Shown: positions 1-64,000 of the stretch, one piece after another
How positions within the stretch are numbered: position 1 is the first letter of the stretch
Layout: each line of letters opens with the position of its first letter
Assembly: GCF_001610975.1 (NCBI RefSeq)
Contig: NZ_CP013342.1
Span: 2,799,001-2,863,000, forward strand
DNA from: Sphingopyxis terrae subsp. terrae NBRC 15098
GTDB lineage: Bacteria; Pseudomonadota; Alphaproteobacteria; Sphingomonadales; Sphingomonadaceae
Reading direction: 5' to 3'
DNA length: 64,000 nucleotides
Program-made: the position numbers and the translations under genes
Notes under the pieces: model-generated
Database searches by the model: none
What the model saw: only the letters and a program-made list of their open reading frames with translations
What the model was told of the DNA's origin: nothing

Positions 1-837
1 GCGAAGGACTGGGTTGCGATCCCGACGTCGGATCTGCTCGTGATGGACCTTGCGCCCGACGCCAAGGGCAAGGCGCGCCGCGTAGTCCTCCAGCTGATGC
101 CCGCGCCGTTCAGTCAGGGTTGGATCGGCAATATCCGCAAGCTCGCCGCCGCTCACTGGTGGGACGGCACCAGCGTCAACCGAGTGCAGGATAATTATGT
201 CGCGCAGTGGGGGGACGCGACCGAGAAGAAGCCTTTGCCCGAGGGTTTGGTAACGGTACCGGAGAGTGAATATTCGGTACTGCCCCACATCTTGGTGGCT
301 CATGAAACCCGTAGTCCGGCCTTGCCGCCGTCCCCGCACCGATCGCGCGGCGATGCGTACGCAGAATTCACCGGTTTTGTCGCAGGCTGGCCTGTCGCCT
401 ATGATCATCAGAGCGAATGGCCCATTCATTGCTATGGGATGGTTGGCGTCGGCCGCAACATGTCGCCCGATACCGGTTCGGGCGCCGAGCTTTATGCCGT
501 CATCGGCCACGCGCCGCGCCACCTCGACCGCAATATCGCGCTCGTCGGCCGCGTGATCAGCGGGATCGAGTATCTGTCGAGCCTGCCGCGTGGCACCGGG
601 CCGCTCGGCTTTTACGAGGATGAAGCCGAGCGCGTCGGGATCCGCTCGATCAGGCTTGCCAGCGACCTGCCGGCGGCGGAGCAGCCGCGCTTCGAATATC
701 TGTCGACCGACAGCGATGCCTTCACCGACTATGCCGACGCCCGCGCGAACCGCCGCGATCCCTTCTTCATCCGCCCTGCGGGCGGCGCTGATATCTGCAA
801 TATCCCCGTGCCGATCCGGCCCATCGCGGCGAAATAG
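1..837 (+). CDS. Cyclophilin-type peptidylprolyl isomerase, 5' end cut by window
   Basis: The frame is already open at base 1 (first codons read AKDWVAIP), so the N-terminus, and probably an export signal, lies outside the window; 278 codons remain. The order of elements fits the cyclophilin fold: a W-x-GNIRKLAAAHWWDGTSVNRV segment matches the family's 'NF..L...G.YDG..FHRV' strand-helix, followed by a QWGD equivalent of QGGDP. Later, ELYAVIGHAPRHLDRNIALVGRVISG matches the 'FFI....PHLDG.YTVFGRVI.G' region. Family proteins catalyse cis-trans isomerisation of Xaa-Pro bonds. The fold assignment is fairly secure. Several canonical active-site residues are replaced (for example QWGD for QGGD), so catalytic efficiency is uncertain. 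The DUF1905 gene follows after 6 bases, suggesting co-transcription. Confidence 0.82.
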   Translation, partial: AKDWVAIPTSDLLVMDLAPDAKGKARRVVLQLMPAPFSQGWIGNIRKLAAAHWWDGTSVNRVQDNYVAQWGDATEKKPLPEGLVTVPESEYSVLPHILVAHETRSPALPPSPHRSRGDAYAEFTGFVAGWPVAYDHQSEWPIHCYGMVGVGRNMSPDTGSGAELYAVIGHAPRHLDRNIALVGRVISGIEYLSSLPRGTGPLGFYEDEAERVGIRSIRLASDLPAAEQPRFEYLSTDSDAFTDYADARANRRDPFFIRPAGGADICNIPVPIRPIAAK

Positions 838-843
838 GCGCGC

Positions 844-1158
844 GTGGAAGATTTCACCGTCACGACGCCGCTCTGGCGCTGGCAGTCGGCGACCGCGCCC
901 GCAGCCTGGTTTTTCCTGACCATCGCGGGTGAGGCGGCAGACGGGATCCGCTTCGCAGCGATCGGCGGACAGTGGCTCGACGGCCGCAAGGGATTCGGGT
1001 CGGCAAAGGTCCGCGCGACCGTCGGTGATACCTGCTGGAATACGTCGGTCTTCCCGCACAAGGAAAGCGGCGGCTGGCTGCTGCCGGTCAAAGCGGCTGT
1101 GCGCAAGGCGGAGGGCTTGGCGGAAGGCGACGCGGTAACGGTGACGGTCAGTCTTTAA
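844..1158 (+). CDS. DUF1905 domain protein
   Basis: A 104-residue protein starting at a GTG six bases after the isomerase stop. Nearly the whole length is a DUF1905 domain: aromatic W-FFLTI strand near residue 22, then GFGSAKVRATVG, the W-x-TSVFP motif near residue 60, and the closing AVRKAEGLAEGD-x-V-x-V strand. The family is a small beta-barrel of unknown biochemical role. No signal peptide or membrane segment is seen, so it should be cytoplasmic. Tight spacing behind the isomerase gene suggests one transcript, but gives no functional clue. Its 3' end overlaps a small opposite-strand gene by 11 bases. Confidence 0.8.
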   Translation: MEDFTVTTPLWRWQSATAPAAWFFLTIAGEAADGIRFAAIGGQWLDGRKGFGSAKVRATVGDTCWNTSVFPHKESGGWLLPVKAAVRKAEGLAEGDAVTVTVSL

Positions 1159-1291
1159 GTGCGTCGCCGGACTTTTCGTCGTGCGTCCGGGCTTCGCGCG
1201 TCTGCGCCTTGCGCTTGCGCAGGTTCGCGCGCAGCGCTTCCGCAAGGCGGCGTTCGCGCTCCAAATCGGCGGGGGAAGGCGTCTTGGACAT
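1148..1291 (-). CDS. Small basic protein, 47 residues
   Basis: A short reading frame whose product begins MSKTPSPADLERERRLAEAL and continues with a basic run (ANLRKRKAQ) and an acidic end. It is predicted to be a charged, mostly helical cytoplasmic peptide. Sphingomonad genomes, as I recall, carry similar short 'MSKTPS..' proteins, often unannotated. An alternative start four codons upstream (1303, adding MDAA) is possible; neither has a convincing ribosome-binding site. It is convergent with, and overlaps by 11 bases, the DUF1905 gene. The function is unknown and could relate to RNA or protein binding given its charge, but that is a guess. Confidence 0.55.
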   Translation of the reverse strand: MSKTPSPADLERERRLAEALRANLRKRKAQTREARTHDEKSGDALKD

Positions 1292-1338
1292 TGCTGCGTC
1301 CATGCCCGCGAATTCGGCAAAAGGTCAAGCCTCGCACC

Positions 1339-1367
1339 TTGACAGGCGCGGGCCGCCCCGCCATAGG
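1339..1367 (+). promoter_or_regulatory. Putative sigma-70 promoter of tRNA-Thr
   Basis: A perfect -35 hexamer TTGACA lies at 1339-1344. After 17 bases there is a weak -10 match (CATAGG, 1362-1367). The predicted start would be about 35 bases upstream of the tRNA. The -35 is clear and the -10 poor, so this is a moderate call. Confidence 0.4.
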
Positions 1368-1409
1368 CCGCGCCTGCCCAGCGAGTGCGACGCCGCTCCG
1401 GGCCCGGAT

Positions 1410-1484
1410 GCTGCTGTAGCTCAGTGGTAGAGCGCACCCTTGGTAAGGGTGAGGTCGAGAGTTCAATCCTCTCCAGCAGCACCA
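1410..1484 (+). tRNA. tRNA-Thr (anticodon GGT)
   Basis: The acceptor strands GCTGCTG (1410-1416) and CAGCAGC (1474-1480) pair perfectly and are followed by discriminator A and an encoded CCA (1482-1484). The D-arm TAGCTCAGTGGTAGAGC is canonical. The anticodon stem CACCC/GGGTG encloses the loop TTGGTAA with anticodon GGT, decoding ACC/ACU threonine codons. The T-arm contains GAGAGTTCAATCCTCTC. No variable-arm extension is present. It stands alone between the small basic protein gene and the YqiJ-like gene. Confidence 0.96.
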
Positions 1485-1585
1485 TTCCCGATCTGACGAA
1501 TGAGAATGGTTGTGATTGCCGGCATCCTTGCCGGACCGCCGGAGCGTGACTTGCAATGGCGGTTGCGACCCGCCAAGACGTTGCG

Positions 1586-2209
1586 ATGGTCGATCAAATA
1601 TTCGCGCCCGAAAACGCCGTATTCAGTGCAGCGCTCCTATTGATGCTTCTCGTCGGCGCCATGCAGGTAACTGGATTGGTCGGTGACCTCGATGCTGCGG
1701 ACCTGGACGCCGACGGCGATGTGGGGCTGGCCGACGCCGTTCTGGCATGGGCGGGTATCGGCCGGGTGCCGCTATTGATGTGGCTGGTGATCTTTCTGGC
1801 GCTGTTCGGAGGTCTGGGGCTTGGGCTGCAGCAGTTGATGACGGCGCTAACCGGAGGCCCGGGTGACAATTTTCTCATGGTGCCGATTACGGCCGTCGCT
1901 GCCTTGCCGCCTACCGGAGTCGCGGCGCGCTTGGTCGGTCGGATATTTCCGTCCCTGGAAACCACAGCGATCGACCGCGACGAGCTTGTCGGCCTTTACG
2001 CTGAAATAAGCATCGGAACAGCCCGCGCGAGCAATCCCGCACGGGCACGCGTTGTCGATGCGCACGGGCAGGCGCATCAGATCATGGTCGAACCGGATAC
2101 CGACGATCAGAAATTCGAGACGGGGGAAACCGTCCTGCTGGTAAAGCGCGACGGTGAAATATTTAAGGCCTATTCCCGGGGCGATTTTTATTTACCGCGG
2201 CTCGACTGA
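1586..2209 (+). CDS. YqiJ-like membrane protein with OB-fold (NfeD-related)
   Basis: About 207 residues from the ATG at 1586 (MVDQIFAPEN); an ATG at 1556 would add ten unlike residues. The N-terminus holds a hydrophobic segment (AALLLMLLVGAMQVTGLV), then a second helix after GRVPLLMW with conserved GLQQL, and a third near ITAVAALPP. The soluble C-terminal part is a small beta-barrel with ARVVDAHGQAH and TGETVLLVKRDG, as in the C-terminal OB domain of NfeD-type proteins. E. coli YqiJ has the same layout (including the 'IGRLP' to 'IGRVP' match) and is encoded next to the flotillin YqiK. Here too a flotillin gene follows after 63 bases, so the two probably act together at membrane microdomains. 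Confidence 0.82.
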   Translation: MVDQIFAPENAVFSAALLLMLLVGAMQVTGLVGDLDAADLDADGDVGLADAVLAWAGIGRVPLLMWLVIFLALFGGLGLGLQQLMTALTGGPGDNFLMVPITAVAALPPTGVAARLVGRIFPSLETTAIDRDELVGLYAEISIGTARASNPARARVVDAHGQAHQIMVEPDTDDQKFETGETVLLVKRDGEIFKAYSRGDFYLPRLD

Positions 2210-2272
2210 TCGTAAAGTCCCGTGAGGGGCCTTCCGCTTTCGGAAAGCGAATCAACAGCAACGGGTGCTTGA

Positions 2273-3979
2273 ATGATCGAAATTGCTATTTACGCGGGGA
2301 TCGGCTTTGCCGTTCTACTGATCCTTGGATTGATCATTACGCGGCTCTATCGCCGTGCAACCAAGGAAATAGCCTTTGTCCGGACCGGGTTCCGAGGCGA
2401 GCGTGTTGTTATGAACGGCGGCGCTCTGGTTTTACCGGTGCTGCACGAAACCATGCCGGTCAACATGAACACCGTCCGGCTTGCCGTGGAGCGCAAGAAT
2501 TCCGACGCGCTGATCACGCTCGATCGTTTGCGGATTGACGTGAAAGCGGAATTCTATGTCCGGGTCAGGCCCGACGCGGGGTCGATTGCGATGGCGGCGC
2601 AGACGTTGGGATTGCGCACGATGCAACCGGAAGCGCTGAAGGATCTTGTCGAAGGCAAGTTCGTCGATGCGCTGCGTTCGGTTGCGGCGGGCATGACGAT
2701 GAATCAGCTGCACGAACAGCGCGCAGATTTTGTGCAGAAGGTGCAGCAGGTCAGCTCGAACGATCTTGCCATGAATGGCCTTGAACTGGAATCGGTGTCG
2801 CTGACTGGCCTCGATCAAACTTCGATCGAGCATTTCAATGCGAATAATGCCTTCGATGCCGAGGGCCTGACAAAGCTGACCGAGCAGATCGAAGCCCGGA
2901 AAAAGACGCGCAACGACATCGAGCAGGATACGCGCGTCCAGATGGAGAGTAAAAATCTGGAGGCTGAGCAGAAATCGCTCGAAATTCGCCGCGAAGAGGA
3001 ATTCGCCAAGCTGGGGCAAGCGCGTGAAATTGAAATTCGCCGGGCCGAACAGGCGGCCGAAATCGCGCGCGAGCAAGCCCAGCGCAATCAGGAATCCGAA
3101 AATGCGAGGATTCAGGCGAAGCAGTTGATCGACGCCAAGCAGATCGAAGCGGATCGTGCCATCGAGGAGGCGCGGATTGCGCAGGAACAGGCTATCGAAC
3201 TGGCGCGGCAGGAGCAGCAAATCCTGATCCAGAACAAGAGCCGCGAAGAAAGCCAGGCGCGGGCCGAAGCTGATGCCGCGCGTGCGCTCGCGGTGGCGGC
3301 GGAGGAACAGGTCGCGACGTCCCGTGAAACCGAGGTCGCGGAGCGTTCGAAGCGGATCGAACTGATTGAGGCGGCGAAAGAGGCCGAGCGTCAGGCCATT
3401 TCGGTAAAGGTGGAAGCTGAAGCCGAGAAGGAAGCCGCCGCGAACCGCGCGGCTGCATTGCGGCTGGAGGCCGAGGGTGAGGCCGAAGCCGAAAAGCTGC
3501 GTGCGGAGGCTGCACGCGTCCGCTTCGAGGTCGAGGCGGCGGGTCAGCGCGCAATCAACGAGGCGGCAAATATTCTCTCGTCGAACCAGATATCGCTTCA
3601 GACCAAAATGGCATTGCTCAAGGTGCTGCCCGAAGTGGTCCGCGAGGCCGCTAAGCCAATGGAGGCGATCGATTCGATCAAGATCGTACAGGTCGATGGT
3701 CTTACCCAATCGGGAGGTGCCCCGCTGGCCGGCGATGGGCCGACGGGCGGGAGCGGCAACCTGGCAAGCAATGCCGTCTCAGCAGCGCTCGCCTATCGGG
3801 CACAGGCACCGGTCATTGACGGTTTGATGAAGGAACTGGGCTTCGATGGCGGTTCGCTCGATGCACTGGTTAAGGGTGCAACCGAGCTTGAAGAGAATCC
3901 GGCGCCGTCGCCAGCGCGTTCGAACCGGAAGGGATCGCCTAGCCGCACTGCGGCGGGCGATGGAGGCGATGAAGGCTGA
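2273..3979 (+). CDS. Flotillin (YqiK family)
   Basis: A 568-residue protein. It begins with one membrane segment (IAIYAGIGFAVLLILGLIIT) and a basic patch, so the bulk faces the cytoplasm. A Band-7/SPFH domain follows (about residues 30-190; VRTGFRGERVVMNGGALVLP, then RLRIDVKAEFYVRV). A very long Glu/Ala/Arg-rich coiled coil spans about residues 200-430 (repeated EIRR, REQAQR, AEAEK patterns). A tail from about residue 480 is Gly/Ser rich. Flotillins form large oligomeric rings that organise membrane domains. The partner YqiJ-like gene lies directly upstream and is likely co-transcribed. Length and architecture match YqiK-type flotillins rather than the shorter FloA/QmcA types. Confidence 0.9.
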   Translation: MIEIAIYAGIGFAVLLILGLIITRLYRRATKEIAFVRTGFRGERVVMNGGALVLPVLHETMPVNMNTVRLAVERKNSDALITLDRLRIDVKAEFYVRVRPDAGSIAMAAQTLGLRTMQPEALKDLVEGKFVDALRSVAAGMTMNQLHEQRADFVQKVQQVSSNDLAMNGLELESVSLTGLDQTSIEHFNANNAFDAEGLTKLTEQIEARKKTRNDIEQDTRVQMESKNLEAEQKSLEIRREEEFAKLGQAREIEIRRAEQAAEIAREQAQRNQESENARIQAKQLIDAKQIEADRAIEEARIAQEQAIELARQEQQILIQNKSREESQARAEADAARALAVAAEEQVATSRETEVAERSKRIELIEAAKEAERQAISVKVEAEAEKEAAANRAAALRLEAEGEAEAEKLRAEAARVRFEVEAAGQRAINEAANILSSNQISLQTKMALLKVLPEVVREAAKPMEAIDSIKIVQVDGLTQSGGAPLAGDGPTGGSGNLASNAVSAALAYRAQAPVIDGLMKELGFDGGSLDALVKGATELEENPAPSPARSNRKGSPSRTAAGDGGDEG

Positions 3980-4088
3980 CGGAGCGAAGACGCCCGCCGT
4001 CGGGCCTAATGGGGGTTGGACACATGCCGCTGTTCGGATCGGCGTATCGTCGCTAGGGAAGGGGAATTGCTGCTGGGAGTGACGGATC

Positions 4089-5171
4089 ATGGCGAGTGAG
4101 GGTGAAGGGCGGGGCGCGGACGGGCGTTGGTCCTTTCTGGTCATCCTGATCGCCATCTCGGCTGCTTTTGCGCTCGTTCTGTGGCCATTTCTGACGGCCA
4201 TCCTCTGGGCGGTGATCGCGGCGATTCTGTTCACGCCGGTCTATCGCCGCTTGCTCGCGCGCATGCCCCGCTGGCCGAACAGCGCCGCCTTGCTGACCCT
4301 GCTACTGATCGTTGGGATCGTCATCCTGCCGGCGGCGATCCTGAGCGTGGCGCTGGTCGGGGAGGCGACGACGGTCTATCTGCGCATCCAGTCGGGTGAT
4401 ATCGACATTGCGCGTATTTTCGCGACCTTGTTCGCCGGACTGCCGGGTTGGGCGACGACCCTGCTTGCCAATCTGGGAGTCAAGGATCTCGCCGACGCGC
4501 GCGACATCTTCGGATCGGGCGCGGCCGACGGCGTGCGCGCGGTGCTGGGGCAGGCGCTGCTGTTCGGCCAGAGCATATTCGGGTTGCTCGTGAAGTTGAG
4601 TGTCGTGCTCTATCTCTCCTTCTTCCTGCTGCGCGACGGCGATGCGTTGCAGCGCCGTGTTGCGGCCGCCGTGCCGCTGCGCGCCGACCAGCTTGGCCTC
4701 CTCGTCGACCGTTTCATCGTGGTGGTGCGCGCGACGATCAAGGGCAGCATCGTTGTCGCGATCATCCAAGGGATGATCGGCGGGACGGTGCTGTGGATGC
4801 TCGGGGTTGAGGCGCCGCTGCTCTGGGGCGTGCTGATGGGCGCGGCATCGTTGATTCCCGCGGTGGGAACCGGACTCGTCTGGGTACCGATGGCGCTCTA
4901 TCTCTTTTTCAGCGGGGCAATCTGGCAGGGAGCGGTGCTCGTTTTTTGCGGCCTCTTCGTCATCGGCATGGTCGACAATCTGCTGCGCCCGATCCTGGTG
5001 GGGCGCGAGACGCGCATCCCCGATTATGTCGTGCTGATCACGACACTGGGCGGCCTGCAATTGTTCGGGTTTCACGGCATCGTCATCGGGCCGGTGATCG
5101 CGGCGATGTTCATCGCGGTTTGGGATATAGCTGCGCAGATGCGCGGCGAAGCCCTGTCGCCGCCGGCCTAG
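4089..5171 (+). CDS. AI-2E family transporter (PerM/YdiK-like permease)
   Basis: A 360-residue integral membrane protein with about seven to eight hydrophobic helices. These are a pair near the N-terminus (FLVILIAISAAFALVLW and FLTAILWAVIAAILF), one near residue 75, and a cluster in the second half (ISIFGLLVKLSV, GMIGGTVLWMLG, GAASLIPAVGTG and others). The PAVGTGLVWVP motif and the closing 'DNLLRPILVG...PDYVVLITTLGGLQLFGFHGIVIGP' block are diagnostic of this family. Despite the family name most members are not proven autoinducer exporters, so the substrate is unknown. A GGGAG lies about ten bases before the ATG. It follows the flotillin gene by 109 bases and could be in the same unit. Confidence 0.88.
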   Translation: MASEGEGRGADGRWSFLVILIAISAAFALVLWPFLTAILWAVIAAILFTPVYRRLLARMPRWPNSAALLTLLLIVGIVILPAAILSVALVGEATTVYLRIQSGDIDIARIFATLFAGLPGWATTLLANLGVKDLADARDIFGSGAADGVRAVLGQALLFGQSIFGLLVKLSVVLYLSFFLLRDGDALQRRVAAAVPLRADQLGLLVDRFIVVVRATIKGSIVVAIIQGMIGGTVLWMLGVEAPLLWGVLMGAASLIPAVGTGLVWVPMALYLFFSGAIWQGAVLVFCGLFVIGMVDNLLRPILVGRETRIPDYVVLITTLGGLQLFGFHGIVIGPVIAAMFIAVWDIAAQMRGEALSPPA

Positions 5172-5181
5172 CGTCCTGACC

Positions 5182-6060
5182 CTAGATCTTCGCTTCGAGC
5201 AGCCAGTCGTGAAACAGCTTGACCGCGGGCTGGCGCAGCGCGCGGGGGCGGCAGACGAACCAGTAGCTGTAAGGGCTGTCGACGTCGAAATCGAACAGAC
5301 GCACTAGCCGCGGATCCTGCGCGTCGTCGAAATGATGACCGTGCATGAAAGCGACGCCGATGCCTTGTGCTGCAGCCTCTAGCATCAGCGGTCCCGAATC
5401 GAAGAAATCGGTCCCCATCGGTTCGAGATACGGCATGCCGATCGCATTGCGCCATTCGTTGAAGGTTTCAGGCATTTCGCGGTGCAGCAGGATCGTCGCG
5501 CGCTGCAGCTGTTCGGGCACCGCGATCGGGCGCTCGCCATCGGTCAGCCCCCGTGCAGCAATCGGGAACACCTTGTCCTGATCGAGCCGGGCGGCATAAA
5601 GTGCGGGATCAATTGCGCGGGCAAGGGCTATCGCAGCGTCGATGCCTTCGCCGAGCCGCGCTTCACCGTGCGACAGCGTGTCGATGTCGATGTGCAGTTC
5701 GGGATGCGCGCGGCGCAGTTCGGGCAGGCGCGGGAACAGGCGCTGCTGCGCAAAGAGCGGAAGCACGTTGAGGTGCAGGCGGACCGACGCGTCGGGGCTG
5801 CCGACCTGGCCGATAACGCTGCGTAGTTCGTCGAGGATGGGCGACAACTGGTCCTGCAGGTCGCGCCCTGCCTCGGTCAGTCGCAGCCCATGATGATGGC
5901 GGTCGAACAAAGGTCGACCGACGGCATGCTCTAGCGTCTGGATACGGCGCGATAGGGCAGGCATCGAAAGGCCAAGCTCGCTCGCGGCGGCCTTCACCGT
6001 GCCATGACGGGCAACCTCCAGAAAGGCTTCCATACTGCTGAGGGGAGGAAGGCGTGGCAT
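5182..6060 (-). CDS. LysR-family transcriptional regulator
   Basis: A 292-residue regulator from the start at 6060 (MPRLPPLSSM). The N-terminal winged helix-turn-helix spans about residues 5-65 (LSSMEAFLEVARHGTVKAAA, SELGLSMPALSRRIQTLE, then GRPLFDRH). A LysR substrate-binding domain follows (about 90-285) with strands such as RLHLNVLPLFAQQRLFPRLP. The C-terminal 'YWFVCRPRALRQPAVKLFHDWLL' is typical of GcvA-like members. Its gene is divergent from the CDC48-type ATPase, with 149 bases between the two starts, so it might autoregulate or act on that neighbour. The inducer is unknown. Confidence 0.9.
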   Translation of the reverse strand: MPRLPPLSSMEAFLEVARHGTVKAAASELGLSMPALSRRIQTLEHAVGRPLFDRHHHGLRLTEAGRDLQDQLSPILDELRSVIGQVGSPDASVRLHLNVLPLFAQQRLFPRLPELRRAHPELHIDIDTLSHGEARLGEGIDAAIALARAIDPALYAARLDQDKVFPIAARGLTDGERPIAVPEQLQRATILLHREMPETFNEWRNAIGMPYLEPMGTDFFDSGPLMLEAAAQGIGVAFMHGHHFDDAQDPRLVRLFDFDVDSPYSYWFVCRPRALRQPAVKLFHDWLLEAKI

Positions 6061-6158
6061 GATCTGTCTCGATGGCGATGATGACATGCGTGTCAATCCC
6101 GCGCCAGACTTTTGTGCAGTGCGGCATGATTGGTCGGCGGTCCGAGGGTCGCAAATCG

Positions 6159-6184
6159 GGAACTGCCGTCCTATCTCTGCCGTT
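6159..6184 (+). promoter_or_regulatory. EcfG-type general stress promoter of the CDC48-type ATPase
   Basis: GGAAC at 6159-6163, exactly 17 bases, then CGTT at 6181-6184. This is the published consensus for alphaproteobacterial EcfG (general stress sigma factor) promoters, without a mismatch. The predicted transcript would begin near 6190, leaving a leader of about 20 bases that contains GGGAGA (6198-6203) before the TTG start at 6210. The fit in sequence, spacing and position is very good; activity is inferred. Confidence 0.68.
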
Positions 6185-6209
6185 CTGAACTCTTTGTGGG
6201 AGATTGGCG

Positions 6210-8534
6210 TTGGCCGACGCACCGGTAAAAGAAAAGCAGGTCAAGCTTCAGGTGGCGACTCTGCGCGCAGAAGAAAGCGGCGCGGGGATCGCCCGGATTC
6301 CGCGCACCGCAATGGTCGAACTCGGCGTGACCGAGGGCGATGTCATCCAGATCAGTGGCAAGCGCGACACCGCGGCGCGTGTGGTCGCACCGTACGCCGA
6401 GGATGAGGGGATCGAGGTGATCCGCCTCGATGGTCTGCAACGCGCCAATGCGGGCGCCGGCGCGGGCGATATGGTGCACCTGAGCCGGGTCGAGATGCGG
6501 CCCGCGACACGCGTCGTTTTCGCGCCTGCACAGGAAAATCTGCGGCTGCAGGGCTCGGCCAATGCGCTCAAGCGCAGTTTCTTCGGCCGTCCGCTGGTCG
6601 CCGGCGATACGGTCGCGACCGCCGGGCAACAGCGCGTTCCCGCAGGCGATATGCCGCCGCAACTGCGCCAGATGCTCAACGCGCCCGCTTATGCGCTCGC
6701 CGAGGTGCGCCTGCTTGTTGTCTCGGCGAACCCGAAGGGCGTCGTGTTCATCGACGAAAGCACCGAAGTCGAGCTGCTGCCCGAATATCAGGAACCGCAG
6801 GACGCGCGGCGCACCGACGTTACCTATGACGATCTGGGCGGGCTTGGTGACACGATCAATCAGCTGCGCGAGATGGTCGAGCTGCCGCTGCGCTATCCCG
6901 AACTTTTCCAGCGGCTCGGCGTCGATCCGCCGCGCGGCGTACTGCTCCACGGCCCGCCGGGAACCGGCAAGACGCGGCTTGCGCGCGCTGTTGCGAACGA
7001 AAGCGATGCGCAATTCTTCCTGATCAACGGGCCGGAGATCATGGGCAGCGCCTATGGCGAGTCCGAAAAGCGCCTGCGCGAGATTTTCGAGGCCGCGACC
7101 AAAGCCGCGCCGTCGATCGTCTTCATCGACGAGATCGACTCGATCGCGCCGAAGCGTGGCCAGGTAACCGGCGAGGCCGAAAAGCGCATCGTCGCGCAGC
7201 TTCTGACGCTGATGGACGGGCTCGAACCGCGCACCAATCTGGTGGTCATTGCGGCAACAAACCGCCCCGACGCGATTGACGAGGCGCTGCGTCGTCCTGG
7301 CCGCTTCGACCGCGAGATCGTGATCGGTGTGCCCGATGAGAGCGGGCGCCGCGAGATACTCGCGATCCATACCCGCGGCATGCCGCTGGGTGACGACGTC
7401 GATCTGGGCGAGCTTGCGCGCACGACCTTTGGTTTTGTCGGGGCGGACATGGCCGCGCTGACGCGCGAGGCGGCCATCGAGGCGGTGCGGCGGATCATGC
7501 CCAAGCTGAACCTTGAGGAAGGAACGATCCCGCCCGAAGTTCTCGCGGAATTGCGCGTGACGCGCGACGACTTTCTGAATGCGCTGAAGCGCGTCCAACC
7601 GTCGGCGATGCGCGAGGTGATGGTGCAGGCGCCGAAAACGCGCTGGAGCGACATCGGAGGGCTCGACGCGGCGCGCGACAAGATGATCGAGGGCATCGAA
7701 CTGCCGCTCAAACATCCCGAAGCGTTCCGCCGGCTGGGTATCCGCGCCGCCAAGGGCTTTCTGCTCTACGGCCCGCCAGGCACGGGTAAGACCTTGCTGG
7801 CAAAGGCGGCGGCGCGCGAGTCGGATGCGAATTTCATTGCGATCAAATCGTCCGATCTGCTGTCGAAATGGTATGGCGAGAGTGAGCAACAGATTGCCCG
7901 GTTGTTTGCACGCGCCCGCGCCGTCGCGCCGACGATCATCTTCATCGACGAACTCGACAGCCTGGTGCCGGCGCGCGGCAGCGGAACGTCGGGTGAGCCG
8001 CAGGTGACCGAGCGCGTCGTCAACACGATCCTGGCCGAGATGGACGGAATCGAAGAGATGCAATCGGTGATCGTCATCGGCGCGACAAACCGCCCGAACC
8101 TGATCGATCCCGCGCTGCTCCGCCCGGGACGGCTCGACGAATTGATCTATGTCTCGGTTCCGAATGCCGAGGGACGGAGGCGCATTCTAGAGATCCATAC
8201 CGCCAAAATGCCGCTCGCCGACGATGTGTCGCTCGACGCCCTCGCCGAGCGCAGCGACCGCTTTACGGGCGCCGATCTGGAGGATCTGGTGCGCCGGGCG
8301 GGGCTTGCCGCGCTCAAGCGATCGATCGCGAGCGATCTCGTCACCATGGCCGATTTCGAAGCTGCGCTGAAGGATACCCGAGCTTCGGTCACGGAGGCGA
8401 TGGAGCGCGACTATGAAAAAATCCAGGGCGAGATCAAGCAGCAGGCGATGAGCATCGACCCGATCGGCTTTTTCGCGCCCGGCATGCTGAAACCCGTTCG
8501 CGAGCAGAAGCACGCCGATGATGCGAAGGGCTGA
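6210..8534 (+). CDS. CDC48/VAT-type AAA+ ATPase
   Basis: A 774-residue protein resembling archaeal VAT and eukaryotic p97. The N-domain (about residues 10-185) has the double-psi barrel hallmark [20 protein letters not shown]. Two AAA+ modules follow. D1 has Walker A GPPGTGKT at about residue 248, Walker [15 protein letters not shown], and the second-region [21 protein letters not shown]2 has GPPGTGKT at about 521, [14 protein letters not shown] and [20 protein letters not shown]. The D2 pore loop reads KWYGESE. Such enzymes thread or unfold protein substrates. The start is TTG at 6210, chosen because GGGAGA sits six bases before it; an upstream TTG at 6204 is too close. A perfect EcfG-type promoter precedes it, pointing to induction in general stress. 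No C-terminal HbYX motif is seen; it ends DDAKG. Confidence 0.92.
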
Positions 8535-8550
8535 CGCGAAGCGCTAATGC

Positions 8551-9849
8551 TCAGTTTGTGGGCTGGTCCTGTCGTAAGGCGGACCAGCCCCAGAGGACGA
8601 GCCATCCGCAAAAAGCGGCCATCAGTCCGTAGCTGATCATCGGGTGCCAATTGTAGAGCAGGACGCCGATGGCGGGCGAGATGATATAGGCCGATCCATT
8701 GATCGACGCCGTCATCCCGGCGACGCTGCCTTGGTCGCGGCGCGGGACCGAGAGCGAGGCGCCGGCGGTAAATCCGGGCCGGAACAGTCCGAAGCCGAGC
8801 GAGGCGAGGGCGAAACCGATGACGATCGCGTGCAAATCCTGCGCCAGCCCGGTCATGAGGATGCCGACGCCCCCAAAAGCGGCGCCGTACAGGACGGTGG
8901 TGCGCGGGGTCATCTTGAGCAGCGGGATCAGCCCCCATTGCGAGAGCAGCGTCGCAAAGGCGCCGGCCATCAGCACGATACCCGTAATCGCTGCGCCTTC
9001 GTCGGGCCTCAGACGCAGATGCAGCCGGTCGAGAATGAGAAAGCCGATGACGCCGAGCATCATCGCCTGCGCCTGACCGCCGAAAAATCCCGCGAGCAGC
9101 CATGGGCGCACGCGCCGGTCGCGCCAGCCGAGCGATTCCTGCTCGGCGGGGTCGAGTTCATTCTCATCCTCGGCGGTCGGTTCGCCCGGTCCTGCGGAGA
9201 GCGGATAGGAGGCGATCGCACCGCGTGCCGCGAAGCGCGGCATATCGTCGGGAAGCCGCCAGCGCAGCATCACAAGCACCGTGAGGCCGATCAGGGCAAA
9301 GACGAGCAACGGCCCTGCAAGGCCGAAGATCGGGAGGATGAAGAAGGGCGCAACCGCGGGGCCGATCACCGTGCCGAGCCCGAAGGAGGAGGAGACCAGC
9401 GACAACGCCTGCGTGCGCTCCTCGGGATCGGTGCGTGCGGCAACATAGGCCTGGACCGCGGGCGGCGCGGCCGATCCAAAGCCGCCATAAAGACTGCGGA
9501 ACAGCGCGAAGAGAATGAAGGTCGCGCCGGCGGCGAGCCAGCCCTGGAGCCCGGCCCACAAGGTCACGCCGCACAGCGCCATCGACAGGAAAAAACCGAT
9601 GATTCCGCGCGCCATCAGCACCTTGCGCCCGCGCTTGTCCGACTGGCGCGCCCAATAGGGAGCGGTAAGCACCCAGAGCAAGGCCGACCAGCTGAACGCC
9701 AGGCTGACCCAGACATCGGGGATGTGAAGCTTGGCGCCGATGGCGGGAAGGATCGACTGCATTGCGGTATTGCCCGCGGCGGCGACGAGCATGATGGCGA
9801 AGAGGACAGCCATGCGATCGGCCGGAATCGAGCGCGTCATATTGCTCAA
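8551..9849 (-). CDS. MFS transporter (drug/sugar exporter-like)
   Basis: About 432 residues with twelve hydrophobic segments in two groups of six, separated by a charged loop rich in Glu (GEPTAEDENELDPAEQE, about residues 200-220). The loop-2 signature of the major facilitator family is present as 'WARQSDKRGRKVLMARGI'. This is a proton- or solute-coupled carrier. The overall look is of an MDR/tetracycline-type exporter, but the substrate cannot be read from the sequence. The start is likely the TTG at 9849, which has GGGGAGG five bases upstream; ATG at 9840 is the alternative. The gene is convergent with the ATPase gene (16 bases between stops). Confidence 0.85.
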   Translation of the reverse strand: MSNMTRSIPADRMAVLFAIMLVAAAGNTAMQSILPAIGAKLHIPDVWVSLAFSWSALLWVLTAPYWARQSDKRGRKVLMARGIIGFFLSMALCGVTLWAGLQGWLAAGATFILFALFRSLYGGFGSAAPPAVQAYVAARTDPEERTQALSLVSSSFGLGTVIGPAVAPFFILPIFGLAGPLLVFALIGLTVLVMLRWRLPDDMPRFAARGAIASYPLSAGPGEPTAEDENELDPAEQESLGWRDRRVRPWLLAGFFGGQAQAMMLGVIGFLILDRLHLRLRPDEGAAITGIVLMAGAFATLLSQWGLIPLLKMTPRTTVLYGAAFGGVGILMTGLAQDLHAIVIGFALASLGFGLFRPGFTAGASLSVPRRDQGSVAGMTASINGSAYIISPAIGVLLYNWHPMISYGLMAAFCGWLVLWGWSALRQDQPTN

Positions 9850-10002
9850 TTCGTCCTCCCCCTGTTTTCCAACCATTTACCGCAAGTGCCTGTTTCCCTA
9901 CACGCCGCCGGGCGTCTGTCCAGTGTCAAGACAGACTCTTTTCTTGCGCCGCCGCCACGATTTTGCCACTCCACCAAGAACCGCAACAACGCGAAAGCCA
10001 TC

Positions 10003-10641
10003 ATGACCAATCCGCGGGCGCAGGCCCAAGAATCGAAAATCGCGATGTCCCGTCGGATCCGCGAGAGGCTGAAGCGATTTTTTGGCCCTTGGGGTATGTT
10101 CGTGAAGGGATTCATCAAGCATCCCGTCATGGTCGGGTCGATCGTGCCCTCGTCACCGACGCTGATCCGCCACATGCTGCGGCCCGTCGACTGGAAGAAT
10201 ACCAAGCTGTTCGTCGAATATGGCCCCGGCGTCGGCACCTTTTGCCGCCCGGTGCTCGAACGGCTGGCGGGCGATGCGATGCTGATCGCGATCGACACGA
10301 ACGAGGATTTCATCGCCTATCTGCGCAAGGAGATCCGCGACAGCCGCTTCGTTGCGGTGCATGGCTCCGCGGCAGACGTTGAAGAAATCGTCAAGGCGCA
10401 CGGTTTCGACAAGGCCGATTATGTGCTGTCGGGTCTGCCCTTTTCGACGCTCCCGGCAGGCGTCGGGCCGGCGATCGCGGCAGCGACGCACCGCGTGCTA
10501 CGCCCGGGCGGGGCCTTCCTCGTCTATCAGTTCCGCGCCCGCGCCCGCGATTTTCTCGCGGCACATTTCAAGCGTATCGACAATGCCTTCGAATGGGTCA
10601 ATGTCCCGCCCTGCTTTCTGTTCTGGGGCTGGAAAGACTGA
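10003..10641 (+). CDS. Class I SAM-dependent methyltransferase, phospholipid N-methyltransferase-like
   Basis: A 212-residue protein. After a basic N-terminus (RRIRERLKRFFGPWGMFVKG) comes the segment HPVMVGSIVPSSPTLIRHML, shared by PmtA-type phosphatidylethanolamine N-methyltransferases and related rRNA-dimethylase-like enzymes. Motif I is VEYGPGVGTF. The Asp-containing IAIDTNEDF and SGLPFSTLP (the N/S-LP-F post-I motif) follow, and it ends WVNVPPCFLFWGWK. Amphipathic basic N-termini attach PmtA to anionic membranes. Likely reaction: methylation of phosphatidylethanolamine or a similar lipid. The neighbouring, convergent cardiolipin-synthase-like gene makes a lipid role plausible. Confidence 0.75.
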   Translation: MTNPRAQAQESKIAMSRRIRERLKRFFGPWGMFVKGFIKHPVMVGSIVPSSPTLIRHMLRPVDWKNTKLFVEYGPGVGTFCRPVLERLAGDAMLIAIDTNEDFIAYLRKEIRDSRFVAVHGSAADVEEIVKAHGFDKADYVLSGLPFSTLPAGVGPAIAAATHRVLRPGGAFLVYQFRARARDFLAAHFKRIDNAFEWVNVPPCFLFWGWKD

Positions 10642-10647
10642 GCGCTG

Positions 10648-11838
10648 TCAAAGCTCGGGATCGGGTTCGGCGAGCCCGAAATTCAGCCGCCGCGATACCG
10701 TATAATCGGCCACACCGACCACGAACCAGGCAAGCGTCCAGCGCAGCCGGGTCAGCCAGCCAGCGCGGGCCTTGTGCGTTTCGGCGGTGATCACGTCGCA
10801 ATCCTCTTCGAGTCCTGCGACGAAACCGCGCATGCGCTGTGCAAAGTCCGCATCCGCGATCCGCACCATGATCTCGACATTCACGAACAGGCTGCGCACG
10901 TCGAAATTGGCCGATCCGATATAGACGATGTCGTCGATGACGATCAGCTTAATGTGCAATTTGCACGGCCGATATTCCCAAACCGCCCCGCCTTTGCGCA
11001 GAAGATAGCCGTAGAGAAGGCGCGAGGCGCCGATCGTTGCGGCATTGTCAGATTTGCTCGCCATGACGAAACGTGCGCGCCCGAAGCGCGCGACGCGCCC
11101 GAGCCGGCGCAACATCCCCTGCGTCGGCGAGAAATAGGCCATCGCCATGTCGAGTTGCCGCGCCCCCTCGAGATCGGCGCGCACGGCGCGCGCCCATGGT
11201 GAGAGGCGCTGCGTCGGTCCGCCGACAAGCCAGGTCACGGCGCCATTTTCGACCGGCCATTCGCGGATCAGCCGCCGGAGCATGAGAAGCTTTCCGTCAT
11301 GATGGACGGCATAGTCGCGGATTTGCGCGAACCACTGGGCGGCGCGCGCGACGCTCGGCCCGCGCAGGACCATCCCCAGATCGAACCAGCAGTCGGGGCG
11401 CGGTGCGCTCAGATAGTCGTCGGATATGTTGAAGCCGCCGGTGATCGCGATATCGCCGTCGATCAGGATCAGCTTTTGGTGGTTGCGGATCAGATAGCTC
11501 GATCGCCAGCGGCGGGAGAAATAGGTCACTTCGCCGCCTGCGTCGCGCAGCGGCACGAAGATGTTGTCGGACGTGTTCGACGATCCGAAACTGTCGATGA
11601 CCGCGCGCACGCGGACGCCGCGCCGCGCCGCGCGGGCAAGGGCTTCTAGAACGTCGGTCCCTGCGCCGTCGCCCTCGAAGATATACATGACGAGATCGAT
11701 GCTGCGGATAGCGCCATTGATCAGGGCGAGCAACCGGTCGAGCCGCGCGGCGCCGTCGAACAGCAGCTCGATCCGGTGCCCCGCCACATCGGCGCTCCAA
11801 TGCAATCGCTCGCGGGCGGGGGCAGGGGGTTCGGTCAT
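10648..11838 (-). CDS. Phospholipase D-like protein, cardiolipin synthase family
   Basis: A 396-residue protein with two PLD catalytic motifs. The first is HxKxxxxD in NHQKLILIDGDIAITGG and the second in LHIKLIVIDDIVYIGSANFD; both have complete HKD residues, the second followed by GSxNxD. Between them are the RRLIREWP and GGP regions typical of bacterial cardiolipin synthase/ClsB-like enzymes. There are no N-terminal membrane helices, unlike ClsA, so it resembles ClsB/C or a PLD-like phosphodiesterase. The start at 11838 (MTEPPAPARE) has AGGGG about five bases upstream. Substrate is probably phosphatidylglycerol, inferred from the family. Confidence 0.82.
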   Translation of the reverse strand: MTEPPAPARERLHWSADVAGHRIELLFDGAARLDRLLALINGAIRSIDLVMYIFEGDGAGTDVLEALARAARRGVRVRAVIDSFGSSNTSDNIFVPLRDAGGEVTYFSRRWRSSYLIRNHQKLILIDGDIAITGGFNISDDYLSAPRPDCWFDLGMVLRGPSVARAAQWFAQIRDYAVHHDGKLLMLRRLIREWPVENGAVTWLVGGPTQRLSPWARAVRADLEGARQLDMAMAYFSPTQGMLRRLGRVARFGRARFVMASKSDNAATIGASRLLYGYLLRKGGAVWEYRPCKLHIKLIVIDDIVYIGSANFDVRSLFVNVEIMVRIADADFAQRMRGFVAGLEEDCDVITAETHKARAGWLTRLRWTLAWFVVGVADYTVSRRLNFGLAEPDPEL

Positions 11839-11891
11839 CGTGCCCCTGTCATAAGCAGGAGCCTCGAAGCGCCGCAAGCACCCCGGTTTTG

Positions 11892-11920
11892 TTGACATAT
11901 CGGGTGCCGCCTGCTAGCGC
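11892..11920 (+). promoter_or_regulatory. Putative promoter of rpoZ
   Basis: TTGACA at 11892-11897, then 17 bases, then TAGCGC at 11915-11920. The -35 is perfect and the -10 only partly conserved. It lies 55 bases before the rpoZ start, a sensible leader length, and no other gene intervenes. Confidence 0.45.
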
Positions 11921-11975
11921 GCAGCGCTTGCCGCCATGCCCATCGGGCTGGCCTCTCCTCATCTAAGGAAACAAG

Positions 11976-12320
11976 ATGGCCCGCGTTACCGTCGAAGATT
12001 GCGTCGACAAAGTTCCCAACCGTTTCGATCTGGTGCTGCTTTCGGCGCATCGCGCCCGCGAAATTTCGGGCGGCTCGGAGCTGACCATCGATCGCGATCG
12101 CGACAAGAATCCGGTCGTCGCGCTGCGCGAGATCGCCGAACAGACGATTCGCCCCGTCGACCTCAAGGACGCGCTCACCGGATCGCTGCAGAAGGTTGTC
12201 GTCGACGATGACGATACGCCCGATGAAATCAGCTCGATCGCGCGCTCGGCCGAGGCGCTTCGCCTCACCGCCGCTGCGCCGCCGCGCAGCCCTGCGGGCG
12301 GCGGTGCCGATTTCGACTGA
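11976..12320 (+). CDS. rpoZ: DNA-directed RNA polymerase omega subunit
   Basis: A 114-residue protein that matches omega from the first residue: [20 protein letters not shown], then SAHRAREI, and [11 protein letters not shown] at the end of the conserved helical core (about residues 1-60). Omega wraps the beta' C-terminus and helps RNA polymerase assembly and ppGpp response. The C-terminal 40 residues are a low-complexity acidic and Ala/Pro/Gly tail, as is usual in alphaproteobacteria. It is a monocistronic unit: an upstream TTGACA promoter and a strong terminator after the stop. The neighbouring cardiolipin-synthase-like gene is divergent and the DUF3800 gene is convergent. Confidence 0.96.
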
Positions 12321-12344
12321 GGTCGACGAATGCATCACCGGAGG

Positions 12345-12370
12345 GGGCCGCGGGAAACCGCGGCCCTTCT
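12345..12370 (+). terminator. Rho-independent terminator after rpoZ
   Basis: GGGCCGCGG (12345-12353) pairs perfectly with CCGCGGCCC (12358-12366) around a stable GAAA tetraloop, then TTCTTC. It starts 24 bases after the rpoZ stop. Confidence 0.75.
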
Positions 12371-12399
12371 TCGTTGGCGCGGCGTCTCGGTCGGGACGC

Positions 12400-13005
12400 T
12401 CAGGGAAGCTGCGCAAGCTCGGCGACACGGATCGCGCGCGAGGCGAGCATCGGTTCGATGATGATGCCGATGCGCCGTGCACGCGGTGACGCGACCTCGA
12501 CATTATAGAGGCTGTTCGCGACGACATCGGCGATCTGCACGCCGTCCGAGCGGCGGCTGTCGGCGAGCGACGCGCGGCCCCAGCCGCCGAGCCCGGTCTG
12601 GATCGCCTCGCGGACATTTTCGAGAATTTTGGGATCGTAGCGGCCGTCGTCGATCACCACGTCGCTGCACACGCCGCCGGTTTCGGGAAGCCAGCTTCCG
12701 ATCGCGAGATCAAGAAGCGCCGCGTAGAGCGCCAGATCGCTTGTCGGCTGGCCGTTGGCCGGCGGCTGGAGCCGCGCGCGTTTGGCGACGGCCACCCAGG
12801 CGCGTCCGCCGGCCCGGTCGAAAAGTTCGAGGAGATAGGCGCGCTCGGTCAGGCTGATACGGCTGCCCTTGAGTTCGCCGCGCAGGCCCGTCACGGCGCG
12901 AAAGCGCGCATGGATTTGCGCCGCGGCTTCGGGGGTAAGCATCACAGCGGCAAAGGTCATCGCACCGGCATTGAGGCCGCCCGATTCGTCGCAATAGATG
13001 GTCAT
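12400..13005 (-). CDS. DUF3800 domain protein (RNase H-like fold)
   Basis: A 201-residue cytoplasmic protein starting MTIYCDESG at 13005. The N-terminal YCDESG strand, a second acidic strand SDVVIDDGRYD near residue 125, and the closing RSDGVQIADVVANSLYN motif match DUF3800. In that family conserved Asp/Glu residues resemble an RNase H/integrase-like metal centre. Members are scattered among bacteria and phages, and their role is unsettled; some sit in defence or mobile contexts. Here it lies between rpoZ and exported-protein genes, with no phage or defence neighbours, so context gives no function. It faces rpoZ convergently. Confidence 0.72.
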   Translation of the reverse strand: MTIYCDESGGLNAGAMTFAAVMLTPEAAAQIHARFRAVTGLRGELKGSRISLTERAYLLELFDRAGGRAWVAVAKRARLQPPANGQPTSDLALYAALLDLAIGSWLPETGGVCSDVVIDDGRYDPKILENVREAIQTGLGGWGRASLADSRRSDGVQIADVVANSLYNVEVASPRARRIGIIIEPMLASRAIRVAELAQLP

Positions 13006-13030
13006 GCCTGCGCCGCGCCCCGTACGTCGA

Positions 13031-13513
13031 TCATTTGACGCGGCCGAAAAAGGCAACCGAGCGCGATCCGCCTGCCGGTACGGCGGTGCTCCAGAGCCAG
13101 CGGACGTGGGTCACGTCGGCATCGGTCGCCGCGCGCGGCGTTCCATCGGCGCCCGGGAGGGTGAGTCCCGCAAGATCGCCGAAGCTCTTGCCGCCGTCGA
13201 CCGAGACACTGAAATCGGCGCGGTCGTTGGTGCCGTCGAAGGCCAGCCCCGCGGGGATCGGGTTGACGATGCGAACCCCCGTCGCCGGGCTGGGCCCGGG
13301 ATTGGCGAACAGCAGCGTGACGCGCACGCGGTCGCCGGGAACGACCACGTCCGGGGCGACATAGGATTTGACGGGCTTGCCGCTGGCGACGCCGCTGATC
13401 TTCTCGAGTTCCACCGTAGAGGTCAGCGCACCCTTTTCCTGCGCGGCGACCATGGGCGCCGCGGCGCCAAGGCCCGCCGCGAGAATATATGCGATAAGCC
13501 TGCCGCGCATCAT
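13031..13513 (-). CDS. Exported DUF11-like repeat protein
   Basis: A 160-residue protein with a clear signal peptide (MMRGRLIAYILAAGLGAAAP then MVAAQ, cleavage likely after AQ). The mature part is a single immunoglobulin-like beta domain of the kind in DUF11 surface proteins. VVPGDRVRVTLLFANPGPSP is followed by NPIPAGLAFDG, and it ends at SRSVAFFGRVK. The usual DUF11 motif 'GD.v.Ytit..N.g...a..v.v.D.lP.g' is matched closely. It probably sits in the periplasm or at the cell surface; a partner is not known. It lies 25 bases upstream of the DUF3800 gene on the same strand. Confidence 0.68.
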   Translation of the reverse strand: MMRGRLIAYILAAGLGAAAPMVAAQEKGALTSTVELEKISGVASGKPVKSYVAPDVVVPGDRVRVTLLFANPGPSPATGVRIVNPIPAGLAFDGTNDRADFSVSVDGGKSFGDLAGLTLPGADGTPRAATDADVTHVRWLWSTAVPAGGSRSVAFFGRVK

Positions 13514-13544
13514 CTGGTCCTTCGAAAGGTGAAAATTGATCTGC

Positions 13545-13937
13545 TCAAGCAGGGCAGGGATAGCGTTTCCGCATCAGCCCGTCGAACGCCATGTTGATCG
13601 TCGTGCGGCTGCGGCTCTGCGGCGGATAGGTGCGAAGATGCGCGAGCCATTGCTCGGGGGTCAGCGTGCCGCTCTTGGGCGGGCAACTCGCCGATTTGCG
13701 CCCCGCTTTGCGGTCGGCCTCGATCCGCGCCTGATAGCGTTTGCCCGCCGCGATGACTTCGCTCTTGAGCCGGTCCGCCTCGGGCATGGCAAGCGCAAGC
13801 GGACCCAGCCGCTGCAGCGCTTCGGCGCGCTGGAGAAAGGCCGCTACGCTCATGTCGCCGGGCGACGCCGCGGTCAGAGCCAGCCAGGCGGCCAAGGCCG
13901 AAGCCATTTCGATGCGCTGCGTCCTGCCGTTCATCAT
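13545..13937 (-). CDS. Small exported protein of unknown function
   Basis: A 130-residue protein starting MMNGRTQRIEMASALAAWLA, which looks like a signal peptide with cleavage near TAASPG. The mature part is helical and charged (MSVAAFLQRAEALQRLGPLA; IAAGKRYQARIEADRKAGRK), with one cysteine pair spaced far apart (SCPPKSG and the terminal YPCPA). I do not recognise a family. It lies between ftsH and the DUF11-like gene on the same strand, 31 bases from the latter, so it may be co-transcribed with it. The start could equally be the second ATG at 13934. Confidence 0.6.
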   Translation of the reverse strand: MMNGRTQRIEMASALAAWLALTAASPGDMSVAAFLQRAEALQRLGPLALAMPEADRLKSEVIAAGKRYQARIEADRKAGRKSASCPPKSGTLTPEQWLAHLRTYPPQSRSRTTINMAFDGLMRKRYPCPA

Positions 13938-13986
13938 GCCGCCGAAATCTCTCCCGCGCCCTGAATGCCGGCTGAATCGGCGATCG

Positions 13987-15930
13987 TCACGCGCCTTGTG
14001 GATGCGTGTCGCCAAAGGGGCGCGGTTTGCGCTTGATCTGCGGCAGGCCGCCAGCGTGCCCTTGAATGGGGGCGCCGGGCTTGTTCGCGTCGCTGTCGCG
14101 GCCAATGTCCTCGCCCTTGATCGCGCGGCGCGCCTCCTCGCCCGACAGCGTCTCATATTCGAGCAGCGCTCCTGCAAGCAGATGCAGCTCGTCGAGATGG
14201 TCGGTGAGCACCTTGCGCGCCGTCTTCTCGCCGTCCTCGACGAGGCGGCGGACTTCGGCGTCGATCAGCTTGGCGGTCTCCTCGGACATATTCTGCGCGC
14301 GCGAGACGCTGTGGCCGAGGAAAACCTCGTCCTGATTGTCGCGGTAGCGCAGCCAGCCGAGCTTGTCGGACATGCCATATTCCATGACCATCGAGCGCGC
14401 CATGTCGGTGGCCTGCTGGATGTCGTTCGACGCACCGGTATTAAGCTCGTCCTTGCCGTAGATGAGCTGTTCGGCGATGCGGCCGCCGAAGCAGAGCGCG
14501 AGGCGCGCCTTCATCTGCTTCATGCTCATCGAATAGCGGTCGCGTTCGGGAAGGTTCCACGTCACGCCCAGCGCGCGGCCGCGCGGGATGATCGTCACCT
14601 TGTGCAGCGGATCATTATGCTCGACATGGATCGACACGAGTGCGTGGCCCGCCTCGTGATAGGCGGTCGCCTTCTTTTCGTCCTCGGTCATCACCATCGA
14701 ACGGCGTTCGGCGCCCATGAGCACCTTGTCCTTGGCTTCCTCGAACTCGCCCGACGCGATCAGGCGCTTGCCCTTGCGCGCCGCAAGCAGCGCGGCCTCG
14801 TTGGCGAGGTTGGCAAGGTCGGCGCCCGAAAAGCCGGGCGTGCCGCGCGCGATGCGGCGCAGGTCGACGTCGGGGGCGAGCGGCTTCTTGCGCGTATGGA
14901 CCTCGAGGATCTTCTGGCGGCCTTCGATGTCGGGGCGCGGGACGACGACCTGGCGGTCGAACCGGCCCGGACGCAGCAGCGCGGGATCGAGAACGTCGGG
15001 ACGGTTGGTCGCGGCGACGATGATAATGCCCTCGTTCGCTTCGAAGCCGTCCATTTCGACGAGCAGCTGGTTGAGCGTCTGTTCGCGCTCGTCATTGCCG
15101 TTGCCGAGGCCGGCACCGCGATGGCGGCCGACCGCGTCGATTTCGTCGATGAAGACAATGCACGGCGCGTTGCGTTTCGCCTGCTCGAACATGTCGCGGA
15201 CCCGGCTGGCGCCCACGCCGACGAACATTTCGACGAAGTCTGAACCCGAGATGGTGAAGAAGGGGACGCCCGCCTCGCCCGCGATCGCGCGAGCGAGCAG
15301 CGTCTTGCCGGTCCCCGGCGAGCCGACGAGCAGTGCGCCCTTCGGAATCTGACCGCCAAGCTTTGAAAATTTGGTGGGGTCCTTCAGGAATTCGACGATT
15401 TCCTGCAACTCCTCGCGCGCCTCGTCGATGCCCGCGACATCGTCGAAGGTCACGCGGCCCTGCTTCTCGGTAAGCATCTTCGCGCGGCTCTTGCCGAAGC
15501 CCATCGCGCCCGACCCGTTATTTTTCTGAACCTGGCGGAAAACGAAGAAAGCGATGCCGAGGATCAACATGAAGGGCAGCGCCTGGATCAGCAGATAGAC
15601 CCAGATATTGCCCTGATCGGTCGGCTTGCCGTCATATTTGACGCCATTGTCGTTGAGCAGCTTGAGCAGTTCGGGATCGCGGACGATATTGGCCGAAAAG
15701 CTTTCGCCGCTGTTCAGCTTGCCGGAAACGCGGTCGTCGGAGAGGACGACTTCCTTCACCGCGCCTTCCTGAACCTTTTGACGGAACTCCGAATAAGCCA
15801 TCGGAGAACCCGTGCCCTGCGAGGCGCCGCCGAACATCGACGCGACGAGGAGCATGGCAAGCAGAATGCCGCTCCAGATCATCACGCTCTTCATCCAGGG
15901 GTTGCCCTGCGGTTCCTTGTCGTCCTGCAT
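13987..15930 (-). CDS. ftsH: ATP-dependent zinc metalloprotease FtsH
   Basis: A 647-residue membrane protease from the start [10 protein letters not shown]. It has two N-terminal membrane helices ([18 protein letters not shown] and [20 protein letters not shown]) flanking a periplasmic domain. The AAA+ module has Walker A GSPGTGKT, Walker [15 protein letters not shown], and the second-region [20 protein letters not shown]. The zinc site HEAGH lies in the C-terminal peptidase domain. FtsH degrades misfolded membrane proteins and short-lived regulators. Downstream of tilS and cpoB on the same strand, it is in the common alphaproteobacterial order. An upstream TTG (15987) would add 19 residues and is less likely. 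Confidence 0.97.
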
Positions 15931-16032
15931 TCGGAGAATATCCCAATCAACGCCAGCATCGCGAGAAGCCGCGACCATAGGCTGCAAGATAGGAATATCC
16001 GGTTAAATGACAATGCGCCAAGCGCGATAAAT

Positions 16033-17025
16033 TCAGCTTTTCCGCCGCGGCGCCGAGGAAATGCGCCAGATTGAGCCGTCGCGCTCGCCCGCGGCGTCGA
16101 TCAACAGGCTGCCGACCATTGCGCGCCGGCCCTCGCGCATCGCCGCGATGACCGTGTCGAGGGTGACGCCCCGCAGCACGAGTCGCGGGTCGGCATGCGA
16201 AAGGCGGCGCATGACGATGCGGCGGAAAAGCTCGGGCGGATAGCCGAGATCGCGGATGACGGCCGTGTCGTCGACCTCGGGCCAGCTCGTGATCGCCTGG
16301 TCGACAGCCCAGTCGAGCGCCTCGTCGGCTTCGGCGAGCCAGCGCGCCGAGCGCGCGGCGGCTTCGGCGTCGATCGTGGACTGATAGCGCAGCGCATGGC
16401 GCAGCCGCGCCCGGTCGAAGCGCTCGTCACTGTTCGACGGGTCGTCGACGAACGGAATGTCCTGGTCGAGCGCGAGCCGCGTCAGGTCCATGTGCCGCCA
16501 GCCGAGCAGCGGGCGCAAAACCTGGCCGTTGCGGGCGCGGATCGAGGCAAGGCCGCCGACGCCGCTGCTGCGGTTGAGCCGCATGATCATCGTTTCGAGC
16601 TGATCGTCAGCATGGTGCGCGGTGACGATGAAGTCGATTCCCTGTTCGCGGCGCCAGCCGTCGAGCAGATCATAGCGCGCCGAGCGCGCGGCGGCCTGCA
16701 GCGAGCCCGCAATTGGACTATCCGGCGTCAGCGTCGCGTGGGGAATATGTTCACGCGCGCAGAAGGCCGCGACCATGCGCGCCTCTTCGGCCGAACCGCT
16801 GCGCAATCCGTGATCGACCGTCGCCGCCCGGACCTGCCCGGGCAGCAGCGAAGCCATCAGCCAGAGCAGCGCCATGCTGTCCGGGCCACCCGATACGGCG
16901 ACGCCATAGTCACGGCGATGCCAGTCGGCGCCGACGAGCGCGGCGAGTTCGCCGCCGAGCCGCTCGACGGCGTCGCTGTCAACAGCCTGCTTTTGCTTTT
17001 GCGGCGGCAGCATCGTCGCGGACAT
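16033..17025 (-). CDS. tilS: tRNA(Ile)-lysidine synthetase
   Basis: About 330 residues. The PP-loop SGGPDS lies at residues 45-50 (GVAVSGGPDSMALLW) and binds ATP. The family block TVDHGLR follows, with FIVTAHHADDQLETMIMRL and 'GLASIRARNGQVLRPLL'. TilS adds lysine to C34 of tRNA-Ile(CAU), changing both decoding and charging. The C-terminal substrate domains of longer TilS proteins are short here, as in many alphaproteobacteria. The start is uncertain: ATG at 17025 or 17013, both inside the 3' end of the cpoB-like gene, so translation is likely coupled to it. Confidence 0.93.
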   Translation of the reverse strand: MSATMLPPQKQKQAVDSDAVERLGGELAALVGADWHRRDYGVAVSGGPDSMALLWLMASLLPGQVRAATVDHGLRSGSAEEARMVAAFCAREHIPHATLTPDSPIAGSLQAAARSARYDLLDGWRREQGIDFIVTAHHADDQLETMIMRLNRSSGVGGLASIRARNGQVLRPLLGWRHMDLTRLALDQDIPFVDDPSNSDERFDRARLRHALRYQSTIDAEAAARSARWLAEADEALDWAVDQAITSWPEVDDTAVIRDLGYPPELFRRIVMRRLSHADPRLVLRGVTLDTVIAAMREGRRAMVGSLLIDAAGERDGSIWRISSAPRRKS

Positions 17026-17929
17026 CCTTCGGTGCCTTGTCGCCATAGACCTCATCCAGTTCGCGGAAGGCCTTGCAGGCGTCGGCTTTGCGCCCGAGCT
17101 TGTCGAGCGCTACTCCCATATACATCAGGCTGTGCGGCGCGCGGGGCCCGCTCGGCCGATCCTTGTAATTATTATAGAAAGCGACGGCGGCAAGGCTGGG
17201 CTTGCCTTCATCGAGATAGGCGCGCCCGAGCAGGTTCTGCGCATAGCTTGCCTGGTTGCTCTTCGGCCATTTTGCCACGACCTGTTTGAGCTGCGCCTGC
17301 GCCTCGGGATAGAGTTTGGCATCCCACAGGCGGAAGCCGTAGGTATAGGCATCTTCGGCTTCGTTGCCGGTCGCCGGAATTTCGACCTTCTTGACGAGCG
17401 CGAGCCGGTTGGCGTCGGGTTTGCTCGCGGCGGGCGTCGTCGTCGAGGGCTTTTTGGTGGTCGTGGTCGTCGACGCCTGCGTCACCGTGGCAGGCTTGGT
17501 CGCCCCCGAACCCGATGCAAGCGGCAGACTTGCCGGGGTTTCACCGCCAATGGCGGGGGCGGCAAGGCGTTTTTCCATTTCGGCCTTATAGGCGGCGAAC
17601 TGCTTTTCGAGTTCGCGTAGCTGATAGCTGTTCTGCTCGGTCTGGCCGGTGAGGGTCTGAAGCTGGGCTTCGAGCGCATCGACGCGCGCGGTGAGGTCGA
17701 TGACCGGGGCATTGCCCTTCGCGCGCTCGCCGGGCGTGTTGTCGGGTGCGATCTCGCCCTCGAAGAAGGCGGGGCTGCCGCCGGGGAAAACCGAGCGCTG
17801 GACCGCCCGCATTTCCTTTTCCAACCGCTCGACGCGCTTGTCGATCCCGGCGTCCTGCGCCTGTGCAACAGGCGCCGCTGTCAGCGCGATCATTGCCGCG
17901 CCGATCAAAGACCCTTGTAACTTCCTCAT
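16979..17929 (-). CDS. Tol-Pal system protein YbgF/CpoB-like, TPR repeats
   Basis: A 316-residue exported protein: signal peptide MRKLQGSLIGAAMIALTAAP with AQA-QD cleavage. Then an N-terminal trimerising coiled coil follows (IDKRVERLEKEMRAVQR, and LTARVDALEAQLQTLTGQTE). A Ser/Thr/Pro/Lys linker (about residues 140-185) contains a TTTTTKKPSTTTP run. The C-terminal tetratricopeptide repeats begin at DAYTYGFRLWDAKLYPEAQ. YbgF/CpoB coordinates peptidoglycan synthesis with outer membrane constriction through TolA. The tol-pal genes themselves are not in the window. The 3' end overlaps tilS. Confidence 0.88.
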   Translation of the reverse strand: MRKLQGSLIGAAMIALTAAPVAQAQDAGIDKRVERLEKEMRAVQRSVFPGGSPAFFEGEIAPDNTPGERAKGNAPVIDLTARVDALEAQLQTLTGQTEQNSYQLRELEKQFAAYKAEMEKRLAAPAIGGETPASLPLASGSGATKPATVTQASTTTTTKKPSTTTPAASKPDANRLALVKKVEIPATGNEAEDAYTYGFRLWDAKLYPEAQAQLKQVVAKWPKSNQASYAQNLLGRAYLDEGKPSLAAVAFYNNYKDRPSGPRAPHSLMYMGVALDKLGRKADACKAFRELDEVYGDKAPKDVRDDAAAAKAKAGC

Positions 17930-18050
17930 CTGCCGTGCGGCCCCCACCAGTTAACTATCTTGTCTCTATGCTCTCATAACGCCGCAAACGGCGGATACGC
18001 AAACCCATTTCGGCGCGCGGCCGCGTCGATCCGTCGGGAACGGAGACGAA

Positions 18051-18923
18051 TCAGGGGCGCGCGGAGGCGCCTTTCGCCTTGGGCAGCGGCACCGTCGCGG
18101 TACTGCCGCTTCCTTCGGCGCGCGCCACGAGGTCGGCGGGTTTGAGCGAGATTCCCTTGACGAGCGTATCGGCGGGGCCGGTCGCGCCGACGTCGCGGCC
18201 GCCGACGGTGATCTTGAGCGCCTGCGGGCGGCTCGTGCGCAGCGTGAACTGCTCGATATAGGCTGCGGGAACCTCATAGGTTTCGCCGGCGTCGAGCGTC
18301 CGCCAATTCTCGGTCTTGCCGGTCGCATCGTCGAACCCGATCCACACTTCGGAAAGGCCGGTAAGCACGACGGGGGCGTTTGCCGGCACTGCCGCGTTCG
18401 GCGCGCCCGCCTTGGGGGTGCCTGCCGCCGGGGTGGCGGCAGCAGGGGCTTCTGACGCGTCGGCGTCGGCATTTTGTGCCGCGATCAGCGCCTCATCGGG
18501 TTCTACCGACAGGAAGCGCCACACGCCATAGGCCGAGACCAGCAAGAGCGCGACGATGACGAGCGTCCAGGTCAACCGTGCGGTCGGCAGGCGGGCGGGG
18601 TCGGTCGGCTCATAAGCTTCGTAGAGCGGCCGCGCGCCATATTCATCCTCGTCGAGTTCGCGGCGAAGCTCGGCGGCGATTTCGGCTTCGGGCAGATCGA
18701 GCGCGCGGGCATAGGCGCGGGCGAAGCCGGTGACATAAGTTCGGCCCGGAAGTTCCGAGAATTCCGAGTTTTCTATGGCCTGAAGATGCCGCTGGGTCAC
18801 ACGCGTACGCGTCGCGATGTCGGCGAGCGAAAGCCCCGCCGCCTCGCGCGCTAGGCGAAGCCGGTCGCCGGTGCGCGTGATCGCCAACTCGCCCTGCTGC
18901 GGGGCGACGTCCTCATCTGCCAT
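18051..18923 (-). CDS. RodZ-like helix-turn-helix membrane protein (DUF4115)
   Basis: A 290-residue bitopic protein. An Xre-type HTH lies at about residues 19-80 ([20 protein letters not shown], then [20 protein letters not shown], and [15 protein letters not shown]), which is the RodZ signature. One membrane helix is at about 135-155 ([17 protein letters not shown]). An Ala/Pro-rich linker and a C-terminal DUF4115 beta domain (about 200-285; [17 protein letters not shown], then [10 protein letters not shown]) follow. RodZ links MreB to the membrane and cell-wall machinery. No mre genes are nearby, so this is assigned from architecture alone. The start at 18923 ([10 protein letters not shown]) is preferred over an upstream in-frame codon. 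Confidence 0.85.
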
Positions 18924-19086
18924 TGCTGTCTCCGTGCCGGTCGCTTGCAACCCGTTTCGACCGTGTCGCCTCGTTCTCGCATTGTGGACGCGCGAAAGTC
19001 AAATGAAGTTCCGCAAACAACAGGCCGAAAGGAAGCGGATTCCGGACTGCCGGAAAAGCCGACTTGCCGAGACGAGGGCAGGGCAG

Positions 19087-19112
19087 GGAACATTCGCCGC
19101 CGCTCATCCGTT
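19087..19112 (+). promoter_or_regulatory. EcfG-type general stress promoter of the DUF1328 gene
   Basis: GGAAC at 19087-19091, 17 bases, then CGTT at 19109-19112: a mismatch-free match to the alphaproteobacterial EcfG promoter. It lies 66 bases before the DUF1328 start. It is the second such site found upstream of a gene in this window. Confidence 0.65.
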
Positions 19113-19178
19113 CCATTCTCAGTTCCCGCGAAACAAAGCGCGCGAATCCGGATGATTAGGTGTCGAAAGGAATTCATC

Positions 19179-19352
19179 ATGTTCAAATGGGCGTTGATCT
19201 TCGCCGTGATCGCATTGCTCGCGGCCGTTCTCGGCTTTTCCGGCGTGGCCGGCGCGGCGGCCGGGATTGCCAAAATCCTCTTCTTCGTCGGCTTGGCCCT
19301 GGTTGTTCTCTTCCTCGTCCTCGGTTCGGCCGCGGCGAAGAAGATCAGCTGA
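19179..19352 (+). CDS. DUF1328 small membrane protein (YtjA family)
   Basis: A 57-residue peptide, [20 protein letters not shown] followed by [16 protein letters not shown] and a second helix ending at AAAKKIS. The two-helix hairpin with a central Gly/Ala-rich turn is the DUF1328/UPF0391 family. GAAAGG lies 11 bases before the ATG. Members are abundant, stress-induced inner membrane peptides without a proven biochemical role. The upstream GGAAC-N17-CGTT promoter and a terminator just after the stop indicate a single-gene transcript under the general stress response. Confidence 0.9.
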
Positions 19353-19373
19353 CAGGTCGCGACATAAGCGACG

Positions 19374-19410
19374 AAAAAAAGCGGGCGGCTTCAAGTCGCC
19401 CGCATTTTTT
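19374..19410. terminator. Bidirectional terminator between the DUF1328 gene and hslU
   Basis: GCGGGCG (19381-19387) pairs with CGCCCGC (19397-19403). Seven A residues precede the stem (19374-19380) and six T residues follow it (19405-19410), so it can terminate transcripts from both sides. Both flanking genes, the DUF1328 gene (+) and hslU (-), converge on it. Confidence 0.85.
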
Positions 19411-19464
19411 GTGCGCAATCGGGGGGGCGGCTCCTGCCGCCATCCGGCGATGGGGCGCTAGCTG

Positions 19465-20766
19465 TCAGAGCACATATTTGCTGAGATCTGTGTCCCCCAC
19501 GACATCGGCGAGTTGCTTGTCGACATAGGCGGCGTCGATTTCGAGCGTCGTGCCGGGCATATCCTCGGCAGTGAAGCTCACTTCCTCGACAAGCCGCTCC
19601 ATGATCGTCTGGAGCCGGCGGGCCCCGATATTCTCGACCTTTTCGTTCACCTCTGCCGCGAGCCGGGCGACGCGTGCGATCGCATCGGCGGTGAAGCTGA
19701 GCGTGACCCCTTCGGTCCCGAGCAGCGCGGCATATTGCTCGGGCAGGCCCGCCTTGGTTTCGCTGAGGATGCGAACGAAATCCTCCTCGCTTAGCGCCCC
19801 CAGTTCGACGCGGATCGGCAGGCGACCCTGCAATTCGGGGAGCAGGTCGCTGGGCTTGGCGACGTGGAACGCGCCGCTGGCGATGAAGAGGATATGATCG
19901 GTCTTCATCGGCCCATATTTGGTTGCGACGGTCGTCCCTTCGATGAGCGGCAGCAGGTCGCGCTGGACGCCCTCGCGGCTGATCGAGCCGCCGCGCACGT
20001 CGCTGACCGCGATCTTGTCGATCTCGTCGAGGAACACGATGCCATTGGCTTCGGCATCGGCGAGCGCGACGCGCGCGACATCGTCCTGATCGAGCCGCTT
20101 GTCCTGCTCTTCCTCGATCAGCCGCGTCGCAGCGTCTATGACCTTCATCTTGCGGCGCTTCTTGGGCAGGCCGCCCATCGCCTTGCCGAGCATGTCGGAG
20201 AGGTTGATCATGCTCATCTGGCCGGGCTGTCCGGGCAGATCGAACGGCATGCCGGGGGCGTCGGAGACCTCGATTTCGACCTCGCTATCGTCGAGATGAC
20301 CTTCGCGGATACGCTGGCGGAAGCTCTGGCGTGTAGCTTCGCTGGCGCCCTTGCCCGTCAGGGCGTCGAGCAGCCGCTCCATCGCAGCTTCTTCGGCGGC
20401 CGCGCGCACCGCGCCGCGGCGGCGATCTTTCTCGAGGCGCACCGCTTCCTCAACCAGGTCGCGGGCGATCTGCTCGACGTCGCGGCCGACATAGCCGACT
20501 TCGGTGAACTTGGTCGCCTCGACCTTGATAAAGGGGGCGTCGGCAAGCTTGGCCAGGCGGCGCGAAATCTCGGTCTTGCCGCAGCCGGTGGGGCCGATCA
20601 TCAGGATATTCTTGGGGCTGACCTCATCGCGTAAGTCGGGCGCGAGCTGCTGGCGGCGCCAGCGATTGCGGAGCGCAACGGCGACCGCGCGCTTGGCGTC
20701 CTTCTGGCCGATGATGTGCGTGTCGAGTGCGGCGACGATCGCCTTCGGAGTCAAATCCTTGTTCAT
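19465..20766 (-). CDS. hslU: ATP-dependent protease ATPase subunit HslU
   Basis: A 433-residue AAA+ unfoldase. Walker A GPTGCGKT is at residues 58-65, Walker [14 protein letters not shown] in the middle, and the insertion (I) domain at about residues 110-225 includes [19 protein letters not shown]. Sensor-2 region: [20 protein letters not shown]. The C-terminal DLSKYVL tail is the docking segment that inserts into HslV. It unfolds substrates and feeds them to the HslV chamber. The start [10 protein letters not shown] is four bases after the hslV stop, giving a classical hslVU pair. Confidence 0.97.
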
Positions 20767-20770
20767 GATA

Positions 20771-21337
20771 TTATGCCTGAATTTCGATGGTTTCGAGCGT
20801 GGTCTGGTCGTTGGTGTAGACGCAGATATCGGCGGCGACCTGCATCGCCTTTTTCGCCAGCACCTCGGGGTCCTTTTCATAATCGGCGAGTGCGCGCGCC
20901 GCCGACAGCGCGAAATTGCCGCCCGAGCCGATCGCGGCGATGCCGCCGAGCGGTTCGAGGACGTCGCCGTTGCCGGTGATGACGAGCGTTACTTCCTTGT
21001 CGGCGACGATCATCATCGCTTCCAGATTGCGCAGATATTTGTCGGTGCGCCAGTCCTTGGCGAGTTCGACGGCCGCGCGCAGCAACTGTCCATTATGGCG
21101 TTCGAGCTTGGCTTCGAGCCGCTCGAACAGGGTGAAGGCGTCGGCGGTCGCACCCGCGAAGCCGCCGATTACGCTGCCGTCGTGAAGGCGGCGGACCTTG
21201 CGGGCGTTGGGCTTCATCACCGTCTGCCCCATCGACACCTGACCGTCGCCGATTACGACGACCTTGTCTGCGTTGCGGGCGGAGAGGATGGTGGTTCCGT
21301 GCCAGGGCGCGTCACGGTGCGCGGTCGATTGGGTCAT
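20771..21337 (-). CDS. hslV: ATP-dependent protease peptidase subunit HslV
   Basis: A 188-residue Ntn hydrolase. The sequence reads [18 protein letters not shown], so the catalytic threonine is at residue 15 after a 14-residue propeptide; many alphaproteobacterial HslV proteins have this extension while the E. coli protein does not. The following [20 protein letters not shown] block and [14 protein letters not shown] are family hallmarks. Twelve subunits form the proteolytic chamber capped by HslU. A probable heat-shock promoter lies directly in front, so close that the message may be almost leaderless. Confidence 0.96.
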
Positions 21338-21345
21338 GCGGCGCG

Positions 21346-21374
21346 ATATGGGTAAAGCGGCGCCGAGCCGCAAG
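21346..21374 (-). promoter_or_regulatory. Putative RpoH heat-shock promoter of hslVU
   Basis: On the minus strand CTTG (21374-21371), 18 bases, then CCCATATC (21352-21345 side), resembling the RpoH pattern CTTG-N17/18-C-Y-x-AT. hslVU is a heat-shock operon in many proteobacteria. The predicted start would lie only a few bases before the hslV ATG at 21337. Confidence 0.42.
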
Positions 21375-21386
21375 GGGAGGTGCCGA

Positions 21387-22193
21387 TCAGGCGGCCCAGC
21401 AGAGCAGCGCGCGGGCGCCCGGCGCCATTTCAAGCGAAGATAAGTCTTCGAGCAGGCCGACTGCGCCGAACGGCAAAGGGTCGTCTCCGATGCTGCAGCC
21501 GTCGGCCAGCGGAACGAGTGTCAGGCTTTGCCCGGTCGGTCCGACAAGGTCGCGATCGAAAGGCGCCGCCAGATGCAGGAGATGGAAGTGGGGCCCATCT
21601 ACAAGGCGCTTGTTCGCCGCCGGGTCGATCGCGCAATGCGGCGCGCCGTGCGACGGCGCACCGTCGACAACCGCCAGCCCGTCATCAAGGTGCAAATCGC
21701 GCGGCCGGCCATAGTCGAAGAGGCGGTAGGTGCAGTCCGCATTCTGCTGCACCTCCACCAAGGTCAGCCCGCCGCCGATCGCGTGGATCGTGCCCGCCGC
21801 ATTATAGAAGAATTCGCCCGCCTGCGCCGGCCGCCAATCGACCATGTCGACGATCGATCCATCCTGCGCCGCGGCGCGAAGTGCGGCCACGTCGGCGGGG
21901 GCTTTCAAGCCGAGGCCAAGTTCGGCCTCCGGTTCGGCGTCCAGGATCAGCCAGCATTCGTCCTTGCCGCGCGCATGTCCGGCGGCGCGTGCGCGGACAT
22001 CGTCGGGGTGAACCTGAATCGACAGCCGCTCGGAGGTGAACAGGAATTTGATCATCAGTGGCGCGGCATCGCCGTCGGGATGCGCGAACCATATCTCGCC
22101 GATGCGCCTTTCGCCGAAGTCGCCGAATGCCGCGGGAATGTCGGTCCGTCCCCACGGCTTTTCGACGATATGCGGGGGAAGGCGGGTCAACAT
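21387..22193 (-). CDS. Class I mannose-6-phosphate isomerase (type I PMI)
   Basis: A 268-residue cupin enzyme. The start [20 protein letters not shown] contains the PWG motif. The metal site is represented by LSIQVHPDD (Q-x-H) and KDECWLIL (K-x-E), and by the later [23 protein letters not shown] (catalytic AGTIHAIG...EVQQ block). It interconverts fructose-6-phosphate and mannose-6-phosphate, feeding GDP-mannose for polysaccharides. The length is the short form common in sphingomonads. It is the first gene of the sugar locus next to hslVU, on the same strand as and 48 bases downstream of the wecC-like gene. Confidence 0.92.
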
Positions 22194-22241
22194 CGCAATG
22201 TCATGTGTCGCGTGCGCGAGGACGTCAAGCGACCGCGCGCA

Positions 22242-23537
22242 TCAAGCGGCGCGATTGAGCCGGTTGGGGGTGCTCCCGCCGGGCTGGTCGAGCCAGAGAC
22301 CGCGCGTGTCATAGACAATCTTGTCCGATCGTTCTTCGAGCGGGATCGATTTGAACAGGTCGTGATCGACGAGCACGATCAGCAGGTCGCACTTCGCGAG
22401 TGCGGTATCGAGGTCGATGAGTTCGGATCCGGTACCGGCGAATTCGGCCGGTAGGCCGCGCGCATAGGGCTCGACGATGTCGACCTGCTTGCCGAAGCGG
22501 CGAGCGAGGGCGACCGCCACCTCGACCGCGGGACTTTCGCGGAAATCATCGATGTTCGGTTTGAAGGCGAGGCCGAGGCAGGCGACGCGCGCCTGCGGGT
22601 GCTGCGACACCAGCATTTCGGCGGCGCCGATGACATGCGCGGTCTTCGCGAGATTGACTTCGCGCGCGGTACGGATCAGGCGGCTGTGATCGGGCGCCCC
22701 ATGAACGAGGAACCAGGGATCGACGGCAATGCAATGGCCGCCGACGCCGGGGCCGGGCTGAAGGATGTTGACGCGCGGGTGGCGGTTGGCGAGGCGGATC
22801 ACCTCCCAGACATCGACGCCCATTTCCTCGGCCATCATCGACAATTCATTGGCGAAGGCGATGTTGACATCGCGGTAGCTGTTTTCGACGAGCTTGACCA
22901 TTTCGGCGGCGCGCGCCGAGGTCGTGATGCAGGCACCGCGCACGAACTGGCGGTAGAAAGTCATCGCACGGCGCGCACAGCGCGGCGTGATACCGCCAAT
23001 ACAGCGGTCATTATCGACCAGCTCGACCAGAATGCGGCCCGGGAGGACACGTTCCGGACAATAGGCGATGAAGATCTCGGCGGCACCGGCGCACGCGCCT
23101 GGCACCTTAAGGTCGGGTCGCAATTCGGCGATCAGCGCGGCGACCATTTCGGTCGTGCCGACGGGCGATGTCGATTCGAGGATGACAAGATTGCCGGCTT
23201 GCAATTTGGGCGCAATCGCGCGGGCTGCCGCCAGCACATAGCTGATGTCGGGGCGATGATCGGCGTCGTGCGGCGTCGGCACGGCGATCACGAAGCTGTC
23301 GGCGGGCGCGACTTCGGTCGAAGCGGTGAGCGCGCCGCGCGCGACGACGCCCTGGACGAGCCCGTCGAGATCGACCTCCTCAATATGCACCTTGCCGCTG
23401 TTGACCGTTTCGACGACCTTCTCGCTGACATCGACGCCGGTGACGCGGCAACCCGACCGCGCGATCAGCGCCGCGGTTGGCAGCCCGATATAGCCGAGGC
23501 CGAGGACGGTAACTTGCTGGTCGGTATCAATGGGCAC
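22242..23537 (-). CDS. wecC: UDP-N-acetyl-D-mannosamine dehydrogenase
   Basis: A 431-residue member of the UDP-sugar dehydrogenase family. Rossmann motif VLGLGYIGLPTAALIARSG at the N-terminus; central helix NSYRDVNIAFANELSMMAEE; catalytic cysteine in GPGVGGHCIAVDPWF; third domain with CLGLAFKPNIDDFRESPAVE. The HCIAVDPWF pattern and the partner wecB gene favour oxidation of UDP-ManNAc to UDP-ManNAcA over UDP-glucose. The start is taken as GTG at 23537, which has GGAGA nine bases upstream and overlaps wecB by 11 bases; a TTG at 23555 is the alternative. Confidence 0.9.
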   Translation of the reverse strand: MPIDTDQQVTVLGLGYIGLPTAALIARSGCRVTGVDVSEKVVETVNSGKVHIEEVDLDGLVQGVVARGALTASTEVAPADSFVIAVPTPHDADHRPDISYVLAAARAIAPKLQAGNLVILESTSPVGTTEMVAALIAELRPDLKVPGACAGAAEIFIAYCPERVLPGRILVELVDNDRCIGGITPRCARRAMTFYRQFVRGACITTSARAAEMVKLVENSYRDVNIAFANELSMMAEEMGVDVWEVIRLANRHPRVNILQPGPGVGGHCIAVDPWFLVHGAPDHSRLIRTAREVNLAKTAHVIGAAEMLVSQHPQARVACLGLAFKPNIDDFRESPAVEVAVALARRFGKQVDIVEPYARGLPAEFAGTGSELIDLDTALAKCDLLIVLVDHDLFKSIPLEERSDKIVYDTRGLWLDQPGGSTPNRLNRAA

Positions 23538-24681
23538 GCGCGACAATCTCCGCAATTCGCTGGGCGGCGAGGCCGTCGCCGAACGGATTGTGCGCGCGGG
23601 CCATCGCCGAATAGGCTTCGCTATCGTCCAAAAGGCTGAAAATTTCGGTAACGATACGGTCCTTGTCGGTGCCGACGAGCTTTGCCGTGCCTGCCGTAAT
23701 GCCTTCGGGTCGCTCGGTCGTCTCGCGCATGACGAGCACTGGTTTGCCGAGAGAAGGCGCTTCCTCTTGCACGCCGCCGCTGTCGGTCAGCACGAGATCG
23801 GCTTCGGCGAGCAGGCGCACGAAATGCGGATAATCGAGCGGGTCGATCAGCGCGACGTTGGAAAGCGCGGCGAGCAGCGGCTCCATCGCGCTGCGGACCT
23901 GCGGGTTCGGGTGGACGGGAAAGATCACCGCGACGTCGGGGCGCGCGGCGATGGCTGCGATCGCCTCGGCGATCGCGCGCATCCCCTCGCCGAAATTCTC
24001 GCGCCGATGCGAGGTGACGGCGATGATCCGCTTCCTCGCATATCGTTTTACCAGCGGATCGAGGCCAGCTGCGAGCGACGGGTCTTCGTTGATGCGCGCG
24101 TTCGTTGCGAGCAGGGCATCGATGACGGTGTTGCCGGTGATGTGAATCCGCTCGTCCGGCACATTCTCCGAACGCAGCGCAGCGGCGGCGGTCTCGGTCG
24201 GGGCGAAATGCAGGTCGGCGACCGAGCCTGTGACCTTGCGATTTACCTCCTCGGGCCAGGGATGATAGATATCTCCGCTGCGCAGCCCCGCCTCGACATG
24301 GCCGACAGGTATCTTGCGGAAATAGGCGGCGAGCGTTGCTGCCATTGTTGTCAATGTATCGCCATGAACGAGAATGCGGTCCGGCCTTTCTGTGTCGAAA
24401 GTCTCGCCGAGTCCGGTGACCAGTCTCGCGAGAAGGGCATCGAGCGACTGGCTCGGGGTCATGATGTCGAGATCGACGTCGGGAATGATTCGGGCTATTG
24501 CAAGAACCTGGTCGAGCATCTCGCGGTGCTGGGCGGTCACGCAGACACGAACGTCGATGCCGTTGGTGCGCTGAAGCGCGTGAATCACGGGAAACATCTT
24601 GATAGCTTCGGGTCGTGTGCCGAACACGACAACGATTTTTCGCGCCGCTGAATGCTGTGATGAACGCAATTCCGGACTCAT
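23527..24681 (-). CDS. wecB: UDP-N-acetylglucosamine 2-epimerase (non-hydrolysing)
   Basis: A 384-residue GT-B-fold enzyme. VVFGTRPEAIKMFPVIHAL at the N-terminus, VHGDTLTTMAATLAAYF, GHVEAGLRSGD, RRENFGEGM and the late LTDSGGVQEEAPSLGKPVLVMRETTERPEG block are all hallmark WecB motifs. It converts UDP-GlcNAc to UDP-ManNAc, which the overlapping dehydrogenase gene then oxidises to UDP-ManNAcA. Together they predict an N-acetylmannosaminuronic acid residue in the polysaccharide. The gene is divergent from the metallophosphatase gene; the 210 bases between hold both promoters, which I could not pick out with confidence. Confidence 0.95.
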   Translation of the reverse strand: MSPELRSSQHSAARKIVVVFGTRPEAIKMFPVIHALQRTNGIDVRVCVTAQHREMLDQVLAIARIIPDVDLDIMTPSQSLDALLARLVTGLGETFDTERPDRILVHGDTLTTMAATLAAYFRKIPVGHVEAGLRSGDIYHPWPEEVNRKVTGSVADLHFAPTETAAAALRSENVPDERIHITGNTVIDALLATNARINEDPSLAAGLDPLVKRYARKRIIAVTSHRRENFGEGMRAIAEAIAAIAARPDVAVIFPVHPNPQVRSAMEPLLAALSNVALIDPLDYPHFVRLLAEADLVLTDSGGVQEEAPSLGKPVLVMRETTERPEGITAGTAKLVGTDKDRIVTEIFSLLDDSEAYSAMARAHNPFGDGLAAQRIAEIVARAH

Positions 24682-24891
24682 AAGGCAAAGGCTTTCTCGG
24701 CGATTCCTTCGCCCGCCTTAGCGCAAAGCTCTTGCCGCTGGCTTAACTTGCCACTATTCGCCCGGCCGTTCGCGGAATTCTGGTTCGAAACGATCGGATA
24801 CGCCTCCCGTGGGCCGTAACACATGCCGTCGAGGGGGGCGGCAGGTGATGCATTTGTCTGTAATTTCAGAGTTCTACTCGTAAAGCCCCAT

Positions 24892-25683
24892 ATGTCCTTA
24901 CTTGGTTTTCTGAAGCGCCGGCGAGGCGAAGAGCGCGGTTCGCGCGCGGCGGAGCCGCGTGTGCCCGCTGGCGAGCGAGTTTATGCGATCGGGGACATTC
25001 ATGGTCGTGACGATCTGTTCGAGCAATTGTTGGCGAAGATCGAGGCCGACAACGCCGGCCGAGGCCAGGCGAAAACGACGCTAATCCTGCTCGGCGACCT
25101 CGTCGATCGCGGACCCGATTCTGCATCTGTCATCGAGCGCGCGATCCGCATCGGGGCTCCGTTCGACAAGGTGACTCTTCTCATCGGAAATCATGAGGAA
25201 TGTTTTCTGTCCGCGCTTTCGGGCGACTTGCGGCGCGTGCGCTATTTTATCCGGATCGGCGGCGATGCGACCATAAGAAGCTATTGGTGCGACGATGCCG
25301 CCTATGCCGCAGCGGACTTTGAAGAGGTTGCCGAGCGCCTGCCGCATCTGGTTCCCCAATCGCACATCGATTTTCTGGGGCGCGGCGAAGATATGGTTCA
25401 GATCGGAGATTATGTGTTCGTCCATGCCGGCGTCCGGCCTGGCATCCCGCTCGATCGGCAGCAATTGTCGGATTTGCGTTGGATTCGTGACGAGTTTATC
25501 GATGGCGAGCATGATCATGGCGCAACCGTAGTTTACGGCCATACGATTTCGGATGGCGTCGATGAGGCGCGTGGACGCATCGGCATCGACACCGGCGCAT
25601 ATCTAACGGGCCGCTTGACAGCCGTTGGACTGGAGGGAAGCGAACGCTGGTTTCTCGACACGGCGGACGCTGAGCCCCAATAG
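24892..25683 (+). CDS. Metallophosphoesterase (PP-family serine/threonine phosphatase-like)
   Basis: A 263-residue calcineurin-like enzyme. Metal-binding motifs appear in order: GDIHGRDDLFEQLL, GDLVDRGPDS, IGNHEE, then VHAGVRPG and VVYGHTIS near the C-terminus. This is the PrpA/PrpE-like arrangement: hydrolysis of phosphoserine/threonine, or of Ap4A-like nucleotides. The start at 24892 (MSLLGFLKRR) is preferred, although the frame stays open upstream. The gene opens the rightward part of the polysaccharide locus, 87 bases before the ligase-like gene. Similar phosphatases are often found at the edge of sphingomonad exopolysaccharide clusters, so a regulatory role is possible but not shown. Confidence 0.85.
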   Translation: MSLLGFLKRRRGEERGSRAAEPRVPAGERVYAIGDIHGRDDLFEQLLAKIEADNAGRGQAKTTLILLGDLVDRGPDSASVIERAIRIGAPFDKVTLLIGNHEECFLSALSGDLRRVRYFIRIGGDATIRSYWCDDAAYAAADFEEVAERLPHLVPQSHIDFLGRGEDMVQIGDYVFVHAGVRPGIPLDRQQLSDLRWIRDEFIDGEHDHGATVVYGHTISDGVDEARGRIGIDTGAYLTGRLTAVGLEGSERWFLDTADAEPQ

Positions 25684-25770
25684 GAGAAGCTCATTGCCGC
25701 CTTCGTCACCTCGATCCGGGCTTGGCTTAGCTGGCTCGAGCGCGTAGCTGATACCAAATCTGAATTTTGA

Positions 25771-27258
25771 ATGGACGCATTGATGAAGCCGAAGACGAAG
25801 ATGGCAAGGCTGGATGATCTGACCATTCGCCGGGCTATCTGGATGGTTGGCGCCTTTGTGGCGATCGTCGCCCTGATGGGGGGAGGGTCGCGTTATGACA
25901 TCTCCTCGGCACCGCTTCTTCGCGCCGCGTCGATTTTGTTCGCGGCCGTGTCGATCGCGCTGATGCCGTCCCGGGCCTTGACCGGCCTTCGCGTTCCGCT
26001 TGCGCTGATCGCGGCGCTGGCGGTGTGGATGGGCATCCAGCTGACGCCTCTTCCGCCTAGCCTTTGGGCATCGCTGCCGCTGCGTGGGCCGATTTGGGAG
26101 ATCGACCAATTGCTTGGCGCGCCCGAGCACTGGCGCCCGATCAGCATGGCGCCTTCGCTGACGATGAACAGCTTGCTGTCGCTGTGTGTTCCCTTTGCCG
26201 CATTTCTGGTGGCCGCGGCGCTACCGGCAGCCGAGCGAGTTCGGCTGTGGTGGGCGATCTGGGCTTTTGGTCTCGCGTCGGTGGTGTTCGGGCTGTTGCA
26301 GATTATGGGCGGACCGCGCAGCGTTTTTTATCTGTATCGGATTACTAATGACACGTCGCCGGTCGGCCTTTTTGCCAATCGCAATCATCATGCGCTTCTG
26401 CTTTCTATATCAATCCTCGCAGCTGGATGGCTGATATCGAACGAGATATTGCGCCGAAACGGACGCCCGCTCGTTGTCCCCGCGTTGGCCGCCAGCATAG
26501 TGCTTTTCTTACTGTTCACGCTGGTAATCGGCTCGCGGATGGGATTGATATGCGGTGCCGCCAGTACGATCATGGCTTATGCCGTCGTCCGCTGGTCCTA
26601 TCGCTTTCGGGCCAAGCCGATCAATCAGGCCCGCACGCTGCAGCGGGGGCGTCATCGATCTTCGGATCGTTTCGGCGTTGCGCGGCGGATTGCTCTCAAT
26701 GTCCTGCCGCTCGTACTTATTGTCGGCCTCGGAATTCTCTTCTACTTTTCCGGGCGCGACAATACGGTTGGGCGACTGTTCCAGGGTGACGGCGTCGAGG
26801 AGTTTCGCATTGCTACACTGGCGACGGTCACGGCACTGATGAAGCAGGTCTGGCTGCTCGGCGCGGGTTTCGGATCGTTTGCGCGCGTCTATCAGATCGT
26901 CGAGCCCGACGCGCTGCTGCGCGAAGCCTATTTCAACCAAGCACACAATGACTGGTTTCAGATCGTCATCGAGGGCGGCCTGCCTGCCGTGCTGATATTT
27001 GCCGGCGGCGCGATATGGATCTTGCTACAATTGGTTTCAGCCGCGCGCGCCCGCGGAGTGCCGTTGCGCGGGGAGATGGCCGAGACAGTGACGGTGGCGG
27101 CCACATTTGCTGTACTCATCTCGGGTGCGGCGGTCGATTATCCTCTTCGCGTGCCGTCTATTATGATGGTCGCGGCCATTCTTATCGTCATCCTTGTGCG
27201 TCACCGCGAGGAGGCTTTCAATACCAACCGCGGCACTAAAGCTGCTTTCGCCACCTGA
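25771..27258 (+). CDS. O-antigen ligase/polymerase family membrane protein (Wzy_C)
   Basis: A 495-residue polytopic protein with about 11-12 membrane segments. The large periplasmic loop of the ligase/polymerase family contains 'LFANRNHHALLLSISILAAG' (NRN-H motif), a GSRMGLICG segment and the later 'LGAGFGSFARVYQIVEPD...YFNQAHNDWFQIVIEGGLPAVL' block with the invariant HND. Such proteins (Wzy polymerase, WaaL ligase, ExoQ-like) join or transfer lipid-linked glycans in the periplasm. Next to the export lipoprotein and Wzc-like genes, a polymerase of the exopolysaccharide is likely, though an EpsG-like gene at 38.3 kb is a rival candidate. The start could also be the second ATG at 25783. Confidence 0.85.
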   Translation: MDALMKPKTKMARLDDLTIRRAIWMVGAFVAIVALMGGGSRYDISSAPLLRAASILFAAVSIALMPSRALTGLRVPLALIAALAVWMGIQLTPLPPSLWASLPLRGPIWEIDQLLGAPEHWRPISMAPSLTMNSLLSLCVPFAAFLVAAALPAAERVRLWWAIWAFGLASVVFGLLQIMGGPRSVFYLYRITNDTSPVGLFANRNHHALLLSISILAAGWLISNEILRRNGRPLVVPALAASIVLFLLFTLVIGSRMGLICGAASTIMAYAVVRWSYRFRAKPINQARTLQRGRHRSSDRFGVARRIALNVLPLVLIVGLGILFYFSGRDNTVGRLFQGDGVEEFRIATLATVTALMKQVWLLGAGFGSFARVYQIVEPDALLREAYFNQAHNDWFQIVIEGGLPAVLIFAGGAIWILLQLVSAARARGVPLRGEMAETVTVAATFAVLISGAAVDYPLRVPSIMMVAAILIVILVRHREEAFNTNRGTKAAFAT

Positions 27259-27314
27259 TGTTTCGCCCTATGGGCGAACGACTTTACCGAAGATTCTCGG
27301 CTTGAAAGAAGAAT

Positions 27315-28058
27315 ATGCCTCGTTTGCATCGCCTAATCGCATTAACTTTGCTCGGGTTGGCGGCCTGCGCTGGAAAGCAGCCAGTGGCGGTTGTCCCCGC
27401 CAGCGGGGTGACGCTTCTGGACGCGCTTCCTCAGCCGACGAGCCGCGATGCGCAACAGGCAACCCGACAGACCTTTGTTGGCTCCTTTACGGAGCTTTCG
27501 GTCGACGTGTACGGCATTCCCGATCTTCAGCGCGAGATATTGACCGACGGCGAGGGCAAATTCTCGTTCCCGTTGATCGGAACGCTAGACGGCGCTGGCA
27601 AGTCGCCCACGCAACTGGCTGGAGAGATCGAGGATAGGCTGCGTGGGCGGTTTGTTCGCGATCCTCAGGTTACAGTCAACTTCAAGGCCGCGACCAGCCC
27701 GCTTCACCTACTGTCGCAGGCCGTCACCGTCGATGGCCAAGTACAGCGCCCAGGCCAGTATCCTCTCGTTGGTCGACAGACCCTGATGCGGGCGGTATCG
27801 CTGGCGGGCGGGCTGACCGAGTTGGCCAAGCGGGACGACGTGCTGGTGTTCCGCAAGGTCGAGAACCAGCAGTATGTCGGGATCTATAACTTGCAGGCAA
27901 TCAGGCGCGGCAATTACGCCGACCCCGAGATTTTTCCGAACGATGTGATCGTGGTCGGCGATTCTTCGCAGCGCCGCCTTTTTGAGGATGTGATCAAAGC
28001 GGCCACGCTTCTCAGCACTCCGCTCATTGTCCTGACCAATCTCACCAACAACAATTGA
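27315..28058 (+). CDS. Polysaccharide export lipoprotein (Wza/GumB-like)
   Basis: A 247-residue lipoprotein: MPRLHRLIALTLLGLAAC has a lipobox LAAC with the modified Cys at position 18. The mature part has a Poly_export domain (LSVDVYGIPDLQREILTDGEGKFSFPLIG), then SLBB motifs (TVDGQVQRPGQYPLVGRQTL). The C-terminal helix (LFEDVIKAATLLSTPLIVLTN) would cross the outer membrane in a Wza-type octamer. It forms the exit channel for the polymer, working with the adjacent Wzc-like kinase. Upstream of the start is a purine-rich stretch (GAAAGAAGAAT). Confidence 0.93.
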   Translation: MPRLHRLIALTLLGLAACAGKQPVAVVPASGVTLLDALPQPTSRDAQQATRQTFVGSFTELSVDVYGIPDLQREILTDGEGKFSFPLIGTLDGAGKSPTQLAGEIEDRLRGRFVRDPQVTVNFKAATSPLHLLSQAVTVDGQVQRPGQYPLVGRQTLMRAVSLAGGLTELAKRDDVLVFRKVENQQYVGIYNLQAIRRGNYADPEIFPNDVIVVGDSSQRRLFEDVIKAATLLSTPLIVLTNLTNNN

Positions 28059-28083
28059 TCGCGCGATCGTATTTTCTGAACGG

Positions 28084-30318
28084 ATGATAGCGAAGATGGA
28101 TACCCCAAACACCGCGCGCTCGATCGGAAGTTCGGCGAGTCCCGCCGACCGGCGAGGTGAGGCTGAGCCATATCGCGGCGGGCTTTTTGACATGCATATG
28201 GTCGAAAGAGCCTTTGTCGCCCTATTGAATCGTAAGGCTTGGGTCATCGGCAGCATTCTGGCCTGTCTAACGATTGGCTTGGCCATCACTTTCCTGATGA
28301 CGCCGTTATATACTAGCACGTCGCGGATCGAAATTTCTCCCCAAGCTCCAGTGGAAACCGACGTCGAGGGCGCGCGCGAAAAGACGATTTCCAATGAGAT
28401 CGCCTTTTTCAATACTCAGTACAGCTTGCTGGAATCGCGCTCGCTTGCGGCTCGTACAGTCCGAGCCGGAAACCTTCTAAACGACAAGGATTTCCTCGCC
28501 CAATACGATCTCACCGGGGGTGAGGAGGGCACACCCAACAGTGCCCAGCGCGCGCGTATGGCTGAACGAGCGGAAAAGATTTTGCTCGACGCAGTGAGCA
28601 TCGAGCCGGTGCGCCAGTCGAGTCTTGTCGATGTGTCCTTCTCGACGCCTTCGGCAACGCTTTCCGCGAAGTTGACCAATCTGTGGGTCCAGCAGTTCGT
28701 TGCAGCTAATCTCGATCGCCGTTTCTCTGCAACGAGTGACGCGCGGCGGTTCTTGGAGCAACGTATCGGTTCGCTGCGCCGCAATCTTGAGGATTCGGAG
28801 CGCGAGCTGATTACCTATGCGGCGAACAACGACATCATTACGCTCGAGACCCGCAGCGACCCAGGAACAGGACGGACGATCGGTGACCGAACACTTGTTG
28901 CAGCCGATGTCGAAAAGATCAGCACCGCGCTTTCAGTTGCGCGCGACGCTCGCATTGCAGCCGAAAGCCAACTGAGCAGTTCAGTTTCGTCGACGGATCT
29001 GTCGAGCAACGCCGCAGTGAGCGCCCTTCGTCAGCGGCGCGCTGAATTGATGGCAGATCTTGCCCGTCTGCGGAAGATTTTCGGTGAAGAGTATCCCGAA
29101 ATTGTCGCCAAAAAGGAACAACTTGCAGCGCTGAATCAGTCCGTGTCGACTGAAACGCAACGCTCGCGTGCGCTCAATCAGGAGAGCTATGCGAGCGCAT
29201 TGAAGCGCGAGAAAGAGTTACAGGCGGAACTCGACCGGCTGACTGGCAAATATCGTGACCAGCAGCGCCGGTCGATCGAATATGCCATCCTCCAACGAGA
29301 GGTCGATACCAATCGCCAGCTTTATGACGGCCTGTTGCAGCGTTACAAGGAAATTGGCGCCGCCGGCGTCGGGACGAATAACATTGCAGTAGTCGATACG
29401 GCAACGCCATCGCCTGGTCCGTCGAGTCCCAAGCTAATCCTCAATGTTGCGCTGGCGTTGATCGCCGGGTTCGGACTGGCCGGGGCGCTGGTTTTCCTGC
29501 TCGAACAGCTCGATCAGTCGATCCGCGACCCGAGCGAAGTGAGCGACCGATTCGGCCTGCCGCTGCTGGGTTCGATTCCCAAGGTCGACGCGGACACCTT
29601 CGAAGAGCTGCTCCTCGACAAGAAGTCGATGATCTACGAAGCCTATTTCGCTGCGCAGACCAACTTGACGTTCCTTACCAATCATGGCGCGCCGCGCAGC
29701 TTCATGCTGACTTCCACGCGACCTGCCGAAGGAAAAAGCAGCTCGGCGCTGAGCTTAGCCAGCGTATTCGGTCAAACGGGCAAGAAAGTCATGTTAATCG
29801 ACGCTGATATTCGCAGCCCCTCGCTCAACGAATTGCTCGACGTCGATAACCGTAATGGCCTGAGCAACTATCTGACTGGATTTGACAAGGTGAGCGAACT
29901 GATTGCTTCGTCGCCTGAATTTGGCTTTGACTATATTCTCGCCGGGCCTATGCCGCCGAACGCCGCCGAACTATTCAGTTCGTCGCGGCTCAGCGAGCTT
30001 GTCGAGCTATTGCTGCGCGATTATGACCATGTCATTCTCGACGCGCCGCCGGTGCTCGGCCTTGCCGATGCGCCATTGCTCGCGCGGCCGGTGGAGGGCG
30101 TCATTTTCACGATTGACGCCTCGAGTAGCAGCGCCCGCGCGATCAAGTCGGCGCTCAACCGCTTGCGGCAGACCGACGCACAGATTTTTGGAGCGCTCGT
30201 TACCAAGGTCGGCAGACGCAACGAAATCTACGGCTATGGCTACGGCTACGGCTACGGCTACGGCTACGGCTACGGCTATGGCTATGGCGCAGACAAAAGC
30301 CGCGGCAACAGCGAGTAA
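28084..30318 (+). CDS. Polysaccharide co-polymerase and BY-kinase (Wzc/ExoP-like)
   Basis: About 744 residues. A Wzz domain sits between two membrane helices (near residues 58-78, AWVIGSILACLTIGLAITFL, and near 450-475, LNVALALIAGFGLAGALVFL) with a long periplasmic coiled coil and a GNVR-type segment. The cytoplasmic kinase domain holds Walker A STRPAEGKSSSALSLAS, Walker A' VMLIDADIRSP and Walker B HVILDAPPVLGLADAPLL. It ends with a tyrosine-rich tail of ten YG repeats, serving as the autophosphorylation cluster. BY-kinases cycle phosphorylation to control polymer length and export. The true start may be 28096 rather than 28084. Confidence 0.93.
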   Translation: MIAKMDTPNTARSIGSSASPADRRGEAEPYRGGLFDMHMVERAFVALLNRKAWVIGSILACLTIGLAITFLMTPLYTSTSRIEISPQAPVETDVEGAREKTISNEIAFFNTQYSLLESRSLAARTVRAGNLLNDKDFLAQYDLTGGEEGTPNSAQRARMAERAEKILLDAVSIEPVRQSSLVDVSFSTPSATLSAKLTNLWVQQFVAANLDRRFSATSDARRFLEQRIGSLRRNLEDSERELITYAANNDIITLETRSDPGTGRTIGDRTLVAADVEKISTALSVARDARIAAESQLSSSVSSTDLSSNAAVSALRQRRAELMADLARLRKIFGEEYPEIVAKKEQLAALNQSVSTETQRSRALNQESYASALKREKELQAELDRLTGKYRDQQRRSIEYAILQREVDTNRQLYDGLLQRYKEIGAAGVGTNNIAVVDTATPSPGPSSPKLILNVALALIAGFGLAGALVFLLEQLDQSIRDPSEVSDRFGLPLLGSIPKVDADTFEELLLDKKSMIYEAYFAAQTNLTFLTNHGAPRSFMLTSTRPAEGKSSSALSLASVFGQTGKKVMLIDADIRSPSLNELLDVDNRNGLSNYLTGFDKVSELIASSPEFGFDYILAGPMPPNAAELFSSSRLSELVELLLRDYDHVILDAPPVLGLADAPLLARPVEGVIFTIDASSSSARAIKSALNRLRQTDAQIFGALVTKVGRRNEIYGYGYGYGYGYGYGYGYGYGADKSRGNSE
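30229..30288 (+). repeat. Ten tandem TAYGGC hexamers encoding (Tyr-Gly)10
   Basis: Ten in-frame copies of TAC/TAT-GGC (30229-30288), the middle six being identical TACGGC. They form the C-terminal Tyr-Gly tail of the BY-kinase. Perfect hexamer tandems are prone to slippage in whole-codon steps, so tyrosine number could vary between strains without a frameshift. Confidence 0.97.
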
Positions 30319-30350
30319 ACGGAGCGAACGGCGAAGCGCGGCGATTAATT

Positions 30351-31565
30351 ATGAAGATGTCGGCTAAATTCTCTCTGCTGATCGGTTCCGGCCTGCTGGC
30401 GGCGGGCGTGGTCTGGGCTCAGTCGACTGTGATCGTCTACGAGCGTCGGGCGCCCGGCCGCGCGGCTATGATTGGTATCCCGCCGCAAGGATGGACAAAG
30501 GCGTCGCTTAGCCACGCGCTGCAGGGGGCACGGCTGGTCAAGAATCCTGAATCCGCTCCAGGGTCGTTAGAGCGCCAGTTAGCGCAGGAGGCGTTTGCCG
30601 CTGAACCGCTTGCCACGCCCGCGCTGTCGGTCCTGATCCAGTCGCTGGCTGCGGACGGGACGCAGCGCAAGTCCGAGCGACTGATCGAGCTCGCGGCGGA
30701 ACTCAGCCGGCGCGACAATCTCGTTAATGCGATGCAGATTGACGAGGCGTTGAAGCGGAAGCAGACCCAACGCGCGATGGGCCTTCTCGGGCGCGCGATG
30801 TCAGTCGATTACGAAGTCCGTTATATGTATCTTGAGCGAATGGCTGCCGGCACTGCCAGCGCTGGGGCTTCCGATGTTCTAGTGCCAATGCTCGGTCGTA
30901 ACCCGAAATGGAGCCTGGACTATTGGAATGCGGTTCTGAGGGTGCCAAACGCGCTCGTGCGTGCGGGCGAAATTCGGCGTCGGATCGCCGGGACCCCTTG
31001 GAATGTCAATAATCCGAGCAAGACTGATTTCGAGTTGATCGCCGAGTTGGCGAAGCGGGGCCACCCGGCGCTCGCGCGTGATATTGCAAGCAGTCTCGGC
31101 ATGTCGGTGACGTCGAGCGGCGAATTGTTGGCCGGTTCGATGTTCAACCATCAGCCCCGCTTCGTTCCGTTCGAATGGGAATTGCTTCAGACCGGTGACG
31201 TGGGGGCGACGATCGACTCCAAGGCGGGCACCTTGGCGATATCCAGCCTGCCGGGCGCATCGGGCGTGGTAGCGCGCCAGCTGATAGAAATTTCCGCTCC
31301 CGGCGTCTATCGCTTGCGATGGAGCTTAGCGGGCTTGGCTGCCAATCCCGATGCGCTGCTGAAGTTTCGCCTGACCTGCGCCGAACCGACCCGAGCGGGT
31401 CCGCCGATCCCCCCCATCACGATCGGCGAAGGTAACGGCAGTGCTGTTTTGACGATCCCGACCAGCTCATGCGCATGGTATGGCGCGACGTTAGAATTCG
31501 GAGCCCAGAGTAGCTCGGTCGGCACGGACATTGCGATAGAGCGGCTCAGCCTGCGCCGTGAGTGA
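30351..31565 (+). CDS. Exported protein of the polysaccharide locus, unknown function
   Basis: A 404-residue protein with a signal peptide (MKMSAKFSLLIGSGLLAAGV then VWAQST). The first 270 mature residues are alpha-helical and repeat-like (AELSRRDNLVNAMQIDEALK, KRKQTQRAMGLLGRAMSVDY), suggesting a TPR-like solenoid. The last 130 residues appear beta-rich (PGASGVVARQLIEISAPGVY; FGAQSSSVGTDIAIERLSLR), resembling a carbohydrate-binding jelly roll. I do not recognise a named family. It is 32 bases after the BY-kinase stop and ends three bases before the start region of the epimerase gene, so it is clearly part of the operon. A periplasmic partner of the Wza/Wzc exporter is my inference. Confidence 0.7.
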   Translation: MKMSAKFSLLIGSGLLAAGVVWAQSTVIVYERRAPGRAAMIGIPPQGWTKASLSHALQGARLVKNPESAPGSLERQLAQEAFAAEPLATPALSVLIQSLAADGTQRKSERLIELAAELSRRDNLVNAMQIDEALKRKQTQRAMGLLGRAMSVDYEVRYMYLERMAAGTASAGASDVLVPMLGRNPKWSLDYWNAVLRVPNALVRAGEIRRRIAGTPWNVNNPSKTDFELIAELAKRGHPALARDIASSLGMSVTSSGELLAGSMFNHQPRFVPFEWELLQTGDVGATIDSKAGTLAISSLPGASGVVARQLIEISAPGVYRLRWSLAGLAANPDALLKFRLTCAEPTRAGPPIPPITIGEGNGSAVLTIPTSSCAWYGATLEFGAQSSSVGTDIAIERLSLRRE

Positions 31566-31627
31566 AGCGACTTTGGCAAAAAGGCGCAACCCAGTTCTAT
31601 CTGATACCCACCCCCATGGAGAATTGC

Positions 31628-32644
31628 ATGCGCCGTAAAATATTCGTGACCGGCACCGCCGGCTTCATCGGATTTCACTTGGCGAAACTGTTGCTCGCCG
31701 AGGGGTTTGAAGTCGTCGGGTTCGACGGGATGACCGATTATTATGACGTGGAGTTGAAGCGCCGACGCCACCAGATTTTGCTGCAGAATCAGCATTTCTC
31801 CGCTGTCGAGGCGATGCTGGAGGATCGCGAGCGGATTGACGAGTCGATCGATCAATTCAGGCCTGATGTGATCGTGCACCTCGCCGCGCAGGCGGGAGTG
31901 CGCTATTCGCTCGAAAATCCGCACGCCTATCTGTCGGCGAATGTTATCGGAACCTTCAATGTTATGGAAGCGGCACGGCGCAACCAGGTCGGTCACCTGC
32001 TGATGGCTTCGACCTCGTCGGTCTATGGCGCAAACGACGACATGCCTTTTCATGAAAATGAAAAGGCCGACACGCAGCTGACCATCTATGCCGCGACCAA
32101 GAAGGCGACCGAATCTATGGCGCACGCCCATGCACATTTGTGGGACGTGCCGACGACGATGTTCCGGTTCTTCACCGTCTATGGACCGTGGGGACGCCCC
32201 GACATGGCGTTGTACAAGTTCGTCGATGCGATCCTCGATGACCGTCCAATCGACCTTTATAATGGCGGCGACATGTATCGTGACTTCACCTATGTCGACG
32301 ATCTGGTCCGCGGCATCCGGCTACTGATTGACGCTGTGCCCGAACGTCCTGCTTCAAAGGTGGAGATCGAGCCGGGAGACAGCCTGTCGCCGGTCGCGCC
32401 CTTCCGCATCGTCAACATTGGCAATAACGACAAGGTGCGGTTGCTCGATTTCGTCGCCGCGATCGAGCATTCGCTCGGGAGGAAGGCCAAGAGCAATCTG
32501 ATGCCGATGCAGATGGGCGATGTTCCAGCGACCTGGGCCGATGCCAGCCTGCTCGAACGGCTGACTGGATATCGTCCGCAAACGGACTTCCGCGACGGCA
32601 TTGAACAATTCGTCACCTGGTACAGGGAATATTTCCGCAAATGA
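31628..32644 (+). CDS. NAD-dependent epimerase, UDP-glucuronate 4-epimerase-like
   Basis: A 338-residue extended SDR enzyme. MRRKIFVTGTAGFIGFHLAK carries the GxxGxxG motif; the segment 'DYYDVELKRRRHQIL' is characteristic of the UDP-GlcA 4-epimerase subgroup. The catalytic Ser-Tyr-Lys set is present in STSSVYGAND and YAATKKATE. The substrate-region 'RFFTVYGPWGRPDMALYKF' also matches this subgroup. Predicted reaction: UDP-glucuronate to UDP-galacturonate. The start is set at 31628 because GGAGA (31618-31622) lies five bases upstream; upstream in-frame starts give unlike residues. The stop overlaps the next gene by four bases (ATGA), indicating translational coupling. Confidence 0.85.
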   Translation: MRRKIFVTGTAGFIGFHLAKLLLAEGFEVVGFDGMTDYYDVELKRRRHQILLQNQHFSAVEAMLEDRERIDESIDQFRPDVIVHLAAQAGVRYSLENPHAYLSANVIGTFNVMEAARRNQVGHLLMASTSSVYGANDDMPFHENEKADTQLTIYAATKKATESMAHAHAHLWDVPTTMFRFFTVYGPWGRPDMALYKFVDAILDDRPIDLYNGGDMYRDFTYVDDLVRGIRLLIDAVPERPASKVEIEPGDSLSPVAPFRIVNIGNNDKVRLLDFVAAIEHSLGRKAKSNLMPMQMGDVPATWADASLLERLTGYRPQTDFRDGIEQFVTWYREYFRK

Positions 32645-33939
32645 CGTCCGACCAGATTGCACCGCTTCCCGAATTCGACACTGCGTCCATCGCCGTCATC
32701 GGCTTGGGCTATGTCGGCTTGCCACTCGCCGTCGAATTCGGACGCGTCCGGCCAGTCGTCGGTTTCGATATAAACCGGGACCGCATCGCGGCGCTCCGCA
32801 ATGGGCGCGACGACACGCTGGAGACGACTGCGGACGAGCTTGCTGCAGCAACCGAGCTGGTGTTTTCTGACGATATCGCAGAGCTTGCGCAGGCGCGCGT
32901 TTATGTCGTGACAGTACCAACGCCAATCGATGCGCATAAGCGCCCCGATCTGACCCCTCTCGTCAAGGCTTCGGAAACGGTCGGCCGCGTTCTGAAGCGC
33001 GGCGATATCGTGATCTACGAAAGCACGGTCTATCCAGGCTGCACCGAGGAGGATTGCGTGCCGATCCTCGAACGGGTCAGCGGCCTTGTCTTCAATCGCG
33101 ATTTCTTTGCCGGCTACAGTCCTGAGCGGATCAATCCGGGCGACAAGGAACACCGCCTGCCGACGATTCGCAAGGTGACGAGCGGGTCGACCCCCATTGT
33201 GGCCGAATGGGTCGACCGACTTTATGCGCAGATAATCACGGCGGGCACGTTCCGCGCCGAAAGCATCAAGGTCGCCGAAGCGGCGAAGGTGATTGAAAAC
33301 ACGCAGCGCGACCTCAACATCGCCCTCATGAACGAGCTGTCGATCATCTTCGGCCGGCTCGGCATCGACACGCACAGCGTTCTCGAAGCGGCCGGGACCA
33401 AGTGGAACTTTCTGAAATTCACGCCGGGCCTGGTCGGCGGCCACTGTATCGGGGTGGATCCCTATTATCTGACGCACAAGGCGCAGGCGGTCGGCTATCA
33501 CCCCGAGGTGATCTTGGCCGGGCGGCGCGTCAACGACGGCATGGGCGGCTATATCGTCAGCCAGGTCGTGCGGTTGATGATAAAGCGCGGGCTGCCGGTT
33601 CAGGGCGCGCGCGTTCTGGTGCTCGGGCTGGCCTTTAAGGAAAACTGCCCCGATATCCGCAACACCCGGGTCGTTGATGTCGTCAGCGAGTTCCAGGAAT
33701 ATGGCGTCAAGGTCGACGTCCATGATCCGTGGGTCGACGCGGCCGAGGCGCAGCGCGAATATGGGATCGCGCTCGCTGATCCGGCCGTGGGCGATTATGA
33801 TGCGGTCATTCTAGCGGTATCGCATCGTCAGTTCCTCGACGCCGGCGCAGAAGCCCTGCGCAAGTTGGGCAATGCTTCGTCAGTGCTCATCGATGTCAAG
33901 GGCACGTTAGGATTTGGTGAGAGCGATTTGCGCATCTGA
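32641..33939 (+). CDS. UDP-N-acetylhexosamine 6-dehydrogenase, TviB/WbpO-like
   Basis: A 432-residue nucleotide-sugar dehydrogenase. The NAD site is VIGLGYVGLPLAVEFGRVRP. Motifs follow: YSPERINPGDKEHRLPTIRK, VIENTQRDLNIALMNELSII, and catalytic Cys in GLVGGHCIGVDPYYL. The C-terminal domain has VLVLGLAFKENCPDIRNTRV. The 'RINPGDKEHRL' and 'HCIGVDPYYLTHKA' strings are typical of TviB/VipA and WbpO/WbpA-type enzymes that oxidise UDP-GlcNAc or UDP-GalNAc to the uronic acid. It overlaps the epimerase gene by four bases, so the two are coupled; the pair resembles TviB/TviC, giving UDP-GalNAcA or a related sugar. Confidence 0.88.
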   Translation: MTSDQIAPLPEFDTASIAVIGLGYVGLPLAVEFGRVRPVVGFDINRDRIAALRNGRDDTLETTADELAAATELVFSDDIAELAQARVYVVTVPTPIDAHKRPDLTPLVKASETVGRVLKRGDIVIYESTVYPGCTEEDCVPILERVSGLVFNRDFFAGYSPERINPGDKEHRLPTIRKVTSGSTPIVAEWVDRLYAQIITAGTFRAESIKVAEAAKVIENTQRDLNIALMNELSIIFGRLGIDTHSVLEAAGTKWNFLKFTPGLVGGHCIGVDPYYLTHKAQAVGYHPEVILAGRRVNDGMGGYIVSQVVRLMIKRGLPVQGARVLVLGLAFKENCPDIRNTRVVDVVSEFQEYGVKVDVHDPWVDAAEAQREYGIALADPAVGDYDAVILAVSHRQFLDAGAEALRKLGNASSVLIDVKGTLGFGESDLRI

Positions 33940-33964
33940 ATTGTGAACCGGGTCAGGGGAAGCG

Positions 33965-35281
33965 ATGCAGCTCCGCAGTCTCATCCAGCTAACCGCGAGC
34001 GTCGGCGCCATAGGCCTGCTCGACCGCGTTGTAGCAGTCGGTCTCGGCATCATCTTTGCGCGCTGGCTAGGCCCCGACGAGTTTGGGACTTATGCCTTTG
34101 TCGTCACCGCAATCGCCCTGCTGTGCATTCCGGCGAAGCTCGGTATCCCTGAGCTATTGACGCGCGATATTGCCGCAGCGCGCGGTGGCGCCGAGCCGCT
34201 GGCGCTGGCCGGCTCGATCGTCAAAGGGTTTGCCATCGTCGGCATCGCGGCGATCGCGATCGTGGCGGTCGGGCAACTAGTCTTGCAGTTCACGGCCGAT
34301 ACGCCGATTAGCCGCCTCATGAGGATAGGCCTGTGGATGGTCATCCCTTCCGCCTTTTTTGAGGTTGCGGCGGGCATAATTCGCGGGTTTGGCCGGACTA
34401 TAGCGTTTCAGCTCTATGGGTCGGTCTTACTGTCGGGGGCGACCCTAGGCATTGGCGCCTCGGCGATGATACTGCTCGACCAATATACCGCAAGAATCGC
34501 GATCGAAACACGCTTTGCAGCCTTTACTTTGTTGTTGATGACATGCTGTGTCCATCTCATTCTGATCCTGCGGCGGCTATCATCTGCCGATGGCGGCCGC
34601 ATCCTCGGGACGGGAGAAATCTTGTCCACCGGATCGCGCTTCATGTTCAATTCGGTTATCAATATGGCGCTGATGCGGGTCGACCTGCTGGTCCTTGGCA
34701 TTCTCGCAACCGAGAAAGCCGTTGGTCTCTATCGCGTTGCTGCCGAAGGCGGGTTGTTGGTGGCGTTTGGCTATACGGCCGTGACCACGGTCCTAACCCC
34801 TGAATATGCGCGGATGCACAAGGCGGGCGATCGCGAGCAGCTTCAGAAGACTGTGCGCCACGCAACATGGTTGATCCTCCTTATTGGGGGCTTGATTGCG
34901 CTTCCCTTGATCTTCGGATCGCACCTAGTCATCGGACTGGTGTTCGGCGAATCCTACACCCCGGCAAGTTTCGCACTGTCGATCATCGCGGCAGGATATC
35001 TGGTTTCGTTCCTGTTCGGCGACCCGATCTATATATTGAACATGACCGGCCATCACGACAGAGTGACTCTGCTCGTCGCGATCAGCTTGGTTGTTTCGTT
35101 GGTGCTGTGCCTGGTCCTGATTCCGTCGCTAGGTGGCACCGGGGCAGCAATCGCGGCATCGGTGGCGTTAATCTGCTATCGTTACCTCGCCTGCCGTGCC
35201 GTCTATCGGTGGCTGGGCGTGAATTGTGCGGTGTTTGGCGGCATGGTGAGCTTTGGTAAGGCCCGTGGCGGCCGGGCATGA
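33965..35281 (+). CDS. Oligosaccharide flippase (Wzx-like, MOP superfamily)
   Basis: A 438-residue polytopic protein with about twelve helices. The N-terminal ASVGAIGLLDRVVAVGLGII then FARWLGPDEFGTYAF matches the polysaccharide biosynthesis protein family (PF01943-like) opening, in which 'R.LGp.eyG.y' is conserved. It flips undecaprenyl-linked repeat units across the inner membrane. Start ATG 33965 has AGGGGAAG five bases upstream. It follows the dehydrogenase gene by 25 bases in the same operon and together with Wzy-, Wza- and Wzc-type genes marks the locus as Wzx/Wzy-dependent. Confidence 0.88.
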   Translation: MQLRSLIQLTASVGAIGLLDRVVAVGLGIIFARWLGPDEFGTYAFVVTAIALLCIPAKLGIPELLTRDIAAARGGAEPLALAGSIVKGFAIVGIAAIAIVAVGQLVLQFTADTPISRLMRIGLWMVIPSAFFEVAAGIIRGFGRTIAFQLYGSVLLSGATLGIGASAMILLDQYTARIAIETRFAAFTLLLMTCCVHLILILRRLSSADGGRILGTGEILSTGSRFMFNSVINMALMRVDLLVLGILATEKAVGLYRVAAEGGLLVAFGYTAVTTVLTPEYARMHKAGDREQLQKTVRHATWLILLIGGLIALPLIFGSHLVIGLVFGESYTPASFALSIIAAGYLVSFLFGDPIYILNMTGHHDRVTLLVAISLVVSLVLCLVLIPSLGGTGAAIAASVALICYRYLACRAVYRWLGVNCAVFGGMVSFGKARGGRA

Positions 35282-35355
35282 GGCGGCTGCCCACAGCCTG
35301 AATAGAATCGCGGCAGCAGTCCCGTTCAATGTACCGTTTCATTAGAGGATTAAAT

Positions 35356-36252
35356 GTGACCAAGTCGCTCCACAGTTTCCGATCGTCGAGCCAAGGATTG
35401 GCGAAAGTATCGCGTTTCGTGACCAATCGGAAGCTGCACAAACTGGCGCGCGAACATCATACTGCGGGCTATCCGCAGATGGCGATCTTTTCGCACGACC
35501 ATATCGGGCACGTCATCAACATTGATGGTCGTTACGAGGATGACTATCTGTGCGCAGCTTTCGGGTGGCTTGGCGGTTTCGTGGAGGATATGGGCGAATC
35601 GGTGGCGCTTGACGTCGGTGCGAACATCGGCAACCACTCGATCTTCTTCGCAAGATATTTCCGCGAGGTTCATTCATTCGAACCCAATCCGCGGACGTTC
35701 GAACTTCTGAAATTCAACGCGGCGCAGGCGGCAAATGTTATTCCGCACCGGCAAGGCCTGTCGGACGCCGACGTCGTCGGAACGCTTCACGAAAATCCGA
35801 CCAATATGGGCGGCACTTTCATAGAGGTCTGTGGGCCGGATACCGTGCCGGGCACAGGCGTGCCGCTGGCAACGCTCGACAGCTTCGTGCTCAACCGGAC
35901 GCTCGGCCGTATCGGTTTCATCAAGATCGACACCGAAGGGTTCGAGGCACGGATTCTTCGGGGCGCGACGGCGGTCATCGCGGCGAACCATCCCGTCATA
36001 ATGTTCGAACTGTCGCCGAGCGATTTCGGACCCAAGGGATCCGAGGTCGCCAATCTCTTGGCCGGTATGGGCTATGATTTCGTTTCGGTCGAAAGAAATT
36101 TCGAATTCGGCGAATCGCGGCTTGGCCGTTATTCAGGATTTCTGTTGCGGACACTTTTCGGCGAACGACTCGAAGTGCGACCGGTCGCGCGGTTCAACCC
36201 TGGCTTTTATCAGATGATCGTCGCGGTGCATCGCGATGTGAAAGTGGCCTGA
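35356..36252 (+). CDS. FkbM-family methyltransferase
   Basis: About 298 residues from GTG 35356, chosen because AGAGGA (35345-35350) lies five bases upstream; an ATG at 35329 without ribosome site would add nine residues. Motif I is VALDVGANIGNHSIFFARYF, followed by VHSFEPNPRTFELLKFN, LDSFVLNRTLGRIGFIKIDT and EGFEARILRGA, all FkbM hallmarks. Enzymes of this family O-methylate hydroxyl groups on sugars or polyketides. In this position a methyl group on a polysaccharide residue is the natural inference. It precedes the family-2 glycosyltransferase by eight bases. Confidence 0.88.
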   Translation: MTKSLHSFRSSSQGLAKVSRFVTNRKLHKLAREHHTAGYPQMAIFSHDHIGHVINIDGRYEDDYLCAAFGWLGGFVEDMGESVALDVGANIGNHSIFFARYFREVHSFEPNPRTFELLKFNAAQAANVIPHRQGLSDADVVGTLHENPTNMGGTFIEVCGPDTVPGTGVPLATLDSFVLNRTLGRIGFIKIDTEGFEARILRGATAVIAANHPVIMFELSPSDFGPKGSEVANLLAGMGYDFVSVERNFEFGESRLGRYSGFLLRTLFGERLEVRPVARFNPGFYQMIVAVHRDVKVA

Positions 36253-36260
36253 GCCACGCC

Positions 36261-37190
36261 GTGCCGAACCCGCGTTTCACCATCTTCACTCCCACCTACA
36301 ATCGCGCGCATACGCTGCCGCGGCTATATGCCAGTATCGTCGCGCAGGAGTTTCGGGATTTCGAATGGGTGATCGTCGACGACGGATCGATCGACTATAC
36401 GCGCGAATTGGTGGAAGGGTGGGCGTGCGAGGCCGATTTCCCGATTCGCTATTTTTATCAGTCGCACGGCCACAAAAAGACCGCCTATAACTATGGCATT
36501 CGCGAAGCGCGCGGAGAGTTGTTGGCTTGCTGGGATAGCGATGATGCCGCGTTGCCGCAAGCATTGCGGATTCTTCATGAGGAATGGCTTGCAATCCCCG
36601 ATGCAGAACGGACCGCCTACGTCGGCATAACGGGGCTATGTGCCTATGAGAACGGAACGGTCTTTGGCGACATTTACCCCCGCAGCCCCTATGACAGCAA
36701 TCCCGTGGAATCGACACTATGCGACGGTATCCGGGGCGACAAGTCGGGCTTCCAGCGCGTCGATGTCCTTCGTCAATTTCCTTTTCCCGAATTTATCGAG
36801 GGCCTCGTTCCCGAAGGCGTCGTCTGGAACGCGATCGCGCGCCATTACAAGACGCGCTATATCAACAAGGCCGTTCTGACCTATCATGTCGAACAGGATT
36901 CGATCATCAACAGCCGCAATACGGTGACGAAGATGCGCAGCATGGCGGTCGGGCGCGGCTATTACACTGCGGAGTTTCTGACGCACGACTGGCGCTGGTT
37001 CTTTCGGGCGCCGATCGAGGTTCTCAAGATCGCGGCGAACCATACGCGCTATGCTTGGCACATACGGCGGGGCGGACGAAAAGATGGCTTTCCGCCGAAG
37101 AGCGTCGGGGGATGGCTGTTGAAACTGCTCGCATGGCCTGCCGGATTTCTCAGCTTCCTTTATGACGAGTGCTGGTCGCCGCGGACTTGA
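36261..37190 (+). CDS. Glycosyltransferase family 2
   Basis: A 309-residue GT-A enzyme starting at GTG 36261. PRFTIFTPTYNRAHTLPRLY, FEWVIVDDGSIDYTRELVEG and AYNYGIREARGELLACWDSD (DXD-like CWDSDD) are the three signature blocks of family 2. The C-terminal part contains basic helices and a hydrophobic stretch (LLKLLAWPAGFLSFLYDE) that may touch the membrane. It should add one sugar to the lipid-linked repeat unit. Its 3' end overlaps the oppositely oriented family-4 gene by 31 bases. Confidence 0.9.
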   Translation: MPNPRFTIFTPTYNRAHTLPRLYASIVAQEFRDFEWVIVDDGSIDYTRELVEGWACEADFPIRYFYQSHGHKKTAYNYGIREARGELLACWDSDDAALPQALRILHEEWLAIPDAERTAYVGITGLCAYENGTVFGDIYPRSPYDSNPVESTLCDGIRGDKSGFQRVDVLRQFPFPEFIEGLVPEGVVWNAIARHYKTRYINKAVLTYHVEQDSIINSRNTVTKMRSMAVGRGYYTAEFLTHDWRWFFRAPIEVLKIAANHTRYAWHIRRGGRKDGFPPKSVGGWLLKLLAWPAGFLSFLYDECWSPRT

Positions 37191-38296
37191 TCGCCCGTGA
37201 CGCCCGCGAGCAACTCCGCCCACTGGGCCAGAATTCGGTCGAGCGAGTAGGTAGTTGTGACCTCGCGGGCGCGGTCAGACAGGTTTTTGCGTTGGCCCGC
37301 GTCGGCCATGAGTGATCGCAGCGCGCTCGAAAGCCGCGCGGTCTGATCGTTGTCGGGAAGCAGCAGAAGACGTTGGCCATTATGGCTGAGCTCCGCGGGG
37401 CCGGTCGGAACATCGAACGCCACCGAAGCCAAGCCGTGCGCCATGGCTTCGAGAAGGCTGTTGGGAAACCCTTCGAAGCTCGACGACATGATATAGATGT
37501 CGGCGCGCTCGTACCAAACGCCGAGATTGCCGGCGAACCCAGGCAGATATATCCTTTCCTCCAATCCCCTCGCCGAAACCGAGGCCTGCAACGCTGACTT
37601 CAATTGGCCGTTGCCTAACATGACAAGTGTCCAATCGGGATATTGATCCGCCAGCGAAGCAAAGGCGTCAATTGCGAGCTCGGGCCGTTTCCCGGCGTCC
37701 ATTCGACCAACCCAGAGAAGTATGCGCGTGGATGTGTCGGCCAGCAATGACGGCGGAACAGCAGGCTCCGCGTCCGTCATCGGCAGCAGCACTGGGTTTG
37801 CGATAATCGCTATCTGACTCCGCGGTACGTGTCGTCGCAGCCAGTCCGCCGTACCCTGCGTTTGCGCGACCAGCGCCGCAGCGAACGGGTAGGTCAGGCG
37901 ACGCAAAAGGCGATAGGAGCGGGGTAGAGGCGGCGCGAGAAGGGGGGGGTAGGTCCGTTCGCAAGCGATGACGGGCACCCGGGTTCCCATCGCGGCCAGA
38001 ATCGCCGCGACGTTCACATGAGGTAGAAATGAAACAATGACATCGGGGCCGAGGCTCCTTATAAACCGGCGCAACATCATGAGCCGGCTTAGCCGTCCGG
38101 CGGCCGGCTCGCAATGATCGGAGAGAAAATCGAGTTGAACTGCCGCTGACAATGGATAGACGCACTCCCCGCGCGCCGAAAAAGTCGGCATCAAGGTAAC
38201 GCCGTGTCCGCGCGCCGTCCACGCATTAGCGAGCAGCGCCGCCACCCGTTCTGCACCGCCTCCCTGCATTGAAGATACCAGAAATAATATTTTCAT
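37160..38296 (-). CDS. Glycosyltransferase family 4
   Basis: A 378-residue GT-B enzyme. MKILFLVSSMQGGGAERVAA is the classic N-terminus of family 4; later RILLWVGRMDAGKRPELAID (donor-domain start), YLPGFAGNLGVWYERADIYI and MSSSFEGFPNSLLEAMAHGL (E-x7-E motif) follow. It transfers a sugar from a nucleotide donor with retention. The gene runs against the flanking glycan genes: convergent with the family-2 gene (31-base overlap) and divergent from the EpsG-like gene, with only 42 AT-rich bases between the two starts. Confidence 0.92.
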   Translation of the reverse strand: MKILFLVSSMQGGGAERVAALLANAWTARGHGVTLMPTFSARGECVYPLSAAVQLDFLSDHCEPAAGRLSRLMMLRRFIRSLGPDVIVSFLPHVNVAAILAAMGTRVPVIACERTYPPLLAPPLPRSYRLLRRLTYPFAAALVAQTQGTADWLRRHVPRSQIAIIANPVLLPMTDAEPAVPPSLLADTSTRILLWVGRMDAGKRPELAIDAFASLADQYPDWTLVMLGNGQLKSALQASVSARGLEERIYLPGFAGNLGVWYERADIYIMSSSFEGFPNSLLEAMAHGLASVAFDVPTGPAELSHNGQRLLLLPDNDQTARLSSALRSLMADAGQRKNLSDRAREVTTTYSLDRILAQWAELLAGVTGDQVRGDQHSS

Positions 38297-38338
38297 TTCA
38301 GTGCCTTGGGTTATAAATAATTAATTGGTAGTCCTCAT

Positions 38339-39355
38339 ATGAACAATCGATCACATTATCAAGGGACTCTTCCGACTGATTACCGATACTATATTCTACC
38401 CCTCATATTGGCAGTTATAATTTCCTTGCTACCATGGCCGGACATTATTCTGTCTGGAACGCGCGGCGTTCTTATTGATAGGGAGGTCTATATTCAAAAG
38501 ATTATTTATAGAGATAATCTTTTGAACTATTTTCATTTCAATAGTTACGTCGACTATTTCACGTCCGAATATTCTTGGTGGTTTCTGATGAAGCTTCTGG
38601 AAGACGGCCGACTCCCTGTTGACTATGAAACTATTTTTCAGATCATATCGACGCTTTTTCTCGTCACAGCGGCATTAATTGTCTACCGCCGCGGCGGGCT
38701 GCTTCCGTTGGTCTTCTTGGCCAATCCTCTCGTTTTCGAACTGGCCTATTCGCAGCTTCGTTCCGCGTTGGCGATCAGCATCCTTTATCTCGTCTACCTG
38801 TTTTTCCGGCGGTCGACCTATATCGCGATCGCGCTATGCCTTTTTGCCGCGACGATCCACACGACAATGGTCATTTTTCTGGCAATCTACATTCTATGTA
38901 TCATGACCGCTGACGAAGGCGGGCGTTTGTCGCGCTGGCCGCTGGAAGTTCGCCTTGCCCTCGTCTTGGGCGCCGGCGTCGTCATGGGGCTGGCGATCGG
39001 GCCGTTGCGGGAAACTCTCCTCAACCTGATCGGCGACCGCCGCGCCGAGTATCTCGACCTTGCGGCCAGCCCCCTCTATCTCAGCTTCTGGGTCGGGCTC
39101 CTCGGCCTGTTTCTTCTCGATTTTCGGCACACCTTCCGTTCGGTCGAAGGCCGGTTTTCGCTATTCATTCTGTCGTTGGTGACGGTGAATGTGTTTACCG
39201 GCGGCTATTCCCAACGCTTTCTGGCCCTCGGATACCCCTTTGTCATCGCCACGATTTTCCTTGCTCGACCGTCGTTGAAGTCATTCGCGATTCCGGCGCT
39301 TTCCATCTACATGGTCGCGCAATGGATCTATTATTTCAACGGCTTTGCGGGGTAA
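38339..39355 (+). CDS. EpsG-like membrane protein, probable polysaccharide polymerase
   Basis: A 338-residue polytopic protein. About ten hydrophobic helices are spread along the length (IILPLILAVIISLLPWPDII; IISTLFLVTAALIVYRRGGL; FVIATIFLARPSLKSFAIPA and others). The 'FANPLVFELAYSQLRSALAISILYLVYLFF' region, with NPL and the Q-R-(S/A)-ALAIS motif, matches EpsG-family polymerases. This family replaces Wzy in several exopolysaccharide systems. The first 150 bases and the spacer before it are clearly AT-rich compared with neighbours, suggesting a different origin. The substrate repeat unit is unknown. Confidence 0.75.
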   Translation: MNNRSHYQGTLPTDYRYYILPLILAVIISLLPWPDIILSGTRGVLIDREVYIQKIIYRDNLLNYFHFNSYVDYFTSEYSWWFLMKLLEDGRLPVDYETIFQIISTLFLVTAALIVYRRGGLLPLVFLANPLVFELAYSQLRSALAISILYLVYLFFRRSTYIAIALCLFAATIHTTMVIFLAIYILCIMTADEGGRLSRWPLEVRLALVLGAGVVMGLAIGPLRETLLNLIGDRRAEYLDLAASPLYLSFWVGLLGLFLLDFRHTFRSVEGRFSLFILSLVTVNVFTGGYSQRFLALGYPFVIATIFLARPSLKSFAIPALSIYMVAQWIYYFNGFAG

Positions 39356-39364
39356 TCCTGCCCG

Positions 39365-40501
39365 GTGCGACATGTGCTTCACATCATCACCGGCCTCGGA
39401 TCCGGGGGGGCCGAGCGGTCGCTGTTCAACCTGGCCGCGGCGGGTCCGGATGCCGGATTTGTCCATAGCGTCGTCTCGCTCGCGGACCACGGTCACTACG
39501 GGCCGCTGCTGAGGCAGCGGGGCGTCGCCGTCGCGGCGTTCGACATGCCGGGCGTCGCCGGACTTCCCGGCGCACTCGTCCGCATTCGGACCCTGACACG
39601 GCGCAAGCGTCCCGACATCGTCCAAGGATGGATGCCGCACGGCAACCTGATTGCAACGGCCGCCGCCGCGATGGCGGGCCGGCCGGTCGGCCTGGCGTGG
39701 AATATCCGCCAGTCGCTTTATGATTTGCGGGACGAAAAGCTGGCAACGCAATGGATCATTCGGGCCCTGAAAGGGCTGTCCGGCCGACCCGATGCGATCC
39801 TCTATAACAGCCATCAGGCGCGTGCGCACCACGAGGCACTCGGGTTCGCCCCAGCGCACGGCCGCGTAATTCCTAACGGCTTTAATACCGGGCGATGGAA
39901 ACCCGACGTGCATCGCCGCGCGGCGCTGCGCTCCGCGCTCGGCATTGGCGATGCCGCGCCGCTGGCGGGATTCGTTGGGCGGTTTCACGCGCTCAAGGAT
40001 GTGCCCGCCTTCATGGAAGCGGCCGCGATCGCGATGGCAGAGAATCCGCAGTTGCATTTCGTCATGGTCGGCGACGGACTGGCACGCGACAATGCAGCGC
40101 TGACACCGCTGTTCGCCGCGCTGCCGCCGCAGCGGTTTCATGCGCTGGGGCCGCGCGACGATATAGAGGCGATCTTGCCCGCGATGGACTTTTTCTGCCT
40201 GTCGTCGATAAGCGAGGCGTTTCCGAACGTGGTGGGGGAGGCGATGGCGAGCGGCCTGCCGTGCATCGCCACCGACGTTGGTGATTGTGCGCGGCTGATC
40301 GATGGACATGGGCGGATCGTCCCGCGCGGCGACCCTGCGGCGATGGCCGCGGCGATAAGCGACCTGGCGCGGATGGATGTTGCGCGCCGCGCTGAAATCG
40401 GCAAAGCGGCTCGGGCGCGGATCGAGGCCGGCTACAGCCTGCGGGCTACTGTCGATGCCTATACCCAACTCTATGATTCGATGATGAAAAGAGACGTTTG
40501 A
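39365..40501 (+). CDS. Glycosyltransferase family 4
   Basis: A 378-residue GT-B enzyme starting at GTG 39365. RHVLHIITGLGSGGAERSLF is the N-terminal signature; the donor half begins near GFVGRFHALKDVPAFMEAAA and has the FFCLSSISEAFPNVVGEAMA (E-x7-E) motif and SGLPCIATDVGDCARLI. It is nine bases after the EpsG-like gene and its stop overlaps the AsnB-like start by one base, placing these three in one operon. No ribosome site at ideal distance is visible; coupling to the upstream gene is likely. Confidence 0.9.
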   Translation: MRHVLHIITGLGSGGAERSLFNLAAAGPDAGFVHSVVSLADHGHYGPLLRQRGVAVAAFDMPGVAGLPGALVRIRTLTRRKRPDIVQGWMPHGNLIATAAAAMAGRPVGLAWNIRQSLYDLRDEKLATQWIIRALKGLSGRPDAILYNSHQARAHHEALGFAPAHGRVIPNGFNTGRWKPDVHRRAALRSALGIGDAAPLAGFVGRFHALKDVPAFMEAAAIAMAENPQLHFVMVGDGLARDNAALTPLFAALPPQRFHALGPRDDIEAILPAMDFFCLSSISEAFPNVVGEAMASGLPCIATDVGDCARLIDGHGRIVPRGDPAAMAAAISDLARMDVARRAEIGKAARARIEAGYSLRATVDAYTQLYDSMMKRDV

Positions 40502-42444
40502 TGTGTGGTTTTGCGGGGTTCCTCGACCGGGGCGGATTTGCCGACGGCGAGGCGGTGCTGCGGCGGATGGCCGATACGATCGCGCATCGGGGCCCCGACA
40601 GCGATGGCTATTGGGTCGATGGCGAGGCGGGGATCGCGCTGGCGCACCGCCGGCTCGCCATCATCGACCTGTCGCCCGCGGGACATCAGCCGATGGCGAG
40701 CCACGACGGTCGCTATGTCCTAAGCTATAATGGCGAGATTTATAACCACCTCGACCTCCGTCGCGAGTTGGAGGCGGCAGGCCCGATCGCATGGCGCGGC
40801 CATTCGGATACTGAGACGCTGCTCCAGGGTTTTTCCAAGTGGGGCGTTGTCGGCACCCTCGAGCGCGCGAACGGAATGTTCGCGCTCGCGCTGTGGGATC
40901 GGGGCGAACGCAAGCTGTTCCTCGCGCGCGACCGCATGGGCGAAAAGCCGCTTTATTACGGCCTGCAGGGTGGGACGCTGCTGTTCGGTTCGGAGCTTAA
41001 GGCGCTGCGCCAGCATCCCGCGTGGCAGGGCGAGGTTGATCGCGACGTGTTGACGCTTTTCCTGCGCCACAATTATGTGCCCGGCCCCTATTCGATCTAT
41101 CGCGGGATCGCCAAACTGCCGCCTGCGCACTATCTGGAAATCGGCCTCGACGACGACCAGCTGCCCGACCCGGTCGCCTTTTGGGACATTGCCGAAAAGG
41201 CGCAGAACGGGCGCGCGCAGCCATTTGCGGGGGCGCCCGACGCCGCCGTCGACGCGCTCGAAGATTTGCTGCTCGACGCGGTCGGCATGCGGATGGCGGC
41301 CGACGTTCCGCTCGGCGCCTTTCTATCGGGCGGCTATGATTCGAGCACGGTTGTCGCGTTGATGCAGCGCCAATCGGCGCGCCCGGTAAAGACGTTCTCG
41401 ATCGGCTTTTCCGAAGAGGAGTATGACGAAGCCCATCATGCGAAGCGGGTCGCGGCGCACCTCGGCACCGATCATACCGAACTTTATGTAACGCCGCAGG
41501 ACGCGCTCGACCAGATCCCGATACTGCCTCACCATTGGGACGAGCCCTTCGCCGATTCCTCGCAGATGCCAACGCTGCTGGTCAGTCGACTCGCCCGGTC
41601 TGAGGTCACGGTCAGTTTATCGGGCGATGGCGGCGACGAACTTTTCTGCGGTTATACGCGCTATACGCAGGGCTACGACATATGGCGGCGCCTCGGCCGA
41701 ATGCCACGCGCGGTTCGCAAGCTGGCCGCGGGCGCGCTGCGCCTGACCCCGGCGGATCTCATCGACGGCACCATGAAGATGGCCCCCGCGCGGCTGCGCA
41801 AGATGGCGGTCGGCGACCGGTTGCTGAAGGTGGCCGACATTCTGGATGTCGAACAGGCTGAGGATTTCTATCGCTCGCTCGTTTCGCATTCAAAGGACCC
41901 GGCCGCGCTGGTGCCGGGCGCGCATGAACCACCTACAATTCTCACGACGCCCGACCACGATTGGCCCGCCCAGGGCGATTTTCGCGACCGGATGATGTAT
42001 CTCGATATGCGCTCCTATCTTCCCGACGACATTTTGGTGAAGTTGGATCGAGCTAGCATGGCGGTCAGTCTGGAATCGCGCGTGCCGCTGCTCGATCATC
42101 GCGTCGTCGAATTCGCGCTTTCCCTCCCGCTGAAATACAAGCTGCGCGGCGGTGAAGCGAAGTGGTCACTTCGCCAGTTGCTTTATCGTTATGTCCCGCG
42201 CGAAATGATGGAGCGGCCCAAGATGGGATTCGGTGTTCCGATCGAACACTGGCTGCGAGGCCCGCTTCGATCGTGGGCCGACGACATGTTGGCGCCCGAC
42301 CGCCTGAAGCGCGAAGGTTATTTCAACGCCGATGCGATCGGCCGCCTATGGTCCGATACGCGTAGCGGCCGACGCCGAATGCACTATTATGTGTGGGACA
42401 TATTGATGTTCCAGGCGTGGCTGGACGCTCAATCGACCGCTTGA
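40501..42444 (+). CDS. asnB: Asparagine synthase (glutamine-hydrolysing) family amidotransferase
   Basis: A 647-residue protein. Cys2 (MCGFAGF) is the glutaminase nucleophile. The N-terminal Ntn domain contains the RGPDSDGYWV, HRRLAIIDLSPAGHQPM and NGEIYNH motifs. The C-terminal synthetase domain has the PP-loop SGGYDSS (about residue 278), SIGFSEEEYDEAHHAKRVAA and LSGDGGDELFCGYTRY. It may make asparagine, but its place between a glycosyltransferase gene and another glycosyltransferase gene suggests amidation of a uronic acid, as for other polysaccharide-linked AsnB homologues (for example WbpS-like). The Tyr in SGGYDSS replaces the usual Leu/Ile. The start at 40501 leaves Cys at position 2, as required. 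Confidence 0.9.
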   Translation: MCGFAGFLDRGGFADGEAVLRRMADTIAHRGPDSDGYWVDGEAGIALAHRRLAIIDLSPAGHQPMASHDGRYVLSYNGEIYNHLDLRRELEAAGPIAWRGHSDTETLLQGFSKWGVVGTLERANGMFALALWDRGERKLFLARDRMGEKPLYYGLQGGTLLFGSELKALRQHPAWQGEVDRDVLTLFLRHNYVPGPYSIYRGIAKLPPAHYLEIGLDDDQLPDPVAFWDIAEKAQNGRAQPFAGAPDAAVDALEDLLLDAVGMRMAADVPLGAFLSGGYDSSTVVALMQRQSARPVKTFSIGFSEEEYDEAHHAKRVAAHLGTDHTELYVTPQDALDQIPILPHHWDEPFADSSQMPTLLVSRLARSEVTVSLSGDGGDELFCGYTRYTQGYDIWRRLGRMPRAVRKLAAGALRLTPADLIDGTMKMAPARLRKMAVGDRLLKVADILDVEQAEDFYRSLVSHSKDPAALVPGAHEPPTILTTPDHDWPAQGDFRDRMMYLDMRSYLPDDILVKLDRASMAVSLESRVPLLDHRVVEFALSLPLKYKLRGGEAKWSLRQLLYRYVPREMMERPKMGFGVPIEHWLRGPLRSWADDMLAPDRLKREGYFNADAIGRLWSDTRSGRRRMHYYVWDILMFQAWLDAQSTA

Positions 42445-42482
42445 AATTCGGTGTGGCATCGTCCGGCTGCATATCCAAACGT

Positions 42483-43625
42483 TCAGCGGCGGCGATTTTC
42501 GGTTTCGCGGTAGATTTCAAGATGCCGCATGGTCACATCGCGGATGTCGAAGAAGGCCTCAGCGTGTTGTCGAGCGGCTTTTCCCATAGCAACACAGCGA
42601 TCGCGGTCGAGAATCAGCCGTTCGAGCGTGTTTGCAAGCGCCGCGGCATCCTTGGCCGGACTAAGAAGTCCGGTAACCCCGTCGATGATCGCATCGCGGC
42701 ATCCCGGAACATCGCTCGTTACCGACGCGCGCCCCGCAGCCGATGCATCTATGATCGTCTTGGGAAATCCCTCGCGATAAGAGGGGAGGGCGACGATGTG
42801 GAGCGCCGCCAGCATCGACGCAATGTCTCGCGTATAGGGCCGCCATTCAATCGCGCCGTCGGCAACCCAGGCATCGAGTTCAGCCGGCGTCACCGAGGTC
42901 GGATTGATCGGGTCGGGATCGCCGATCAAAATGAAACGGGCATTGTGGCCGCGGTCGCGAATTTGCGTGGCGGCTTCGACAAATTCATATACACCTTTGT
43001 CGCGGAGCAGGCGGGCCGGGAGGCCCACGATGGTGGTTGAGTCAGCAGGATGAGGGTGCATTGGGATCGCGCCAAGATCAACGCCGGAGCCGCCAATCAT
43101 GTAAATGGTCGCCTTGTCGAGTCGTGCAAATTGGACCATCCGGGCGTCGTCGCGGTTCTGAAAGATGAAGCTGGCGTCGCGGCGGTTGAGTCCGAGGTTC
43201 ATGAACCGGTTGATAAGGCGGCGCAGCATCGCCTTCGACCGCGTTGTCGCACCCGTATAGACATAGCCGAGCCCCGACACGGCACCGACGATCGGAATAC
43301 CAAGAATCCGCGAGGCGATTCCCGCATGGAGGATACATTTGAGCGCGATCGCGTGGATAACCGCAGGGGCTGTGCTCCGAGCGATATGAAATGCGCTGGT
43401 GAAGGTTCGAATTTCGGCCATTATCGCCATACCGCTGCGATCGATCTTCCACTCGACCCAGCGGGCCCCGCACGCCTCGATCGTCGCCACCGCCGGTGAG
43501 GCGGGACAGGCAACGACCGCCTCATAGCCGGCCGCGATCGCGCCTTCGACCAGATTCAACCGGTGCGACACGAAGAAGGGGGCGTCGCCGACGAAGAAGA
43601 GGATCGTATTGCGGAGGGGTGTCAT
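42483..43625 (-). CDS. Glycosyltransferase family 4
   Basis: A 380-residue GT-B enzyme of the WbnK/PglA-like type. The acceptor half starts TILFFVGDAPFFVSHRLNLV and includes IVGAVSGLGYVYTGA. The donor half has IVGLPARLLRDKGVYEFVEA, and the E-x7-E motif in LPSYREGFPKTIIDASAAGR. This subgroup commonly adds a sugar to the first lipid-linked residue, consistent with its position four bases downstream of the initiating transferase gene. The start at 43625 (MTPLRNTILF) is preferred over an upstream frame that overlaps the transferase. Confidence 0.9.
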   Translation of the reverse strand: MTPLRNTILFFVGDAPFFVSHRLNLVEGAIAAGYEAVVACPASPAVATIEACGARWVEWKIDRSGMAIMAEIRTFTSAFHIARSTAPAVIHAIALKCILHAGIASRILGIPIVGAVSGLGYVYTGATTRSKAMLRRLINRFMNLGLNRRDASFIFQNRDDARMVQFARLDKATIYMIGGSGVDLGAIPMHPHPADSTTIVGLPARLLRDKGVYEFVEAATQIRDRGHNARFILIGDPDPINPTSVTPAELDAWVADGAIEWRPYTRDIASMLAALHIVALPSYREGFPKTIIDASAAGRASVTSDVPGCRDAIIDGVTGLLSPAKDAAALANTLERLILDRDRCVAMGKAARQHAEAFFDIRDVTMRHLEIYRETENRRR

Positions 43626-43629
43626 CGGG

Positions 43630-44871
43630 TCAGGGCCGATCAGGCGCCGCGACACGGTCGCCGCCGCCGCGTCCGCGCGCAGTCGCAAGGATGATGCGAA
43701 GATCGAGCAGCAAAGATCGCAGCATCTTGTATCGATAGTCGGCCCGCGCCAGCACAAGCGGCTGACTCATATCGATTGCACGTATCTGGGCATAGCCGGT
43801 GATACCGGGCTTTAATGTGTAAACACCGAGCGCTTCGCGCGCTTCCACGAGCTCGGTCTGTGAGTAAAGGCAAGGGCGGGGCCCCACGAGCGTCATCGTT
43901 CCGCGCAGCAAGTTGATGGCCTGCGGCAGCTCGTCGAGCTTCGTCCTGCGGAGGAAAGCGCCAAGCCGGGTAACCGCGCTCGCGCTGACCTCGTGCGTTC
44001 CGGCCGAGGCGGTACCGTGTTTCATCGTCCGGAACTTATACAGGGTGAAAGGTGCTTGCGCGGCGCCAACGCGCTCCTGCGCGAAAATTGCGGGACCCGG
44101 GCTATCGAGTCGGATGGCGACCCAGATCGCAGCAAAAACCGGAGCCAAGAGCAGCATGATTGCCAGCGCTACGCCAATGTCCAGCATGCGGGTCAATGCG
44201 CGATAGAGCAAAGCATCCGAAAGATCGTCGGTCAGGATTTCGGGATGAGGCAGAGCATGCGCCGGCCCGAGTGCATAATCCGCGAGGCTTTGTGCCGAGG
44301 TGGTGGGCTTGAGCATCTTGAACATTGCGAAAAAGGCGCTGCCCACCGCGGGACCGAACGCTGCGAGCATGCGCAGCTTTTCGCCAAAATAGCCGCCATC
44401 GTGGAAATATCCGATGTGGACGTTGTCGAGCCGCTTCCCGACCAACTCACGGATCGCCTGTACTCCCATCGCTTTACTCACCGCATAGGGCGACTGGTCG
44501 TCTTCGTCGAGCGAGAGGATTGATGCAATATTGAGAAAGCGACGGCCGTTCATGCGTTTAAATTCATTTGCGATCCGCATCGCGAAATCGACGTTTACCT
44601 CGATGAAATCGGCGAGCGATCCACGCGTGTCGTTGTTGCGGACGGCGAGATGGACAAGGGTGTCGCACGCAGTCAGTCCCGCGAGCGCGTCATAGCTAGC
44701 GACTTCCACGTGAGGCTGATCGGTAAACAACTTACGCAGCGTATCGAGGTCGCGACCGACAGCGAGCACAGTACGGCCCCCGCGTGCGAGTAACGGCACA
44801 AGATGCCGACCCACATTCCCAGAGGCTCCGGTGACAATGAAATCATAGGGACGCAAAGAGGCGATTGTCAT
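43630..44871 (-). CDS. Fused NAD-dependent SDR epimerase and monotopic phosphosugar transferase
   Basis: A 413-residue fusion. The N-terminal domain (about 1-210) is an SDR: IVTGASGNVGRHLVPLLARG (cofactor loop) and SPYAVSKAMG (YxxxK). The C-terminal domain (about 225-405) is a bacterial sugar transferase (PF02397). It contains the re-entrant hydrophobic helix LDIGVALAIMLLLAPVFAAI, 'DSPGPAIFAQERVG', YKFRTMK, TKLDELPQAINLLRG, LVGPRP and PGITGYAQI. Such enzymes start repeat-unit synthesis by moving a phosphosugar onto undecaprenyl phosphate. The SDR half probably prepares the donor (for example a 4-keto reduction or 4-epimerisation) next to the 4,6-dehydratase encoded upstream. The start at 44871 (MTIASLRPYD) is used. 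Confidence 0.87.
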   Translation of the reverse strand: MTIASLRPYDFIVTGASGNVGRHLVPLLARGGRTVLAVGRDLDTLRKLFTDQPHVEVASYDALAGLTACDTLVHLAVRNNDTRGSLADFIEVNVDFAMRIANEFKRMNGRRFLNIASILSLDEDDQSPYAVSKAMGVQAIRELVGKRLDNVHIGYFHDGGYFGEKLRMLAAFGPAVGSAFFAMFKMLKPTTSAQSLADYALGPAHALPHPEILTDDLSDALLYRALTRMLDIGVALAIMLLLAPVFAAIWVAIRLDSPGPAIFAQERVGAAQAPFTLYKFRTMKHGTASAGTHEVSASAVTRLGAFLRRTKLDELPQAINLLRGTMTLVGPRPCLYSQTELVEAREALGVYTLKPGITGYAQIRAIDMSQPLVLARADYRYKMLRSLLLDLRIILATARGRGGGDRVAAPDRP

Positions 44872-44976
44872 TATGCTTCTTCGAAGGCTGGACGATCGGA
44901 ACGGCAGCCGAGGTGACGGGCAATGGGCGTCCAACCAGCCGTGCCGCGGCGTGTCAACCGCTATCGCCTGGCCCGA

Positions 44977-46935
44977 CTATTCGACGCTTTTGACATGATG
45001 ATCGCCAAGGAGAGTAGCCCACTGGCCGCCTGCGGCGTATTCTGGAACAAGACGACCGATAATCTGCATCGCCGCAACGGCGTCGCCGGTCCCGCGAATG
45101 GTGGTGTCGAGTTCCTTCAGCATCGCGTCGAGTTCGGGCCATTGCAGCAATCGCTCGCGCGCCCGCATGATCCGGGGGTGGTTCGTAGGTTCGGGATTAT
45201 TGCCGATCAGTAGCTCTTCATAAAGCTTCTCACCCGGCCGCAGCCCTGTCTCGACGATCTCGATGTCGCCATCGGGGTGATCGGCGTCGCGTATGTTGAG
45301 CCCCGAAAGCCGGACCATCGCGCGCGCCAAGTCTGCGATCCGAACCGGTTCCCCCATGTCGAGTACAAACACCTCGCCCCCCTTTGCCATTGCGCTCGCC
45401 TGAATGACGAGTTGCGCGGCCTCAGGAATAGTCATGAAATAACGCGTGATTTCGCGGTGCGTCAGCGTCAGCGGTCCGCCAGCTGCAATCTGCGCTTTGA
45501 ATAACGGTACGACTGACCCGCTGGAACCCAGAACATTGCCGAATCGCACCATGCTGAAGATCGTCCCCACGTCCGGGTTGGCGGCGCGCGCCTGCAGGAT
45601 CAACTCGCAAACGCGCTTCGACGCACCCATGATATTCGTCGGCCGCACCGCCTTGTCCGTGCTTATCAATGTGAAATTGGTCGCCCCAAATTCTTCGGCC
45701 GCCTCGACGCTGTACAGCGTTCCCATAATATTGTTACGCAAGCCCGAAATCGGATTCGCCTCGACGAGGGGAACATGCTTGTAGGCGGCAGCATGGAACA
45801 CTGTTTCGGGGCGATGCCGATTGTATACGCGACGCATCGCCGAGCGTTCGGAGACGTTCGCCAGTTCAAGCTCGAGCGGAACAGTTTCGCCCAGTGCGCG
45901 CATCATCGCATCGAGCTCGCGTTCTATTGAATAGAGTGCGAACTCGCTCTGCTCAAGAAGCACAAGCCGCGCCGGGCGACAGCGAACCATCTGACGACAG
46001 AGCTCGCTGCCGATCGAGCCACCGGCACCCGAGACGAGAACGCGTTTCCCAACAATTGTCCGACTCATAAGCAATTCGTTTGCCGCCACCGCTTCGCGGC
46101 CCAGCAGTTCCTCTATCTGGATCTCGCGCAGATCGCTGACGGTGATGCTGCCATCGATGACGTTGGTCAGGCTGGGGAGCGACCGGACATAGACGTCCTC
46201 ACCCTGCAACTCTTCGATAATCTCGCGCCGTCGCGCGCGCGACGCGCTGGGAATCGCCAGCAGAACTTCGTCGGCGGCGGTATCCTGGAGCACTTGGCGC
46301 AGCCGAAAAGACCCAAAAACCCGTACGCCGTCGAGCCGCTGGCCGTCAAGCCGGGCGTCGTCATCGACGAAGCCGACAAGATCCACCTTCGGCTCGTGGC
46401 GCAGCGACAGCGCCAGCTGCTGGCCGGCGCGCCCCGCGCCGTAAACGAGCATGCGTCGCGCATTAACATCGACGACCTTCAACAAGTCAAGCAATGCGAA
46501 TCGAATGGCGATGCGGCTTGCGGCGAGCAGCAGCAGGAAGATGATCGGATGCAACACGCTGAGCGTACGCGGCACGTCGGGGAGTCGGAACAGCACGCAC
46601 ACCACGAGAAGCGGAATCATCAGGAGTCCGCACGCGACCGCGAGGTCCGCCACCGTACGCGAGCCCGAATAGCGGATCAGCGAACGATACACGCCCGATC
46701 GCCACGCGATAGGATACCAAAAAAGCAACGCGCAGGCGGCGAAGCTCGCAATCGGACGCGAGAACAGTTCCCACACGCCGAGCCGGAGCGAAAAGGCGAT
46801 CCACACGGCCATGAGGCAAAGTACGCCATCGATCATGACAGCTGCAGCCTGGCGCTGGACGCGCGGACGATCACCGATGAAATTCAGGGTCTGCTTCCGC
46901 AGGCGGCGCCAATAGTCATAGTCTCGAAATGTCAT
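44977..46935 (-). CDS. UDP-N-acetylglucosamine 4,6-dehydratase family (WbpM/CapD/PglF-like)
   Basis: A 652-residue, long-form enzyme. Four N-terminal membrane segments (about residues 30-150, for example MIDGVLCLMAVWIAFSLRL and SVLHPIIFLLLLAASRIAI) are followed by a CoA-binding-like Rossmann domain (RMLVYGAGRAGQQLALSL). The catalytic SDR domain follows: LVSGAGGSIGSELCRQMVRC, HAAAYKHVPLVEANPISGL, ISTDKAVRPTNIMGASKRV. This corresponds to WbpM-type enzymes that make UDP-4-keto-6-deoxy-GlcNAc, precursor of QuiNAc, FucNAc or bacillosamine. The fused SDR-transferase downstream is the likely next enzyme. The start at 46935 (MTFRDYDYWR) is chosen over an upstream in-frame codon. Confidence 0.92.
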   Translation of the reverse strand: MTFRDYDYWRRLRKQTLNFIGDRPRVQRQAAAVMIDGVLCLMAVWIAFSLRLGVWELFSRPIASFAACALLFWYPIAWRSGVYRSLIRYSGSRTVADLAVACGLLMIPLLVVCVLFRLPDVPRTLSVLHPIIFLLLLAASRIAIRFALLDLLKVVDVNARRMLVYGAGRAGQQLALSLRHEPKVDLVGFVDDDARLDGQRLDGVRVFGSFRLRQVLQDTAADEVLLAIPSASRARRREIIEELQGEDVYVRSLPSLTNVIDGSITVSDLREIQIEELLGREAVAANELLMSRTIVGKRVLVSGAGGSIGSELCRQMVRCRPARLVLLEQSEFALYSIERELDAMMRALGETVPLELELANVSERSAMRRVYNRHRPETVFHAAAYKHVPLVEANPISGLRNNIMGTLYSVEAAEEFGATNFTLISTDKAVRPTNIMGASKRVCELILQARAANPDVGTIFSMVRFGNVLGSSGSVVPLFKAQIAAGGPLTLTHREITRYFMTIPEAAQLVIQASAMAKGGEVFVLDMGEPVRIADLARAMVRLSGLNIRDADHPDGDIEIVETGLRPGEKLYEELLIGNNPEPTNHPRIMRARERLLQWPELDAMLKELDTTIRGTGDAVAAMQIIGRLVPEYAAGGQWATLLGDHHVKSVE

Positions 46936-47117
46936 CGTACGGGCAAATCCTCGCAGGCGCGATCTCGGGGGGCTGCCAGAGAGGCCCCGACAAAGGTTGC
47001 GCGCCGCAAGCAGAACGGCACGACAAATACTTTGGTTCCTGTAAAAGCAATGCCATAGACGTTCAACAAGTGATGCGTTCAATCCACCCTTAGCTCTTTG
47101 GAAACTATCGCGTCTGT

Positions 47118-48761
47118 TCAGGGGGGCGTACGCGATCGGCGCGCGACATGGGCGTTTCCCGAGGCAAGGCGAGGTATGCCACGCGAATCAAATAGGCGGT
47201 CGCTCATACTGTTGATGACCTTGGTGCCCATCACCGTTGCGTTTTGCCCGACCGAAATGCTCTTCGCCGCAACAGGCTTGTCGAATTCGATCAGATTCTC
47301 GCGCAAATCTGGCGCAGTGGCATCCCATGCGGAGATGACATAGACGGTTGGCGTCGCTACGCGCACAAAAAACTTGTTATTTTGGATACGCGGCGCCTTG
47401 CCGCCAAAGTAGGCAGCGCTTTCATAAACGCCAAGTAGCATCATGTGTTCGAACACCGCATAGTCGCCCAAGAAGACAAAAGCGTTGGGGCGGTTGGCCG
47501 CATGCAGGTCGATTACGCTATGGCTGACTTGAATCTGCGGCGCATGAGCACCGCAGATGAAGGATGCGCTGCCGTCTGATCGGATCCCGCGGATCACGAT
47601 GCCCGCGGCGGCACCGCCGTGGACATAGATGCACGGGTGACGGTCGGACGCGCCATTGTCTACGCACTCGAATGCCGGATCGACGATTCGCGTCGGACCG
47701 GCGCCATAGCCGATATCGATCGATCCGCGCTTTGGCGGGGCGTCGGCGCGACTCGTGTAGGGTTGGCCCGACCAATTACGGATTTTCGGCCTCATGATTG
47801 CCACATCGTCGCCGAAAGATTCGATCGCGGCCCTTTTGTTGTCATCGAATATGCAATCGACGACGTCTATCTCTCGCACCCCGTTGACGCGTGTGATCAA
47901 TAGTCCCGGTCCCTGATTGCCATCAAAGAGTACATTGCGTATCGCGATGTTGCGTATGCGATCGCGGGGACGCGACGGCAGGTCGTCGGGTTCAAGGTTT
48001 ATGCCTGCGCAGGGGCCGTTGCCGCTGTCCCAAAGTCCGTGGGTCAGGCCAAAGCGACCGCCCTCGATTGAGGCTTCGACGCTTTCGATAACTGAAAGTC
48101 CCTGCCTGAAATTATTCAGCGCCGCGCAGTTTTCGAGGCTCCAGCGAGACGGGACGTCGGCCGTGGAGAACGCGCCGTTCGGACCGGTGCCGTTCCCCTC
48201 GGTGCCCGCGTAGATCAGGAAGCCGTCGCAGGTTCCATTGACTGCCTGGACATTCCGGAAAGTCCAGCGATGGCATTTGTCGACCACGATCACATGCGCT
48301 GGATCTTCCGCCGGGATCCGCTTATCTCGATTTCCGTCGCAGATCATGTCCACAATCAGGAAGTCGTGGCATCCGACGACATAAAGTGCTGATCCGCCCC
48401 ATCCGGTTGCCGCGCCGTCTGCAAGAGTAATCCGGTAACCGTTGCCGTTCAGCGTGAAGTTCGATTTCCAACGAAGCAGCAATTGTGACGGCACGACATA
48501 GTCGCCGTCTAGCTCGCCATCGATGCCATTGCCGAGCGCGTCGAGAAAGCGCTGCAAAAGCTGGAGCGAAGTGTCGCCCCGCTGGCGGAAGTCCGTGGGC
48601 CGTATCATCTGTGCGGGTATGCCTTTTGTGGCGTCATAGCGGAGCACGATAGAACTGGCGAGACTGCGGGGTATGGAAACACCGCAGGTTTGACCTTCCT
48701 GAGTCGCAGGATTGCCGCTCCCGACGCTGGTATGCTCCGCGCGAAATGGTTTGACATGCAT
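47118..48761 (-). CDS. Right-handed parallel beta-helix repeat protein
   Basis: A 547-residue protein with many beta-helix (PbH1-type) repeats through most of its length, for example LNGNGYRITLADGAATGW, WSLENCAALNNFRQGLSVIE, IRNVLFDGNQGPGLLITR and HSVIDLHAANRPNAFVFLGD. No signal peptide or lipobox is visible at the N-terminus MHVKPFRAEHTSVGSGNPAT. The fold is shared by polysaccharide lyases, epimerases and phage tailspikes. It may cleave, epimerise or bind the locus polymer; no specific catalytic set could be identified. It lies upstream of the 4,6-dehydratase gene on the same strand with 182 bases between. Confidence 0.7.
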   Translation of the reverse strand: MHVKPFRAEHTSVGSGNPATQEGQTCGVSIPRSLASSIVLRYDATKGIPAQMIRPTDFRQRGDTSLQLLQRFLDALGNGIDGELDGDYVVPSQLLLRWKSNFTLNGNGYRITLADGAATGWGGSALYVVGCHDFLIVDMICDGNRDKRIPAEDPAHVIVVDKCHRWTFRNVQAVNGTCDGFLIYAGTEGNGTGPNGAFSTADVPSRWSLENCAALNNFRQGLSVIESVEASIEGGRFGLTHGLWDSGNGPCAGINLEPDDLPSRPRDRIRNIAIRNVLFDGNQGPGLLITRVNGVREIDVVDCIFDDNKRAAIESFGDDVAIMRPKIRNWSGQPYTSRADAPPKRGSIDIGYGAGPTRIVDPAFECVDNGASDRHPCIYVHGGAAAGIVIRGIRSDGSASFICGAHAPQIQVSHSVIDLHAANRPNAFVFLGDYAVFEHMMLLGVYESAAYFGGKAPRIQNNKFFVRVATPTVYVISAWDATAPDLRENLIEFDKPVAAKSISVGQNATVMGTKVINSMSDRLFDSRGIPRLASGNAHVARRSRTPP

Positions 48762-49055
48762 TTCTTTTCAGCGTGATCGCTCGCGAAGGGCGGGCACATC
48801 GTCCTTCGCGAACGGATCCTGGACGACATCGCACAACATTATGATGGCGGACAGCGGCGACAGGCTTCAAAGTCTCGCCAAACGAAGCGAAACGCATTCC
48901 GCCGAACGAGCTTCTTGTAAAGGTTTAGCTGCTCGACGCAGGTCGGCGGTACGAGCAAATATCGTGACCAAGGGCATATTGCGGCGGAGGGGTGCGCTAT
49001 CTCGCCCAACGGCGGCTCCGTCATGTCATCAGGTGAGCGCTTGATCCAATCGCAT

Positions 49056-50081
49056 TTAGCCGGCCGACGCGTCGCCATAGCCTTCAATATTGTTAGATTG
49101 CCATCGCCAGCTACTGGTGCACATCGCGTCGATATCGAGCGCTGCTCGCCAGCCCAGGAGTCGTTCGGCCTTGGCCGTTGCTGCATAGCTGCTTGCGACA
49201 TCGCCTGGGCGGCGGGGAGCGATCTGCGCTGGAATATTTCGTCCGCAGGCACGCTCATATGCAGCGACCAACTCCTTTACCGTGATACCGCGACCGGTTC
49301 CAACATTGACCACCTCGCAGCATGGTCCCTTCTCGCTGTAGTCGAGAGCGGCCAAATGGGCGTTAGCGAGATCAACGACATGAATATAATCGCGCTCGCC
49401 GGTACCATCGCGCGTATTGTAATCGTCACCAAATATTGCCAGGCTGGTCCGGCGTCCGACCGCAACTTGCGCAACGAACGGCATCAGATTGTTCGGTATG
49501 TCTCTCGGATCTTCTCCGATTAGGCCAGAATCATGGGCGCCAACCGGATTGAAATAGCGAAGCAGAACCGCCGAGGCGGTGGGGTGCGCTGCTGCCCAGT
49601 CCCGGATCAACTCCTCCACTATCGCTTTCGTGCGGCCATATGGATTGGTGGGATGCACAGGATGCTGTTCGTCGAAGGGGAGATACTGGGCCCTGCCGTA
49701 AACTGTTGCGGATGAAGAAAAAATAATCCTGTGGCACTCAGCAGCGTCCATGGCCGCGAGAAGGTTCACTGACCCTGCAACGTTGTTAGCGTAATATAGC
49801 AACGGGTTTTCACTTGATTCACCCACTGCTTTGAGGCCCGCAAAATGTATCACGGCGTCTGGTCGAAATTCTGTAGTCGCTTGCATCAACGCGTCCCCGT
49901 TGCAGATATCTGCTTCTACCAGGCGGATATCGCGATTCGTCAGTTGGCGTACGCGGGCGAGCGCGACGGGCGAACTGTTCGAAAAATTGTCGAAGACGCA
50001 GACTTCATGACCCGCCGCCAGGAGCGCGACAAGTGTGTGGCTGCCGATATAACCCGCCCCGCCGGTGACCAACACTTTCAT
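49056..50081 (-). CDS. galE: UDP-glucose 4-epimerase
   Basis: A 341-residue extended SDR enzyme. MKVLVTGGAGYIGSHTLVAL (cofactor loop), SSSATVYGRAQYLPFDEQHP (catalytic Ser/Thr region), NPYGRTKAIVEEL (YxxxK), LRYFNPVGAHDSGLIGEDP, NNLMPFVAQVAVGRR and the C-terminal GTGRGITVKELVAAYERA are typical of GalE. It interconverts UDP-glucose and UDP-galactose (or GlcNAc and GalNAc), supplying galacto sugars for the polymer. Position at the right end of the leftward operon fits. The 294 bases between it and the beta-helix gene start hold no gene that I can see. Confidence 0.95.
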   Translation of the reverse strand: MKVLVTGGAGYIGSHTLVALLAAGHEVCVFDNFSNSSPVALARVRQLTNRDIRLVEADICNGDALMQATTEFRPDAVIHFAGLKAVGESSENPLLYYANNVAGSVNLLAAMDAAECHRIIFSSSATVYGRAQYLPFDEQHPVHPTNPYGRTKAIVEELIRDWAAAHPTASAVLLRYFNPVGAHDSGLIGEDPRDIPNNLMPFVAQVAVGRRTSLAIFGDDYNTRDGTGERDYIHVVDLANAHLAALDYSEKGPCCEVVNVGTGRGITVKELVAAYERACGRNIPAQIAPRRPGDVASSYAATAKAERLLGWRAALDIDAMCTSSWRWQSNNIEGYGDASAG

Positions 50082-50416
50082 CGGAATTGTTTACCCTCAA
50101 CATTTAGGTGGACATATAATTCCATCGGCAAAATCGTCGAGTCAACTGCCTGGCTTTCGCTGCGGTTCTCCAGGCGATGAATATATTCGACTTCAGCGAG
50201 AGCTCATTCGCCTGAGCCGCCGCGCTGGACAAAACCCGGGCGGGATGGGACAGCGGCAAGAGAATCAAGTGTCATATTAGAGGACAGGCCGACGCAAATG
50301 ATAACGCATCAAATTTTGAAGCATTTAAATTTTTCTTGGCGCTCAAGATGTGCTGCGTTTTCGTCGCCCCCAAAAGGCTTTGCGCACGCCGCCTCGATTC
50401 TGGAGTTCTCTTGCTG
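50082..50416. other. Intergenic region between galE and the methyltransferase gene
   Basis: A 335-base stretch that separates divergent genes, so both promoters should lie here. The right half is AT-rich (around 50290-50335, ATTTTGAAGCATTTAAATTT). No RNA gene, terminator or convincing sigma-70 pair was found. Short frames present have no ribosome sites or recognisable similarity. Confidence 0.5.
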
Positions 50417-51262
50417 ATGCCTAAGCATTTGTCTGCGCAGAATATTGACCAAAAAACGGTTGAAGGGTTTGGAGAAGAATGGGCGGCTTTCGATCAGACG
50501 GCGCTAGACGAGGCAGAATGGCGTCAACTCTTTGAAGGATATTTTGCCATTTTTCCGTGGGAGGCGCTTCCCGCTGATGCTTCTGGCTTCGACTTGGGGT
50601 GTGGGTCTGGTCGGTGGGCGAGGGGCGTTGCGACCCGGGTAGGAACGCTTCATTGCATTGATCCGTCCAAAAAGGCGTTGCACATCGCCAAGCAGGCCCT
50701 TGGCGCATTCATCGGTGTCGAATTTCACAATGCTGGCGTAGATAATATCCCTTTACCTGACGCGAGCCAAGATTTTGGATATTCTCTTGGTGTGCTTCAT
50801 CACATCCCTGATACCGAAGCCGCAATGCGCTCTTGCGTCGCAAAACTGAAAACGGGAGCGCCGTTTTTAGTCTATCTATACTATGCGTTTGACGATCGTC
50901 CGGTTTGGTTTAGAGCTATTTGGAGGGTGAGTGACTTTGCGCGCCAAATTATAAGTAGAATGCCGTTTATGGTGCGAAAGTCTATGACTAATATTCTCGC
51001 ATGCATTGTCTATTGGCCGCTGGCCCGTATCGCCATGATAATGCAGAAGATGAATTTTGATGTGGAGGCGATGCCTTTGAGCTTTTATCGCGACCAGAGC
51101 TTTTACACCATGCGCACCGATGCACTTGATCGATTCGGGACTAGGCTCGAGCAAAGGTTTTCGAGATGTCAAATCCAGCAGATGATGGAGGCGTGCGGTT
51201 TGTCAGACATTCGTTTTCGAGAAACTGCTCCATTTTGGGTTGCTTGTGGCATTAAGAAATAA
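50417..51262 (+). CDS. Class I SAM-dependent methyltransferase (type 11-like)
   Basis: A 281-residue protein from the ATG at 50417 (MPKHLSAQNI). After a conserved 'FGEEWAAFDQT' opening, motif I is GFDLGCGSGRWARGVATRVG, then LHCIDPSKKALHIAKQA and the post-motif NIPLPDASQDFGYSLGVLHH. The region 'FLVYLYYAFDDRPVWFRAIW' suggests membrane association. Its codon and base use are more AT-rich than in neighbouring genes, a sign of transfer. The target is unknown; a sugar, lipid or ubiquinone-like substrate is possible. The gene stands alone between galE (divergent) and btuD (convergent). Confidence 0.8.
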   Translation: MPKHLSAQNIDQKTVEGFGEEWAAFDQTALDEAEWRQLFEGYFAIFPWEALPADASGFDLGCGSGRWARGVATRVGTLHCIDPSKKALHIAKQALGAFIGVEFHNAGVDNIPLPDASQDFGYSLGVLHHIPDTEAAMRSCVAKLKTGAPFLVYLYYAFDDRPVWFRAIWRVSDFARQIISRMPFMVRKSMTNILACIVYWPLARIAMIMQKMNFDVEAMPLSFYRDQSFYTMRTDALDRFGTRLEQRFSRCQIQQMMEACGLSDIRFRETAPFWVACGIKK

Positions 51263-51280
51263 AACGTTCTAATGGCCGTG

Positions 51281-52060
51281 CTATCGAATTTCAGCTCGTT
51301 CTGAAAAATAGATTGTTTTGCAACTCTCATTTGCAAACGAAGGTGTTATCGAAAACACTTCGGGCACATGTTTTATAAATGCCTCGCGAGTGGTGCTCGT
51401 TTGCGCTACCATGGCGCCGCTGACCAACCACATTAACGTGTCGGCAAATTGCGCGACCAGCGACAGGTCGTGGAGCACCGCGACGACCGTGCGGCCGTCG
51501 GCGGCGAGCGAGGCAAGGCATTCCATCACGCGATATTGATTGGCGGGATCGAGCGCCGCGACCGGTTCGTCGACGAGCAGGACCGGCGTTTCGGCGGCAA
51601 GGACGCGTGCGAGGCAGGCGAGAGCCGCCTCGCCGCCCGACAGGCTGGTAACGCCGCGGTGGGCCAGATCGGTGCAGCCGGTGGCGGCCATTGCGCGGTC
51701 GACGGCTGCCTTGTCCTCGGCCGAGAGTCGGCCCGGCGCAGCGCCATAGGAAAAGCGGCCGAGCGCGACCATATCGGCGACGCTGATATCCCAGGCGAGT
51801 TCGTGCACCTGCGGCAGATAGGCAAGCCGCCGCGCACGTTCGGCGGGGCGCAGTGCGGTGAGGTCGGCGGTGCCCATGCGAATCGTGCCCTGCGTCGGCA
51901 CGACGCCCGCCATCGCGCGAAGCAGCGTCGATTTGCCTGCGCCATTGGGGCCGACGATCGCGGTCAACTGTCCCGGTGCGAAGCGGGCGCTGATGTCGGC
52001 GATGAGGGGGGTACCCTGCGCCTCGACGCGCAGCGCCTCGATGATCAGATCGTCAGTCAT
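51281..52060 (-). CDS. btuD: ABC transporter ATPase of vitamin B12 uptake (BtuD-like)
   Basis: A 259-residue FepC/BtuD-type ATPase. Walker A GPNGAGKS (residues about 37-44), Q-loop YLPQVHE, signature LSGGEAALACLAR, Walker B VLLVDEPVAALDP and switch histidine VLHDLSL are all in order. The signature continues as EAALACLAR instead of the usual EQQRV-like run. The last 40 residues are unlike the rest, ending at FSERAEIR in an AT-rich stretch. It powers the BtuC permease; its start overlaps the permease stop by eight bases. The upstream cobalamin riboswitch identifies the substrate. Confidence 0.87.
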   Translation of the reverse strand: MTDDLIIEALRVEAQGTPLIADISARFAPGQLTAIVGPNGAGKSTLLRAMAGVVPTQGTIRMGTADLTALRPAERARRLAYLPQVHELAWDISVADMVALGRFSYGAAPGRLSAEDKAAVDRAMAATGCTDLAHRGVTSLSGGEAALACLARVLAAETPVLLVDEPVAALDPANQYRVMECLASLAADGRTVVAVLHDLSLVAQFADTLMWLVSGAMVAQTSTTREAFIKHVPEVFSITPSFANESCKTIYFSERAEIR

Positions 52061-53039
52061 GCGCACCTCCACGGCCGCGGCGCAGCACGATGAGCGTGAA
52101 CATCGGCGCGCCCGCGAGCGCGGCGACGACGCCGAGGCGCAGCTCATTGTCGGTTGGCAGAATACGCACGACGAGATCTGCAAGCACGAGGAGCAGCGCG
52201 CCCAGCCACGCCGAAGGCGCCAGGGTCCGCCCCGGATCGTGCCCCGTCCACGGGCGAACCAGATGCGGCGCGACGATCCCGACGAAGCCGACCGCGCCGG
52301 CGAGCGCCACCGCAGCGCCGGTCGCGATTCCGGTTCCGGCGACGATCGCGATGCGGGTGCGGCGGGCGTCGAGGCCATGCGCGGCGGCAGCGGTCTCGCC
52401 AAGCGTGAGTAGCGACAGGTTCGCGCGCTGGGCGAACAGGAATAGCGCGCCGACGAGGATCAGCGGCGCTGTCATCGCGAGATCGGCGAGCGACCGGTTG
52501 GCGACCGACCCGAGCGTCCAGTTGACGAGATCGGAGAGCGAAAAGGGGTTGGGCGCGAAGTTGAGGATCAGCGCCATCAGCGCGCCCGCGAGGCTCGAGA
52601 GGCCGACGCCGACAAGGATCAGGCTCGCCATGCCCTGCGTCCGCACCGCCGCCGAGGCGAGGAGCAGGGTCGCGAGCGCGGCGCCCGCGATGGCGCCAAG
52701 GGCAAGCGCCCAGGGAAATAGCGCCGCGAGCCCGAAATAGAGCGTCAGCGTCGCCCCGAGCGTCGCCGCCGCCGAGACGCCGAGGATTCCGGGTTCGGCG
52801 AGCGGGTTGCGCGTCAGCCCCTGCAGCGCGGCGCCGCAGAGGCCGAGCGACGCGCCGACGACCGCGGCGCTGAGCACGCGCGGCAGCCGGATGTCGGCAA
52901 GGATGATCGTCGCGGCGGGGTCATGCCCGCCGAGCCAATCGGCGAATAGCGTCGGCGACACGCCATCGGGGCCGGTTGCCAGCGCGAGCAGTGCGGCGAG
53001 CAGCAGCAGCGCGGCGAGGGTCAGGTTGAGGCGCGTCAT
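52053..53039 (-). CDS. btuC: FecCD-family ABC permease, vitamin B12 (BtuC-like)
   Basis: A 328-residue permease with about ten membrane helices, starting MTRLNLTLAALLLLAALLAL. Family blocks: LPRVLSAAVVGASLGLCGAA, LQGLTRNPLAEPGILGVSAA, and the C-terminal AGAVGFVGIVAPHLVRPWTG, which contacts the ATPase. This family transports iron siderophores, heme or cobalamin. The cobalamin riboswitch heading the operon supports cobalamin here. The start (53039) overlaps the binding-protein stop by four bases. Confidence 0.9.
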   Translation of the reverse strand: MTRLNLTLAALLLLAALLALATGPDGVSPTLFADWLGGHDPAATIILADIRLPRVLSAAVVGASLGLCGAALQGLTRNPLAEPGILGVSAAATLGATLTLYFGLAALFPWALALGAIAGAALATLLLASAAVRTQGMASLILVGVGLSSLAGALMALILNFAPNPFSLSDLVNWTLGSVANRSLADLAMTAPLILVGALFLFAQRANLSLLTLGETAAAAHGLDARRTRIAIVAGTGIATGAAVALAGAVGFVGIVAPHLVRPWTGHDPGRTLAPSAWLGALLLVLADLVVRILPTDNELRLGVVAALAGAPMFTLIVLRRGRGGAHD

Positions 53040-53857
53040 CGCATATCCTTTCGCGCATCGGCGAGCGCCTTGACCGCGTGCCCCGTCAGCCAATTGCCGC
53101 ACGAGAGCCAGCCACCGGGCACCTCGACATCGCGGGCATGGCGCGTGGCTTCGGCCACGACGGGGTGGCGCGAGGCGGTCCAATAATCCTGCCGATAGCG
53201 CGCGCTGTCGAAAAAGGCACGGAACACGAGATCGGGCGGGCGGCGCACCATCTCCTCGATCGGCAGGCTGCCCCAGCCGGGGCGGGTGCGATAGGGGGTG
53301 AAGCCCGCCGCTTCCATGACCTCGGCGACCAGTGAACCGGGGCCGGTCGTGACGTCGCCGGGGGTGATGTAAAGCGCGGTGCCCGCGTGCCCGCCGCCCT
53401 GGTGCGCGGCGGCGACCTCGGTATCGAAGGCCTTGACCAGCGCCGCGGCGCGCGGGCCGGCGCCGAGCGCCGCGCCTGCCCGGAGCATCTGGCTTCGGAC
53501 ATCGGCGAGCGTGCCCGCATAGCCGAGCTGCACGACCTTTATCCCCATCGCTTCGAGCTGGCGGTCGAGCTTCGCGCTGCCGCCATAGGAGCGCACGACC
53601 ACCGCGGGGCGCAGCATCGCAATATCCTCAAGCTGCGGGCGTAGCCGCGGCAGACCCGCGGCGCGCGGTGCGGCAAAGGCGCTGTCGCTCGCCGCCTCGA
53701 AGGATATGGCGCGGATGCGCTCCTTGGGCACCAGGCCGAGCAGCATCTGGTCGGCGCAATAATCGATGCTGACGATGCCGTGACGGGCGGGGAGCGGCGC
53801 GCGCGGCTGGCAGGCCGAAAGGGCCGCCAGCATCGCGAGGGCCGCTCCCGCGCGCAT
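53036..53857 (-). CDS. btuF: Cobalamin-binding lipoprotein, BtuF-like
   Basis: A 273-residue class III binding protein. The start MRAGAALAMLAALSACQPRA has a lipobox (LSAC), so it should be lipid-anchored, unlike soluble E. coli BtuF. The fold is recognisable from IVSIDYCADQMLLGLVPKER, VVVRSYGGSAKLDRQLEAMG, ALYITPGDVTTGPGSLVAEV and AGFTPYRTRPGWGSLPIEEM. It delivers substrate to the BtuC/D permease. The ATG overlaps the btuB stop by one base (TGATG), so translation is coupled. Confidence 0.87.
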   Translation of the reverse strand: MRAGAALAMLAALSACQPRAPLPARHGIVSIDYCADQMLLGLVPKERIRAISFEAASDSAFAAPRAAGLPRLRPQLEDIAMLRPAVVVRSYGGSAKLDRQLEAMGIKVVQLGYAGTLADVRSQMLRAGAALGAGPRAAALVKAFDTEVAAAHQGGGHAGTALYITPGDVTTGPGSLVAEVMEAAGFTPYRTRPGWGSLPIEEMVRRPPDLVFRAFFDSARYRQDYWTASRHPVVAEATRHARDVEVPGGWLSCGNWLTGHAVKALADARKDMR

Positions 53858-55824
53858 CAGAAGGCCCAGCGGACCCCGACATAGGCCGAGCGGCCCGCAG
53901 TGCCATAGCCCGCCACCGTGTGATAATCGGTGTCGAACAGATTCTCGATGCGGCCATAGACATCGATTCCCGCGAAGAGCGGGTAGCTCGCGCGCAGATC
54001 GACCAGCCAATAATCGTCCAGCGTCACATTGTTCGCGCGATCGTCGAAGCTCTTGCCGGCATAGCGCGCGGCGACCGACAGGTCGGCGCCAGCAAAGGCG
54101 CCGCCGGGCGTCCAGCCGAGTTCGGCATTGGCAAGATGCTTGGGGCGCCGCGCCAGCCGATTGCCCTCGTAGACCGAACCGGGGGTGCGGTCGGTCGCGA
54201 CGACGAGGCTGTAGTTGGCGCTGAAGCGCAGGCCCGGCGACAGCTGCACCGCACCCTCGACCTCGACTCCCTGGCCGCGCGCGCGGTTGATATTGTCGTA
54301 AGTGCCGAAGGGACGGTTGCCTGTCGCGCAGATCGGGGGCAGGGGATTGGGACCGGCGGGACAGCTCACGAAATCGATAAGATTGCGCGTGTCGCGGCGA
54401 TACCAGGCGATGTCGATGAACGCGCGCGGTGCGGCAGCGATGCGGACCCCGACTTCATAGGCGCGGGCGCGCTCGGGCTGCAGATCGGGATTGCCGTAGG
54501 CGCCTGCGGTATCCGAAAGCTGGAACAGCGTCGGCGCCTTGAAGCCTTCGCGATAGCTCGCGCGCAACGTGACATGATCGCCGAGCTTCTGCCCCGCATC
54601 GAAGGCGAGGCTCGTCGCGCCGCCGAAGTCGCGGTGATTGTCGCGGCGCACCCCCGCGGTCAGCGACAACGTCTCGGTCGGCTTCCCGACGATCATCGCC
54701 CACAGTCCGGTGGTCGCGGTGCGGCCGCTGTCGCTCGAAAAGGCGTCGGCGGTCAGCGAGCGCGTCCATTCGCGTTCGGCGCCCGCGATCAGCCGCACTT
54801 GCTGTCCGCTTGCATTGCCCGCGGTCAGCCAGTCGATGCTGTACGAAAGCCGCTCGCTGCGCCCGCGCGCCTTGAAGCTCGGATCGCTGCCCGCCGCCGG
54901 GTCGAAATTGTCGCGGTTGATGTCGGCAAAGCCGAAGGCGAGCTTGTGCGAGAAGCCGGTCGTGCTGTCGTTGCCGCCGGGGCGGTGCTCGACCGAGGCG
55001 GCGGCATAATGTTCGCGCGTCTTTTGATATTCCGCGGTGTCGCCGAAGCTGTAGGTCGGCGGCGCGAAGCCGTCGAGGTCGACGCGGCTGTCGGCATACA
55101 GGCCGAAGGCGCGGAAGGTCAGCGTATTGCCGATCTCGGTCCGGTTGGTGAGGTTGAGCGCATATTGGCGGTATCCGTCGCGCTCGGTGCCGACCGCGGC
55201 ATTGCTGATCCCGTCGGTGCGGACATAGCCGCCGCCGAGGCCGAATTGCGACGCGCCGAGATCGGCGCGGAGCTGGCCGTTGACCCGCGCCGTATCGCGC
55301 GCGCCATATTCGGCGCCGATCCGGCCGCTCGTGCCGCCGCCGACCACGTCGGGCTCGGTGGTCGAGATGGCGACAACCCCGCCGATCGCCTGGCTGCCCC
55401 ACGGCAGGCTGTTCGCGCCGCGCAGCACCTCGATGCGGTCGATCGCGCCGAGCATCAGATTGGCGAAGTCGAAGCCGCCGCCCGGCGAGGAGGGGTCGCC
55501 GACGCGCACCCCGTCGATGACGACCAGCGTCTGTTCGCCCTCGGCGCCGCGGATGCGCACATTCGATACGCTGCCGAGCGTACCATATTGGGTGATGCTG
55601 ACCCCGGGCAACCGCGCGATCAGATCGGCGGCGGTGCCGTTCTGGGCGCGGCGGATGGCGGCGGCGTCGATGATCGAGACCGAGGCGTTGCTTTGGTCGG
55701 CGCCGAGCAGATCGCCGACGACGGTGATCGTCGAACCATCGGGATCAGCGTCCTGCGCCGATGCGGGCGAGGCTGCGGCAACGGCCACGAGCGACAAGGT
55801 GGATTTCCAGAAAAATGACTTCAC
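53857..55824 (-). CDS. btuB: TonB-dependent vitamin B12 receptor, BtuB-like
   Basis: A 655-residue outer-membrane receptor starting at GTG 55824, with GGAGG (55835-55831) six bases upstream. The signal peptide is MKSFFWKSTLSLVAVAAASP followed by ASAQDADPDG. The TonB box-like segment is 'TITVVGD'. The plug domain (about 45-150) has AADLIARLPGVSITQYGTLG and LVVIDGVRVGDPSS. A 22-strand barrel follows with 'RASYREGFKAPTLFQLSDTA' and a terminal aromatic (AYVGVRWAF). BtuB-like substrate assignment rests mainly on the riboswitch upstream and the binding-protein cassette downstream. Confidence 0.93.
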   Translation of the reverse strand: MKSFFWKSTLSLVAVAAASPASAQDADPDGSTITVVGDLLGADQSNASVSIIDAAAIRRAQNGTAADLIARLPGVSITQYGTLGSVSNVRIRGAEGEQTLVVIDGVRVGDPSSPGGGFDFANLMLGAIDRIEVLRGANSLPWGSQAIGGVVAISTTEPDVVGGGTSGRIGAEYGARDTARVNGQLRADLGASQFGLGGGYVRTDGISNAAVGTERDGYRQYALNLTNRTEIGNTLTFRAFGLYADSRVDLDGFAPPTYSFGDTAEYQKTREHYAAASVEHRPGGNDSTTGFSHKLAFGFADINRDNFDPAAGSDPSFKARGRSERLSYSIDWLTAGNASGQQVRLIAGAEREWTRSLTADAFSSDSGRTATTGLWAMIVGKPTETLSLTAGVRRDNHRDFGGATSLAFDAGQKLGDHVTLRASYREGFKAPTLFQLSDTAGAYGNPDLQPERARAYEVGVRIAAAPRAFIDIAWYRRDTRNLIDFVSCPAGPNPLPPICATGNRPFGTYDNINRARGQGVEVEGAVQLSPGLRFSANYSLVVATDRTPGSVYEGNRLARRPKHLANAELGWTPGGAFAGADLSVAARYAGKSFDDRANNVTLDDYWLVDLRASYPLFAGIDVYGRIENLFDTDYHTVAGYGTAGRSAYVGVRWAF

Positions 55825-55904
55825 GAGTACCTCCAGCGTAACGGCTTGCCGTCACGCGAGGATCCTCGCCTGCGCCCGGTGCACCCCGCCCGCGTGCAGA
55901 TAAC

Positions 55905-56090
55905 GGCGACGCCCTGGCAGGTCTCCTGGCTCGCCGGGTCAGCGGTGGGATGCGGCCTTCCCGGAAGACAAGCTTCCAGTGGCATGATTGCATCCACCTC
56001 GCCGGACTACAGTTGCGGGGGCAGCGCCGGATCGACCGGTCTTCCCTTTTCATGCCCGTCACCGGGCAACCCGAGGTCACGGTGCGGGCC
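55905..56090 (-). promoter_or_regulatory. Cobalamin riboswitch
   Basis: On the minus strand the B12 box AGCCAGGAGACCTGCC lies at 55931-55916. Upstream are GCCCCCGCAACTGTAGTCC and ATGCCACTGGAAG (matching the conserved GCCCCCGCAACTGTAA and ATGCCACTG elements), and the 5' element GGTTGCCCGGTGACGGGCAT. These appear in the order of a cobalamin aptamer. Between the box and the receptor's ribosome site there is a perfect palindrome GCGAGGATCCTCGC (55856-55869) that could serve the expression platform. It controls btuB and the coupled btuFCD genes, presumably repressing them when adenosylcobalamin is plentiful. Confidence 0.92.
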
Positions 56091-56158
56091 GCTAGCAAAT
56101 GCGGAAGCGCGCTGCAATCGCCAATTCGCGGGCCGGGCTTGGACCGGCGCGCCGTGTT

Positions 56159-56551
56159 TCAGGTAAAGTCGGGGTTGGCCGCGGCTGGCTCAGTGACTGG
56201 CTCGGCTGGGGCTTTCTTGTCGGCGGCGGCAGAACGGCGGCCCCGAACGGTCCGGGCGACGAGGAGGGTCGCGAGCGGCCAGACGATCGTGTTGAACAGG
56301 TCCATACGCGTGTCGGGCCAGTTCCAGTTACCGAGATTGATCCGGTCGAGCACCTCATTGCCGCAGGCGGCGATGATGACGATGCCGAGCGGCAATATGT
56401 CATGCAGGCCCCGGCGCACCACGAGCGCGGTCGCGAGGAAGATGAGCATTCCTGCATGCAGGTGCAGCATCGCATCGGGGAGGCCCGTCGCCGCGCCTAT
56501 ATCCAGAATGAGGCCGTGATAATCGGCGGCGGCTTGCTGCAGAATTTGCAT
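56159..56551 (-). CDS. Small membrane protein of unknown function
   Basis: A 130-residue protein with three hydrophobic segments: HAGMLIFLATALVVRRG, DILPLGIVIIAACGNEVL and FNTIVWPLATLLVARTV. Conserved-looking polar residues lie in GNEVLDRINLGNWNWPDTRM, which resembles short VanZ-like proteins, but I cannot assign it. The C-terminus is a charged Ala/Pro-rich tail. It lies directly upstream of the riboswitch on the same strand, so read-through into the B12 operon is possible. Its own start at 56551 has no strong ribosome site. Confidence 0.6.
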   Translation of the reverse strand: MQILQQAAADYHGLILDIGAATGLPDAMLHLHAGMLIFLATALVVRRGLHDILPLGIVIIAACGNEVLDRINLGNWNWPDTRMDLFNTIVWPLATLLVARTVRGRRSAAADKKAPAEPVTEPAAANPDFT

Positions 56552-56639
56552 TGATCACTTTCGAATCGCGCGGCGCTCGGGATCGGGCTGCTGCCCTTTG
56601 GTGCGCGCTGCCTGAACCTTGCTTGTATGCCCGGGCTTT

Positions 56640-56676
56640 AAAAAGTTGAAGGCCCCGCCAGACTGGCGGGGCCTTC
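56640..56676 (-). terminator. Strong leftward rho-independent terminator
   Basis: A perfect 13-bp stem (GAAGGCCCCGCCA, 56648-56660, with its complement 56664-56676) has a three-base loop. On the minus strand the stem is followed by AACTTTTT (56644-56640). No protein gene lies immediately upstream on that strand, so it must end a non-coding transcript or a longer leftward message. Confidence 0.72.
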
Positions 56677-56750
56677 GAGGCTGGTGCAATCCTATCCACT
56701 GGAGGTGCCCGGCCCTATCCAAATCTTGATCGTGTCATTCCATCTCGCCA
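56640..56750 (-). ncRNA. Candidate small RNA ending at the 56.65 kb terminator
   Basis: The strong terminator has no upstream gene on its strand for more than 400 bases. A perfect TTGACA lies at 56767-56762 on the minus strand; transcription from it would give an RNA of roughly 90-110 bases. That RNA would contain a CACCTCC segment, an anti-Shine-Dalgarno-like motif common in alphaproteobacterial trans-acting RNAs, just before the terminator. The -10 box is not clear and the 5' end is a guess. The rest of the stretch 56552-57039 appears empty of genes. Confidence 0.3.
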
Positions 56751-57039
56751 CTACAAGTATTTGTCAACGAATGATAATCCAATTCTTTCATATTGGATGT
56801 TGTTCTGCTTGTAGCATTCAGCCTTGGGACGGCGTCATCTATACGCAGGGGGTGACCAAACGATGACTGTTCCATGACGTTTGGATTGATCGCCATGCCC
56901 TATCATATATCTCGGGAACTGAAATGGATGACGCGGCGAACGGACGCGGCTTCGCGACATAATGCAGGATGGTGACGACTGTGCTGCGGCTTGCAATCGT
57001 TGGCGCTTCGACCGACATTGCTGCCTTAGGGAGCCGGGC

Positions 57040-58503
57040 ATGGATTTTGCGTTCGACAATAGTTTTCACGACGCGATGCCGGGTTTTTATGCGCCCGCGG
57101 AGGCGGCGAAGCCGTCGGCGCCGACGCTCTTGATCTTCAACCATGCGCTTGCCGACCGGTTAGGGATCGATGCGGCGGGCGCAAGCGATGCACAGCTCGC
57201 CCGGATATTTTCGGGCGAGGAAATGCCCGGCGGCGCCAACCCGCTGGCGCTGGCCTATGCGGGGCATCAATTCGGGCATTTCTCACCGCAACTGGGCGAC
57301 GGCCGCGCGCTGCTGCTCGGCGAGATCGTCGCGCCCGACGGGGCGCGGTTCGACGTGCAGCTCAAAGGGTCGGGGCCGACGCCTTTTTCGCGCAACGGCG
57401 ATGGCAAGGCGGCGATCGGCCCCGTGCTGCGCGAGTTCCTCGTGTCCGAGGCGATGGCGGCGATGGGCATCGCGACGACGCGCGCGCTTGCCGCGGTGGC
57501 CACCGGCGATCGCGTCCAGCGCGAGCAGGCGCATCCCGGTGCCGTGCTGACGCGCATTGCGAGCAGTCATATCCGCGTCGGCACCTTTCAGTTCTTCGCC
57601 GCGCATTTCGGCGCCGACCATGTCGTTCAACTGTCGGACTATGCCGTGCGCCGGCATTTTCCCGAGCTTGCCGAGGCGGCCAATCCGCATCTGGCGCTGC
57701 TCGACCGGGTGATCGGCCTGCAGTGCGATCTCGTCGCAAGCTGGCTTGGCGTCGGCTTCATCCACGGGGTGATGAACACCGACAATGTCGCGATCAGCGG
57801 CGAGACGATCGATTATGGCCCTTGCGCCTTCATGGACCGCTTCGCGGTGAACACGGTCTTCAGCTCGATCGACGCGAACGGACGCTATTCCTACGGCCGC
57901 CAGCCGCAAATCTTGCACTGGAACATGGCGCGCTTCGCCGAAGCGCTGCTCCCGGCCATCCACGCGGTAAGGCCGGACGATGTCGAAGAGGCGAAGGCGC
58001 TTGCCAACGCCATTCCCGAACGCTTTCGCATGGCCTGGTTCGCACGGATGCGCGCCAAGCTCGGGCTGACGCAGCCGGGCGATGGCGATGCCGAGTTGAT
58101 CGACGGCTTGTTTGATCAGCTCGAGACGCATCAGGTCGATTTCACGCTGTTCTTCCGCGCGCTCGCCATGCTGCTCCGCGGCGAGGGCGATATGTTGCAG
58201 GCGCTGCTCCCGGCGCCCGACGCCATGGCGCCGTGGATCGCCGAGTGGTGGGCGCTGATCGAGCGCGAGCCCGCAGGGCCGCTCGAATGCGCCGACGCGA
58301 TGGACCGGGTCAACCCGCTCTATATCCCGCGCAATCATCTGGTCGAGGCGGCGCTGGTCGATGCCGAGGCCGGCGGTATGACGGCGTGGCTCGAACTGCT
58401 CGATGTCGTGCGTCAGCCGTTCGTGCCGCGGGGCGAGTGGGAGGCTTTTGCCCACCCGGCACCCGAAGGCTTCGGACCCTATACGACCTTTTGCGGAACC
58501 TGA
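57040..58503 (+). CDS. selO: Protein adenylyltransferase SelO (YdiU family)
   Basis: A 487-residue pseudokinase-fold enzyme, start MDFAFDNSFHDAMPGFYAP at 57040 with AGGGAG about six bases upstream. Family blocks: YAGHQFGHFSPQLGDGRALL, LKGSGPTPFSRNGDGKAAIG, SHIRVGTFQFFAA, then HGVMNTDNVAISGETIDYGP (catalytic and metal-binding Asn/Asp in a flipped kinase loop). The C-terminal 'NPLYIPRNHLVEAAL' is diagnostic. SelO attaches AMP to Ser/Thr/Tyr of partner proteins in redox stress. Many SelO proteins have a C-terminal selenocysteine or cysteine; here the final residues are YTTFCGT, so a Cys takes its place. Confidence 0.94.
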   Translation: MDFAFDNSFHDAMPGFYAPAEAAKPSAPTLLIFNHALADRLGIDAAGASDAQLARIFSGEEMPGGANPLALAYAGHQFGHFSPQLGDGRALLLGEIVAPDGARFDVQLKGSGPTPFSRNGDGKAAIGPVLREFLVSEAMAAMGIATTRALAAVATGDRVQREQAHPGAVLTRIASSHIRVGTFQFFAAHFGADHVVQLSDYAVRRHFPELAEAANPHLALLDRVIGLQCDLVASWLGVGFIHGVMNTDNVAISGETIDYGPCAFMDRFAVNTVFSSIDANGRYSYGRQPQILHWNMARFAEALLPAIHAVRPDDVEEAKALANAIPERFRMAWFARMRAKLGLTQPGDGDAELIDGLFDQLETHQVDFTLFFRALAMLLRGEGDMLQALLPAPDAMAPWIAEWWALIEREPAGPLECADAMDRVNPLYIPRNHLVEAALVDAEAGGMTAWLELLDVVRQPFVPRGEWEAFAHPAPEGFGPYTTFCGT

Positions 58504-58579
58504 CCGGCGTGCCGGGCGCTGTTGAGCGGCCGCCCGGCACTTGCTAGAGCGGCCGCCAACCCAATCGAGGATCGCATCT

Positions 58580-59782
58580 TTGTCCCAGACCGAATCGGCG
58601 GCAGCCAGCTCGCCCAAAATCACCGTGGTCGGTACCGGCTATGTCGGCATATCGAACGCGGTGCTGCTCGCGCAGCGCAACCGCGTCGTCGCGCTCGATA
58701 TCGATCAGCAGAAGGTCGACCTCATCAACGCCCGGACCTCGCCGATCGCCGACCCGGAGATCGAGGAGTATCTGGCGAACCGTCCGCTCGATCTGGTCGC
58801 GACGACCGACAAGCAGGACGCCTATCGCGACAGCGATTTCGTGATCGTCGCGACGCCCACCGACTATGATCCGGACAATAATTATTTCAACACGAGCACG
58901 GTCGAAGCGGTCATCGCCGATGCGCTGGCGCTCGCGCCGCGCGCGCTGATCGTCATCAAATCGACGATTCCGGTCGGCTTCACCGACCGCATGCGCGCCG
59001 AGTTCGGCAGCGACAATATCGTCTTCTCGCCCGAATTCCTGCGCGAAGGGCGCGCGCTATACGACAATCTCTACCCCTCGCGGATCATCGTCGGCGACAC
59101 GAACCCGCGCGCCGCCGATTTCGCGCGGCTGCTCGAGCAGGCGTCGCTCAAGGACAAGACCGATGTGCTGCAAACGGGCAATACCGAGGCCGAGGCGATC
59201 AAGCTGTTCGCCAACACCTATCTTGCGATGCGCGTCGCCTTCTTCAACGAACTCGACACCTATGCCGCGATGCACGGAATCGACAGCCGGCAGGTGATCG
59301 ACGGGGTAGGGCTCGATCCCAGGATCGGGCAATTCTACAATAACCCGTCCTTCGGCTACGGCGGCTATTGCCTGCCCAAGGATACCAAGCAGCTGCTTGC
59401 CAATTATCAGGACGTGCCGCAGAATCTGATCCAGGCGATCGTGGCATCGAACACCACGCGCAAGGATTTCATCGCCGCCGAGGTCGTTCGCCGCAAGCCG
59501 CGCGTTGTCGGCATCCACCGGCTCGCGATGAAGGCGGGATCCGACAATTTCCGCGCGAGCAGCATCCTGGGCGTGATGAAGCGCGTCAAGGCCAAGGGGA
59601 TCGAGGTTATCGTCTATGAACCGCTGATCGAGGAGGATCGGCTGTTCAACTCGCGGGTCGTGCGCGATCTTGATGCCTTCAAGGCCGAGGCCGATGTGAT
59701 CATCGCCAATCGCGTCGCCGACGAACTCGCCGATGTGGCCGACAAGGTCTACAGCCGCGATCTGTTCGGCGCCGATAGCTGA
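58580..59782 (+). CDS. UDP-glucose 6-dehydrogenase
   Basis: About 400 residues from the TTG at 58580, chosen because GAGGA (58567-58571) sits eight bases upstream. NAD site [20 protein letters not shown]; '[13 protein letters not shown]'; [20 protein letters not shown]; catalytic Cys in [20 protein letters not shown]-terminal motif [20 protein letters not shown]. These strings match E. coli-type Ugd (short form). It makes UDP-glucuronate, which could feed the UDP-glucuronate 4-epimerase-like protein at 31.6 kb, although the gene lies 8 kb outside the locus. A hairpin without a T-run (59819-59838) lies between it and tamA. Confidence 0.93.
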
Positions 59783-59888
59783 GCGGTTGCCACGGGGCCG
59801 CCTTTTCGACGGACCGAGCCGGTTTCCCCGAAAACCGGGTTGCGTGCGTGCGGCGGGCAAGCCACAAGTGCGCATCGGTTGTGGACAG

Positions 59889-62225
59889 ATGGCCAGCGAA
59901 AAAAAGCGTCACGAATTGAACGGCTTTGGCGTCGATGCTCGGGGGCGGTGGGGGCTATTGTCCGCGTCGCTGCTCTCGCTCGCCTGCGCCCATGCGGTCG
60001 CCGCGCAGGAGCGCGAACCGGCCGCGCCGCCGGCTGCAGAGGCTGCGACCGCGGAGCCCGCCGCGGCCGATACGCCGCCTCCCGGCGATGATACCCCGAT
60101 CGCGAGCCCGTCGCCGCCGCCCGAGGGCGCGGTCTTGCCCGAGGTGGCGCCGATCATTCCCGATGACGAATTCAGGAAGGCGATTCCTCCGATCAGTGCG
60201 GAGGACGATCCCGAGCTCGACAAGCCGCTCGAATCGATCGCCGATTTCGAAAAGCGCGTCGCCGATGCGGCGAAGCAGAAGGCGAACGGTACAGCCGACG
60301 CCGTGCCGCAGGTCGATGGCACGCCCGTTCCCGCGCTCGCCGACGGGCAGACGGTCGAGCCGATCGGCGATGCGCCGATAACCGATACCGAGCTCGCCGC
60401 GCCCTTGCCGCCGCTCGAAAGCTTTGACGTTCAGCCGGTCCAGTTCGTCGATGCCGAGCCCGAGGGCGAGAACCGGCAGGTCGCCTATTCGGTGCAGGTC
60501 AATGGTCTTGCCGCAGCCGACGACAGCACCGATGCCGACCTCTCCGGGTTGTTCGGCGACCTGTCGGCGCTCTATGACGGCGATGGCAAGGCCGACAATT
60601 TCGCGATGCTGCGCGCCCGGCTGAGCAATGATGCGGAGCTGATGCAGCGCATCTTGTCGTCCGAAGGCTATTATGACGGCAGCGTCGATACGCGTATCGA
60701 TCGCGCCGGCCGCGAGCGCGGGCAGCCGGTTTCAGCGGTGATCGATGTAAAGCCGGGTCCGCGCTACAGCTTTTCGGACATCATCCTCGATGCCAAGCCG
60801 ACGGTGCCGCCGGGGCTGATCGCCGACAATTTCCCGCTCGCTATCGGCGAGCCGATCGTCGCCGAACGGGTTCAGGGCGCTGAAGCGGCGATCTCGCTCA
60901 AACTTCCCGAGGAAGGCTATCCCTTTGCCAAGGTCGGCCAGCGCGACATCCTGCTCGATGGCGACAAGGCAACGGGCGTCTACACGCTGCCGATCAACAT
61001 CGGCCCGCGCGCCCGTTTCGGCGGCTTTGCGAGTAGCGGCGAGGAGGCCTTTGGCGCCGACCATGTCGCGATCATGGCACGGTTCAAGCGCGGCGATCTC
61101 TACGACAGCCGCAAGGTCGACGATCTGCGGCAGGCGCTGGTCGCCACCGGCCTGTTCGCGACCGTGTCGGTCGAGCCGCAGGCGACGGGCGAGAGCGCGG
61201 GCGACGATACCGAATATGTGACGATGCTGGTCAACCAGCAGGCGGGACCGCCGCGCACGCTCGCCGCCAGTGCCGGCTATGGCACCGGCGAGGGAATCCG
61301 CGTCGAAGGAAGCTGGACCCACCGCAATCTTTTCCCGCCTGAAGGCGCGTTGATCGTGCGCGGCGTCGCGGGGACGCAGGAGCAGGGGCTGGGGGTCACC
61401 TTCCGCCGGTCGAATGCGGGGCGGCGGGATCGCACCTTTGAACTGGTCGGTGAGGCGACGCGGAGCAATTATAACGCGTTCGAGGCGCTGACGGGGCGCA
61501 TTGCGGCGCGGGTCAGCTATGATTCGACGCCGATCTGGCAGAAAAAGCTGACCTATGCCTATGGCGTGCAGCTTATCGCGACGAGCGAGGATGATTACAG
61601 TTTCCTGCTCGCCGATCGCGAACGCGACCTATATTATATCGTCGGCCTGACCGGACAGATCGGGATCGATCGCACCAACAGCCTGCTCGATCCGACCAAG
61701 GGATTTCGCGTCACCACGCTGATCGAGCCCGAAGGGTCGATGAGCGGGCGCTTCTCGCCCTATGCGCGCGCGCGCGTCGATGTCAGCGGCTATTATCCGG
61801 TGGCCGAGAATATCGTGCTCGCGGGCCGCGTGCGCGTTGGCTCGATCCTGGGCGCCGCGCGCGAGCGGCTGGCGCCGTCGCGGCGCTTCTATGCCGGCGG
61901 CGGCGGGTCGGTGCGCGGTTTCGGCTATCAACAGCTTGGCCCCAAGGATCCCAACAACGATCCGATCGGTGGGCGCAGCGTCAACGAAGCGGCGTTCGAG
62001 GCGCGCTACCGGTTCGGTAATTTCGGGATCGTCGGCTTCGTCGATGCGGGACAGGTCTATACCGGATCGACCCCCGATTTTTCGAACCTGCGCTTCGGCG
62101 CCGGCATCGGCGGCCGCTTTTACACCAATTTCGGCCCGATGCGGCTCGACGTCGCGACGCCGATCGACCGCAAGCCGGGTGAATCGCGGATCAGCGTCTA
62201 TGTCTCGATCGGGCAGGCTTTCTGA
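59889..62225 (+). CDS. tamA: TamA-like Omp85 outer membrane assembly protein
   Basis: A 778-residue protein. Signal peptide near the start (LLSASLLSLACAHAVAAQER). A Pro/Ala/Glu-rich region (about 40-190) is followed by POTRA domains (about 200-440; LSNDAELMQRILSSEGYYDG, then RYSFSDIILDAKPTVPPGLI). The C-terminal 16-stranded Omp85 barrel has the 'GGGGSVRGFGYQQLGPKDPNNDPIGGRS' motif and ends with the aromatic F (SVYVSIGQAF). With TamB it assists insertion of autotransporters and other outer membrane proteins and lipid transport. The 160-residue low-complexity N-terminal insertion is longer than in E. coli TamA. TamB begins one base before its stop ends. Confidence 0.93.
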   Translation: MASEKKRHELNGFGVDARGRWGLLSASLLSLACAHAVAAQEREPAAPPAAEAATAEPAAADTPPPGDDTPIASPSPPPEGAVLPEVAPIIPDDEFRKAIPPISAEDDPELDKPLESIADFEKRVADAAKQKANGTADAVPQVDGTPVPALADGQTVEPIGDAPITDTELAAPLPPLESFDVQPVQFVDAEPEGENRQVAYSVQVNGLAAADDSTDADLSGLFGDLSALYDGDGKADNFAMLRARLSNDAELMQRILSSEGYYDGSVDTRIDRAGRERGQPVSAVIDVKPGPRYSFSDIILDAKPTVPPGLIADNFPLAIGEPIVAERVQGAEAAISLKLPEEGYPFAKVGQRDILLDGDKATGVYTLPINIGPRARFGGFASSGEEAFGADHVAIMARFKRGDLYDSRKVDDLRQALVATGLFATVSVEPQATGESAGDDTEYVTMLVNQQAGPPRTLAASAGYGTGEGIRVEGSWTHRNLFPPEGALIVRGVAGTQEQGLGVTFRRSNAGRRDRTFELVGEATRSNYNAFEALTGRIAARVSYDSTPIWQKKLTYAYGVQLIATSEDDYSFLLADRERDLYYIVGLTGQIGIDRTNSLLDPTKGFRVTTLIEPEGSMSGRFSPYARARVDVSGYYPVAENIVLAGRVRVGSILGAARERLAPSRRFYAGGGGSVRGFGYQQLGPKDPNNDPIGGRSVNEAAFEARYRFGNFGIVGFVDAGQVYTGSTPDFSNLRFGAGIGGRFYTNFGPMRLDVATPIDRKPGESRISVYVSIGQAF

Positions 62226-64000
62226 TGGCCGAGGGCGCAGCCGAGCCGATGGAGGACACGCCGCCGCCGCGGAGCAATCCATGGCCGCGCCGCGTGCTGC
62301 GCTGGACGGGGATCGTCGTCGGCGGGCTGCTCGCGCTGATCGCATTGTTCGTCGTCGGTCTCAACAGCGACGCCGGGCGCCGCTTTGTCGTCACCCAGAT
62401 CGAGAAATATGAATTTTCGAACGGGCTGAAGATCGGCATCGGCCGGCTCGACGGATCGCTCTATGGCGCGATGGTGGTGCGCGATTTCACGCTTTCGGAC
62501 CCGAAGGGCGTGTTCCTGCGCTCGCCCGAGGTCAGGGTCGACTGGCGACCCTTTGCCTATCTCAATAACCATGTCGATGTCCGTTCGGCGACCGCCTCGA
62601 CGATCGTGCTGCAACGGCTGCCCGCATTCCGTCCGACGCCCGACACTGGCGAACCCCTGCTTCCCGACCTCGATATCGACATCGGGCGGCTGCGCGTCGA
62701 CCGTTTCGTTGTCGAGCCTGCGGTGACAGGAGCGCGGCAGGAACTCCGCATCGATGGCAAGGTCGCGATCGCCGACCGGCGCGCGCAGGTGACGGCGAAG
62801 GCCGAGACCATCGGCGGCAAGACGAAGGGCGACCGGCTCGCGCTGCTGCTCGACGCGGTGCCCGAAAAGAACCGACTGGCGCTGACGCTCGACGTCAACG
62901 CTCCCGCCGGTGGGGTGCTGGCGGCACTCGGCGGGTTCAAGGAGCCGCTGACGGCCAAGCTTGCCGGCCGCGGCGACTGGACGCGCTGGGACGGGCGCCT
63001 CGACGCGACGCTGGGCGCGGCGCCGCTTGCCGGGCTGGCGCTGAGCGCGCGCGACGGCACGTTCGCGGTCAAGGGTACCACGCAGGCGGCGCGGCTGTTC
63101 GCGGGCACGCCGGCGGCGCTGCTCGGCCGCGAGACGGCGGTCGATGTCACGGCGCGGCTCGCCCAGCGCAAGGCCGATCTCGACGGTCGGGTTTCGTCCG
63201 ATGCGATGCGGCTCGGGATCAGCGGCGGCCTCGATCTCGGCGCCAATCGCTATGATGGCCTGCAACTGACGTTCGTGCTGCTGCGCCCCGCCGCGATCGC
63301 GCCGGCGCTTCGGGCGAGCGGCGGCCGGGCTTCGGCGCGGCTCGATGGCGCCTTCGCGACGCCGACGGTCGCGTATCGCGTCGATGCGGCGAGCCTTGCG
63401 GTCAATGATATCGTCGTCGAGGCGCTGAACCTGTCGGGCAAGGCGCGCGTCGATGTCGACCAGATCGTCATCCCGGTGACGGGGCGCGCGGCGCGCATCC
63501 GCGGGCTCGATACGGTAGCGGGCGGAACGCTCGTCGCGGTGCGGCTCGACGGTGATCTTGCTTACAAGAATGGGCGGCTGCTCAGCGATAACCTCCGCCT
63601 GCGGTCGCCGCGCATCGACGCCAAGGCGATCATCGTCGCCGACCTCAACCGCGGCTTCTACACCGGCGCCATCGACGGGCGGGTCAATAATTACCGCATC
63701 GAAAGCGTCGGCATCTTCGACATCGGCACCGAGGTCGATCTGAAGCGTGTCGGTACCGACGGGTTCGAGATTGCCGGCCGCATTCGCGCGCGATCGACCC
63801 AATTGTTCAATTCGGGCGTTCGCGACCTGCTCGGCGGCAATGCCGTGGCGACGAGCGACATTCGCTATGGCACCGACGGCATCGTGCGCTTCGCCAATCT
63901 GCGCCTCACCGCGCCGCGGCTGCGGGTGACGAGCGGGCAGGGCAGCTATGCGCCGGGCGGCCAGCTCCAGCTCGTCGCGCGCGCCACTTCGGTCGATTAC
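62225..64000 (+). CDS. tamB: TamB translocation/assembly module, C-terminus beyond window
   Basis: The frame opens at ATG 62225, overlapping the tamA stop by one base, and is still open at base 64000 (592 codons seen). After a Pro-rich start, one membrane helix (about residues 29-49, GIVVGGLLALIALFVVGLNS) anchors it in the inner membrane. The TamB/AsmA-like opening follows: IGRLDGSLYGAMVVRDFTLS, DPKGVFLRSPEVRVDW and FAYLNNHVDVRS. Repeated beta-strand segments extend from there. TamB spans the periplasm as a long groove that carries lipids or substrates to TamA. The C-terminal DUF490 domain lies outside the window. Confidence 0.9.
   Translation, partial: MAEGAAEPMEDTPPPRSNPWPRRVLRWTGIVVGGLLALIALFVVGLNSDAGRRFVVTQIEKYEFSNGLKIGIGRLDGSLYGAMVVRDFTLSDPKGVFLRSPEVRVDWRPFAYLNNHVDVRSATASTIVLQRLPAFRPTPDTGEPLLPDLDIDIGRLRVDRFVVEPAVTGARQELRIDGKVAIADRRAQVTAKAETIGGKTKGDRLALLLDAVPEKNRLALTLDVNAPAGGVLAALGGFKEPLTAKLAGRGDWTRWDGRLDATLGAAPLAGLALSARDGTFAVKGTTQAARLFAGTPAALLGRETAVDVTARLAQRKADLDGRVSSDAMRLGISGGLDLGANRYDGLQLTFVLLRPAAIAPALRASGGRASARLDGAFATPTVAYRVDAASLAVNDIVVEALNLSGKARVDVDQIVIPVTGRAARIRGLDTVAGGTLVAVRLDGDLAYKNGRLLSDNLRLRSPRIDAKAIIVADLNRGFYTGAIDGRVNNYRIESVGIFDIGTEVDLKRVGTDGFEIAGRIRARSTQLFNSGVRDLLGGNAVATSDIRYGTDGIVRFANLRLTAPRLRVTSGQGSYAPGGQLQLVARATSVDY

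Follow-up and report, generated by a model that had tools for sequence, protein, structure and literature searches.

What switches on the CDC48-type ATPase gene of Sphingopyxis terrae? We read this gene in a stretch of 64,000 nucleotides (the window). The initial annotation would place it under the general stress response, because of an EcfG-type promoter directly in front of it. That idea is plausible, but it leaves out a second, RpoH-like element in the same promoter. Our main reading, which we hold with a probability of about 0.48, is that an EcfG-type site overlaps a wider-spread RpoH-like promoter and that each of the two sigma factors would start CDC48 transcription. The parts of the locus are the following.

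5182..6060, minus strand: LysR-family regulator, divergent, with a common intergenic region shared with CDC48
6148..6153, plus strand: weak RpoH-like -35 element GTCGCA, 16 bases (6154-6169) before CCTATCT
6159..6163, plus strand: EcfG-type -35 box GGAAC
6170..6176, plus strand: RpoH-like -10 element CCTATCT, inside the EcfG spacer
6181..6184, plus strand: EcfG-type -10 box CGTT, at N17 after GGAAC
6198..6203, plus strand: ribosome-binding site GGGAGA, upstream of the CDC48 start
6210..8534, plus strand: CDC48/p97-family AAA ATPase with a TTG start (TIGR01243, 906.4 bits against a cut-off of 802.65)

The protein is indeed of the CDC48 type, as the TIGR01243 score confirms. It has the same CDC48_N and CDC48_2 domains and the same two AAA stretches as the CDC48/p97/VAT ATPases, here in a protein from the sphingomonad lineage. 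To our knowledge, little is known about the biology of bacterial CDC48/p97 homologues outside the actinobacteria. As a CDC48-type relative we compared Cpa of actinobacteria, as far as it is described in the accessible text of PMC6017811.

Where the gene begins matters for every distance given below. The ORF finder starts it at an earlier TTG, at 6204. Position 6210 is the better start, because the TTG at 6204 abuts GGGAGA and because the letters at 6210 are conserved: TTGGCC in 37 of the 38 Sphingopyxis loci L001-L038 and GTGGCC in the remaining one. With this start the described letters of GGAAC-N17-CGTT hold at 6159-6184 (plus strand), 25 bases separate CGTT from the TTG, and GGGAGA lies between the two.

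In published EcfG promoters GGAAC is followed, after a spacer of N16-17, by CGTT or CATT, at most 100 bp from the start, according to the accessible parts of the studies on Sphingopyxis granuli TFA (PMC7083833) and Sphingomonas melonis Fr1 (PMC6599016). The CDC48 site resembles these promoters in boxes, spacing and start distance: it has GGAAC, CGTT at N17, the correct orientation and less than about 100 bp to the start. A matrix built from 22 S. melonis EcfG sites gives the window site p = 0.0002.

A single match in the window is, taken alone, little proof. It is only suggestive because about one match is expected by chance and there is no genome-wide excess. The expectation of about one chance motif in 64 kb was accurate (1.06 in dinucleotide shuffles). 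The count of two motifs was too low: there are three exact matches, at 6159 (plus), 19087 (plus) and 47039-47014 (minus), and at least three matches occur in 9 of 100 dinucleotide shuffles of the window. All three point at a start codon, as had been said of the motifs, with the starts being the analyst's choice. The match at 19087-19112 (plus) lies 66 bases upstream of the ATG at 19179 of a DUF1328 small membrane protein (57 aa, 19179-19352). The match at 47014-47039 (minus) lies 78 bases upstream of the ATG at 46935 of a Polysacc_synt_2 protein.

Across the genome the motif is not over-represented: 40 matches stand against 70 for the reversed pattern, a crude control. We therefore rejected genome-wide enrichment as support for the EcfG motif. 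Some of the 40 sites look promoter-like, judged from gene calls on 1-kb pieces that are too rough for a count. A regulon of the composite GGAAC-N6-CCTATCT-N4-CRTT was also rejected, since the genome holds it at one exact place and at one with two mismatches; its reversed control gave 1 and 2. With the lone match and the genome count both weak, conservation carries the weight.

To follow conservation we kept the best 80 of 225 CDC48 loci (L001-L080) from a protein scan of genome contigs. Of the genomes searched at E<=1e-150, 75 of 80 in the genus and 160 of 247 in the order have the gene. L001-L038 are treated as Sphingopyxis: 34 are so titled, and L010, L013, L015 and L035, which are MAGs or isolates of vaguer title, were placed by a CDC48 tree. 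Together with the window they form the 39 Sphingopyxis promoters. The other 42 loci, L039-L080, are mostly titled Sphingomonas and are called the Sphingomonas set below. A third set holds 59 of 160 loci from other genera, hand-chosen rather than random, from 33 of 37 matching genus codes; 3 of the 59 bear the window's own genus code, as outlying members of it. The S. terrae locus L001 encodes a CDC48 protein with 100% identity to the window's own. Further upstream than about -65, L001 (1-232) departs from the window; its contig starts there, and the departure may be an assembly edge.

In Sphingopyxis the EcfG boxes are mostly kept. GGAAC is present in 36 of the 39 promoters, and GGAAC-N16/17-C[AG]TT in 29 (the window and 38 loci from the best 80 of 225). 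The -10 box is CATT at N17 in 18 of them, CATT at N16 in four, one base shorter and still within the allowed spacing, and CGTT at N17 in seven, a number that counts both the window and L001 with their identical CDC48 protein. S. granuli NBRC 100800 (L003) is among the loci with the exact motif. The other ten sites are broken: in seven the -10 box is off with GGAAC intact, and three have no GGAAC. Among these relatives the motif is conserved in part: most have GGAAC and the C[AG]TT pair, few the exact CGTT (7 of 39). Most of the sister species that we examined keep the general-stress motif, usually in a weaker form. A CATT box need not be inactive: the S. granuli mltA2 promoter, which has CATT, is recognised in vitro by both EcfG holoenzymes, and the commonest S. 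granuli -10 boxes besides CGTT are TGTT, CATT and GGTT, according to the accessible text of PMC7083833.

At p<0.01 the EcfG matrix accepts 30 of 39 Sphingopyxis promoters, none of the 42 in the Sphingomonas set, 5 of the 59 from other genera and 1 of 242 other upstream regions; at p<0.05 the numbers are 36, 35, 19 and 17. Since the sequences are related, these counts do not amount to independent tests, and the top-scoring site within 100 bases may be non-homologous. The matrix background consists of 20,000 random 100-bp stretches of the L001-L080 loci with the CDC48 promoters removed. The 242 comparison regions are syntenic copies from the L001-L038 loci, with approximate starts. Because of the strict counts (30/39 against 0/42 and 5/59), a strict EcfG match is, as judged by this matrix, a Sphingopyxis trait.

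Could GGAAC-N17-CGTT then be a coincidence in the window species, with CDC48 outside EcfG control? By chance one would expect roughly one exact match in 64 kb, there is no genome-wide excess, and the exact CGTT occurs in only 7 of 39 Sphingopyxis promoters. However, chance would not readily give 36 of the 39 promoters GGAAC at a common position and 29 of them C[AG]TT at N16/17, or yield 30 of 39 strict matrix matches against 1 of 242 other regions. We regard coincidence as quite improbable. That EcfG uses the promoter in the window species is somewhat more likely than not.

Conservation is not confined to the two boxes. In an ungapped column profile of the 39 promoters, anchored on CCTAT[CG]T, the GGAAC columns are 90-97% conserved. 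Of the nine spacer columns adjoining GGAAC, eight reach 49-77% and one 90%. The conserved stretch begins some 26 bases ahead of CCTATCT and runs to the ribosome site, with little conservation further upstream, and TCG-AAA, GGAAC, CCTATCTT and C-TTCTGAC stand out. The CCTAT[CG]T columns are high by construction, because the anchor motif is present in all 39. The 60 bases before the gene are very likely a real CDC48 promoter.

CCTAT[CG]T itself is found in 39 of 39 Sphingopyxis promoters (the window and 38 from the best 80 of 225). The initial annotation found a real motif but overlooked a conserved CCTATCT inside its spacer, which resembles the -10 element of RpoH promoters. The RpoH consensus is CTTGAA-N15-16-CCTATAT and CTTGCC-N15-16-CCTATCT (accessible text of PMC4843759, quoting Barnett 2012). 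We compared it with control promoters: for dnaK, groES and hslV we read 10 genomes with six genus codes, groES giving 12 loci, and for clpB 12 genomes. The dnaK promoters have CTTGNN-N15-CCTATAT in 10 of 10. Of the 10 hslV promoters, 8 have CTTG, the remaining two TTTG and ATTG, and 6 have CCCATAT. The groES promoters have CTTG in 9 of 12 and GTTG in 3, four of them reading CTTGAC-N16-CCCATAT, and 10 of 12 clpB promoters have CTTGTG-N15 with ACTATCT, ACTATGT or a near form as the -10. The controls agree with the consensus as quoted in that text.

The CDC48 element is like the alphaproteobacterial RpoH (sigma-32) promoters of dnaK, groESL, clpB and hslV in its -10 CCTATCT and in the spacing of 15-16 bases. 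It is unlike them in three ways: the -35 is GTCGCA instead of CTTGNN, an EcfG-type site overlaps it, and 21 of the 59 other-genus CDC48 loci have CCTAGCT. In the window the -10 fits CCTATNT/CCCATNT and the spacing is 16; since GTCGCA is off consensus, lacking CTTG, we call the element RpoH-like and do not file it as an RpoH promoter. A matrix from 44 control sites of the four genes (dnaK, groES, hslV and clpB, equally weighted) gives it p = 0.026; in L177 the clpB site that was picked is a non-homologous one.

Outside Sphingopyxis the element is widespread and variable. Exact CCTATCT occurs in the last 100 bases in 35 of 38 Sphingopyxis loci, 18 of the 42 in the Sphingomonas set and 11 of 59 from other genera. 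CCTAGCT is absent from the first two sets (0/38 and 0/42) and present in 21 of 59 in the third. The looser CCTA[TGC][CGT]T covers 38/38, 21/42 and 45/59 (33 genera). At N15/16 upstream, nTCG[CAT]n is found in 37/38, 14/42 and 9/59, and nTTG[CA]n in 0/38, 0/42 and 26/59. The RpoH matrix, subject to the same limits as the EcfG matrix, accepts at p<0.05 39 of 39 Sphingopyxis promoters, 37 of 42, 52 of 59 and 31 of the 242 other regions, and at p<0.01 5, 19, 22 and 7. The RpoH-like match is thus broader than the strict EcfG match and individually weaker. In Sphingopyxis and across the wider family CCTATCT is the more constant of the two elements; in the Sphingomonas set it is not. That it is the most constant element everywhere we rejected, as in the Sphingomonas set it reaches 21 of 42 and GGAAC-CGCT 31 of 42.

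Other counts also speak against the RpoH part: a TTG- or TCG-type -35 at N15/16 is found in only 35 of 59 other-genus loci, and the CCTAGCT of 21 of 59 is off the RpoH consensus. A CCTAG-type -10 does precede a heat-shock gene as well: of the own genome's two groES copies, one reads CTTGAA-N16-CCTAGTT.

Alternatively, the second element could belong to the housekeeping sigma-70, with TATCTC/TATCTT as the -10 (TAGCT in other genera), a weak -35 and the EcfG site overlapping it. The TTG[CA]A-N17-TAGCT of other genera (nTTG[CA]n at RpoH spacing in 26 of 59) also resembles sigma-70 promoters that have a TTG -35. Many alphaproteobacterial sigma-70 promoters do without the T at -7, according to the accessible text of PMC8407463. 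Yet 6000-6300 holds no consensus sigma-70 site, a scan with little power because 0.0 sites are expected in shuffles, and the conserved CC before TA is shared with the dnaK and hslV promoters of the same genomes. With an anchor blind to CC, it is kept in 39 of 39 Sphingopyxis promoters, 26 of 42 in the Sphingomonas set and 45 of 59 from other genera. We know of no such CC as a sigma-70 feature. We consider a housekeeping promoter unlikely. That RpoH uses the promoter in the window species is slightly favoured over its contrary.

How do the two elements behave when lineages part? In the Sphingomonas set (42 loci from the best 80 of 225), 31 loci have GGAAC no more than 110 bp upstream, each of them with CGCT at N16/17. 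In the 11 loci without GGAAC the homologous letters are not CGCT. Among other genera GGAAC stands directly before the -10 in 5 of 59 loci, all of the genus code g2 and all with CGCT; L118 and L171 have CGCT without GGAAC. None of the 22 S. melonis EcfG sites has CGCT as its -10 box. GGAAC and CGCT mostly seem to behave as one promoter, with CGCT off the EcfG consensus. For the motif outside Sphingopyxis this means that GGAAC is widely kept in the Sphingomonas set, but with CGCT as its partner, and that it is rare in other genera.

Within L001-L038 every locus retains CCTAT[CG]T, and 10 of the 38 have lost the EcfG pair. In the S. paucimobilis group eight loci (L046, L048, L050, L053, L067, L069, L075 and L080) have GGAAC-N16-CGCT without CCTATCT, and L033, L039 and L042 have CCTATCT without GGAAC. 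Hence the two parts are lost separately. In L049, L054, L057 and L063 both are absent or altered. The CDC48 tree of the best 80 of 225 loci, built by a quick method and with the L034 row filled to only 20%, requires a minimum of 10 changes in the GGAAC pair, 7 in its TT ending and 6 in CCTAT.T. This count required N[AG][CT]T in the -10, hence the pair is scored in 59 of 80. An independent-pairs test of GGAAC against CCTAT.T, a test without power, gave a median p of 0.5.

These patterns bear on the possibility that EcfG is the only sigma factor here and that CCTATCT is conserved otherwise, for example as a regulator site or as a spacer shape that tunes EcfG output. The window has the full EcfG consensus, 29 of 39 Sphingopyxis promoters fit, and GGAAC-CGCT outlasts CCTATCT in the Sphingomonas set (31 against 18-21 of 42). 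The S. granuli authors argue, in the accessible text of PMC7083833, that the spacer sequence affects EcfG output. However, CCTATCT/CCTAGCT persists without GGAAC in L033, L039 and L042, and 45 of 59 other-genus loci have CCTA[TGC][CGT]T with only 5 carrying GGAAC before the -10. The CDC48 promoter also differs from the 22 S. melonis EcfG sites, none of which has CCTATCT in its spacer. EcfG alone is therefore, to us, an improbable account.

For our preferred reading of two overlapping promoters, what we observe are the sequences, their conservation, the protein family and the presence of sigma factors. Every genome searched at E<=1e-60 gave a single rpoH match, in two overlapping sets (10 of 10 and 40 of 40). 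Three NepR matches were found in the own genome, two exceeding the cut-off and one falling short of it. An ECF sigma factor directly follows the first, and a second ECF sigma is divergent, an EcfG-like layout similar to that described for S. granuli in the accessible text. No EcfG-specific model gave a match over its cut-off. An exact EcfG motif lies about 165 bp before the first NepR match. The proposal of EcfG control thus gains from the motif, the NepR and ECF sigma genes and the 29 of 39 conserved pairs, but 10 of 39 sites are broken and the second element was overlooked.

Of the 30 Sphingopyxis rpoH loci that were read, 28 have an exact GGAAC-N16-CGTT some 80 bp upstream of rpoH, as does one of seven genomes from other genera. 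The loci read were L259 and L264-L292 plus the own genome, and 30 of 40 genomes gave loci.

C1:3795055-3795079 (L257, L267): exact GGAAC-N16-CGTT before rpoH of the own genome

This motif may reflect coding, because it shares letters with the final codons of the gene upstream. The last codon of that gene is GTT in 28 of 28, against 8.9% of Val codons in the CDC48 genes, and several other codons nearby are invariant too. It may be that EcfG drives rpoH too. One could extend the scheme and see the p97/CDC48 of Sphingopyxis as a joint output of the general-stress and heat-shock circuits, in a coherent feed-forward loop: EcfG would drive rpoH and CDC48, RpoH would drive CDC48 through CCTATCT, and the EcfG -35 would have been fixed inside an ancestral heat-shock spacer. 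We think this extension doubtful.

The surroundings of the gene are partly shared among relatives. A LysR-like divergent gene precedes CDC48 in 6 of 7 gene-called loci, Sphingomonas included (read by eye). In relatives the mmgR/suhB sRNA (RF00519) lies directly upstream of CDC48 on the same strand, with its terminator just before the CDC48 promoter. It is found in 8 of 10 scanned loci (L043, L047, L048, L054, L060, L064, L114 and L122), the other two being Sphingopyxis. By coordinate comparison it stands beside CDC48 in 9 of 15 genomes, seven of them above the cut-off, and elsewhere in the genomes G000 and G007. The Rfam scan of the window returned only a tRNA and a cobalamin riboswitch, neither of them at the CDC48 promoter. 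The window also holds hslV and, with the ORFs below, a loose grouping of proteostasis genes.

13987-15987, minus strand: ftsH-like ORF, named by eye
19465-21295, minus strand: hslU-like ORF, named by eye
55899-56088, minus strand: cobalamin riboswitch (Rfam, 106.7 bits)

How would the overlapping promoters work? Many genera of the family carry a heat-shock-like promoter before CDC48: TTTG[CA]A, CTCGCA or GTCGCA, then 15-16 bases, then CCTATCT or CCTAGCT. In the Sphingopyxis and Sphingomonas lineages GGAAC stands inside the spacer of this RpoH-like promoter, with a partner at N16/17 that is C[AG]TT in Sphingopyxis (the EcfG type) and CGCT in Sphingomonas. The window species combines an EcfG site at full consensus with a weak RpoH-like -35. 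General stress would free EcfG from NepR to transcribe CDC48 at the GGAAC site, and RpoH would use the CCTATCT site when heat or misfolded proteins are the stress. We infer which holoenzyme takes which site, which site is the older, where transcripts start and what induces them.

In searches of one open-access library we found no report that links CDC48 to EcfG or, judged by titles and opening abstract lines, to RpoH, and no overlapping EcfG/RpoH-like architecture of this kind. The words CDC48, AAA and ATPase are absent from the main text of PMC7083833 and PMC6599016. CDC48 is hence a candidate addition to known regulons, and the novelty is modest; it is the overlapping architecture that these searches did not turn up.

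Taken together, stress probably turns on the CDC48 unfoldase. With a conserved stress promoter, the unfoldase would belong to protein quality control under stress. The promoter would also illustrate how promoters evolve, with the -35 of one sigma factor standing within the spacer of another and with separate loss of the two in sister lineages.
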